Virus record (IMG/VR): IMGVR_UViG_3300022074_000134
Span: 1-38,166 of that record
Length of the DNA: 38,166 bases
Origin: a virus
Strand: one strand, 5' to 3'
Position numbers and translations under genes: made by a program. Shown here piece after piece: positions 1-38,166 of the stretch. Position 1 is the stretch's first letter, and each line of letters opens with the position of its first letter. The notes beneath the pieces are model-generated. The model ran no database searches. It had not been told where the DNA came from and saw nothing but the letters and a program-made list of their open reading frames with translations.

Positions 1-15
1 AAAGTTCTGTGCCAT
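1..15 (-). CDS. Start of small fibre-type protein (continues at the other window end)
   Basis: An ATG at 15-13 on the minus strand opens MAQNF and runs off the left edge. An AGGAAA ribosome site lies just upstream, 3' of the stop of the 385-aa fibre gene. The frame is exactly in phase with the open frame that enters at 38166 on the minus strand. Joining the two ends gives one 67-residue protein, so this is read as the beginning of the gene whose remainder is at 37978-38166. Confidence 0.7.
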
Positions 16-28
16 CGTTGTTTCCTAT

Positions 29-1186
29 TTAAAGCGCGATTGCCATTGCTGTGCTGAAGCCTTTAGTCGCAAAGCTGCTAGTGTCTGTTGCCACGTTATT
101 CCAGCCAGAGAATGACCGAACACGCATTACATTGTTTGTAGAATCGAAGTACAAGTCGCCAACATTGACTGAGCCACCATTTGTGTTGAGCTGGTAATTC
201 TCAGCAGTGGTGTCGTTAGTAAATGCGCCATAATAAACATCTACAAAGTCTTTTGCTGAGTTAGCTGCTTGGTTCGCCCAATACTTTGCTGAGTATTCAG
301 CAGTAGCTCCAGCTCCTGTTACAGCCGTATCTCTATCGAAGCTGCCGCCGCCTCCTAATGCCCATTGTTTAGCCGAGCCATTTAGTCCAGACAACGTGCC
401 GGCAGCATACGACTTAGCTGAGTATTCTGTACCGTCTACCGCGGTGGCTTTCGTTGCCCAGTCTTTCGATGCACCTGCGCCAGCTGTGTTTGTCACGCCA
501 GTGCCACCAATTGCCCACGCTTTTGCAGCGTACTCTGTGCTATCGACAATACCAGTCGTCTGCGATGCCCACTGCTGCGCTAGTGTGTTGCTTGAGGCGG
601 CATTGGTCGCACTGGTTGCGGCATTAGATGAGGCTGTGGAGGCTGTAGCCGCATCAGCGGCGGTAGACACAGCGTCAGCGGCGGTAGCTGTAGCATCCAG
701 TCCGGTCTGCACACGATCAGCAGCCGTAGCTACAGCATCAGCGGCTGTTGCGGTGGCGTCTGATGAGGTACTAGAAGAATTAGATGCAGCCGAAGCGGCA
801 CTTGCGGCAGCGTTCGTCTCGCTTGTCGCAGCATTTGTCGCGCTTACGGATGCGGCAGACGCGCTAGTCGAGGCATTAGCTTCGCTTGTCGAGCTATTAG
901 TCTCGCTTGTAGAAGAATTAGCCTCGCTGGTTGCGGCTGCTGCCGCGCTGGCCGCACTGTTGGTCTCTGCTGTTGATGTAGATGCGGCTGACTGCTGGGC
1001 GTTACCTGCAAGGGTGTTCGCAGTGTCTCTGGCGTTTTCAGCTGCTGTCTGTGCGGCTTCTGCTGCTGTTTGCGCGGCTTCTGCAGCTGTCTGGGCTGTC
1101 TGCGCTGCTGCTACAGATTCAGCGAAGGTGGTCTGCAGTGTCGAGGATACCCCGGATGACGTAAAGAAACTGGTGGTTGCTGTCAT
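29..1186 (-). CDS. Ala/Ser/Thr-rich tail fibre stem protein
   Basis: A 385-residue, very low-complexity protein. Residues about 20-215 are Ala, Ser, Thr, Asn and Gln in short repeats of the AAQTAAE and TSEANSST type, and a TAADAV/TAADRV repeat sits near the middle. This composition suits a long trimeric fibre or coiled-coil shaft. From about residue 215 there are spaced aromatic repeats (W-A at about 30-residue steps, e.g. EYAAKAWAIGG, EYSAKSYA, EYSAKYWANQA), a pattern common in phage fibre and neck-associated proteins. The C-terminus (DLYFDSTNNVMRVRSFSGWN) resembles a short beta domain. The ATG overlaps the adaptor stop as TAATG. It probably links the tail to the small receptor-binding proteins that follow. 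The function is inferred from composition and position. Confidence 0.7.
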   Translation of the reverse strand: MTATTSFFTSSGVSSTLQTTFAESVAAAQTAQTAAEAAQTAAEAAQTAAENARDTANTLAGNAQQSAASTSTAETNSAASAAAAATSEANSSTSETNSSTSEANASTSASAASVSATNAATSETNAAASAASAASNSSSTSSDATATAADAVATAADRVQTGLDATATAADAVSTAADAATASTASSNAATSATNAASSNTLAQQWASQTTGIVDSTEYAAKAWAIGGTGVTNTAGAGASKDWATKATAVDGTEYSAKSYAAGTLSGLNGSAKQWALGGGGSFDRDTAVTGAGATAEYSAKYWANQAANSAKDFVDVYYGAFTNDTTAENYQLNTNGGSVNVGDLYFDSTNNVMRVRSFSGWNNVATDTSSFATKGFSTAMAIAL

Positions 1187-1797
1187 TAGTAATCTCCATA
1201 CTGGTAAGCCGGTAGGATCTGCTGAGTGCCACCATGCAACTCCTGGTCGTTGGCTTGCTCTTGGATTTCATTTAGAAACTGCAGGTACTTTGTTTCAAAC
1301 AGCTGGGCTCTCTCATCCAGGTAGTAGTCGGATGCAAAGGTTAACGCTGAGTAAGTTATAAGATCGCTAGCAACCAGGCTAAGGTTATTGGTGTCGGCAT
1401 CATTCACCAGAGCTGGAAACTCAGCATAATAGTAGAGTACAACTTCGCCAGTGGTTGGCGTTGGCCACAAAAGCAGGTTCTGCTGCTCTCTAACAAAGTA
1501 GCGTGGCTTACCCTGCTGAGCTGACTGTTGCAGCTTACGGTATTCTTTCATGGTAATACGCTGCAGCTCATACTCATTAGCGTAGAGGCTTATGATCTCC
1601 AGGAAATCTGTTGGCAGTGTGATGCTAGGTGTAGAGCCTGTGACGTTGTATGTCGTCTTGCTTTCGTTAAGTGGTGTACGCAGCTGGCGCTGAATACGTG
1701 CAATGCCCTGGTCAACAAATATGGTCGTAAGAGCTGGTGTGATATCCGACCGGTTTAGCAAGGCATCGAAGTGGGTCTTCAAATCACCATAGTTCAT
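1186..1797 (-). CDS. Head-tail adaptor protein
   Basis: A 203-residue protein resembling the phage adaptor family found next to SU10/P22-like portals. The N-terminus MNYGDLKTHFDALLNRSD, a helical QGIARIQRQLR segment at about 30-40, and TLPTDFLEI at about 60-68 are typical of adaptors that bind under the portal and join head to tail. A later YYYAEFPALV...DLITYSALTFA segment also fits. It lies between the capsid/basic-protein block and the fibre gene, in the usual place for a neck protein. The assignment is by remembered family pattern, not by a search. Confidence 0.72.
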   Translation of the reverse strand: MNYGDLKTHFDALLNRSDITPALTTIFVDQGIARIQRQLRTPLNESKTTYNVTGSTPSITLPTDFLEIISLYANEYELQRITMKEYRKLQQSAQQGKPRYFVREQQNLLLWPTPTTGEVVLYYYAEFPALVNDADTNNLSLVASDLITYSALTFASDYYLDERAQLFETKYLQFLNEIQEQANDQELHGGTQQILPAYQYGDY

Positions 1798-1800
1798 AGC

Positions 1801-1965
1801 TTACGTCCTTCTGGTTTTCTTCTTTGCTGGCTTCTTTGCAGTCTTGGCTGCTTTGGTAAATGCTTTGGCTGTAGGTGCGCCTTTGGCACCGGGGCTACGC
1901 ATCTTCTCACCGCTGCCAGCAGCGATACGCTTACGTTTTGCATGTATATTCCTGTATAGAGACAT
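1801..1965 (-). CDS. Small Lys/Arg-rich protein B
   Basis: A 54-residue protein beginning MSLYRNIHAKRKRIAAGSGE and ending in a Lys/Ala tail (AKKPAKKKTRRT). Its ATG overlaps the stop of the preceding basic protein as TAATG, so the two are translationally coupled. Proteins of this kind recur in marine podovirus head modules. The charge suggests binding to packaged DNA or to an acidic capsid surface, but no activity is known to me. It resembles eukaryotic histone H1 tails only in composition. Confidence 0.75.
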   Translation of the reverse strand: MSLYRNIHAKRKRIAAGSGEKMRSPGAKGAPTAKAFTKAAKTAKKPAKKKTRRT

Positions 1966-2084
1966 TACGCATATCCCTTCTTGGCTTTGCTTTTAGTCTT
2001 CTTGACAGCTTTTGTAGCGGCCTTCTTTGCGGCAGCTTTACCAGCTTTAGTGTAGGGGTATTTCTTTCCCATAACATTTGGCAT
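1965..2084 (-). CDS. Small Lys/Ala-rich protein A
   Basis: A 39-residue protein starting MPNVMGKKYPYTKAGKAAAK and ending KAKKGYA. Lysine and alanine dominate its last 30 residues. The start lies directly after the TAG of the upstream basic gene (TAGATG), and its stop overlaps the next start, so it belongs to a tightly coupled run of three basic proteins. A histone-like or virion DNA-contact role is an inference from charge and position only. Confidence 0.7.
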   Translation of the reverse strand: MPNVMGKKYPYTKAGKAAAKKAATKAVKKTKSKAKKGYA

Positions 2085-2315
2085 CTATGATCTCCGTGAT
2101 TTCTTACCGGCGCACTTCCATTTCTTCCTGGACAAACGCAGTGGTGAATTAGGGTTTGCAGCTGCTTTCGGGTGTTTCTTCATCTGCCCGGCTGACCTGG
2201 CGCAATAGCTATCGCCCTTGGATGTGCCTGGTGATATGGAATAACCCTTGGCGCCGTATCTAACGGTTTTATTACCAACCTTTTTGCTAAACTTCTTTGA
2301 GCCTGAGTAAGCCAT
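2085..2315 (-). CDS. Small basic protein C
   Basis: A 76-residue strongly basic protein (MAYSGSKKFSKKVGNKTVRY at the N-terminus, LSRKKWKCAGKKSRRS at the C-terminus) with two Cys and several Ser-Lys pairs. It is the first of three consecutive basic genes after the capsid gene. It ends in TAG immediately followed by the ATG of the next gene. I do not recognise a named family. A packaged-DNA or capsid-interior role is possible. Confidence 0.7.
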   Translation of the reverse strand: MAYSGSKKFSKKVGNKTVRYGAKGYSISPGTSKGDSYCARSAGQMKKHPKAAANPNSPLRLSRKKWKCAGKKSRRS

Positions 2316-2630
2316 TTAAACGCTCTTATCTGTTGTCAGGAAACCATCGAGGTTCTCAGCCTTTAGACGCTTGATGATCTCTTTACCGTTTACGTTCGGG
2401 TCATAAATGTTAAAGCCCTCGCGCATCCACTTCTCGATGACGATTGTCGGTATTGATGCCACGCGCTGAAAGTTACCTATAGGCTGGTTAGCGCTAGCGT
2501 TACGTGCATCCCGGACATCGTCCATGAACGCCTGGCTGATGTTCTGTGAGTGTTTACGGAATAAACCGTCAGCGTCTTCACCAAAGTCGGTATCGATACC
2601 AACCAGGTTCGTTGTGTCTTTTGTATTCAT
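2316..2630 (-). CDS. Hypothetical head-module protein
   Basis: A 104-residue protein if started at MNTKDTTNLVGIDTD. That ATG (2630-2628) has an AAGGAG ribosome site six bases upstream. The longer open frame extends back into the hairpin after the capsid gene and is unlikely to be translated. The protein is mixed alpha/beta and charged, with a C-terminal half (EKWMREGFNIYDPNVNGKE) that looks like a small ordered domain. I do not recognise the family. Its place directly after the major capsid gene is often taken by a head decoration or completion protein. Confidence 0.7.
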   Translation of the reverse strand: MNTKDTTNLVGIDTDFGEDADGLFRKHSQNISQAFMDDVRDARNASANQPIGNFQRVASIPTIVIEKWMREGFNIYDPNVNGKEIIKRLKAENLDGFLTTDKSV

Positions 2631-2650
2631 AGAGAACTCCTTGGAAATAA

Positions 2651-2695
2651 GGGTGATACCCCGGATAAGGAGAGCAAAACTCCAGGGTACCACCC
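2651..2695 (-). terminator. Hairpin after the capsid gene (terminator or processing site)
   Basis: On the minus strand GGGTGGTACCC (2695-2685) pairs with GGGTATCACCC (2661-2651) in an 11-bp stem with one G-U pair and a 23-nt loop. It starts 12 nt past the capsid stop at 2708. Only TTATTT follows, so it is a weak intrinsic terminator at best. A transcript-stabilising or RNase III-type site that raises capsid mRNA yield is equally possible. Confidence 0.45.
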
Positions 2696-2707
2696 ATTAG
2701 TTATGGC

Positions 2708-3840
2708 TTATGACAAGCCAGAAATCATGCCATCTGCACCGTAGTTCATGTGCTTCAGTGAGTATTCACCCACAACGGCGTGTGTATCGCCGTCTGAGGT
2801 CTTACCCAGCAGAGTACGTGAGAACGGACGCAACACAGCTGAACGCCACATTGAGGGATCAATGAGGAGTGCATGCGTTGTCTTCATGTGGCGGTTAAGT
2901 ACAATCTTGTACTCACCAAATGGACTGCAATATCTTCGCTCCAGCTCGCTAAACTGAAACCGCCTTTCGGCTGCTTATGGTTTCCCATAAAGTTGAGACT
3001 ATATCATCACTGCTTTCCGCAGTGCTCTGCGCTTCCACCTGCTTAGGTGTACGAGAAATTCTCTAGTCGTTGAACCTTCCCCTGGTGGGGCTTGGCTGCT
3101 GATTGCCCACAGCATTATCTGTTTGGGTGTCCCAGCAATTCACAGAGTTTAATGTACGCCAGTTGTCCTTAGTTAACGTACAGATCAATCACGTTGATCA
3201 GTGAGCGTGTCTGAGCGAACTCACGGTTGCGACCAGATGATGCTGCAAAATTAGCAACAATGGTGGCATCCGCAGGTTTGATCATGAAGATCGATGGATC
3301 ACTGCCGTTATCGTAACAGTCTTCACCCAGCTCAAGCAGCTTCGCTTCGGTCAATGCGTCTGTGGCGTTTGCGCCGGCATCAACGTCAGTTGTAATCTGC
3401 GCGATGGCTGAATCCATCTCACGTGCAGTCGAGGCATTGCCAGTTACTTTGGCATTGTCTTGACCGACATAAGCAAATTCTAGATCGCGCTTAATCTCTT
3501 TCAAAACTTTCGAAAGTTGATGGGCGGTCTCTCGTGCGCGGCCATGAGTTTTAATGGCATCGGCCGTCGCGCTGACCTCGAAAACCTTGCTCAGGATCTG
3601 CGTATTGTTAGTCCGTAGAGTGGTAGCTGTTTGTGTGCCAGCTGAAAAAGAAGCCCCTTCGACTTGCTTATTATCAGCCGCCGCAGCAAGCGCATCTTCT
3701 TGCCACTCGAATACACGTGCTGATACTTTCTCGGACTTAATTGAGGTAGTAAAAGGCACATCTGTCGGTGTAATGTCGGTGATAATCGCAGAAACGTCTT
3801 CCGCTTTTCCGACCTGGTCGTATGTAGAAAATACTGCCAT
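2708..3840 (-). CDS. Major capsid protein, two exons split by a group I intron
   Basis: Exon 1 is 3840-3176 (221 codons plus GT) and exon 2 is 2927-2708 (C plus 72 codons and TAA). Together they encode 294 residues. Exon 1 starts MAVFSTYDQVGKAEDVSAI after a GGAGA ribosome site and follows the DUF5309/SU10 major capsid pattern: DVPFTTSIKS, the RVFEWQEDAL segment, and GRNREFAQ near residues 204-211. Exon 1 alone stops after DLYVN, where such proteins continue with a beta strand and conserved tail. Exon 2 supplies it: SPFGEYKIVLNRHM, LIDPSMWRSAVLRPFSRTLL and the final VVGEYSLKHMNYGADGMISGLS-type end. The junction codon is GT|C (Val222), giving LYVSPFGEY. Scaffold and portal genes lie upstream. 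Homology is from memory of the family; the exon structure is read directly. Confidence 0.88.
2928..3175 (-). ncRNA. Group I self-splicing intron, subgroup IA-like, no ORF
   Basis: The intron is 248 nt. Exon end TGTACGT (3182-3176) pairs with the guide GCGTACA (3159-3153) as P1, with the U-G wobble exactly at the 5' splice site. ACTG (3163-3160) pairs with exon 2 CAGT (2927-2924) as P10. P3 is CTCTGTG (3147-3141) with CGCAGAG (3031-3025). P4 is TTGCTG with CAGCAG. P7 is GACTA (3068-3064), inside the classical GTTCAACGACTAG box, with TAGTC (3001-2997). P8 is CACTGC-GGAAA-GCAGTG (3024-3008). A hairpin CACCT-AAGC-AGGTG between P7 and P3 corresponds to P7.1/P7.2, typical of IA phage introns. P9-type hairpins carry GAAA loops. 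The last base is G. No endonuclease fits inside. Confidence 0.93.
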
Positions 3841-3862
3841 GTGTTAATCTCCATTAGGCAAA

Positions 3863-4906
3863 TTAGTTTTCCCAACGAGACATAATCAAATCTGCAATAT
3901 CATCCCTGTCCTGGCTAACCGAATTGTGTAGACGCTTTCTGACTTGCTCAGTCTTTTCATTACGTCGTTGTGTCGGTGTTGCCGGGGCTCTCTTACTCTT
4001 CAGAACCCGCTTCTTTGGTGTCTTTTTCTTCACGGTTGCTACTTTGCGACCTTCATCAAACATACGTGCTTTGTTAATGAGCATGATTACGTTTGGATCG
4101 ACAAAAGTATCCACTTGTTCTTGTGGTAATCCGTGAGACACCGCGTAGGCGCGGATATCGTTGTACAGCTGGTTAGACCAGTTTGGCAGATCGTTCTGGA
4201 GTGTTTTTACGCACTCGGTTGCCGCCTCTTGCATGGACTTTTGTTGCTGCTGCTGCAGACCGCGATAGAAACCATCAGCCTCTTCTTTTAAGAAATCCAG
4301 GTTGGCTTTGGCCAGCTGGGCTTCTTTACGTAGTGCAGCAAAGTCGTTGTCCGCCATGGTTTTGGAGGCGACCAGCATGTCTACGTCAGCGTATGGTTTG
4401 TAATCCGCTTCTGCTTTCTCGATTAGTTTCTGAAGAACGAGATGTGATTTCTCACTAGATTCTACTGCTTCTTTGCGTAGTCTCGATACTTCTTGAGACT
4501 TTTGAGTAAGTGATTTCTCCTGGCCGGCAAGTCTCTTGAGATCGCCTACCGATACTTGTTGAGCTTCACCAGAGACTACAACTTCGACCATGGTGTCATC
4601 GGATAACTCAATGGTTTCCTCTTCGCCATCGTCTTCGTCTTCTGTCTCTTCAGTGTCTTCCTCAATATCTTCGTCAAGGTCGGTATCGTCTTCAAGATCA
4701 TCATCGTCTTGGATTTCTTCACTATCATCCAGCTCAACGTCATTAGTCTCTTCTGTAACGTCAGCTGTTGCCTCTTCGGGGTCTTCAGATGCCTGTTTTT
4801 CGTCAGGGTCTTCCCACCGCTGTAAGATGGCTTCGGTTGGATCGACTTCGCCGGTTATTGGATCTAAGGCTAGTTCGATTTGCTGAGGGTTTTGTTGGTC
4901 GCTCAT
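3863..4906 (-). CDS. Scaffold protein
   Basis: A 347-residue protein. Residues about 25-100 are extremely acidic (Asp/Glu runs). Residues about 120-225 are charged coiled coil with a Gln run (GLQQQQQKSMQ). The C-terminus is strongly basic (KKKTPKKRVLKSKRAP), ending in a short amphipathic tail. Acid N-terminus, helical middle and basic capsid-binding C-terminus is the usual layout of scaffolding proteins. Its position between portal and major capsid genes agrees. It would direct procapsid assembly and then leave or be degraded. No protease gene is evident in the head module. Confidence 0.85.
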   Translation of the reverse strand: MSDQQNPQQIELALDPITGEVDPTEAILQRWEDPDEKQASEDPEEATADVTEETNDVELDDSEEIQDDDDLEDDTDLDEDIEEDTEETEDEDDGEEETIELSDDTMVEVVVSGEAQQVSVGDLKRLAGQEKSLTQKSQEVSRLRKEAVESSEKSHLVLQKLIEKAEADYKPYADVDMLVASKTMADNDFAALRKEAQLAKANLDFLKEEADGFYRGLQQQQQKSMQEAATECVKTLQNDLPNWSNQLYNDIRAYAVSHGLPQEQVDTFVDPNVIMLINKARMFDEGRKVATVKKKTPKKRVLKSKRAPATPTQRRNEKTEQVRKRLHNSVSQDRDDIADLIMSRWEN

Positions 4907-4912
4907 GTAGAC

Positions 4913-5176
4913 CTATTCCTCTTCGTTGTTGTCACGGTTTGCTAAGATCTGATCACGGACGGCTACACGCTGTTGTAATGTAGCTACAATGTCCGTCAGA
5001 CCACGATATGCGTTGTAAGCACGTTCCCGGTCTTGGGGGCTCTCAGGTTTCGAATTAACGAACTGCTGAAAGCTACCCTCGACCAGGGTGTTTACAACTT
5101 CAGTAAAAGTGGGATCGGCAATCAGCTTTTGCGCTGCATCACCCATCGCCAATGCTTGCTCTTCTTGTTTATCCAT
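4913..5176 (-). CDS. Small protein between portal and scaffold
   Basis: An 87-residue, mainly helical acidic protein (MDKQEEQALAMGDAAQKLIA; ends in DNNEEE) containing SKPESPQDRERAYNAYRGL. Such short genes recur between portal and scaffold in marine podovirus head modules, and I know of no assigned function. It sits 3 nt after the portal stop and 6 nt before the scaffold start, so it is co-translated with head genes. It may be a portal or scaffold accessory protein. Confidence 0.75.
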   Translation of the reverse strand: MDKQEEQALAMGDAAQKLIADPTFTEVVNTLVEGSFQQFVNSKPESPQDRERAYNAYRGLTDIVATLQQRVAVRDQILANRDNNEEE

Positions 5177-5179
5177 TTG

Positions 5180-7204
5180 TTATCCTGTCGGTGAGACAAT
5201 ACCCCGGCGATCCTCAGTAACTTTGAGGATGTCGAGTTCGCCTTCATCGATCTTCTTCTTGTGTTGGAACTGTGCTTCCTTCAGATCCATATTGTCTGAC
5301 TGAAGCGCGTGTGCAGCCTGAGCCTTGAGCTCTTCTAGCTGCAGTTTGAGCTGGGCAATCTCGGCATCACTTTGTGCCTTCATCTCAGCCACTACGGTCT
5401 GACGCTCGCTGATTTCCAGCTGCTTCATGGCCATTTCTTGCTGCATCTCTTGTGCGGGATTTGGTTGCGGTGGCGGCAGCTGGTCAGGTGGCGTCAGATA
5501 ATCATCTACGTTTAGGATGCCCTGCTTTTCCATGATGGTCTTCATCACGTTGTAGCGCTTCTTGGCATCGTACATTGGTGCTAAAGCCTCGTCCTGGCTA
5601 AGCATTGCATGCAAGGCTAGATACTTTTGTGCGTCACGGTCTTGCTCGCCGTAACCCAGCTTCAGCTCAGTAATTACGTCACGCTTGTCATCCCAGGTCG
5701 TAGGATCGACCGGAACAAAGTTACCCGCTAGCTGAACTATACGTTCCTGGGTCTCATTAGCCAGGATCTCGCGGTACACTTTGTGGAAAAGTGGTGCCAC
5801 AAAGCCATTTGCAAAGTTACGTGCTACGATCTTCTGGCGCTGCTGTGACATGGACGCCAGCTGCTCGACCATGGCGGCTGAGTTCTGCTTTGATATAGCG
5901 TCCTTCTCGATGCCACGACTGAGCCGGCTGACACCGGTTGTGTCTTCGTTTTGCTCTTCCAGCAGCTGCAGCGTTTGGAATACAAACGGATTAAGGCCAG
6001 CCTGGGGCATCGGCGCCACGCCATCGATCCGGGTAACATTTACGATACCGCCCTGGCGATTATCGATCATTTCCCTGGGCGATGTGAGTGAGCCTTTAGC
6101 AACCAGGTAGCGTGGGTTGTTTGTTATAACAGCGTGATCCAGGATCGACCTGGTCAATACTGTACGTGCATTCTGTGTCGATACGACCTTTTCAGCAAAG
6201 TTAGAGCCATAGAAGGCATGCGGTATCGGTAGTGGGACGAATGCAACGAACGGTATGTCGTCTACTTCATACATATCGAGCAGCGCGTTGCCGGCTTTAC
6301 ATACCTTGTGCAGCCTGGCCATGCCACTGCCGTCTGGGTCGATGTGTATGTAGCACTCATAGACCATGACTGTGCGTACCTGGTCTTGGAAGCCTTTAGC
6401 ATTGAAGCCACGGTCACTGCCGATATCCTCATGCCGAGCCAGGATCTCTGGGTCAGTCTCTAGCTCTACATCGCTGTGATCGTCACCGATTTCCTCGATA
6501 AGATCCTCTGAGTAGCCCATCTCGCGCAGCTCAGTGATACTCTTACGCTCTCTGTGCGCCATAAAGGTCACTGTAGACAGTGATTTCGCCTGGGGCTCGA
6601 TGATGAAGTTTTCCGGCGGCACTGATTCAATGACCACCTGGCTTTTGTCCATCTCGCGGCTGATTGTGCCAGACAGAAGACCAATCGAATTGGCTTCGCT
6701 TTCCTCAAGCTCAACGCCGTCCTGGGTCAGCAGCATGTCCAGCTCTTCTTCGGTGAGGTCAGCGAACTCTTCCACTTCGTATTCTAGGCGTTCATCCCAG
6801 TATACTTTAGCCAGACCTGCTCTAGCGAGCAGACCATCGTGGATCACATCCCTGGCGACAGAGTAAAAGTCATTCTGCCTAAAACACACATAGTCTGTGT
6901 ACTCGCTGGCAATGTTGGCCATCACCACATCATCAGCGTTTTGTGGTGAAAACTTCACGATCTTCTGACCGGCTGCCATGCTCTCCAGGAGAGCTGCAGA
7001 CATCGACTGTACGCTGTCGTAAACGTCCTGGCTTACGTACTTAGAGTTGCCATCGTGTTGTGGTTTAGGTAGCTCTGCCTGGTAGTATTTCTGCGTCAGT
7101 TCACGCTCTCGGCTCAGCTGGCTATCATAGTAGCCGATAGATCGAGAGATGTTGTCCTCGACAATCTTTACGACTTCTTCATCGTTCAGAGGCTTATAAT
7201 CCAT
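5180..7204 (-). CDS. Portal protein
   Basis: A 674-residue protein, close in length to P22/SU10-type portals and longer than the roughly 535-residue T7 connector. Recognisable features are the N-terminal YYDSQLSRERELTQKYYQAE, KYVSQDVYDSVQSMSAALLE at about 55-75, the VPPENFIIEPQAKS stem region and the wing/stem segment GSNFAEKVVSTQNARTVLTR. The last 90 residues form a Gln/Glu/Lys coiled coil after a Pro-rich hinge (PPDQLPPPQPNP). The long C-terminal helix suggests a barrel extending into the capsid as in P22. The ATG overlaps the terminase stop as TAATG. It forms the dodecameric DNA channel and the terminase docking site. Confidence 0.92.
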   Translation of the reverse strand: MDYKPLNDEEVVKIVEDNISRSIGYYDSQLSRERELTQKYYQAELPKPQHDGNSKYVSQDVYDSVQSMSAALLESMAAGQKIVKFSPQNADDVVMANIASEYTDYVCFRQNDFYSVARDVIHDGLLARAGLAKVYWDERLEYEVEEFADLTEEELDMLLTQDGVELEESEANSIGLLSGTISREMDKSQVVIESVPPENFIIEPQAKSLSTVTFMAHRERKSITELREMGYSEDLIEEIGDDHSDVELETDPEILARHEDIGSDRGFNAKGFQDQVRTVMVYECYIHIDPDGSGMARLHKVCKAGNALLDMYEVDDIPFVAFVPLPIPHAFYGSNFAEKVVSTQNARTVLTRSILDHAVITNNPRYLVAKGSLTSPREMIDNRQGGIVNVTRIDGVAPMPQAGLNPFVFQTLQLLEEQNEDTTGVSRLSRGIEKDAISKQNSAAMVEQLASMSQQRQKIVARNFANGFVAPLFHKVYREILANETQERIVQLAGNFVPVDPTTWDDKRDVITELKLGYGEQDRDAQKYLALHAMLSQDEALAPMYDAKKRYNVMKTIMEKQGILNVDDYLTPPDQLPPPQPNPAQEMQQEMAMKQLEISERQTVVAEMKAQSDAEIAQLKLQLEELKAQAAHALQSDNMDLKEAQFQHKKKIDEGELDILKVTEDRRGIVSPTG

Positions 7205-8775
7205 TATACCATTTCCACATATAATTCATCCGGGATCTCTACAGGTTCCCAGGCACCTTCATGAATATAATTAGCTAGTGCTAGAGCCATGACACAGTCA
7301 TCGAAGCAGCTGGGTTCTGCTTCCATCGAACCACTTTCGGTGACGATGTAGGTCATCATTTCTCTAATGGTTGTTTTGTCATTTAACAGCAGCTCTTCTT
7401 CACGCATTGCTGCGCGGAGCTGGTCGATAATCAGAGGCTTAGTTTTAGCTGTAGTGCTAAAGCCCAGCTTTACAGTCTCACGGTCTGTGATCTTGTCATG
7501 CTGCACCTCAGTGTAAAAGTTAGTATACGCCAGGTCTTTGCCTAGTCGCGTACACGTAAGAATGCCATGACCGTTGTTCTCAACGATGATATGCGCTTCG
7601 TTATAGTAGGTACCCAGCGCATAGAGTATTTCTGCGTAATAATCTGGATGTATTTGGCCTCGCCAAGTAGCCACCTGCCGCTTCTTGCTGTCCAGAACCT
7701 GCGCCACAGACCAGTCGCCGTTTCGCACACCCATTGCCACATCAGCTCCAATGACATAACGCTCACCCTCATCGTGTTTCATGTATGTTGTTAGTTCGCC
7801 GCGTGAATGGTTACGCCACTCACCGTCTTCCCAAGCCAGGCGCTCCTGGACATCAGCTGTCTCATCTAGGATGTCTACAAGTTGATCTGGATTGAAAACA
7901 GGACGACCTGTCGTCAGAAAAGCCTCATCTGGTGTCGATGGGTACTCCTGGCGAAACAGGTCGATACCATTTTGTGCAATCTTGCGTCTGCGGAACATGA
8001 GCTGTTCGTCATCTAAGTCGTGCTTTTCAGCCAGCTCTTGTTCTTCCGGGCTGCGCTCGAAAGTATCTGTGACAGTCTCTCTGTACTCTGGATCTGTAAA
8101 CCATGGTATAAACACCGGAACGAAACCATTTTCGCCGGCCACCGCACCACGCCAGAGGTTGTAAAAGACGCCGTTTACACCGTTCGCCGTGCTCTCGACA
8201 AATATACTCGTATCATTAGTATTCGGTACTGCTTGTACAAGGCCGTTCCAAGTCTCATCCGCAGTTGACTTAGGCCACCACGCGAGCTCGGAAGCATGCA
8301 CGCATGAAAGGGTTTCGCCACGACCGACCGCGTCGCCACCTGCTGTGGCAACGACATAAGAACTATCGAGAACATCAAATGTTAATTCCCTTCTTGAAGA
8401 GTATTTGGTTGATGGTTTGAGAATGTCAGGGCAATGCTGATGATAACGCTTGGTCATATCGAAGAGCGCCCTGGTACTGTCTGCATGGTGTGTAATAACC
8501 ATGGCTTTACGAGCCTTGTTTTGGCTCACAGTGAAGTACAGGTGTCCACCAACGTATGTTGACAAGCCTTGCTGGCGAGCCTTCAAGATGATGATCCTTA
8601 TCTTCCCTTCACTCTCAAGTTGTCTGGTGACAGCCTCGTTTAAGATCTTCTGTGCTTCGTTCAAAACTAAAGGGGCGACTTCGCCCCTCTTTGTTCTAAT
8701 CTTCAGTGCAGCTTTTGCGTAGTAATCGAAATCAGTGTGTAGTCTCTTCCTGATTTGCCTCAGCTTTTTGTCCAT
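7204..8775 (-). CDS. Terminase large subunit
   Basis: A 523-residue packaging ATPase/nuclease. A Walker A-like KARQQGLST lies at about residues 65-73 and a Walker B-like LSCVHASELAWW at about 156-167, with the catalytic Glu in ASE. VESTANGVNG at about 193-202 is a coupling-type motif. The C-terminal RNase H-fold nuclease begins near GADVAMG (Asp345), with later acidic residues at VENNG and CFDDCVMALA. It cuts concatemeric DNA and drives it through the portal. The start lies 44 nt inside the preceding small-subunit gene. The ATG at 8775 begins MDKKLRQIRKRLHTDF. Confidence 0.92.
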   Translation of the reverse strand: MDKKLRQIRKRLHTDFDYYAKAALKIRTKRGEVAPLVLNEAQKILNEAVTRQLESEGKIRIIILKARQQGLSTYVGGHLYFTVSQNKARKAMVITHHADSTRALFDMTKRYHQHCPDILKPSTKYSSRRELTFDVLDSSYVVATAGGDAVGRGETLSCVHASELAWWPKSTADETWNGLVQAVPNTNDTSIFVESTANGVNGVFYNLWRGAVAGENGFVPVFIPWFTDPEYRETVTDTFERSPEEQELAEKHDLDDEQLMFRRRKIAQNGIDLFRQEYPSTPDEAFLTTGRPVFNPDQLVDILDETADVQERLAWEDGEWRNHSRGELTTYMKHDEGERYVIGADVAMGVRNGDWSVAQVLDSKKRQVATWRGQIHPDYYAEILYALGTYYNEAHIIVENNGHGILTCTRLGKDLAYTNFYTEVQHDKITDRETVKLGFSTTAKTKPLIIDQLRAAMREEELLLNDKTTIREMMTYIVTESGSMEAEPSCFDDCVMALALANYIHEGAWEPVEIPDELYVEMV

Positions 8776-9250
8776 TGGTTTGCTCTTCTTGTAACAGTCC
8801 TTCGAGGAAACTTTCAGCCTGGCTGATAGCCATTTCTGACTTTGATGCCGGCTTCTGCTTGGTAAAGTCTAATACAAGTCGCGCAGCTGACAGCCTGTCC
8901 CTGGTTGCATCAGGTGACCGCATGATCTCGACAGCTGTTACCAATGCCTCGGTTGCGTACTCATCTGGATTAACGTCTAGCTTCTTTGTCATTACTTCGA
9001 CTACCTTTTCTGCCTCGCCTCGCAGCTCTTGCCGTAGAGGTTCGATTGTTTTCTTTCTGTAGCCATCCGGCACACCTTTAGGCCGCCCAGGGTTCTTCCT
9101 GGGGCGTTTAGACCACTCTTTACGCAGCTCCCTGCCCTCTGGTGTGGACATGAGCGTCGCAAAGTAGTTGTTCTTAGGTGCGCGTTGTGGATGGGTACCA
9201 TTGCCATGCCGAGGCGGTGCCTTGGCGCGCGGCTCTTTTGGTTTACCCAT
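8732..9250 (-). CDS. Putative terminase small subunit
   Basis: A 172-residue basic protein directly upstream of, and overlapping, the large terminase gene. The N-terminal 75 residues are Lys/Arg/Pro-rich (KRPRKNPGRPKGVPDGYRKK, a pattern seen in DUF5681-like DNA-binding N-termini). The middle is helical (YATEALVTAVEIM; RDRLSAARLVLDFTKQKP). The C-terminus is acidic and Gln-rich. This fits a DNA-recognising small terminase subunit that hands DNA to the large subunit. The assignment rests on position and composition. Confidence 0.7.
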   Translation of the reverse strand: MGKPKEPRAKAPPRHGNGTHPQRAPKNNYFATLMSTPEGRELRKEWSKRPRKNPGRPKGVPDGYRKKTIEPLRQELRGEAEKVVEVMTKKLDVNPDEYATEALVTAVEIMRSPDATRDRLSAARLVLDFTKQKPASKSEMAISQAESFLEGLLQEEQTNGQKAEANQEETTH

Positions 9251-9261
9251 GTTGTCTCTCT

Positions 9262-12200
9262 TTATGCTGTTAGTGCGCCTCTACCGAGGTTTAGCATGCC
9301 GTTCTGCTCTTCTTCTTCACGCTCGCCGGCAAGTAAGTTGGCCATGATGATAGCCACAACAGTTGCCAGGGGCATGCTGTAAAACTTAACAAGTCCAGAG
9401 GTTGGTGAATTAGCTTGGTTCAGAAGCTGCTTGGTAATTGCAGCTGCCGCAGGTGCGCGTTGCTTAAAGCCTTTTGGGTCTGACATGTACATACCAATCA
9501 TGTCGGCTGCCAGCTCAGGCATCGTCTGGAAATAGATTGTTTCATACTTTAACAAATCCTGACGTAGCTTTTCTTCTCGCTGCGCTTTTTGGCTATCATT
9601 TAAATTGTTATTATTTTGTATATTTAAAGCCATCTGGCCGACTGTCTGATAATCTTTTCTAGCAACAGCATCCCCTACTCCAGAGATAGATAGGACACCA
9701 GTACGCTGCATATTGATCATTTCGTTTATGACCTGCTGGGCGTCTTCTATGCTGATGTTGATATCAGTTCTTTCACCTACCTGCTTACCGGGCTTTCCTG
9801 ATGATGTTTGCATAATTTGCATCAAGAAATCACGGAAAGTCTCAGTATAAACCTGTGGATCACCCTTTTTGTTAGCGTATGCAAAACGCAAAGCGCCATC
9901 TTGGTTGTTAAAAGTTGTCGAAGATGGGCTCGGTATGTTTTCCGTGATAAATGATCTGCGCTCTATAGCATGACCTAGCTCATGTAGAGAAGCCCATATG
10001 ACATCAGCCTGGCTATTCTTCTTGGTACCTTTTGGGTTTTTGTAAACATCAAGAACGCCGATTTTACCTCGGATTCTCTCACCGGTCGTGCGGTCAACTA
10101 GCATAGATGAAGGGTCTATATCTCTTGAGATTAGAAAGCCGCCAGTAAAACCTTTAACAACACCTTTCGAGTTAAACCTTTCTTTTAGATCTTTATTCAT
10201 GCGGTTTGGATTAGCGTATATCTCAAAAGCATACTCAAGCGCCTTAGCGAGCTTCTCGACAACACGTAAGTCCTGGATACCGTTTTCGAATGGTGATCCC
10301 GGCAGCCCGATAGGTACTGGCTTGCCTTCTGCAAACAGCTGTTCAGTTACAGCTAGTTGGTCTCGTATTTCTCCAGGCTCCGCTGGAGAGCTGGCGACCC
10401 CATCCCCAATCCGTCTTTGATAATCGATGGTTGGTTCTTGCGCTCCGCTAACTCGATCAACGACCGCACTGCTGCTGACATCTTGTTGTCTGGTATCTGT
10501 TCCACCAAAGAGCCTTGCTCGCTCTGCTTCGGGGAGTGCTTCTTGGATTTGGTCATTTGATATACCTTCTTTTGTTGCAGCCTCTATAGCTGCGTCCAGA
10601 TAATCATTGTCATCACCTTTACCTTTTGCGACACCCATCTTCTGTGCAAGCTGCTTTTCCGGGTACCACATCAAGGCTTGGAAATCTGCAGTATTTATAT
10701 CATAACCCTGCTCTGATAACAACTCTCTGGCACGTGCAGTGACATCTCGCATGTAAGATCTCTCACCACCGCTAGTCGGTGTAGCTTGCAGCTCAGGTGC
10801 CAGGTTTTTAAAGTGTGTACCAACAGTTTTGAATAACTGCGGCTTTACAGGGTTGGTGCCGTTTTCTTTTTGGTATCGGCTGTAATAACTGTTCCAGGTG
10901 CGGTTCAATTCACGACTAAAGTCATCGATCTTACCCTTGCTCTGGCGTACTTTTGACCTTGTAGTGCCAAGGCGCTGCAACGTGGCATCCACCAGCTGCT
11001 TTTCGATACCATCTTTCGCGTCTAAACCTTGCTCAACAATAATATTACGGTTCTTCTGCATGTCTGCAGCTGACTTAGCTGGCTTAAATGGTCTACCGAT
11101 CAACCGGTTCCACATCCGCATCCACCAAATGTCCATGGTCAATGGGTCATAGTTACCCCGGACATTCTGATAGAAACCCTGGCCAATCTTTGCGCCAAGT
11201 ATGAAACTGCCTTTGACAGTCGTGTCCATGTTTTCTGTGACACTCATGCTAATATTAGTGCCATAGTCATTGTTAAATTGATCTACCCAGTCACTTAGCT
11301 CTTTGACTGTAAAATCAGTGTCCAAGAACATATCGATTGGCATGTTTGTGCCTGATGACTGGTAGGCGTTGAAGAACTTGAAGCTGGTCTGCATTGCTTT
11401 CTTACGTTCGCCGCCCTTGTTCCAGTTTTCCGGCATGACCCCGGTGTCTACAAAACCACGGAACACCTCTAATGCCTGGGCAAAGTTATCGATAACTGCT
11501 TGTCCATTCGATGTAACAGCCAGGGCAAAATCGAATGCTGCCTCATTGTCAAAGATACGTGGCTCGACCAGACGCATCACAGATTTCGCTGCTTTTAGCT
11601 TTGCATCATACCAGCCAATAGCGCTGTCATCGCGTTGTAGTGCTCTCAGCGCCTCTGTGGCCATCATTTTGGAAATACGATCAATATTCTCTGGTGTGTA
11701 CTCCAGTGGGGCGTCAGTGCCAGCTGCTTGCTTCCATGCCTTGTGGTAATCACCATATGCGACTTCGAGCTTCTTCTTTTGTGTTGGTTTAAAGGTACCG
11801 GCTTGCATTTCAGTAAATTCAGCATCTGTGGGCATTGCAGAAACTGCGGTCATACCAATGTCTGAGCCAATACCAAATACGTCTGATGCATTTTCTAGCG
11901 CTGGTGACAATGCATCACGTTGTAAATCCAGAACAGGATCAGTGTCTGCGTATTCATCGTACAGCATTTCTTCGAAGTATTCATCTAGTGAGGTTGTATC
12001 CCAATCATCTGGGATGATTTCTACATCATAAACGCCAATACCTCTGTCTCTATTAAATTGACGTTGATTAGTGTCAGGGAGATCGTGGTCTGCGATCCTT
12101 GCCTTTCTATCATTAGGTAAATTGATGTATCGAGATGATGACCGACCGTCTTTGCTTGTTGATGTATAATAAACCTCAAATCCACGCTTTCTTGCTTCTC

Positions 12201-14733
12201 TAGCTATGGCTTCAACCGTTGCTCGTCGTGCCTCTGCATTCATCGACCGCCGATCATAGGTGGCATTTAAAACACGTTCACGGTTTGGCTTTGTCCAAGC
12301 ATTAAACAAAGGTGAAGCCTTGGCCTCTTCTTTGAGTGCTTCACGTTTCGCAATGCGATCCGCATAGGGCGATTCAAATACTTCCGCTTGTAAATTAATG
12401 GTAGGCTCGCTATCAGCTGTTTGCTGGCCAATCACCCGGTTTACGTATGGCATTACGTATGTTTCGACCAATGCTGGGTCAGATACCTGGCTTTCAGCCT
12501 TCGCAGCTATATCCATAGCCCGGTCAGCTGGGTTAGACCCCAGGTTGCTACGTAGATCAGCTAGGGTATCAATCAGTACAGCCTTGTCGTCATCAGAGAT
12601 CATTGGATCGGCGTCTACAGCCTCGATAAGAGCTGTATTGGCAGCCTGGTTGTCCTGGATGCCGCGTACATAGCCGGCAGATACATCACGTGGGGCTGCA
12701 GCTGAGGATGCGGCTGCCTGGGCTGCGCCTGGCACCGGTGTTTTGTCCCTGGTGACTGATGTAGACTGTTGATCGAGCGCAGTGCTCATTGCAGCGCCCA
12801 CTGCAGTCATGTTTGGCGTTCTGCCGCCCTCTTGGATAGCCTTAATCATCGCCTGGGCGTCTGGTGCAATCACAGGATCTGCAGCTGCCATGGCTTCAAG
12901 CAGCTTTACGGCTCTTTGTGGGCTTAAACCACGCTCTTTGAGCATTAAGTCCAGTTTCAGGAACGGTAAGTCGCCGTTCTTTTCGTATTGTGACTTGTGG
13001 ATCTCTTTTGCCCTGGCACGTTGCTCCTGGTTGGCCTTCTTGATGCCTTCAGTCTCTTGTCTGCGTGTTTCGCGGACTGATTCAGCATCGTCAGAGATCT
13101 TGATGCCTTCGTTTTTGTTAATGTTGTCCTTGATATAGGTCGCAACGCGGCTACGCCGGCCTGTGACGGCGTCTATGCCCCGGCCACCTATGACTGCAGC
13201 GCCCTGGATAGCAGGTATTACTGGGTTAACCGAGGCACCGTAAAGGGTACCGAGGATACGTGTAGGGGTCTCGATCAAGCTGCGGTCAGAATAGCCTACA
13301 TTACTTGGTATTGGAGACAGCTGGTCGGTAATTTTAGATACACCACCAACATATCCAGAGTTATGCAGCGTAGTTAGCTCATTCATCTGCCGCATAAGCG
13401 ACAACATGCGCTGGCCTTCCTGGGTACTGCCGGCCAGGCGGTCGATAGCTTGCATCTCCTGGACACCAACAGTGCTTTTTGCTTTGTTACGTGCCTGGCG
13501 CTGACCGGCAATGGCCATGACTTTGTCCAGGACAACCGATAACTCATCACTGTCTGTGATCCCCAGCTGGGTGCGTAAGTCTTTGGCGAGCTGTTTTAGT
13601 TCTTCTGATACCTGGATGTGTGCCTTGTCTACAGCTTCACGTGCGCCTGATGTACTCTGCTTGTTTACGTCTTTTAGGTTTAGGTCGTTTGCTTTTGCAA
13701 TTGTATCTAACCTGGTAGCCAGCTCAGTGGCCGCCTGGGGATCGTTACCAATCATCACAGGGTTTAGTACATCACCAAGCTCTGTAAGGCGCTGTGCGCC
13801 AGCCTCGCGTGTTGCGTTAGCTGTCGGCGCGAGCTCAGTGACTGCCCTGGTACCGCCACCGTAGGCAGAACCAAGTACGGATGCATCTATAGCGCGATCA
13901 GCCAGCTCCTGGCCGGTGTACTCGGCGCCCTGTGATGCCGCGCCGCCGACAATAGCTGTTTCCTGGGCAACTTCGGTTGCCCCCTCGGCTGCTGCAGCCT
14001 TTGTGACGCGCCCTGCATACGCTTGGGCAGCCTCTCCAAAGCCTTTCTGAGACAATTCTTTGATGACTTCGTCAGCTGACATGCCAGCCAGACGGTCAAC
14101 CGGGATAACTTTGCCGGCACCGAACCTATCGAGGAAGCCCACCAGGGCTCCAACGCCGGCTGCGACCTTTGAATCATAGCTGCCGGTCTTCTCTTCCATC
14201 TCCATGGCAGCTTCGCCGGCTCCCATAAGACCGGAACCTGCAGTTACAGCTGCACCGCCGCCAAACACAAGCCATGCTGGAGCTCCGAGAGCTGCCGCTG
14301 CGGCTGTTAGGCCGGTACCTGCAATGGCAGCGCCACCTGATGGTAAGTTTTCCAGTAGTTTCTCACCTAATGCCGGCAGAAACGTGCCTTGGTTATAGTT
14401 TTCGCGGAGTGATCCAGGGTACTGAGGCTGGTAGCCGCCAGCTGCAATGTCTTTTTGCTGTTTTGCTACGACATCTGAGCCGTACTGTTTGACACTTTCG
14501 ATACCAGTAAGGTCACCAGCTACCTCGATGCCCTTGCCCATCATCTCTTGCATTTGGTCAAAGCCATACATCAGTGCGCCGTCACGCTGCTGAGGTGCTG
14601 GGGCTGCTGGCTTGGGCTGCGGCTGCTGACGTAGCTGTTTGTATGCGTTCGCTACAGTGTCAAACTCAGGTGTGCCGCGCTTGTTTTGGTTCGCAACGAG
14701 CCAATCAGCGTAGGCTTCTAGCCTATCTGCCAT
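9262..14733 (-). CDS. Giant internal virion/polyvalent protein with HELGH motif
   Basis: At 1823 residues this is the largest gene, in the place of the T7 internal core/ejection proteins. An Ala/Gly-rich hydrophobic stretch (about 130-175: GGAAIAGTGLTAAAAALGAP and onward) and another near the C-terminus (MPLATVVAIIMANLLAG) could span or disturb a membrane during DNA ejection. HELGH at residues 1584-1588 (SLHELGHAIERRS) is a zincin-type HExxH metalloprotease signature. A later Glu or His as third ligand is not obvious. The region around residues 830-900 (FEVYYTSTSKDGRSSSRYIN) resembles domains found in large polyvalent proteins. I see no T7 gp16-type transglycosylase signature. The ATG follows AGAGGT. 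Confidence 0.8.
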   Translation of the reverse strand: MADRLEAYADWLVANQNKRGTPEFDTVANAYKQLRQQPQPKPAAPAPQQRDGALMYGFDQMQEMMGKGIEVAGDLTGIESVKQYGSDVVAKQQKDIAAGGYQPQYPGSLRENYNQGTFLPALGEKLLENLPSGGAAIAGTGLTAAAAALGAPAWLVFGGGAAVTAGSGLMGAGEAAMEMEEKTGSYDSKVAAGVGALVGFLDRFGAGKVIPVDRLAGMSADEVIKELSQKGFGEAAQAYAGRVTKAAAAEGATEVAQETAIVGGAASQGAEYTGQELADRAIDASVLGSAYGGGTRAVTELAPTANATREAGAQRLTELGDVLNPVMIGNDPQAATELATRLDTIAKANDLNLKDVNKQSTSGAREAVDKAHIQVSEELKQLAKDLRTQLGITDSDELSVVLDKVMAIAGQRQARNKAKSTVGVQEMQAIDRLAGSTQEGQRMLSLMRQMNELTTLHNSGYVGGVSKITDQLSPIPSNVGYSDRSLIETPTRILGTLYGASVNPVIPAIQGAAVIGGRGIDAVTGRRSRVATYIKDNINKNEGIKISDDAESVRETRRQETEGIKKANQEQRARAKEIHKSQYEKNGDLPFLKLDLMLKERGLSPQRAVKLLEAMAAADPVIAPDAQAMIKAIQEGGRTPNMTAVGAAMSTALDQQSTSVTRDKTPVPGAAQAAASSAAAPRDVSAGYVRGIQDNQAANTALIEAVDADPMISDDDKAVLIDTLADLRSNLGSNPADRAMDIAAKAESQVSDPALVETYVMPYVNRVIGQQTADSEPTINLQAEVFESPYADRIAKREALKEEAKASPLFNAWTKPNRERVLNATYDRRSMNAEARRATVEAIAREARKRGFEVYYTSTSKDGRSSSRYINLPNDRKARIADHDLPDTNQRQFNRDRGIGVYDVEIIPDDWDTTSLDEYFEEMLYDEYADTDPVLDLQRDALSPALENASDVFGIGSDIGMTAVSAMPTDAEFTEMQAGTFKPTQKKKLEVAYGDYHKAWKQAAGTDAPLEYTPENIDRISKMMATEALRALQRDDSAIGWYDAKLKAAKSVMRLVEPRIFDNEAAFDFALAVTSNGQAVIDNFAQALEVFRGFVDTGVMPENWNKGGERKKAMQTSFKFFNAYQSSGTNMPIDMFLDTDFTVKELSDWVDQFNNDYGTNISMSVTENMDTTVKGSFILGAKIGQGFYQNVRGNYDPLTMDIWWMRMWNRLIGRPFKPAKSAADMQKNRNIIVEQGLDAKDGIEKQLVDATLQRLGTTRSKVRQSKGKIDDFSRELNRTWNSYYSRYQKENGTNPVKPQLFKTVGTHFKNLAPELQATPTSGGERSYMRDVTARARELLSEQGYDINTADFQALMWYPEKQLAQKMGVAKGKGDDNDYLDAAIEAATKEGISNDQIQEALPEAERARLFGGTDTRQQDVSSSAVVDRVSGAQEPTIDYQRRIGDGVASSPAEPGEIRDQLAVTEQLFAEGKPVPIGLPGSPFENGIQDLRVVEKLAKALEYAFEIYANPNRMNKDLKERFNSKGVVKGFTGGFLISRDIDPSSMLVDRTTGERIRGKIGVLDVYKNPKGTKKNSQADVIWASLHELGHAIERRSFITENIPSPSSTTFNNQDGALRFAYANKKGDPQVYTETFRDFLMQIMQTSSGKPGKQVGERTDINISIEDAQQVINEMINMQRTGVLSISGVGDAVARKDYQTVGQMALNIQNNNNLNDSQKAQREEKLRQDLLKYETIYFQTMPELAADMIGMYMSDPKGFKQRAPAAAAITKQLLNQANSPTSGLVKFYSMPLATVVAIIMANLLAGEREEEEQNGMLNLGRGALTA

Positions 14734-14757
14734 TATGTTACCTCTTGTCGGTATAAA

Positions 14758-15687
14758 TTAGTTTGTTACGCCAACTATCGCGTCAGCTGCAGATACGTTT
14801 GGGCTCATCGTGCCTACAGGCGCAGCCATACCATGCATTGCAGCATATGCTTGCTGCTGAGCTTCGATAGCCTTAACAGCTGACATGTAGTGCTTCTTAA
14901 CAAGCGCCAGGTTTGCCTTGAATTGCTCGCGGCTCTGTGACTGACGTAGGTTACCTAGGGATGCATTAAGCTGCGCTAGTTCGCGCTCTGACACCTGCCC
15001 CAATGCGCCGCCGGTTGGGCTGTCATCGCGCATCTTCTGCAATCTGTCGAAACCAATAGATGATACAACAGTCTCGATAGCCATCTTGGTATCGTGGGCT
15101 GGGGTACCTGCAATGAATGACAGACTGTTACCAATAAAACCGGTGACGTTATCGAAAGGATTATTATTGCTTTCGGCCATGGCCACGTTTGCTTCAATTT
15201 GATCAATAGCATCGATGGCTGCTTGCATGTACGGTGATGACTGAGGTGCTTTGGGTTGGTTCTGGGCTGCTTTGTTTTGTGCTTGCAGAGCTTTGACCTG
15301 GGCGTTGTATGCATCGATAGAGGCGCTGTTGTTTATGTCTTGCACATTGCCATACTCTCTCGCCATGTTGGCGTATGACTGCAGACCACTCTGCTGTGCG
15401 CCTTCCATACCTGCGCCACCCATGCGTATCAGCATGTCACCAAGGCCGATCTTATTGTCAGGCATCTGTGGCATCTGGATCGCGCCAGGCACCATGTTGC
15501 GTCGCTGACTGGTCGCTGCTGCTTGTGTATTCAATACGCCTGGTGTTGGGTTGTTGAGCATACCACTGGTATTGTTATTACCAGGTGCCGGCGGCTGATT
15601 AGGGTTAGGTATCGTGAGCATAGGAATGCCGTCAGGGCTGTACTGCACCCCAGGTGCCGCCATTGCATTTGGATCACTTATTGCCAT
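14758..15687 (-). CDS. Internal virion/ejection-type structural protein
   Basis: A 309-residue protein. The N-terminal 70 residues are Pro/Asn/Met-rich and probably disordered. Helices follow (AYNAQVKALQAQNKAAQNQ; AAIDAIDQIEANVAMAES), and the second half is helical and Gln-rich. It lies between the 347-aa Gly/Ala-rich protein and the giant protein, in the internal-virion gene block. No catalytic motif is seen. The assignment rests on position and composition. It probably enters the capsid with the other core proteins. Confidence 0.6.
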   Translation of the reverse strand: MAISDPNAMAAPGVQYSPDGIPMLTIPNPNQPPAPGNNNTSGMLNNPTPGVLNTQAAATSQRRNMVPGAIQMPQMPDNKIGLGDMLIRMGGAGMEGAQQSGLQSYANMAREYGNVQDINNSASIDAYNAQVKALQAQNKAAQNQPKAPQSSPYMQAAIDAIDQIEANVAMAESNNNPFDNVTGFIGNSLSFIAGTPAHDTKMAIETVVSSIGFDRLQKMRDDSPTGGALGQVSERELAQLNASLGNLRQSQSREQFKANLALVKKHYMSAVKAIEAQQQAYAAMHGMAAPVGTMSPNVSAADAIVGVTN

Positions 15688-15690
15688 GTC

Positions 15691-16734
15691 TTATAGCCCC
15701 TTCGGAATATACGGTGTGGGTACCCCAGTTGAGCTACCATACTGCTGCATAGGCATCGCATTAGTAGTTGGCTGGTTGAAGTAGTTGTACAGGTTGTTAC
15801 CCATACCTGCGCCGGTAACCATGCCGCTGATAGTTGCAGCTGTGGGATCTACAGTGTTCGCCTGGTAGCCAGCTGGTGACATTGGTGCGCGGCCTAAGAT
15901 GCCTGACATGTACTGTTGATACGCTTGCATATCAAAGTCACGATTAGCTTCGAAGGCAGCCTTGTCGGCATTCAGCTGCTGCTGTGCGTCTTTCTGATAG
16001 CCGGCACCTGCGTTAATCATGTTAGCCAAGCCGGTGTTAGCTGTGTTGACGCCGGTACCAAATGCACCTGCGAGACCCTGGTTCGCAGCCATGGCGTTGC
16101 CGAAGTCAAGCTGCTGTTGTCCCAAAGATTGATCAATAAGACCGCTACGTATACCTGCGGCTGTGTCAGCTGCGCGGTCACCATAATCACGCATAGCAAT
16201 GGCATCAGCCACGCCAGCTCTGGAGCTGTTGACGTTACCAGTACCTGATGCCGCCTTATTGATACCAGGCAGCGTCTGTTCTGTAAGCATACGTGTACTG
16301 TCGCGCAGCGCTGCATCTGTGAGAGCGCCAGTGTTCGCGTCAGCATACGCCAGGGCGTTGTCCATGGCACCGCCGCCCATCGCCTGGTTATATAGGTTGC
16401 CATAGTTACCGGCGAAACCTTGTGATTGATCTGCGAGGTTTTGACCATAGCCAAACGTGGTGTTACCGAAGTTAAACTGGTTGTCCAGGCCGGATGTCTG
16501 CATGTCATTGAGACCAGCATAAAGATCACCCTGGTATGCGCCTATGCCGAGCTGCTTGTTTAGGGCATCTTGGCCGCCCTGGTATCCAGCATTAATGAAT
16601 GGGCGCGCATCGGTATAACCCATGTTGTTCATTTGGTTTGCGCGGTCTATAGCACCGGCCTGTTTCTTTGCTGCTTTGTTTGCAAAGTAACCAGATACCA
16701 GTGAGCCACCGACAGAGGCTGCTACTGAACCCAT
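15691..16734 (-). CDS. Gly/Ala/Asn-rich internal virion protein
   Basis: A 347-residue protein opening with a short hydrophobic/Ala helix (MGSVAASVGGSLVSGYFANK) and then Gly, Asn and Gln-rich sequence with many small residues. The motif NKAASGTGNVNSSRAGVADA at about 162-181 is typical of a family of podovirus injection proteins. It ends in a Pro/Gly tail. Such proteins line the channel or form the inner core ejected with the DNA. A strong GGAGAT ribosome site precedes the ATG at 16734. Confidence 0.65.
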   Translation of the reverse strand: MGSVAASVGGSLVSGYFANKAAKKQAGAIDRANQMNNMGYTDARPFINAGYQGGQDALNKQLGIGAYQGDLYAGLNDMQTSGLDNQFNFGNTTFGYGQNLADQSQGFAGNYGNLYNQAMGGGAMDNALAYADANTGALTDAALRDSTRMLTEQTLPGINKAASGTGNVNSSRAGVADAIAMRDYGDRAADTAAGIRSGLIDQSLGQQQLDFGNAMAANQGLAGAFGTGVNTANTGLANMINAGAGYQKDAQQQLNADKAAFEANRDFDMQAYQQYMSGILGRAPMSPAGYQANTVDPTAATISGMVTGAGMGNNLYNYFNQPTTNAMPMQQYGSSTGVPTPYIPKGL

Positions 16735-16735
16735 A

Positions 16736-17041
16736 TCATATCTCCAATTTATATACGTCTAATGGCTGCTGCTCATCTGTTGTTGGGAAATCAAAAGCAA
16801 AGCCAAACATTTTTATGAACTTCTCTTGCTTACTGTCGTGCCGAAGGCAGTACAGCGGCGTAGTCCTGAGCTTCACAAGTTGTGTGAAGTCTCTTATTAG
16901 CTCTCTTTTGATATTCTTATTCCAGCGTTGTACATCGCAGTGTACGAACGTCAGTACGCCCTCACCCTCTATAGGTAAGCCTTCCAGGTAGACTGTATAG
17001 TGGGGACGCTCGATGGTCGGGACTTTTACACCGCGACCCAT
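16736..17041 (-). CDS. Acetyltransferase-fold virion protein (T7 gp13-like?)
   Basis: A 101-residue protein. The pattern of a central beta region (YTVYLEGLPIEGEGVLTFVH), a helix (RELIRDFTQLVKL), TTPLYCLRHDSKQEKFIKMF and GFAF near the end is that of a short GNAT-like fold. T7 internal protein gp13 has a predicted fold of this type and precedes the core proteins, as here. The acetyl-CoA loop is not convincing, so a structural role is more likely than catalysis. It overlaps the upstream gene by 16 nt. Confidence 0.5.
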   Translation of the reverse strand: MGRGVKVPTIERPHYTVYLEGLPIEGEGVLTFVHCDVQRWNKNIKRELIRDFTQLVKLRTTPLYCLRHDSKQEKFIKMFGFAFDFPTTDEQQPLDVYKLEI

Positions 17042-17298
17042 GCTGTACCGTTGTAGACATATAGGCCATCACCGGAGCCTGGGTTCCAGGGCGACACTGC
17101 GTAGCGCACCATGCCTTTGATAGGCTTCTCGGGCGGGTCTTCAGACACCTGGATGGCCGCAGTCGCCAAGCTACCTATGGCTGTCTGTATACGCCGCAGC
17201 TCTTCCTGGATGTATCTCTGGATACCTTCTTCTAACTGTGGGTACTGTTGCCGGCTGTAGTCCTGGACAATTAGGTCAGTCTTATCGTTAAGTGCCAT
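17026..17298 (-). CDS. Small tail-associated protein
   Basis: A 90-residue protein. Its N-terminal half is helical (YPQLEEGIQRYIQEELRRIQ) and its C-terminal half a beta motif (VRYAVSPWNPGSGDGLYVYN) ending GTAWVAV, seen in many fibre and tail proteins of marine phages. The helix-then-beta layout suggests a small trimeric spike or a neck/tail plug. Its start overlaps the stop of the 539-aa tail gene as TAATG. Confidence 0.6.
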   Translation of the reverse strand: MALNDKTDLIVQDYSRQQYPQLEEGIQRYIQEELRRIQTAIGSLATAAIQVSEDPPEKPIKGMVRYAVSPWNPGSGDGLYVYNGTAWVAV

Positions 17299-18917
17299 TA
17301 CCTGGCTCCTGTCGGGGTAATCTCAATGTCAAACCCAGATAGATCGAAGTCTTTATAATCATTGTCAGCCAGGGTCATTCTATATGATAGGTACCTGCCA
17401 GCTGCCCGGCTATCGATCTTATGTTCTGTTGGTATGTTGTAGGTTACCGGCGATCCGTAGACTGGTGTGGCACGTGGGATGTCTGATGCACCAAACTCAA
17501 ATGTAAGCGTGGTGTCAGCTGTGTTAATTGTGTCACACTGTGGGTACAGTCTCGTGACAACCATATACTGCCGGGCTGCTAGGCCGCCTTCGTCAAGGTC
17601 AATGCCAGTACGCTCCAGGTATGGCGGCTTGGTAGCCTCTACATCGAGCTGGAAGGCCATCTGGCCGGTATCTGATAGATCTACACCATACATCTTGTCG
17701 CTAGTGATACCATCGGATGCCTGGTCTTCGCCTACCATAATCACATGTCTATCGAAGCTATCTTCCTGGCTGTAGTAGGTGCCGCCGGTTAGCTGATAGG
17801 TGGTTGCACTGTTTGCATACGTAGAAACAGAGTTGACGTTAGCTACGGTACCGCTGCTGACATTTGGTATGTCCATGAATGACCATGTGTTCGCACGATA
17901 ATTATAGACAGCTGCGCGGTTGCAGCGGTTGGCGTTTGGAAACTCTACGCGGCTGTCACCTGACATGTAACAAAAGTAAATCTCATTGAGCACCGGGTTG
18001 TGCTGTGTGAAACATACGTCTGAATTGTTGTTATTTAGGTTTGAGTAAATGAAGTTCTTAGTACGTTCATCGCATATGCTTTGTTTTGACGTACCATCAT
18101 GCAAATAGATATCGAAAGCTCCGAAGACGTAATGTTTGCCCTCAGCTTCCACTACACAGTTTTGGTTAATTACGCCGGCATCATTAAAGAGTTTACGGAA
18201 GTTGAATATAAAGGTACCGCCAACAAACTCCATAAGCCACGTCTGGTCACTTGAGTAAATAATGAAGTTACTACCCAGGCTCATACCATCGATGATCTCA
18301 GTTGGGATCTGTACAAGGTCGTTAAAACCTGCGCTCTTCGTAGTATCAGCGGCGTCCCAGCTGCCTGGGACACTATTGGCTGTAGTGATGTCAGAGAAGC
18401 GTACCCTGGTTGGAAAGTTGGTACTGCCCTCTGTCATGTTCAGAGCAATCAGCTGGTCGCCGTATGAGCGTAGGGATTTGCATCTGTGGGTGCTATCCCA
18501 ATTAGGTAGGTCAGCAAAGTTAGTGCCGGTGCCTGTACGGTATACTGGTACGCGGTCTACACGATTGATGTAAGTTACGTCAGCCAGGGACGTACCTGTG
18601 TATGGCCGTGGGTCTGATGATCCAGTGATGGAACCAGACACATTTGACACCGTGCCACTGGCGTATTCTTTGATAGCCCATGCATCTGATGCCAGTATTA
18701 CAGTATCGAAGCCTGTGGCTGGTACAATGCCGTATGTAAAACGCGGCGTGAAACCGAGACTGTCTTTTATTGTTCTAAAGATTGGCGCTCGGCTCACCCT
18801 GCCCTCATCGAAACGTACATTAAAACCTGCAGAGAAACCTGTAAGGGGAATGTTGTAAGCACTGTTATCAGTGACAACGCCGGTTTGTCCCAGGTTACGG
18901 ATCGGAATGATAGGCAT
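17298..18917 (-). CDS. Tail hub / DNA-stabilisation-type protein
   Basis: A 539-residue protein, almost entirely beta-rich. It starts MPIIPIRNLGQTGVVTDNSA, followed by GFSAGFNVRFDEGRVSRAP. Repeated blades of the DVTYINRVDRVPVYRTG and KHYVFGAFDIYLHDG type follow. The layout resembles tail proteins of the P22 gp10 class, where a beta-propeller-like body plugs the portal channel after packaging. In T7-like terms it occupies the place of the tail nozzle. The assignment is from pattern and gene order, not a search. Confidence 0.6.
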   Translation of the reverse strand: MPIIPIRNLGQTGVVTDNSAYNIPLTGFSAGFNVRFDEGRVSRAPIFRTIKDSLGFTPRFTYGIVPATGFDTVILASDAWAIKEYASGTVSNVSGSITGSSDPRPYTGTSLADVTYINRVDRVPVYRTGTGTNFADLPNWDSTHRCKSLRSYGDQLIALNMTEGSTNFPTRVRFSDITTANSVPGSWDAADTTKSAGFNDLVQIPTEIIDGMSLGSNFIIYSSDQTWLMEFVGGTFIFNFRKLFNDAGVINQNCVVEAEGKHYVFGAFDIYLHDGTSKQSICDERTKNFIYSNLNNNNSDVCFTQHNPVLNEIYFCYMSGDSRVEFPNANRCNRAAVYNYRANTWSFMDIPNVSSGTVANVNSVSTYANSATTYQLTGGTYYSQEDSFDRHVIMVGEDQASDGITSDKMYGVDLSDTGQMAFQLDVEATKPPYLERTGIDLDEGGLAARQYMVVTRLYPQCDTINTADTTLTFEFGASDIPRATPVYGSPVTYNIPTEHKIDSRAAGRYLSYRMTLADNDYKDFDLSGFDIEITPTGAR

Positions 18918-18923
18918 AGCGTA

Positions 18924-19205
18924 TTACTCCAGTATTAGGTTACCTGTGGTTAGCTGCTGCAGGTTGCGTTCATTCTGTTTAACCATCTCATTACGGAAGC
19001 TCTCTACGGCAGCGCCGGCTGCGCGGCTCTGTTGTGCATTCTCGATCATCAAGACTGGCATCCAAGCCATAGCGCATCCCCAGTCTTCTGTAGGCTCGCC
19101 TGTGTTTGGGTTTTTACCTGCAATCTTCATGAACCACGCACAGTCAAACTGTCGGCAGGGATTAAAGCTGTCGAGAGGACAGTTCTGCTTAACCTCGATC
19201 TTCAT
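18924..19205 (-). CDS. Cys/Trp-rich conserved phage protein
   Basis: A 93-residue protein. The first half carries NCPLDSFNPCRQFDCAWF and later EDWGCAMAWMP, with Cys9, Cys17, Cys22 and Cys44 positioned to bind a metal or form disulfides. The second half is a helix (AVESFRNEMVKQNERNLQQL). I recognise this as a recurrent small protein of marine phages and environmental contigs but know no function. It sits in the tail block between the fibre/collar protein and the tail hub gene. A metal-binding tail component is possible. Confidence 0.65.
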   Translation of the reverse strand: MKIEVKQNCPLDSFNPCRQFDCAWFMKIAGKNPNTGEPTEDWGCAMAWMPVLMIENAQQSRAAGAAVESFRNEMVKQNERNLQQLTTGNLILE

Positions 19206-19211
19206 TTACTC

Positions 19212-19862
19212 TTAATCCTTGGTTGCAATGATGACATCGACATACTGCACATCAAGTCCATTTGCTGATCCTGTGAAGGTCGATGTAGCTGTTAGTGACA
19301 GGCTGTGCGTGTGCGTACCGCCGCCGCCTTGAATACGGTAAGTATTCCAGTCTGGAAGACGTGCTGTGTAGTTGGAGTTGAAGTGGTTATCTAATCTGTC
19401 TCCACCCGGAGTGTTTGACCGCCAGTACCAATTGTTCGGCAGTTGAGAGTTAGACAACGATGTGCCACCTACGGTGCCTGAGACACTGGTGTTGACTGTA
19501 CCCGCCGCAGTGGCATCGAGTGTCGAGAAAGCGTTAGTACCGCCGGAACCTGCGGTGCCTGTGACTACCCGCAGTGCCTTGTCATCGTGGGTGGTGTCCT
19601 TAGTCCAGCCGGTGGGGGCTGTAGACTGCTGGAAGAGCATCTTAGTACCGCTGGCGAAAGCGTCCTCTAGGGACTGCACACGAGCATCGAGGCCGTTTAG
19701 TACGGTATGTGTAGCGGTCATAGCCCCGGCTATGTTTGGGAATGACGCTAGGATTGTAGCTTTGATCAACCGCATGTGGTCGTCAGCTTGCGCGAGACCG
19801 TCAGTCGCAGCTGGGTTTGTGCTTACCAAGCTGTTTATGTAGGTTCCAGATTCTAGAGCCAT
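19212..19862 (-). CDS. Tail fibre/collar-like protein
   Basis: A 216-residue protein. Helical N-terminus (GLAQADDHMRLIKATILASF, then VLNGLDARVQSLEDAFASG). It is followed by a tail-collar-like segment, STAPTGWTKDTTHDDKALRV, and a His/Gly-rich HTHSLSL motif near the end, as in short tail-fibre tips. The C-terminus (GLDVQYVDVIIATKD) is a beta strand of the kind found in collar domains. It is the first gene after the late promoter copy and the non-coding block, so the first gene of the late transcript. The ATG follows GGAACTC. Confidence 0.7.
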   Translation of the reverse strand: MALESGTYINSLVSTNPAATDGLAQADDHMRLIKATILASFPNIAGAMTATHTVLNGLDARVQSLEDAFASGTKMLFQQSTAPTGWTKDTTHDDKALRVVTGTAGSGGTNAFSTLDATAAGTVNTSVSGTVGGTSLSNSQLPNNWYWRSNTPGGDRLDNHFNSNYTARLPDWNTYRIQGGGGTHTHSLSLTATSTFTGSANGLDVQYVDVIIATKD

Positions 19863-20200
19863 CTGTTTGAGTTCCTATTGTATATATGTGATATGTTGTC
19901 CAAATGTGGCGCTGGTTTAACGAAGGTCTGACAACAACAACAACAAGCAGACCTTTAGCCTCTTTTTGAAATTGACCTTGTTTTTGACCCATGGGGGGTC
20001 GTTTTGCAGCGTATGGTACCAGGTTTCATGGCCACATGGTGATAACATACTGTAATCGCTGGATACCTGCGTCATGCTGACTGGTAATCAGCAGTACAAA
20101 AACACTGATCAGCTCACCGACATTAGGACATTAGTGAACATTATCCGTGGTGGGTCATTAGTCTTTAATACAAATCGGGACTTAATCACCACCGTCCACC

Positions 20201-20260
20201 TAAGTCATCCTTAGTTATCCTAAGTCATCCTTCGATGACCTAAGTCATCCTCAGTCATCC
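20201..20260. repeat. 10-bp tandem array (consensus TAAGTCATCC)
   Basis: Six consecutive 10-mers in exact register: TAAGTCATCC, TTAGTTATCC, TAAGTCATCC, TTCGATGACC, TAAGTCATCC and TCAGTCATCC. Three are identical and the unit length is one DNA helical turn, so a bound protein would meet every copy on the same face. Looser TGTGTCC repeats follow to about 20290. This looks like an iteron or operator array, possibly for replication initiation. Confidence 0.8.
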
Positions 20261-20353
20261 AGTGTGTCCACTGTGTCCAGTGTTCTGTCCTGGTTACCCA
20301 TGCTGACTGACAGTTGTCCATAGTCAGCAACCAAAGTAATCCAATCACTTACA

Positions 20354-20370
20354 ACTAATAGACTATTAGT
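20354..20370. repeat. 17-bp perfect inverted repeat
   Basis: ACTAATAG, A, CTATTAGT: two 8-base arms around one base, AT-rich. The single-base spacer makes it a better dimeric protein-binding site than an RNA hairpin. It lies about 60 bp downstream (minus strand) of the promoter-like repeat, so an operator acting on late transcription is possible. Confidence 0.45.
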
Positions 20371-20428
20371 AACTGTTGTACTGTGGTATCTTATGAGCTC
20401 AAGCAGTCTTGTGAGACCAGTCTCTCTA

Positions 20429-20444
20429 ATGGGGGAACACAAGT
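20429..20444 (-). promoter_or_regulatory. Promoter-like repeat, copy 1 (late genes)
   Basis: ACTTGTGTTCCCCCAT on the minus strand, the same 16 bases as the copies at 29367 and 34238. It follows the hairpin ending the RNR/zinc-ribbon operon and precedes the tail/head genes, where a phage RNA polymerase late promoter is expected. The direction is inferred from gene orientation. Confidence 0.6.
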
Positions 20445-20465
20445 AGCCTTGAAACTTATGGTAAG

Positions 20466-20504
20466 CCTGGGAGAGACTAATTATAACCTTATTAGCTTCC
20501 CAGG
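20466..20504 (-). terminator. Terminator-like hairpin after the nucleotide-metabolism operon
   Basis: On the minus strand CCTGGGA (20504-20498) pairs with TCCCAGG (20472-20466). Inside, CTAAT pairs with ATTAG, giving a 12-bp interrupted stem. No strong U-run follows, so it may slow, stabilise or process transcripts rather than end them. It lies between the zinc-ribbon gene and the late promoter copy. Confidence 0.45.
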
Positions 20505-20537
20505 TTTGCCACCCACCCACCTAGCTTTGGTTATGAG

Positions 20538-20723
20538 TCAGTGCTCGGTGCCACGTGGTGCTTCTAACCATGGTCTGATGTGGGGGTTAGTCTTCTGCTG
20601 CTTCTGCAGCTCACGTACACCACATTTACTACATACAAACACACCACCAGAGTAGACAAATGCATCATTAGTCTTGCACTTGTCGCACACTGGCAGTCCT
20701 TTGCTTATGTCATGGTAAGACAT
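20538..20723 (-). CDS. Small zinc-ribbon protein
   Basis: A 61-residue protein with two CxxC pairs, CDKC (13-16) and CSKC (31-34), flanking a beta turn (FVYSGGVFV), which is a standard zinc-ribbon fold. The Lys/Gln tail ends PWLEAPRGTEH. Its ATG overlaps the RNR stop as TAATG, so it is coupled to RNR. It could be a small nucleic-acid-binding or transcription factor, or an RNR accessory. The zinc binding is well supported; the function is not. Confidence 0.75.
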   Translation of the reverse strand: MSYHDISKGLPVCDKCKTNDAFVYSGGVFVCSKCGVRELQKQQKTNPHIRPWLEAPRGTEH

Positions 20724-22438
20724 TACTCACAGCTCTTCTGTCCTGTGTCAGGGTCGATGAAGCATGCCTCAGCCTTCGCAGGTTCTTCCTTCTCGGGCTT
20801 TACCTCATTGAGGATACCGAAGCGCTTGCCGGCTGCTCTGAACGTAGTGATGCCTTTACAGCCACCCTTCCAGGCTTTGTAGTACAGCTGCTTGAACTCA
20901 TCGTAAGTCACATCATCACCCACGTTGCATGTCTTACTCACTGCACTGTCCACGTACTTCGATGCCAGGCATAAGACATCCACATGTTCATCTGCGCTGA
21001 TCTCGTTAGCTGTGCGTCCACTGACGCCCTGGTTATATGCGTAGTCTTCTACACGCTCGATCTGGTGGCCATCGAACTGCTGAATGGTACGGTCATAGTA
21101 CAGGCTGTATGGTGGCTCGATGCCTGAGCTGACGTTGTCTGCAGTCAGGCTGATGGTGCCGGTTGGTGCAATGGATGTCAGATGGCTGTTGCGTAAACCA
21201 TGCTCTTCGATCAGCTCACGTACCTTCTTTGGTAGTGTCTTGAAGAACCTGCCCTGGGTGTACTTGTCCTTGTCATAAAGAGGGAATGCACCTTTCTCCT
21301 GGGCGAGCAGTGCTGACGCTGTGTAACACTCATCACGCAGCATCTTGAGTGCCTTCTCAGCCCACTCCATGAACGTCGGTGTAGCATATGGGTAGCCTAA
21401 CAGCTCACCAGCATTAGCCATACCAGTGACACCTAGCCCCATACGGCGCTTGTTCTCTGCTTCACTCTTCTGCTCTGGCAGTGGGTAGATCGTGCGGTCA
21501 ACCACGTTGTCCATGGCTCTCACTACGGTGTGTATGTCAGCCTTATACTGATCCCAATCAAATGATCTGTCGTCCACGTACTTAGTGAGGTTAAAGCTGC
21601 CTAGCAAGCAAGCACCATAAGGTGGCAGAGGCTGTTCGGCACATGGATTAGTGGCTTCGAGGGTCTCGCAATACCACAAGTTATTCATCTCGTTCATGCG
21701 ATCCAGGAATACAACGCCTGGCTCAGCCCAGTCATATGTGCTTCGCATGATCATGTCCCACAAGGCGACCGGGTCTACCTCTTTGTACACCTTGCCTTCG
21801 AAGCGCAATGGGAATGGCTTACCGGCATCCAGGTAATTCATGAACTCATCCGTGATACCCACAGAGATATTGAAACCTGTTAGGGTTGTACTATCATGCT
21901 TGGCGGTGATGAACTGCTCGATGTCAGGGTGATCCACACGTAGCACACCCATCTGGGCGCCCCTACGATGACCGCTGCTGGCGATAGTCTGACACACTGC
22001 ATCAAAGATACCCATGAAACTAACAGCGCCTGACGCCTTACTATCGAGGCTCTTGATCAGCTCACCACGTGGCCGCAGCCGGCTGAAGTCATAACCAATA
22101 CCACCACCGCGGCGCATGGTCTCAGCTGCCTCTGCGGCGCGCTTCATGATTACGTCCATGCTGTCTTCGATGATACCGCTGACAAAGCAGTTGTATGCTG
22201 TCGTCTGCCGGGCAGCGCCCATGGCATTCTGTACACGGCCAGCTGGTAGGAACCGCATGTGACGCATGGCGTCCTTAAAGTCCTCGAAGTGTTCCGGTGT
22301 GTCTTTCAAAGCATCCGCAATACGCACTACCTTGCTGTAGAAGTCCTCACCGACCTGGCGGTACTTCTGCCGGTCGATCTCATCGGACAGCGGCAGTGTC
22401 ATGCCGTAATGCTGGTTGTGCTTCATCATATTATTCAT
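20723..22438 (-). CDS. nrdJ: Class II (B12-dependent) ribonucleotide reductase
   Basis: A 571-residue enzyme that would supply dNTPs by reducing ribonucleotides with adenosylcobalamin. Visible marks are AYNCFVSGI with Cys84 (redox Cys), NPCAEQPLPPYG with Asn264-Cys266-Glu268 (radical Cys and its partners), the phosphate-binding APTGTIS (424-430), and the C-terminal Cys pair (CFIDPDTGQKSC) that recharges the site. There is no small subunit gene and no glycyl radical motif, which with sequence pattern and length favours class II. The host must supply B12. It is preceded by MazG and DUF3310 genes in one operon. The ATG at 22438 has GGAGAT upstream. Confidence 0.92.
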   Translation of the reverse strand: MNNMMKHNQHYGMTLPLSDEIDRQKYRQVGEDFYSKVVRIADALKDTPEHFEDFKDAMRHMRFLPAGRVQNAMGAARQTTAYNCFVSGIIEDSMDVIMKRAAEAAETMRRGGGIGYDFSRLRPRGELIKSLDSKASGAVSFMGIFDAVCQTIASSGHRRGAQMGVLRVDHPDIEQFITAKHDSTTLTGFNISVGITDEFMNYLDAGKPFPLRFEGKVYKEVDPVALWDMIMRSTYDWAEPGVVFLDRMNEMNNLWYCETLEATNPCAEQPLPPYGACLLGSFNLTKYVDDRSFDWDQYKADIHTVVRAMDNVVDRTIYPLPEQKSEAENKRRMGLGVTGMANAGELLGYPYATPTFMEWAEKALKMLRDECYTASALLAQEKGAFPLYDKDKYTQGRFFKTLPKKVRELIEEHGLRNSHLTSIAPTGTISLTADNVSSGIEPPYSLYYDRTIQQFDGHQIERVEDYAYNQGVSGRTANEISADEHVDVLCLASKYVDSAVSKTCNVGDDVTYDEFKQLYYKAWKGGCKGITTFRAAGKRFGILNEVKPEKEEPAKAEACFIDPDTGQKSCE

Positions 22439-22764
22439 CGTGTATCTCCCGATCCCTGCAGCGTCCCTCGCTGCTTTCTCTCTGCTAGTTTCTGTAAGTT
22501 TTGTTCTGCGATCTCATCGAGGCTGAGCTCCAGGTCTCTTGCCAAGACAGCGAGGTACCAGAGGCAGTCGCCCAGCTCGCTTTTCAAGTCGTCACGGATG
22601 TCATCCAGGGTGATGTCATCACGTATTAGTTTCTTTAGCTTGTTGCACACCTCACCTACCTCGCCGGCTAAGCCGAGAGCTGGGTAGTTGATCTGTTGGT
22701 TGATTGAGTAGATGGCGGTGCTTGCAGCTTTCTTTTGGTATTCAGTTAAGCTGTCTATCGCCAT
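22435..22764 (-). CDS. MazG-like nucleotide pyrophosphohydrolase
   Basis: A 109-residue all-alpha protein with the MazG signature: GLAGEVGEVCNKLKK at 31-45 (Glu35 and Glu38) and ELGDCLWYL at 63-71 (Glu63, Asp66), which together bind the Mg ion. It would hydrolyse NTPs/dNTPs or related nucleotides, either cleaning the pool or altering host stress signalling. It overlaps RNR (ATGA) and the DUF3310 gene, so it is part of the nucleotide operon. Confidence 0.88.
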   Translation of the reverse strand: MAIDSLTEYQKKAASTAIYSINQQINYPALGLAGEVGEVCNKLKKLIRDDITLDDIRDDLKSELGDCLWYLAVLARDLELSLDEIAEQNLQKLAERKQRGTLQGSGDTR

Positions 22765-22994
22765 GTCTCATTGTCCTTCTCGTACTGAATCAGGAACCCG
22801 AGATACACTTGTGCTTTCTCAAGATCCTGAATGCCGCCCTTGTCCTGGTAGCGCCAAATGTATTTCAAGATGTTGGCTCGCCAGGCATGCACTACATGGT
22901 CACCGAGCATCCCCTCGATAGCCTCTTTGCATTCCATGTTTGTCTGGGTGTAGTGGTCAGGACTATGCACTGAGCCTTCTTCCATTTGTCTCAT
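22755..22994 (-). CDS. DUF3310-family protein
   Basis: A 79-residue protein from MRQMEEGSVHSPDHY, with a TGAGG site five to six bases upstream. Starts at 23012 (ATG) or 23045 (GTG) are possible but less well placed. HSPDHYTQTNMECKEAIEGM, HAWRANILKYIWRYQDKGG and DLEKAQVYLGFLI are the hallmarks of DUF3310, a small helical family widespread in phages. Its biochemical role is not settled. Its place beside MazG and RNR suggests nucleotide metabolism. Confidence 0.85.
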   Translation of the reverse strand: MRQMEEGSVHSPDHYTQTNMECKEAIEGMLGDHVVHAWRANILKYIWRYQDKGGIQDLEKAQVYLGFLIQYEKDNETWR

Positions 22995-23001
22995 GTAATC
23001 C

Positions 23002-23229
23002 TCATGCCTCATGACCAGCCGCCTCTTCTTTTGCTTTGCGCTCACAATCGATCATGAACAGCATGTTGATAGAGTAGTGACCCTGCAGCTTGTACTGCTC
23101 ACAGATCCTTTTTGCTTGCTCAGCTGCTACGACTGAGTGCGTAGGGTTGGTCATTGGTTCACCATCAACACCCACGCAATACCGGTGGTCATGCATATCA
23201 GTGGTTGTTCTCAATACTTCGTAGGTCAT
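23002..23229 (-). CDS. Hypothetical small protein
   Basis: A 75-residue protein starting MTYEVLRTTTDMHDHRYC. The ATG overlaps the exonuclease stop as ATGA and has GGGAG eight bases upstream. The sequence is mixed alpha/beta (YSINMLFMIDCERKAKEEAA), with His and Cys residues but no motif I recognise. It is co-translated with the replication genes. Confidence 0.65.
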   Translation of the reverse strand: MTYEVLRTTTDMHDHRYCVGVDGEPMTNPTHSVVAAEQAKRICEQYKLQGHYSINMLFMIDCERKAKEEAAGHEA

Positions 23230-23957
23230 GCTGCTGGCTCCCATAGCTTCACTTCGTTCTTCTTTGTGTCCCAGTCTGACCAGCGGAGTATCCTGGCCAT
23301 GCGAGCTTGCAGCAGTGCATCAGCCTTAGTCAGACCTTGTTTAATGAATGCTTGCTCAACCACTGACCATGCCGGGCGCTGACCTAGCAGCCCCTCAGCT
23401 CGCTTCTGTCCAATGGTTGGGCAGCCTGGGTAGCCATCAGTGCTATCGCCGGTAAGTGTCTGCATATAGAAATGCTTATCTGCTTCGGCTTCTGTGATGT
23501 CCAGGCGCTCATCGGCTGTTGGCCGGTACAGCTTCCCAGGTATTGTCTTTAAGTCTTTATCGTCACTGACGATGATCGCCTTGCCCACGTTCTCTGGTGT
23601 GGTCGCCATGATGCCGAGGCAGTCATCAGCTTCCAGGCCAGGCTTACTAAAGTGGGGATAGTTATGCTTCAGCCAGTCACACAAAGCCACGTAACCAAGT
23701 GGCTTGCGTGTCTTCTTACGTCCCGACTTGTACGTAGGGTTAATCCGCTTACGGAAGTTATCCTTGCTGCTGAAGCACAACAGGATGTCTTCTGATCCCA
23801 GGGTTTCATAGAATTGATCAAATGATTCCTGGACGATACGTTTTGCAATCTTGAGATCAGTAGAGAGTGACCAAATGTCATCGCCCCAGTCTGTCTCTTC
23901 TTCGGTGGCCGCTACTGCCCGGAAGGCGTAGATGTCGGCGTCAATCAGTAATTTCAT
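23226..23957 (-). CDS. 5'-3' exonuclease (FEN family, T7 gp6-like)
   Basis: A 243-residue nuclease. The acidic metal-binding residues of the FEN/PIN superfamily are visible: Asp6/Asp8 (LIDADIYAF), Glu109-Asp111-Asp112 (GLEADDCLG), SDDKDL at 131-136 and GDSTDGYPGCP at 170-180, the start of the helix-hairpin-helix. It would remove RNA primers and help degrade host DNA for nucleotides. It follows the polymerase gene as in T7-like genomes. The ATG at 23957 has AAGGGG upstream. Confidence 0.9.
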   Translation of the reverse strand: MKLLIDADIYAFRAVAATEEETDWGDDIWSLSTDLKIAKRIVQESFDQFYETLGSEDILLCFSSKDNFRKRINPTYKSGRKKTRKPLGYVALCDWLKHNYPHFSKPGLEADDCLGIMATTPENVGKAIIVSDDKDLKTIPGKLYRPTADERLDITEAEADKHFYMQTLTGDSTDGYPGCPTIGQKRAEGLLGQRPAWSVVEQAFIKQGLTKADALLQARMARILRWSDWDTKKNEVKLWEPAA

Positions 23958-24291
23958 TTAAGATCCCCTTATGAAAGTCCATGCCGTGCTGTGTGATGAA
24001 CCAGACGTTGCCCCAGCGCTCTTCATCGATACGTGTTGAGATCAGGCCAAGGTCGGCAGCGCATGCAATGATGGTTGCGCTGTCCCTGGCAAACTGGCCT
24101 TTAGTGGTAAACGGACGCCGCAGCGCTCGATCCAGGACGACCCACATTTCCAGGTCGTGTACGGTAAGATCGTATTCTTTAGTGGGTGTCTGCCCAGCTG
24201 TCTCCGAGCTGCCACTCAGCTGCGACGGGGAGATGGAAACCCCACGCTTTTCCAGCTGCTTCCGCGCTTCTTCGAACGATATCACCGACAT
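23941..24291 (-). CDS. Hypothetical protein overlapping the polymerase 3' end
   Basis: A 116-residue protein if started at MSVISFEEARKQLEKRG (ATG 24291), which puts its first 113 bases inside the DNA polymerase gene in another frame. A later start at MWVVLDRAL would remove the overlap but lacks a clear ribosome site. The C-terminal half (FITQHGMDFHKGILNEITD; SATIIACAADLGLISTRI) looks like a winged-helix-type small domain. It ends within the first codons of the exonuclease gene. Function unknown. Confidence 0.55.
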   Translation of the reverse strand: MSVISFEEARKQLEKRGVSISPSQLSGSSETAGQTPTKEYDLTVHDLEMWVVLDRALRRPFTTKGQFARDSATIIACAADLGLISTRIDEERWGNVWFITQHGMDFHKGILNEITD

Positions 24292-25939
24292 GATCTGCGT
24301 CCCTTTCTCTGACTTGTATTTGGATTTCATCGTGAACCCACGCCATGATGTTGGCGTCCAGGTCAGCTTCGATAAGTTGCTTTTGGGTCTCAATCAGCCA
24401 GGTAGCCGCGATGGTTGCGCCGGCACCCTGTAGAAGGCTGTTCAGAGCCTTGTGGGGGCTTCTGATCTTGATGTGTCTACCATCGAGCCCTAGCAGGTAA
24501 CCACGCTCTGCAGCGCTCTCTACGGCCTTTCTCAGGCGTCCTACAGCTGGCATACGTTCATTGAAACGATCAAGCAGCTGCTTACCTTCTTTGAAGCCAC
24601 CCCCGACCACCTCGCCAATCTTGGCAGCGCCGGCACCGTACAGATACGCATAGATAAACCGCTTGCTTTGATCGCGTGTTTCCAGGCCAGCTGCTCGCTG
24701 GTTTACGGTGTGTATGTCACCTTCCAGGAGCTCTTTGGTGTACGCATCGTTTTCCATGTAATGCGCCAGGCAGCGTAGCTCGATCCCTGAAAGGTCGGCA
24801 CCAAGTAGCTTGTAGCCTGGCTGTACTGTGAATAGCTCACGGCACTGCTTGCCGTATGGCAGCCTGGTGGCCGGCACCTGGGCAAGGTTACAATTACGAT
24901 GCGATGCCCGGTGTGTGACTGTACCCTGGCTAATGATACTGTGGTGCAGCTTTCCGTTGCGCTGCAGCTTTAGCCAAGCCTGGTTGCCTTCAGCCAGCTG
25001 CCCAATACGCTTCTGGATCATAAAGAACTCAGCGAGCTTTTGTGCTTCTGGGTAGTCCAAAGTAGACAACACACTCTCATCGATCTGTGCGTGTCCCTGG
25101 GCGGTGGTTAGTTTGGGCTTCCAGCCATACTTATGTGTCAGGCAGCGCTCGATATGCCGCCGGCTGTTAGGATTGAACTGCACGACTTTGACTTTGTCGA
25201 AGGGTACGCCGGCTTTGTAGCCCAAGGTCTTATTGTCACGCTTTGGTATGAACTCTTCGTGGATCTCCCATGGATCAAACAGATCATGCAGCTCACCCTC
25301 GATCTCTGATCGCCGGGCGGCTAGGACAGCGTACAGCTCGTTGGCTTTCTTGACATCAAACGTCCAGCCAAACTTACCAATCCTGTCACACAGGGTTGCT
25401 AATGTGTGCGCCAGCTCGACCGCCGGCTGACTGTAGTTGTCCGGGTCTAACTTCTTGTACAGCGCCTTGGTGACTTTTACGTCCTGGACGCAGTAGTACC
25501 ACATGTCCTCGTTGAAGGTTTCCCAGCCCCCATCATAGTCACCTTTGTGAAGACCTATACGTAGACCCCAAGCCTTTAGGCTGTGGGAACCATACATGCG
25601 CTTCGGGAGGATCTCAGCGTCTGCATGTGACCAGTTGGTCTCAAAGTCTTCATTAGTAAGGTCGGCGTGGATCAGCCTGGAGAGCGTCAGCGTATCCGTT
25701 ACACGTACAGTGTCAGGGAGAACAAAACTGCTGTAGACTTTCTGAAGGCTGGGAATGTCGTAGCTGATAATGTTATGGCCAATGATCTCATCAGCCTGGG
25801 CAAGCAGCTGCAGCCCATCTTCCATATTCTCAGCTGTAAACGATTGGATTTCATCCGTGTCTAAGTCTTCACAGATCAAACAATGGATTACGTCAGGGTC
25901 GAGACCGTTAGTCTCGATGTCGAAGACGATGCGTTTCAT
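24179..25939 (-). CDS. T7-type family A DNA polymerase
   Basis: 586 residues from MKRIVFDIETNGL (ATG 25939, GGAGAG six bases upstream); a longer open frame lacks family support. The 3'-5' exonuclease is intact: Asp7/Glu9 (FDIETNG), NIISYDIPSL and YYCVQDVKVT. Polymerase motif A is LLGADLSGIELR (Asp382), the O-helix RDQSKRFIYAYLYGAG runs from Arg422, and motif C is HDE at 536-538. The residue matching E. coli Pol I position 762 is Tyr430, as in T7. Length is shorter than T7 gp5 (about 704). A thioredoxin-binding loop is not obvious. Confidence 0.93.
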   Translation of the reverse strand: MKRIVFDIETNGLDPDVIHCLICEDLDTDEIQSFTAENMEDGLQLLAQADEIIGHNIISYDIPSLQKVYSSFVLPDTVRVTDTLTLSRLIHADLTNEDFETNWSHADAEILPKRMYGSHSLKAWGLRIGLHKGDYDGGWETFNEDMWYYCVQDVKVTKALYKKLDPDNYSQPAVELAHTLATLCDRIGKFGWTFDVKKANELYAVLAARRSEIEGELHDLFDPWEIHEEFIPKRDNKTLGYKAGVPFDKVKVVQFNPNSRRHIERCLTHKYGWKPKLTTAQGHAQIDESVLSTLDYPEAQKLAEFFMIQKRIGQLAEGNQAWLKLQRNGKLHHSIISQGTVTHRASHRNCNLAQVPATRLPYGKQCRELFTVQPGYKLLGADLSGIELRCLAHYMENDAYTKELLEGDIHTVNQRAAGLETRDQSKRFIYAYLYGAGAAKIGEVVGGGFKEGKQLLDRFNERMPAVGRLRKAVESAAERGYLLGLDGRHIKIRSPHKALNSLLQGAGATIAATWLIETQKQLIEADLDANIMAWVHDEIQIQVRERDADHVGDIVRRSAEAAGKAWGFHLPVAAEWQLGDSWADTH

Positions 25940-25958
25940 GGTTGCTCTCCACTCGATG

Positions 25959-26147
25959 TCAGATGACGCCGAGCACCCAGTTCTCTGCAGTGTCTTCGGC
26001 GTACTGTTGTGTATGTCCGGTGATCTCACGTTCTTCGACAATCGCGGCGTCCTGGATCATGATGACCACGTACTTGTCGTGTTCTTTGATCACGTGAGCT
26101 TTACGCCCGGCATGTTTATGCGTTCCGTAATGTGTGCTTATGTTCAT
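25959..26147 (-). CDS. Hypothetical small protein upstream of DNA polymerase
   Basis: A 62-residue protein, MNISTHYGTHKHAGRKAHVI at the N-terminus, His-rich at first and then acidic (EEREITGHTQQYAEDTAENW). The ATG overlaps the preceding stop as ATGA. I do not recognise a family. It is a small replication-region protein with a plausible beta core (KYVVIMIQDAAIV). Confidence 0.6.
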   Translation of the reverse strand: MNISTHYGTHKHAGRKAHVIKEHDKYVVIMIQDAAIVEEREITGHTQQYAEDTAENWVLGVI

Positions 26148-26341
26148 CCTTCACGATCCCATTTAGATCGATGAGCGCCGCGCCGGCACTCGATGACATC
26201 ACCTTCGGTTGATCGCATCATCCAGCGCATTATTGACTGATGTCTCAGGCTGTTGTTGTTCTTCGGTTCGTACTGTGGGATCTCCAGAGGTAGCTTCAGA
26301 GCCTCTCGCAGCTGATCCATTGTCGGTACAGTATTCGTCAT
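26144..26341 (-). CDS. Hypothetical small protein, overlapping frame
   Basis: A 65-residue protein, MTNTVPTMDQLREALKLPLE at the start and RRGAHRSKWDREG at the end. The ATG has a strong GGAGAG site. The first 143 bases overlap the end of the upstream 119-residue gene in a different frame, and its stop overlaps the next start as ATGA. The ribosome site and coupling favour it being real. No family recognised. Confidence 0.55.
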   Translation of the reverse strand: MTNTVPTMDQLREALKLPLEIPQYEPKNNNSLRHQSIMRWMMRSTEGDVIECRRGAHRSKWDREG

Positions 26342-26558
26342 AGTTTCTCTCCTCTTCCATAAACGTCACGTGCCACTGGGGCGCTGGGAATAGCCCATGC
26401 AAATTGGTTTCGAACTTGTCGAACCAATCCAGGGTTTCTTGTGATTTGATCTTGAATGACTTGGCTTTGAATGGGTCTGTGGTGACGCTAAAACCATCAC
26501 CCTCTTTTACAAACAAAAGCTGTCCTGTCAGGGTATCTCTTAATTTAATAAAACACAT
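26199..26558 (-). CDS. Hypothetical protein upstream of the DNA polymerase block
   Basis: 119 residues from MCFIKLRDTLTGQLLFVKEG (ATG 26558, GAGG seven bases upstream). The first 75 residues look ordered (beta hairpin, then AKSFKIKSQETLDWFDKFE). The last 40 are low-complexity (Ser, Glu, Gln, Asn) and coincide with the overlapping gene in the other frame. The tail may have evolved by read-through. Function unknown. Confidence 0.6.
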   Translation of the reverse strand: MCFIKLRDTLTGQLLFVKEGDGFSVTTDPFKAKSFKIKSQETLDWFDKFETNLHGLFPAPQWHVTFMEEERNYDEYCTDNGSAARGSEATSGDPTVRTEEQQQPETSVNNALDDAINRR

Positions 26559-26570
26559 GGCCACACCTCG

Positions 26571-28229
26571 TTAGAAGGTGTCGCTAGCCTCTAATAAGCG
26601 TCCTGTTTCCAGGTTGTATTTTACCTTGCCGGCGACACCGGTCTCACCGGTAAACCGGTTCTTCAATACGTGTAGATATCGGTAGGCACCGTCTGGGTCG
26701 TCAGGATCGACCTGGAGACCAATAACGATGTCACTCAGCTGCACAGGACTGTGTGAGCCTCTGATCTGAGATAGGCGAACCTTGCTGCCTTCCTCATGTC
26801 CTTTGTCGCCCTCTGGGCGGCGTAGATGGCTCACCATTATAAGGCCAATGTTAAGCTCGCTCACAAGCGTTCTTAGAGCCGTACAGGCTATGTCGATGGC
26901 CTTACGTTCGTCAGCAACCGCCAGGCCGCTGATCATAATCGATACGTGATCTAAGATGATCCACTTTACGTCCAGGGCTGCCACCATGTAGCGAATACGC
27001 TGAATGATGGTATCGACCTCAGACGATCCGAAGTGGTCGTAGAGATACACCTGGTTGTCGCCTGGAAACAGCTCATCAAAGGCCTTGTATAAGTCAGCCT
27101 CTTCGACACCTGATCGATCTACAGTCACATTCTTGTTCATGTGGATGCCTAGCAGTCCCAGGATGGTTTTCTTGTTGCTTTCTTCGAGCATAATCATCCC
27201 GACCTTGTGGCCGGCAGTATGCAGTGAGTAAGCTATCTCACGTACCAGTGTAGACTTGCCGATACCAGATCCAGCCGTAATGGTGACCAACTCACCCTCG
27301 CGCAGACCGAGTGTTACCTCGTTCAAGCGTGCAAACGGATAAGCAATGGCAGAGGCCGCGTCTACCACACCAATGGCATCTCTGATATCGGCTGCGGCCA
27401 CGATGCCATCCGGGCGATATACTTTCGCCTCCAATATGGCACCGACGATATCCTTATGCTTGCCCTGGAGTAGGGTCTCGTTCGCATCCTTGTAAGGGAG
27501 AAAACAGATGCGACTTTGTCCGACCGGCAGCAGCTCAGCTACCTCGATGGCAGCCTTGCGACCTGGGTCGTCCATATCGAAGCACAGGATAACTTCTTTA
27601 AACTGGGCAACGTAGTCCCAGTTGTCTTTGATTGCTCTTACAGCCGCAGCAGCGCCAGCTGGTAGACTGACGCATGCTGTTGCATGCATTACAGACGCCA
27701 CTGACATGGCATCCAGCTCACCTTCTGTAATGACCAGGCGATTACCACCCTGCCATCTGTGTGATCCAAAGAGTGGCAGCTTCTTGCCGTCACCGAGTAG
27801 CTTGAAATCTTTGTTCTTAAATCTGATCTTCTGCGCTACCGGTGTACCACCAGGGCTGTAGTACGTAGCTATTTGTACAGGCTGCCCCTGGTATGTACCC
27901 ACCCGGTAGCCAAACTTCTTGCATACTTCCTGGCTTATCCCCCTGGCCGGGATTGCTTGGATCTCGCCCTGGAGTAAACCTTCCGGCTTTGCTTGATGCG
28001 CTGCCTGTATAAGTTCTGCCGCAGCTGCTGAGCTGGTGGGTTGGAAGTCTTGGTCAAAGGTTTGGTGGTCTGTGCAGCTGAAGCAGTATGCTGCGTATCC
28101 TCGTTCGCCATTGTCGTATATTGCCCTGGCGTCACTCGATCCACAGGCATCGCATGGCTCGTGTGCCACGAACCTGCCAGCGTCATTCTCCTGACCCCAA
28201 GTCTCCATTGCTGTTTTTGATGGTTGCAT
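26571..28229 (-). CDS. Primase-helicase (T7 gp4-like)
   Basis: A 552-residue bifunctional replication protein. The N-terminal zinc ribbon has Cys26, Cys29, Cys49 and Cys52 (CDACG, CFSC), which read the primer-site DNA. The TOPRIM primase has VITEGELDAMS (Glu169, Glu171) and CFDMDDPGRK (Asp218, Asp220). The RecA-type helicase has Walker A GSGIGKST (320-327), then IILDHVSIM as Walker B, and a final domain with SQIRGSHSPVQLSD. It unwinds the fork and makes primers for the polymerase. The start follows GGAGAG, within the endonuclease gene end. Confidence 0.94.
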   Translation of the reverse strand: MQPSKTAMETWGQENDAGRFVAHEPCDACGSSDARAIYDNGERGYAAYCFSCTDHQTFDQDFQPTSSAAAAELIQAAHQAKPEGLLQGEIQAIPARGISQEVCKKFGYRVGTYQGQPVQIATYYSPGGTPVAQKIRFKNKDFKLLGDGKKLPLFGSHRWQGGNRLVITEGELDAMSVASVMHATACVSLPAGAAAAVRAIKDNWDYVAQFKEVILCFDMDDPGRKAAIEVAELLPVGQSRICFLPYKDANETLLQGKHKDIVGAILEAKVYRPDGIVAAADIRDAIGVVDAASAIAYPFARLNEVTLGLREGELVTITAGSGIGKSTLVREIAYSLHTAGHKVGMIMLEESNKKTILGLLGIHMNKNVTVDRSGVEEADLYKAFDELFPGDNQVYLYDHFGSSEVDTIIQRIRYMVAALDVKWIILDHVSIMISGLAVADERKAIDIACTALRTLVSELNIGLIMVSHLRRPEGDKGHEEGSKVRLSQIRGSHSPVQLSDIVIGLQVDPDDPDGAYRYLHVLKNRFTGETGVAGKVKYNLETGRLLEASDTF

Positions 28230-28674
28230 CTTTGCTCTCCAGCAGCCAATCTTCGGGAATTACTTTGTGTGCGTATTGAATGCCGTGCTTGTCGCAGTAT
28301 TTGGCATAGGTAGTTGGTGAGCCCTTGTAGAGCTTTGCATTTGCATTACTAAACACAAGGCGTATATCGATGTCCGGGCATTGCTGCCGAATCAGTAGAT
28401 GTTTATGACGATCTTCCGTCAGCCATCGCCCTTTTGTTTCGACATAAAAATAGCCGCCAGGTTTTGGCAGCCGGAAGTCCGGTGTGTAGTGCGCCTGGCG
28501 CTCAGGCCATACAAACTGGATACGCTCAGTCTCGTATAAAACCTCAAGACCGCTTTCCTTGATCTGTCTTGCTGTCTTATCTTCGAGACCTGAGCGATAC
28601 CCATTCTTGATGGCTCTCTGTCTAGAAGTTGGCGCTGAAGCCGTCTTCCGGTTTGTCTTCTTGCGGGGAGCCAT
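28183..28674 (-). CDS. Endonuclease I (T7 gp3-like Holliday-junction resolvase)
   Basis: A 163-residue nuclease. The catalytic set of T7 endonuclease I is visible as Glu31 (GYRSGLEDKTA), Asp66 (YTPDFRLP), Glu79 and Lys81 (YVETKG). The spacing is that of the family and the length is close to T7 gp3 (149). It would resolve branched replication intermediates and help break host DNA. Both ends overlap neighbouring genes (SSB by 53 nt, primase by 47 nt), as in compact T7-like operons. The N-terminus is basic. Confidence 0.92.
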   Translation of the reverse strand: MAPRKKTNRKTASAPTSRQRAIKNGYRSGLEDKTARQIKESGLEVLYETERIQFVWPERQAHYTPDFRLPKPGGYFYVETKGRWLTEDRHKHLLIRQQCPDIDIRLVFSNANAKLYKGSPTTYAKYCDKHGIQYAHKVIPEDWLLESKDATIKNSNGDLGSGE

Positions 28675-29179
28675 TATCGTTGCTTTCGTTAGTTTGTTCT
28701 GAGGCTACAAATGATCCCTCTTCTGCAGCGAAGCCGGCGCCGTCTTCCTGACGCTCGGCCAAGTCAATAACCTGGATCTTTGTGAGCTGCATCGAAACGC
28801 CAATATTACCGGCGCTGTTATAGGCATGCAGGGTGCCGCCCATCTTCAATACAGACCCACCCCAGATCTGAGGCAGGTTGCTCGGTACGATGATCTGACC
28901 CTTGCTGTCATACACCTTGGGCTGATACTTTGACTTTGCATTCAAGATGATCTCACCGGTATCTGGGTCTTGCTTGTATGGCACTTTGGCTGTCTCAGCT
29001 TTCTTGCCGAACTCATCCACAGCAAACTGACGGATCTTGTCTCGCAGCTCTTTGCATTGGTCAGCTGGTACACGTAAGCCAGTCTTATACTTACCCTCAG
29101 CGTCGAACTGTGTGTCAGGTACGTTAAGCCAGGGGTATTCTGCTGTTCCTTTATGTGTTTCAAATGCTACTTTTGCCAT
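28622..29179 (-). CDS. Single-stranded DNA-binding protein (T7 gp2.5-like)
   Basis: A 185-residue protein. The beta-rich OB-fold body (ending near QLTKIQVIDLAERQ) resembles marine podovirus gp2.5-type proteins. It ends in an acidic tail, EDKPEDGFSANF, whose terminal Phe is the usual contact for polymerase and helicase. It covers single-stranded DNA at the fork and coordinates the replisome. The promoter-like repeat at 29367 and a small gene precede it. The ATG follows AAGGAG. Confidence 0.88.
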   Translation of the reverse strand: MAKVAFETHKGTAEYPWLNVPDTQFDAEGKYKTGLRVPADQCKELRDKIRQFAVDEFGKKAETAKVPYKQDPDTGEIILNAKSKYQPKVYDSKGQIIVPSNLPQIWGGSVLKMGGTLHAYNSAGNIGVSMQLTKIQVIDLAERQEDGAGFAAEEGSFVASEQTNESNDNGSPQEDKPEDGFSANF

Positions 29180-29330
29180 TTTTGGATACTCCTTGTTTCT
29201 CTTTGTTCTCGATATTTGGTGTCAGCTGTAGACCCAGGCGCTTGGCTTCGCGCTCCAGGTCGGCAGGGATTGGTTTGTCTTGTGATTCGAGTAGACGCGC
29301 CTGTTCCAACACCCTTTCTCTTGGGTGCAT
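29160..29330 (-). CDS. Small hypothetical protein upstream of SSB
   Basis: A 56-residue protein, MHPRERVLEQARLLESQDKP at the start, then ADLEREAKRLGLQLTPN, highly charged and mainly helical. The ATG (29330) has GAGGAT upstream, and the frame ends 20 bases inside the SSB gene. It is the first frame after the promoter-like repeat at 29367. A plausible two-helix early protein with no family recognised. Confidence 0.6.
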   Translation of the reverse strand: MHPRERVLEQARLLESQDKPIPADLEREAKRLGLQLTPNIENKEKQGVSKNGKSSI

Positions 29331-29366
29331 ACGATCCTCGTTTTCTTTTTATGGGGTCTATATGCT

Positions 29367-29382
29367 ATGGGGGAACACAAGT
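29367..29382 (-). promoter_or_regulatory. Promoter-like repeat, copy 2 (replication genes)
   Basis: ACTTGTGTTCCCCCAT on the minus strand followed by AGCATATA, an extension shared with the RNA polymerase copy. It lies 20 bases past the RNA polymerase stop and upstream of the SSB operon. In this copy only, flanking GGGGGA and TCCCCC form a 6-bp stem around the element. Confidence 0.65.
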
Positions 29383-29402
29383 CCCCCCACGCATACTAGA
29401 AA

Positions 29403-31907
29403 TTACGCAAAGCAGTAGTCACTTTGCAGTACAGCCTTTATGTCCAGGCTGCCTTTAGTTGGTATAGTTGGTGCCTTAGTGTCGACACCTAAATCGACAT
29501 GGTCGAGTATTTGATCTGTGATGAAGCTGTAGATGCACTTGCCGTCATACTGCTCAACGAATGCCTCACGTACACCCATGAATAGCTTGTCAGTGTCTGC
29601 CGGCACAGTACCAAAGCTGTCATGGATCAGCATAAAGTTGCGAACACCTTTGGTAAGACACTTGAGTACAGTGCTCATCAGGTGGCTGCTGTCCAGGCTG
29701 TGGATCATGTTAGGGCTCACAGCTGCACCACACTTGCGTTTATCAACAGTCCTGGTGTCGGCCATGTTGAGCACAGCGCTGGTACGCACCTGGCTGTCTA
29801 CCTGCTTGTCGTAAAGATAGATCCGCAGACGCTTAGCTTTGTTTTTGTGGTATGCATTATCGACTGGGAACCCGACCGGCGTAAACCAGCTCATAGTCTG
29901 ATTAACCTCAGCCAGGGCATGAGCAAACGCCTGGAAGAACCTCATGCCATCTGCAGCGCCTACGATTACCTGGTTAATCGCAGCCCAGTTGGCGTTGGCT
30001 AGCTTCCTGGCAGCCTTACCAGGGTCTACAAATGGATGCTTTTCGAGCTCACCTCGCCTCACACTGTTACGCAGTGGGATCATCAGGTCTTCCATTAGTT
30101 GATCGGTAAAGCCATAGATGCCACTTGAGTAGCCGTAGGTCATTACGTTGCGCTTTACGACTTTCCTGGTGACACCATAGTCCAGCCATTCTTGAGCCAC
30201 CGGGTCATCGTCAGCCTGTAGTATCTCAGTCACCTTATCTGCGACAGCCTGGTAGATATCCCGAGGCTTGTCGCCAGGCACCAGGTTGACCAGGGCTCCG
30301 TCAGTCTCAGTACAGCTGGCTGCAGAGAAATGCTGGATGCCACTGTTGGAACCATCGAGATTGATGGGCAAGCCGCTTTCGTAGTCAGTACCATGAACCC
30401 AGAAGCCAAAGAACTCTCGGCAAGCAGCCAGGAATGCAAACGGCTTGTCAGCCCTCGACCAGTACAGCTGCTCGGGATCATCGCCATCGTAAGTGCCTTC
30501 GAAGTCGTTACCGATCTCTGCTATACGATCAGCATTATCGATGACCCACTGCACACGGTCTTCGAATGACTGCTTGCTGATTTTACCGAAGTCGCCGGTG
30601 TTGGCTACTTGGATAGCAATCCACCTGGCACCAGATTCAGTGATTGGCTTCTTGTCAGCTATATTAAATAGCGACTTGATGTGGTCACTGCGGTGTGTGT
30701 TGAAGTTACACACTGGGTAAATACGACCCCTAAAGTCAAAGCTGTGTGGTAAGTAGAAATGCTCGTACTGAGCCAAGTCTCTCGCTTGCCTTAGATCCAT
30801 GGTCATCATAGAGCGATCAGCATCCACCTGCTTGTTCAGCTGCCGGATGTCCTGAGCTTTGAGCCTGATGCCCTTTTTGTCTTCGTCCGACAATTCAGCG
30901 TAGTTCTCTGGAAACTTAATGTGTTCCAATTTGTCACGCTGAGGAAAACTAGCGCCTGGCTGTAAGCTGTTATCCCAAACCCACTCTATAGCTGCTAGTA
31001 CGTATTTGTTTATGGTGTAGCGTGTGGCCTGGATAGCATTGAGTGCATCTAAGGCCGGCTGCATTCTGCCACTACGTATAGCTGACTTCAGCATGCCACG
31101 CTGCTTAGGTGACATATGTCGAACCAGGGGCGTGGTACTGGCCAGAGCTGGATCTAAGTAACAACCACTGTCATCACTGTCCCAGGGTTTCGGTGGTGTT
31201 ATCATCGGTGTAAACACAGGCTCATTCCAGCTGATCTCTTGATTGATGTCAGCGATGCCGTCTGAGGCTTCCTCGGTCAACCCAATTCTGTACACAGTCT
31301 TGTTGTCTTTAATCTGTGTCCAAACTTCGAAGACATTAGATGCCTCAAGTATAGCGCTAAGGATGGGTGCAGCTGCCTTCATTCTACGCTCTTGAGACCA
31401 GTTCTCATGTACGAAGCCTTCTTTAGCTGCTATGTGTCTTACAGCCTTTTTACGGTGCTCGCTGCTGCTGTTGTTGCTTGTAGCGAGACTTGTGATCCTA
31501 TCGTGAAGTGCCTTGTCGTATGCCTTCAGCTCAACACTAAAGTGCTCCATTTCGACACGTCCGCCAATGTTGCGGAGTACGCTAGTCCTGGTCGCAGCCA
31601 TACCAACGCCTTCCATAGCGTTGATGAGACCTAAGTAACTTAGGAGCTCAGTATCCAAAGACTTTAGATCTAGTACCCAATCAAAAGGCCGACCATCAGC
31701 AGCAGACGCTTCGTCCAACCTTATACGTAATGCTTCTGTGGTTGCCGCGAGTGCGTCCTTCAGTAGTCTAGAGTTAGCCGGCGCAATGCTGAGATCTTTT
31801 AGCTTTGCCTGTCGGTCTAAGAACCGGTCGTGGCCGTCAGTCATCATCTGCTTCTCACGCTGCAGCTGAGCAAGCGTAGAGCCATTTAGTCTATTCATTG
31901 ATGTCAT
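29403..31907 (-). CDS. Single-subunit phage RNA polymerase (T7 gp1-like)
   Basis: 834 residues from MTSMNRLNGSTLAQL (ATG 31907, AAGGGG six bases upstream). A longer frame opening with GTG at 31952 only translates the promoter-like repeat and is rejected. Catalytic residues match T7: Asp518 (NLDGSNSGIQHF), Lys585 and Tyr593 (VKRNVMTYGYSSG, the sugar-selecting Tyr) and Asp763 (LIHDSFGTVPAD). The C-terminus ends in Phe-Ala, like T7. It would transcribe middle and late genes from the four repeat elements. Its own gene follows one of them. It lies directly after the integrase block. Confidence 0.95.
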   Translation of the reverse strand: MTSMNRLNGSTLAQLQREKQMMTDGHDRFLDRQAKLKDLSIAPANSRLLKDALAATTEALRIRLDEASAADGRPFDWVLDLKSLDTELLSYLGLINAMEGVGMAATRTSVLRNIGGRVEMEHFSVELKAYDKALHDRITSLATSNNSSSEHRKKAVRHIAAKEGFVHENWSQERRMKAAAPILSAILEASNVFEVWTQIKDNKTVYRIGLTEEASDGIADINQEISWNEPVFTPMITPPKPWDSDDSGCYLDPALASTTPLVRHMSPKQRGMLKSAIRSGRMQPALDALNAIQATRYTINKYVLAAIEWVWDNSLQPGASFPQRDKLEHIKFPENYAELSDEDKKGIRLKAQDIRQLNKQVDADRSMMTMDLRQARDLAQYEHFYLPHSFDFRGRIYPVCNFNTHRSDHIKSLFNIADKKPITESGARWIAIQVANTGDFGKISKQSFEDRVQWVIDNADRIAEIGNDFEGTYDGDDPEQLYWSRADKPFAFLAACREFFGFWVHGTDYESGLPINLDGSNSGIQHFSAASCTETDGALVNLVPGDKPRDIYQAVADKVTEILQADDDPVAQEWLDYGVTRKVVKRNVMTYGYSSGIYGFTDQLMEDLMIPLRNSVRRGELEKHPFVDPGKAARKLANANWAAINQVIVGAADGMRFFQAFAHALAEVNQTMSWFTPVGFPVDNAYHKNKAKRLRIYLYDKQVDSQVRTSAVLNMADTRTVDKRKCGAAVSPNMIHSLDSSHLMSTVLKCLTKGVRNFMLIHDSFGTVPADTDKLFMGVREAFVEQYDGKCIYSFITDQILDHVDLGVDTKAPTIPTKGSLDIKAVLQSDYCFA

Positions 31908-31940
31908 ATTGATCCCCTTAGTGTCCCCTGCGTATATGCT

Positions 31941-31956
31941 ATGGGGGAACACAATT
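31941..31956 (-). promoter_or_regulatory. Promoter-like repeat, copy 3 (RNA polymerase gene)
   Basis: AATTGTGTTCCCCCAT on the minus strand, one base different from the other three, followed by AGCATATA as in copy 2. It ends about 34 bases upstream of the RNA polymerase start. If it is a phage promoter, the polymerase transcribes its own gene. Confidence 0.65.
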
Positions 31957-31979
31957 AGAATTACTGTGATTACAAAGAG

Positions 31980-32246
31980 TTATGAGATCACTGAGGGGAT
32001 ATAGGGAATGTGGGTTGGGTGTGACGTGTAAAGGTGTACAAAACCGTAGCTCACAGCCGAGTAACGATCTCCGAATACTATCGTGTTACCTTTTACGATC
32101 AGCTTTTTACGCTTTAGTCTATACTCAGAAAACAGTCTTGGTTTTTCTAGTGATGCCGGTGGCGCCGTTGGGCAGTCACACCAACTGGATGCAGCTGCAG
32201 GATTAGACCCATAAATGCGGCATTTACCATTTAACAAGTAAAACAT
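31980..32246 (-). CDS. Hypothetical small early protein
   Basis: An 88-residue protein, MFYLLNGKCRIYGSNPAAAS at the N-terminus, with a CDC pair near residue 23 and a basic stretch YRLKRKKLIVKGN. The ATG has a very good AAGGAGAAG site. The C-terminus is aromatic and His-rich. No family recognised. It lies between integrase and RNA polymerase, a place where marine T7-like phages carry small host-interaction genes. Confidence 0.55.
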   Translation of the reverse strand: MFYLLNGKCRIYGSNPAAASSWCDCPTAPPASLEKPRLFSEYRLKRKKLIVKGNTIVFGDRYSAVSYGFVHLYTSHPTHIPYIPSVIS

Positions 32247-32308
32247 TGTTCTTCTCCTTCCTCTATCTTTCTGGGACGTAGCTTATCAGAACATAACATG
32301 AACAGCAA

Positions 32309-33145
32309 CTAGCCAGCTGCCGCCATTCGTTTTGCAATGTCGCCAATAGTTTCCGGCTTAATGTGGATATATTTAGACGTAGTTTTGTGATTTCTGTGAC
32401 CAAGCCACTGACCAATGACATCGCTGTTGAGACGCATGTCGTTAGCCATAGAGCTGGCTGCGGTATGTCGGAATACGTGAAATACAAAGTCTTTATCACC
32501 AGGCGCTACACGCGCTCTTAGGACGTTCCAAAGTAGATAGAACTCTTTTGCGTTGTAAGGGAAACCAGCAGCTAGGCTGCGAGCTGCATCAATCGCTTCC
32601 TGTTTGTACAAAGCTACCTGCCGCTGGTCGCCGTTCTTTGTCTCAAACAGAGTGATCCACCAGAGACCATCGTCACCCTCTTCGACACACGTTTTCCCAG
32701 GGTGCCGCAAGTTGCTGATCTCTGAGTGACGCATGCCAGTGTAACGAGCCAGATCACACATCTCCTTAAACCACATTGGTACGCGAGGGTTATCACAAAA
32801 GAGACGAATCGCATCCAGCTCCTGGTCACTGAAGAACCTGATACGGTGGTCTTCTGAGGGCGTTTTAACGCTGATTACACGTGCAGCCATACCTGACGCC
32901 CTGGCAAAGCTCAACACCGCCTGTACGGCCGCCACGTAGCGATTAATGGTAGCTTTAGATAAGCCGTCTGCCTCTAATGCATCCATCATGCGGTACAGGT
33001 GGCTGCCATCGATCTCAGCCATCTCAATGTTGCCCACGACACCCACAAAACGCTGGATGCGGTGGGTGCTTTCGTTCCGGTGCTTTTCTTTAGACCAGAT
33101 CCGGGTGTTGTACTTAAACGTGAAGTTCTCAATACGTGTATCCAT
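32309..33145 (-). CDS. int: Tyrosine-type site-specific integrase
   Basis: A 278-residue recombinase. The core-binding domain spans about 15-85 (HLYRMMDALEADGLSKATIN). The catalytic domain shows the full set: Arg139 (TGMRHSE), Lys170 (FETKNG), His223-x-x-Arg226 (HVFRHTAASS), His250 (WLGHRNHKTTS) and the nucleophile Tyr259 (KYIHIKP). It would recombine the attP at 34144-34198 with a host tRNA-Arg gene. The N-terminal arm-binding domain is short, so arm-site use may be limited. No excisionase gene is recognised nearby. Confidence 0.95.
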   Translation of the reverse strand: MDTRIENFTFKYNTRIWSKEKHRNESTHRIQRFVGVVGNIEMAEIDGSHLYRMMDALEADGLSKATINRYVAAVQAVLSFARASGMAARVISVKTPSEDHRIRFFSDQELDAIRLFCDNPRVPMWFKEMCDLARYTGMRHSEISNLRHPGKTCVEEGDDGLWWITLFETKNGDQRQVALYKQEAIDAARSLAAGFPYNAKEFYLLWNVLRARVAPGDKDFVFHVFRHTAASSMANDMRLNSDVIGQWLGHRNHKTTSKYIHIKPETIGDIAKRMAAAG

Positions 33146-33162
33146 GACTGTGCTCTCCGATA

Positions 33163-33345
33163 TTAAAACAGTGGGATCATTGTGTGGCCGTCAGCGCGCG
33201 CCTGGTACATCACCGACAGGTTAGTCTCAATGTTGTCGCAAGGCTCGCCGCGACCGGCGGCGTCAAACAGCTCATCCTCAAGCCGTTTGATCTCAGCGTT
33301 TAAATTGACCATGTGTGTGAATGGGTCGATGGGATCTATGTACAT
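33163..33345 (-). CDS. Small coiled-coil protein upstream of integrase
   Basis: A 60-residue protein: MYIDPIDPFTHMVNLNAEIK, a helical heptad stretch EIKRLEDELFDAAGRG, then NLSVMYQARADG. The start overlaps the end of the acetyltransferase gene by ten bases, and integrase begins 18 bases after its stop. The size and position would suit a recombination-directionality factor or a small regulator, but no such family is recognised. Confidence 0.55.
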   Translation of the reverse strand: MYIDPIDPFTHMVNLNAEIKRLEDELFDAAGRGEPCDNIETNLSVMYQARADGHTMIPLF

Positions 33346-33884
33346 GTCGGCTCCCCCACAAAATCTGAAATCACCTGCAATCGTTCCTTTTGCTTTTCGC
33401 GCCCATAATCAGTCAGTTCTGCGTTGTCACATACCCAACGCAGCAAGCCTTCGACAGTCCCATCTGTGAACCTTTTGACATTGTAATCATCAAGTCTGAA
33501 ACCACAGGCTCTTAGTGAAACGCCGGACTCATGGGGCTGTGTGTATGTGACGACCTGTCGATAGCCCATGGCAAAACAAGCGGCCTTGGCCTTGCTGATC
33601 AAGAAACTCGCCATGTTGTCTGGGGCTGTCTCACTGAGGCAGACGCGCCGGATCTCAATTCTATAACGATCTTTTGACCAAGCGGATGAACAGCGGTCAA
33701 CTGTCGCGATGCCTTGAATGCCAAGTGGGTATCCACTTTGACCAGAATCGTTCCAGATGAGAAACTTGCTATATGCCCCGATTGAGAACATATGGCGTTT
33801 CAATGGCTTTGAATGCCGATGCCAACGCTGGACAAAGGCTTGCGCCTCGCCCAGCTTCAGGTTTATGTGGTGCAGGTTTGCCAT
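33336..33884 (-). CDS. XF1762-like acetyltransferase-fold protein
   Basis: 182 residues from MANLHHINLKLGEAQAFV (ATG 33884, GAGGG upstream). QRWHRHSKPLKRHMFSIG, RYRIEIRRVCLSE, SKAKAACFAMGYRQVVTYTQ and SGVSLRACGFRL follow the pattern of the XF1762 family, a GNAT-related group common in phages and prophages. The substrate is unknown; modification of a host protein is possible. It is an early gene, transcribed ahead of integrase. Confidence 0.7.
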   Translation of the reverse strand: MANLHHINLKLGEAQAFVQRWHRHSKPLKRHMFSIGAYSKFLIWNDSGQSGYPLGIQGIATVDRCSSAWSKDRYRIEIRRVCLSETAPDNMASFLISKAKAACFAMGYRQVVTYTQPHESGVSLRACGFRLDDYNVKRFTDGTVEGLLRWVCDNAELTDYGREKQKERLQVISDFVGEPTCT

Positions 33885-34102
33885 TACAGAGCCCTCTTCG
33901 GAATTTGATCCCACTCTGTGCGGCGTACCTTAAATGGTATGACCTGGCCGTGGGCTTTGCGGATGCGAACCCACTTATAACCAACGACAGCCCACACCAT
34001 GTGACTGCCGCACATTGGGTACCGATTGTTGTAAAGATCTACTGAGAAAGGCTTGGCTGACTGCCAGCTGACCTGTGAAGGTTTTGACTTATATATGCTC
34101 AC
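33884..34102 (-). CDS. Small basic early protein (GTG start)
   Basis: 72 residues read from a GTG at 34102 (VSIYKSKPSQVSWQSAKPF), with AGGAG seven bases upstream. The open frame extends further to 34249, but that part translates attP and the promoter repeat and is rejected. The protein is basic (KVRRTEWDQIPKRAL at the end) with a short hydrophobic strand (MVWAVVGYKWVRI). It is the first gene downstream of attP. Function unknown. Confidence 0.6.
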   Translation of the reverse strand: MSIYKSKPSQVSWQSAKPFSVDLYNNRYPMCGSHMVWAVVGYKWVRIRKAHGQVIPFKVRRTEWDQIPKRAL

Positions 34103-34143
34103 TTTTGCTCTCCTGTGACATGTTGTCGCAGAAGTCTCAAGAG

Positions 34144-34198
34144 TGGCGATTCCGGGAGGACTCGAACCCCCAACCTGCTGATTAGAAGTCAGCTGCTC
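34144..34198 (-). other. attP core: 3' part of a tRNA-Arg(UCU) gene
   Basis: On the minus strand the segment reads as a perfect tRNA 3' part: D-stem end GAGC (34198-34195), anticodon stem-loop GCTGA-CTTCTAA-TCAGC with anticodon TCT (34186-34184), variable AGGTT, T-arm GGGGG-TTCGAGT-CCTCC, acceptor strand CGGAATC, discriminator G and CCA (34146-34144). The 5' acceptor (needed GATTCCG) and D-stem are missing upstream, so it is not a tRNA gene. A tRNA 3' half beside an integrase gene is the standard form of a phage attachment site; crossing over there leaves the host tRNA intact. Confidence 0.88.
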
Positions 34199-34237
34199 GC
34201 CACAAGTGGACTTCCTACCGATTCTATACCACGCAAC

Positions 34238-34253
34238 ATGGGGGAACACAAGT
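34238..34253 (-). promoter_or_regulatory. Promoter-like repeat, copy 4 (early/integrase block)
   Basis: ACTTGTGTTCCCCCAT on the minus strand, identical to copies 1 and 2. It lies between the lysis-cassette terminator and attP. In the circular phage it faces the integrase operon; after integration at attP it would be separated from that operon. Confidence 0.62.
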
Positions 34254-34260
34254 CATTTCG

Positions 34261-34288
34261 AAAAAACACCGTCCACATTGGGACGATG
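34261..34288 (-). terminator. Intrinsic terminator after the lysis genes
   Basis: On the minus strand CATCGTCC (34288-34281), loop CAATGT, GGACGGTG (34274-34267), then six T (34266-34261): an 8-bp stem with one G-U pair followed by a U-run. It is the clearest Rho-independent terminator in the genome. It ends the late transcript 38 bases after the holin stop and just before the next promoter-like repeat. Confidence 0.85.
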
Positions 34289-34326
34289 TCTAGATACAAA
34301 TTGCATCTTTATTTATTTAATTTGCA

Positions 34327-34698
34327 TTACTTTCCGACTTTCTTAACGCGCTCATAGCTTCTCATGCCACCCAGGCCGAGCATGCCCATCAGTACCGGAA
34401 GCATGGTTGCTGTGTCAGCCTGGGGGATATGTACACCAAACCCAGCTGCTATGGGTGCGATTAGGAAGTTAACCAGGAAACCCAGGACACACACGTAGCC
34501 AGTAAGTGGACGCCAGGACGACTGAAACCAGTTACCCTTCGCGTCTGCCTTATTTATCTCGATTTGCTGCAGCGCGATCTCCTGGGCATGCTTTTCTGCC
34601 ATGGTGCTTATCTCAGCTGCCAGGCGCTGCTTTGTGTCTGCATCAGGTATCACTTTGTCCAGGATACTCGATACGGCTGGTATGAGGGCTGCGATCAT
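34327..34698 (-). CDS. Holin (three-TM/GTA-type)
   Basis: A 123-residue protein. A helical N-terminus with amphipathic character (MIAALIPAVSSILDKVIPDA) and a charged helix are followed by WFQSSWRPLTGYVCVLGFL, then transmembrane segments at about 74-95 (VCVLGFLVNFLIAPIAAGFG) and 103-118 (MLPVLMGMLGLGGMRSYE). The WRPLTGY motif before the first hydrophobic segment is typical of the 3TM holin family. It would form inner-membrane holes releasing the endolysin. It lies directly downstream of the endolysin gene. Confidence 0.8.
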   Translation of the reverse strand: MIAALIPAVSSILDKVIPDADTKQRLAAEISTMAEKHAQEIALQQIEINKADAKGNWFQSSWRPLTGYVCVLGFLVNFLIAPIAAGFGVHIPQADTATMLPVLMGMLGLGGMRSYERVKKVGK

Positions 34699-34701
34699 TG
34701 G

Positions 34702-35124
34702 CTACTCCATCGATGCTATTATGTCTGCGTTACGCTTAGCGCGGTTGGGTACTGAAGATGCATAACGGCTGTCCAGGAGCTCTTCCGCGGCTTCTTTGTA
34801 TGCGCCGGTCTTTAGTTTATGCAGTGTCTTAACAAAGCCCATTAGTCTATTGATACCCATGTTAAAACACAGGTCGATCAAGACTTCTTGGATCTTGTCT
34901 GGGGCATCTTCGAACCAGCTGAGGTTCTTCTCAAGCTCACCTACGCAGATATCGATGTCCTCATCCAGCATCTGCATGGCGGTGTCGTGTGTGATACCCC
35001 GGTCTTCAACATTACGCCCTACGCCTATCGTTAGCTTGCCAGCAGTACAATGATAGAGCTGTAACTTTAGACCCTCTTCCTGGATCAACCGTTTACGCAC
35101 ACGATCTAACTGGTTTTCATTCAT
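34702..35124 (-). CDS. Endolysin (GH24 lysozyme)
   Basis: 140 residues from MNENQLDRVRKRLIQEEG (ATG 35124, AAGGG upstream). The T4-lysozyme family triad is Glu17-(8)-Cys26-(5)-Thr32 (EEGLKLQLYHCTAGKLT), with Cys in place of Asp as in many GH24 endolysins. GVGRN and the helical C-terminus (LCFNMGINRLMGFVKTLHKL; RNAD) also match. It cleaves peptidoglycan glycan strands. There is no signal sequence, so it needs the adjacent holin to leave the cytoplasm. Confidence 0.92.
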   Translation of the reverse strand: MNENQLDRVRKRLIQEEGLKLQLYHCTAGKLTIGVGRNVEDRGITHDTAMQMLDEDIDICVGELEKNLSWFEDAPDKIQEVLIDLCFNMGINRLMGFVKTLHKLKTGAYKEAAEELLDSRYASSVPNRAKRNADIIASME

Positions 35125-35324
35125 GTTTCGATACCCTTCGGCATTACGCATTTAAACTTGGTGGGGTGTAGAGCCCCCTGCTCGGTTTTTATGATATCTT
35201 TACCCATCTCATAAGCTCGGGCTTCGCATTGCTCTTGCGTAAAAACACTGCCTCTTAAATCAGTGAACTGATGGCAAAACTCGGGCTGCGCTACATAACA
35301 GGCAAGCACAACTACTGTGATCAT
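35121..35324 (-). CDS. Small exported Cys-containing protein (lysis region)
   Basis: A 67-residue protein. A short hydrophobic start MITVVVLACYVAQ could be a signal or lipoprotein-like sequence. Cys9, Cys17, Cys33 and Cys59 suggest disulfides in the periplasm. The stop overlaps the endolysin start region by four bases. It could be a spanin-like or other periplasmic lysis partner, but no such family is recognised. Confidence 0.5.
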   Translation of the reverse strand: MITVVVLACYVAQPEFCHQFTDLRGSVFTQEQCEARAYEMGKDIIKTEQGALHPTKFKCVMPKGIET

Positions 35325-35326
35325 CT

Positions 35327-35788
35327 TTAAATACCTCGTGCGTTAAATATGAAAACAACGATGGCCAATACAATGCCAAGCACAGCTATAGCGGCGCCGC
35401 CGATCATGATGTTTTCTTTAAGGTGTTCGATAGCCAGCTGGCGGTCTTTCTCGGCAGCCTGGCGGGATTTACGCGCCTCAGCTTGAAAGCGTACCCAGTC
35501 TTGGTACAGCCCAGCCCGGCCATACAGCTGCATCGTCTCGCGCAGCTTGTCTTCTTGTTTCTTGATTTCTTCTAGCGCCATAAAGGTCTGCAGCATGTCT
35601 TCTTTGCCGCCTGGCGCAATCTTTGTCCAAATAGAGTGTTTCTTTTTGGTAGCCTTGGTGGCTAGGGCATCTTTGTTTATTACAAAGTCGGCCACAGCTT
35701 TACCTGCAGTCGTGAGCTCTTTGCCGTGTTGAAGTGTTTTGGTAATAACCGCCAGTGCCGCATTGCAAGCGGCCAGCTCTGCTAGCAT
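35327..35788 (-). CDS. Tail-anchored coiled-coil protein (lysis region)
   Basis: A 153-residue protein. A helical N-terminal half contains KATKKKHSIWTKIAPGGKED, then a coiled coil (ALEEIKKQEDKLRETMQL; AEARKSRQAAEKDRQLAIEH). A C-terminal transmembrane helix (AAIAVLGIVLAIVVFIFNAR) ends near the stop. I recognise similar proteins near marine podovirus tail/lysis genes but no function. A tail-anchored membrane protein in this place could belong to lysis or to superinfection control. Confidence 0.6.
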   Translation of the reverse strand: MLAELAACNAALAVITKTLQHGKELTTAGKAVADFVINKDALATKATKKKHSIWTKIAPGGKEDMLQTFMALEEIKKQEDKLRETMQLYGRAGLYQDWVRFQAEARKSRQAAEKDRQLAIEHLKENIMIGGAAIAVLGIVLAIVVFIFNARGI

Positions 35789-35825
35789 CCCAGGTTCCCC
35801 CTCTGGTATGCTCTCCCATCATATC

Positions 35826-36029
35826 TTACATCTTCATTAGTAAACTTGCCGCCAGACCCACGATGACCACAGTCGACCCCATGATCATTGCTTCCAGACG
35901 CCACAGACGCTTGTCTAAGCCAGACAGTTTATCTTCGACGGCCTGATAGCGAACAGCGCACTCCTTCTCGTGTGCTTCGAGGTCGAGTGAGACGCGCAGT
36001 TCCGGTGAAACTTCTAGTGTCTGCTTCAT
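35826..36029 (-). CDS. XhlA-like small membrane protein (possible second holin)
   Basis: A 67-residue protein: a coiled coil (YQAVEDKLSGLDKRLWRLEA) followed by one C-terminal transmembrane helix (MIMGSTVVIVGLAASLLMKM). The charged helix-plus-TM layout is that of haemolysin XhlA-type proteins that act with holins. The start overlaps the upstream fibre gene stop by four bases. Function inferred from layout. Confidence 0.6.
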   Translation of the reverse strand: MKQTLEVSPELRVSLDLEAHEKECAVRYQAVEDKLSGLDKRLWRLEAMIMGSTVVIVGLAASLLMKM

Positions 36030-36493
36030 CCGGCGATCTCCATGATTTCTATGTGACTGAAATTCACGTTTTCATGTAGTTCGTTGACTGCTATTGCATG
36101 TGGTCCAGAGGTGTTATAAGACCGAAATTGCACTTTGATGGTTTTTGATGCTGTGGAGGTATTTGTATAAAACCAACAGGGCGAAGTTGTTTGTCTCTCT
36201 GAGTTACTAAAAGAAGAATTTTGTACGTCTACGTCAAAGAACATATAGTGATTAGTTGGGTCGCCTAGCGACACGTCATCAACTACACATCTAAAAGAAC
36301 CTTCACCACTTATGTGAAACACTGCTGAAATTCTCAACACGCTATTGGAACTTTTTGGAGTATAGTTGATAGTTGCAGTGTCAGTAAAAGTTGCAATTCC
36401 CTGTAGGTCGTTTTTGGTTGTGTAATAAGATTTTGCATGTCCAATTACAGACCCAGTTGGAAGACTGCTTGATTGTAATCGTATTAATCCCAT
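36026..36493 (-). CDS. Small beta-rich fibre/receptor-binding protein 4
   Basis: A 155-residue beta-rich protein. MGLIRLQSSSLPTGSVIGHA opens it and HIEIMEIAG closes it, an ending shared with the 183-residue gene at 37434 (FISATEIAG), which suggests common descent. The middle (RISAVFHISGEGSFRCVVDD) alternates like a jelly-roll. It lies in a row of small fibre genes just before lysis. The coding sequence is visibly richer in A and T than the rest of the genome. A receptor-contact role is inferred. Confidence 0.6.
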   Translation of the reverse strand: MGLIRLQSSSLPTGSVIGHAKSYYTTKNDLQGIATFTDTATINYTPKSSNSVLRISAVFHISGEGSFRCVVDDVSLGDPTNHYMFFDVDVQNSSFSNSERQTTSPCWFYTNTSTASKTIKVQFRSYNTSGPHAIAVNELHENVNFSHIEIMEIAG

Positions 36494-36505
36494 GTCAGTC
36501 TCCCT

Positions 36506-37000
36506 TTATCCGACTAAGTAACCTTGAAAGAAACTATAAGGATGCCCACCATACCAATCCTGAGTATCACTTGAATTTACTTTTCCAACAGCCGTAACTT
36601 CTTGCCCGACATTTAATTGAACAACATAATTAGCAGTTACTGTAACCCCTGAGGTTTTTGTCCTACTAAAAACAACATTAGTGCCATCTACCCGAATGAA
36701 GGCATCATTAGCAGTGGAATCACCATAAAACTGAAAGTAAAAAGTGTATATACCATCAACAGGGACAACAAATTTATAATTAGTTGTATCATAACAATTA
36801 CCTACATTTAAAAATGTTGCGTCAAAAGGCATTATAGTTGCGCTAGTGCCGCCAAAAGACTGCCAAGCCGCAGTACCACTTTTATATGCATTAAACGCTG
36901 GTCTTGATGGTGTAGTCACACGACCACTTGTATCAATCGACAACGCTGTGTTGGAGTTGGTTGGGTCTTGCAGGGTACTAACTTTAAGAATACTGCTCAT
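36506..37000 (-). CDS. C1q-like fibre/receptor-binding protein 3
   Basis: A 164-residue protein. The N-terminus MSSILKVSTLQDPTNSNTAL with SGRVTTP is the short attachment segment shared by its neighbours. From about residue 33 the pattern RPAFNAYKSG, then FLNVGNCYDTTNYKFVVPVD-GIYTFYFQF and a final PYSFFQGYLVG matches the C1q/TNF-like trimeric jelly-roll common in fibre tips. The sequence is AT-rich compared with the head genes. It would form a trimeric receptor-binding knob. Confidence 0.7.
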   Translation of the reverse strand: MSSILKVSTLQDPTNSNTALSIDTSGRVTTPSRPAFNAYKSGTAAWQSFGGTSATIMPFDATFLNVGNCYDTTNYKFVVPVDGIYTFYFQFYGDSTANDAFIRVDGTNVVFSRTKTSGVTVTANYVVQLNVGQEVTAVGKVNSSDTQDWYGGHPYSFFQGYLVG

Positions 37001-37013
37001 TTCTAATTACCCC

Positions 37014-37427
37014 CTACGCTACAATGAATGTCATAAATAAAGACACCCAACTTGTGTCAGTTGCAGCACTATGCTTAATAACATTACCGTCTTGCGTGAT
37101 ATCAATTCTTGCAATACTGAGACCACCGTTGTTTGCCGCTATGATAATTTGCACTTTGGGTCGATAACCAGAAGGAAGCGTAAAGATAGTGGTGCCGTTT
37201 GCCGCGCTGTTAATGTTTATCAAACCTTGAATATTTACAATGTCACCGATTTTCCTGTACTGAGTATTTCCCCAAGGACTGCCAAAGTGTGTGAACGGTG
37301 AGTTCAATGTTGGCGTTGTCCAACCACTGTCATTCTCTGGCATCGTGACTGTGCCATCTGATGCAATAGTGATTGCCGTGGTGCTTGTTGTAGAATGACC
37401 GATCTGGTCTACGTTTAGCGTTGACAT
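37014..37427 (-). CDS. Small fibre/receptor-binding protein 2
   Basis: A 137-residue protein. The N-terminal segment MSTLNVDQIGHSTTSTTAIT with SDGTVTMP is shared in form with its neighbours. The rest is a beta domain: THFGSPWGNTQYRKIGDIVN, then IQGLINI and FTLPSGYRPKVQIII, a pattern seen in the C-terminal domains of fibre and baseplate proteins. The receptor is not predictable. Confidence 0.65.
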   Translation of the reverse strand: MSTLNVDQIGHSTTSTTAITIASDGTVTMPENDSGWTTPTLNSPFTHFGSPWGNTQYRKIGDIVNIQGLININSAANGTTIFTLPSGYRPKVQIIIAANNGGLSIARIDITQDGNVIKHSAATDTSWVSLFMTFIVA

Positions 37428-37433
37428 GACCCG

Positions 37434-37985
37434 TTACCCCGCGATTTCTGTTGCTGAGATGAATGAGATGCCACGCTCGTATGCGACACTATCTTGATCA
37501 CCGATTGTTTTATTGATCGCTATCGTGTCAGCATTACGCGCTTGGACACCGACCTTGTATGTGATTGTAGATGTTGTTGCTGGTGTATCGAAATAGTCAT
37601 AGCGAGCAATTTCTGGTGTAGAGTTATCATCTACTTGTTCGTAGGTTCTTGTTGCCATACTAACACCAACATTCCGAATACCTGCCGCCGCATGTCCAAG
37701 TTTGGTGCTATCTCTGTAGAAAAAGAATGTGTGGTTGAATGCGTTGGGAGAATCAATGCCGAACTCTAGGAAGATATGTGCCTGTAGATGGATGACACTC
37801 GATGCGCTTGCTGGCGTAATATTGACAGTTAAATCTGCCAACGCAGTGCTTGTATTTGTATCTACGGAGACTGTATTTGTGCCAGTGAATTGAGTGTACT
37901 GCACCTGTATAATCCCACCGCTAGGCATAATGATCTTGTTGCCAGCGGTCTTCGGGGCAAGTTCGTTGACAAGTAATTTAGACAA
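37434..37985 (-). CDS. Small fibre/receptor-binding protein 1
   Basis: A 183-residue protein. MSKLLVNELAPKTAGNKIIM with PSGGIIQVQYT is the shared N-terminal anchor. The body is beta-rich (SSVIHLQAHIFLEFGIDSPN; FFFYRDSTKLGHAAAGIRN). The end ISFISATEIAG resembles that of the protein at 36026. It starts inside the last codons of the junction-spanning gene and so is co-translated with it. Confidence 0.65.
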   Translation of the reverse strand: MSKLLVNELAPKTAGNKIIMPSGGIIQVQYTQFTGTNTVSVDTNTSTALADLTVNITPASASSVIHLQAHIFLEFGIDSPNAFNHTFFFYRDSTKLGHAAAGIRNVGVSMATRTYEQVDDNSTPEIARYDYFDTPATTSTITYKVGVQARNADTIAINKTIGDQDSVAYERGISFISATEIAG

Positions 37986-38166
37986 TGCTCATCTCCCCAT
38001 TAATAAGAAGTGTTGTCCCAGACGCTATCGTAAAGTCACCTGCCACCATCGCCCTTTCTGTGGATGCGATAGTCGTATTAGTAGACAACGTGGCACCATT
38101 GACCCTTATGCCATTCCTCATCACTGAGGATGCAATCTTGTCTGCTGTTACCGAGGCGTCCAGCGG
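37978..38166 (-). CDS. Remainder of junction-spanning small fibre protein
   Basis: Sixty-two codons plus TAA run in from the right edge: PLDASVTADKIASSV, VNGATLSTNTTIASTERAMV and GTTLLINGEMSIV at the end. Joined to MAQNF at 15-1, this makes a 67-residue protein that starts with a ribosome site and ends cleanly. The repeated beta turns (NGATLS, FTIASGTTL) are those of short shaft or cap proteins in marine phage fibre clusters. The join implies that the window is a circularised contig or a circularly permuted genome opened here. Confidence 0.7.
   Translation of the reverse strand, partial: PLDASVTADKIASSVMRNGIRVNGATLSTNTTIASTERAMVAGDFTIASGTTLLINGEMSIV

Follow-up and report, generated by a model that had tools for sequence, protein, structure and literature searches.

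A 248-nucleotide group I intron in an SU10-type phage major capsid protein gene, and a polymorphic multi-intron capsid gene among its relatives

Introduction

Why does the major capsid protein (MCP) gene of a phage stop at codon 223, with its missing C terminus lying 248 nt further downstream? The question is posed by the window, by which we mean the whole 38,166-nt stretch of marine viral DNA analyzed here (IMG/VR record IMGVR_UViG_3300022074_000134, positions 1 to 38,166). An earlier reading, made from the letters and open reading frames (ORFs) of this DNA and called here the sequence-only reading, took the gap at 2928-3175 to be a group I intron on whose splicing full-length MCP depends, and considered the capsid gene of a "T7-type" phage an unusual place for one. 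We asked whether the insert is such an intron, what else could account for it, and how common introns are in related capsid genes.

Results

The insert and its exons

When the two parts of the gene are joined from 3176 to 2927 on the minus strand, they form a 294-aa frame with zero stops. Because the insert adds an in-frame stop (TAA) after two codons, unspliced mRNA would yield only the 223-aa product. The parts of the gene are as follows.

3176..3840, minus strand: exon 1 of the MCP gene, covering codons 1-221 plus two bases of codon 222; family assigned through the SU10_MCP (PF17236) match of the intronless sister L002
2928..3175, minus strand: group I intron of 248 nt without a homing endonuclease ORF, supported by RF00028 (87.2 bits), the empty alleles L002-L007, and covariation
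2708..2927, minus strand: exon 2 of the MCP gene, from the last base of codon 222 to the stop, which is included; 0 nonsynonymous differences from four intronless sisters

The predicted spliced junction joins CTGTACGT to CAGTCCATTT, and the ends of the insert agree to the base with those proposed earlier. We searched IMG/VR for MCP relatives with the joined window protein. The intronless alleles L002-L007, with 97-98% amino acid identity to the window MCP, run unbroken across 882 nt (294 codons), and the predicted spliced protein is 98% identical to that of L002. The sequence-only reading had predicted a ligated codon GTC (Val) and the segment YVSPFGEY; this product is found as a natural intronless allele, L002 having GTT, also Val, at the junction codon. 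The SU10_MCP profile matches L002 with 256.5 bits over residues 5-293. We therefore class the window MCP as SU10-type. The replication genes are T7-like, so that the earlier label "T7-type" suits them, but the MCP is not of the T7 gp10 type.

Exon 2 differs from the same region of the four intronless sisters by 3-5 synonymous codons and by no nonsynonymous one. The region beyond the stop is therefore under purifying selection, which we regard as strong comparative evidence for translation of exon 2 within the capsid protein. We considered exon 2 as a separate ORF and rejected this, as the stretch from the last stop of the intron to the junction has no in-frame ATG, GTG, or TTG. The window intron recurs in identical form at the same site in three other alleles (L032, L081, and L342). 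The window and L027 share a block of 98-100% identity (2710-3025) that starts about 150 nt ahead of the intron site and runs through exon 2, whereas upstream of it they are 87-89% identical; the block is likely the result of a recent recombination.

The sequence-only reading had proposed a covariance search with the Rfam group I model. Indeed, RF00028 matches the window record at 3191-2974 with 87.2 bits (E = 4e-21; gathering score, 50 bits). Rfam found no further group I intron elsewhere in the window record, and no homing endonuclease ORF was found inside the 248-nt intron. The same record holds a partial tRNA match (34153-34204, minus strand; Rfam, 29.3 bits), and a gene for a tyrosine integrase (32309-33145) lies about 1 kb away. 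ARAGORN found no full tRNA, and the partial match may be a remnant of an attachment site.

RNA structure of the insert

The window intron holds all core helices P3 to P9, including the P3/P7 pseudoknot core. Its P1 has 7 bp, its P10 has 4 bp, and it ends in G2928. The elements, all on the minus strand, are as follows.

3176..3182, minus strand: P1, 5' splice-site side, UGUACGU, with a U.G wobble at the cut
3153..3159, minus strand: internal guide sequence, the intron side of P1, GCGUACA
3160..3163, minus strand: P10, intron side, ACUG, pairing with exon 2 CAGU at 2924-2927
3141..3147 (5' strand) and 3025-3031 (3' strand), minus strand: P3, 99% of cells paired, with both-side changes in 4 of 7 pairs
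3097..3137, minus strand: P4 (3132-3137 with 3097-3102) and P5 (3119-3127 with 3106-3112), from alignment covariation
3074..3096, minus strand: P6 and P6a, from alignment covariation
3064..3068 (5' strand, GACUA, within the GTTCAACGACTAG box) and 2997-3001 (3' strand, UAGUC), minus strand: P7
3036..3063, minus strand: P7.1 (3053-3063) and P7.2 (3045-3049 with 3036-3040), predicted hairpins
3008..3024, minus strand: P8, from alignment covariation
2939..2991, minus strand: P9 (2985-2991 with 2974-2980), P9.1 (2962-2971), and P9.2 (2954-2959 with 2939-2944)

Rfam's own alignment puts P1 of this intron in the wrong place. The predicted fold lies 3.6 standard deviations below that of dinucleotide shuffles. 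We then compared the named structure across an alignment of 36 related introns, all from capsid genes. Standard pairs fill 93.4% of cells; shuffles give 73.7%, and sliding the partners leaves no more than 42% of cells paired. Both sides have changed in 47 of the 63 base pairs, including P7, in which UA is replaced by CG on both sides in 10 of the 36 introns. The hairpins P7.1 and P7.2 are paired in 70% and 94% of cells, respectively; their position between P7 and P3 presumably places the intron in subgroup IA. The helices P1, P3, P4, P7, P8, and P10 and the terminal G named earlier are thus all present, with covariation across the relatives. We conclude with high confidence that the insert is a group I intron with these boundaries, and we infer that it is spliced. 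That full-length MCP would depend on this splicing, as had been claimed, is supported by the structure, the covariation, and the natural empty alleles.

Introns in related capsid genes

Among 190 distinct MCP alleles found in IMG/VR with MCP queries alone, 37 carry at least one intron, with one to three each. In a larger set of 210 distinct alleles, consisting of these MCP-query relatives and contigs recruited by an intron-core pattern, splice-aware alignment placed 73 introns, up to four per gene. All 73 have an exon U and an intron G at their boundaries and contain an in-frame stop; P1 has at least 3 bp, and P10 is usually present. Rfam confirmed the introns at the scanned loci, among them the four of L164 and the three in each of L342, L201, and L229. 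When whole records were scanned, two runs over the first 80 relatives gave 24 group I introns; a third run gave 49 in another 49 records, many of which had been recruited for carrying the intron core. Every intron position from the three scans agrees with its placement in the MCP gene by splice-aware alignment; the MCP gene makes up about 6.5% of the 1.10 Mb in the first 80 relatives.

The insertion sites recur, at residues (with codon phase) 6p1, 18p2, 25p0, 86p1, 106p1, and 221p2, and others were seen once each, at 50, 56, 58, 115, and 224p1; these positions are approximate for MCPs below about 45% identity. The alleles nearest to the window differ in their introns: L081 has one at 221, L032 has two (6 and 221), L342 has three (25, 86, and 221), L008 has one at 25, and L002, L004, L006, and L007 lack introns altogether. 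Alleles with none, one, two, or three introns thus occur within the phage type of the window.

We found no homing endonuclease ORF in the 73 introns of SU10-type MCP genes. The longest ATG ORFs in the related introns are short, except in L319. Its 519-nt intron (L319:980-1498), at MCP site 106, holds a 93-aa ORF in the P8 loop with a start like that of a signal peptide (MKHTILFIMLLWSSQAIA); the product resembles a secreted protein and not an endonuclease, and we dropped the insert as an endonuclease carrier. Among cultured phages, the sole split hit to an MCP of the SU10 family was Vibrio phage PVA7 (L423). The annotation breaks its capsid region (PQ582223.1, 30350-35711) into many short ORFs, which looks like the effect of frameshifts in the record and not of an intron, and we set it aside.

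Other capsid families and other host genes

A scan of IMG/VR with an intron-core pattern gave at least 120 contigs. As the pattern was modelled on the introns of SU10-type MCP genes and at least 120 contigs were listed, the counts describe this sample and are not frequencies for all phage introns. The intron core lies in an SU10-type MCP gene in 22 of the 120 contigs listed. In about 30 more, the flanking ORFs, taken one by one or through the representative of their cluster, match other major head proteins: phrog_1357, 267, 3437, 9953, 10/617, and 422 and, weakly, 371. Thus, about 52 of the 120 listed contigs have the intron core in MCP genes of several unrelated families. In the remainder, the host genes include those for DNA polymerase, ribonucleotide reductase, tail sheath, tape measure, portal, and scaffold proteins, and many are unassigned. 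Among the matches listed, MCP is the commonest host gene for the window's intron subclass.

The most divided gene is in L275 (3637-5845), where a 382-aa phrog_1357-type MCP is encoded in seven exons separated by six introns that Rfam supports. Identity of these exons to the intronless L478 is 90-98%, apart from one short piece (58%) at which the alignment runs across an intron. A phrog_1357-type MCP gene in L220 (3089-4943) has four Rfam group I introns. Long introns also occur in phrog_1357-type MCP genes of L268 (4504-5427), L186, L207, L238, and L274, and there an intron-adjacent ORF cluster matches the LAGLIDADG homing endonuclease family phrog_11023.

How the introns spread

On a tree of the introns, insertion-site labels require 24 changes, against a minimum of 20 and 43.9 in shuffles; the introns cluster by insertion site. 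They are usually closer to each other than their exons are (95% versus 74% for L079 and L256; 93% versus 74% for L139 and L421), a contrast that suggests lateral transfer at a shared site and that structural constraint may inflate by slowing intron change. Carriers are scattered over the MCP tree, a FastTree tree with some long branches: the 52 carriers among 200 alleles require 30 changes, the 17 carriers at site 221 require 13, and the 13 at site 18 require 12.

Some introns have close sisters at other sites. The well-supported cases include the intron at site 6 of L032 with that at site 25 of L008 and L342 (95% identical; target A/GCCU), and the intron at site 224 of L164 with that at site 56 of L076 (target CCGU). 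A further well-supported pair lies inside a single allele, L252, at sites 25 and 58 (84% identical; target GCCU). Such sisters share the 4-nt P1 target only, and their 3' flanks are unrelated. Sorted by site, the P1 targets are GCCU or ACCU at 6, 25, 50, 58, and 86 and CCGU at 56 and 224. At site 86 of L342, the exon has GUGU instead of GCCU and the guide has changed to GCAC, which matches it. This pattern fits guide-directed insertion.

Discussion

Taken together, these data suggest that the window carries a complete, ORF-less group I intron in codon 222 that is spliced to give a 294-aa MCP and comes from a family that often enters and leaves capsid genes. We assign this reading a probability of roughly 0.93. 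In the late mRNA, the intron would fold around its P3/P7 pseudoknot core, with P1 formed with exon 1 and P10 with exon 2. It would then bind guanosine, cut after U3176, and join U3176 to C2927, a chemistry we infer; joining would restore the 294-aa capsid protein. At the population level, small introns of this kind would often be gained and lost in capsid genes while keeping to defined sites. Divergent phages would exchange them at a given site, and now and then an intron would shift to another site of the same gene that has the 4-nt P1 target in common. The mobile step could be recombination, homing through an endonuclease supplied elsewhere, or guide-directed reverse splicing.

The insert could also be a splicing-defective intron, in a phage that is itself defective or uses a truncated 223-aa MCP. 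The first 223 codons are an intact ORF, and our evidence comes from sequence, both of which leave some room for this idea. We nonetheless find it highly improbable, given that P1, P7, and P10 are intact and covary, that exon 2 has kept its amino acid sequence relative to the four sisters, and that the identical intron sits at the same site in three other alleles. A programmed bypass or an intein would likewise interrupt the coding frame exactly, as this insert does. The stop after two codons means that it cannot be an intein; a 248-nt gap with a full group I core, matched end to end by RF00028, is no known bypass element. We rejected both, and their chance is negligible.

We next consider how an intron without an ORF might move. 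It may be an endonuclease-driven intron that has lost its ORF and moves by means of a free-standing endonuclease of the phage, a co-infecting phage, or the host, and we rate this at slightly under even odds. Collaboration between an intron and a free-standing endonuclease has been described for the psbA introns of cyanophages. Site fidelity, lateral transfer at one site, and the LAGLIDADG-bearing introns in the phrog_1357 MCP genes of L186, L268, and others speak for it. Yet a search confined to HNH, HNH_3, and GIY-YIG found none of these genes in about 50 phage records, mostly fragments and including intron carriers (the window was searched for HNH only). In older transfers, exon identity is not raised outside some 15 nt on either side of the site, where co-conversion tracts would be expected, and the cross-site sisters have only a 4-nt target in common. 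Those sisters would be easier to understand if the intron reverse spliced into abundant capsid mRNA (or DNA) through P1 and P10 pairing, followed by recombination. The capsid gene would then be a hotspot because the late capsid transcript is the commonest RNA in the cell, and a hotspot is what we see in several MCP families that are unrelated to one another. The near-identical introns that occupy two sites, sharing the P1 target there but not the 3' flank, also agree with it. This route needs a reverse transcriptase or a DNA-level step, however, and we identified neither. Moreover, whatever the mechanism, an intron can survive at a new site only with a matching P1, and so a shared P1 target alone cannot prove reverse splicing. 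We consider reverse splicing possible but rather unlikely. A broader form of the idea is that small endonuclease-free group I introns land in the MCP genes of marine phages in general and hop between guide-matched sites, reverse splicing into whichever late mRNA is most abundant; this would account for none to three introns within one phage type and for genes of up to seven exons. It is speculative, and we hold it to be doubtful.

Was a capsid gene an unusual place to find a group I intron? According to a 2025 review, the commonest mobile phage introns interrupt DNA-metabolism genes (PMC12908238), and to that extent the sequence-only reading was right. However, capsid-gene introns have been published. 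In mycobacteriophage LittleE, RT-PCR and N-terminal sequencing through the splice junction demonstrated that a capsid intron is spliced (Pope et al. 2013, PMC3706429). The LittleE and window introns are both of group I type in a phage MCP gene, with an exon U and an intron-terminal G. The LittleE intron is 820 nt long, has a homing endonuclease ORF, and occupies one site in a siphovirus of an actinobacterium, whereas ours has 248 nt and no ORF and belongs to a podovirus-like SU10-type MCP family with many sites. The intron in a minor tail gene of BAKA and Optimus (PMC3706429) resembles ours in being short (265 nt), free of an endonuclease, and in a virion gene; it differs in lying in a tail gene and at one site. 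Lactococcal phage Tuc2009, as cited in PMC3706429, has a single intron in a capsid gene, so its host gene, like that of the window, encodes a phage capsid subunit. The MCP gene of Faustovirus E12, with five group I introns (PMC6247863), shares with the window's MCP group the presence of several such introns per capsid gene; unlike it, this is a giant amoebal virus with long introns, GIY-YIG ORFs in two of them, and spliceosome-like introns as well. Among cultured phages, the DNA closest to the intron core is in Staphylococcus phages of the 812/K type and Alteromonas phage AD45 (71-75% over 108-181 nt), and those introns lie in genes other than MCP (tail tube, an HNH ORF, and others). A literature search, with most subscription journals outside it, found no report of several introns in one phage MCP gene. 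A single capsid-gene intron was already known; the polymorphic multi-intron phage capsid gene has no counterpart in the papers searched. In our sample of listed matches, MCP genes are a favored home of such self-splicing introns and not an exception.

The location has consequences for the phage and for those who study it. Each virion takes hundreds of copies of the capsid protein, and efficient splicing is therefore required for assembly. Gene callers will split or truncate such capsid genes, and surveys of marine phages that use a capsid marker will miss or misjudge about a fifth of the alleles in the SU10-type MCP group. A multi-intron capsid gene without an endonuclease is a natural system for the study of how introns move and gather in one gene, and the empty, single, double, and triple alleles within one phage type make intron gain, loss, and cost directly measurable.
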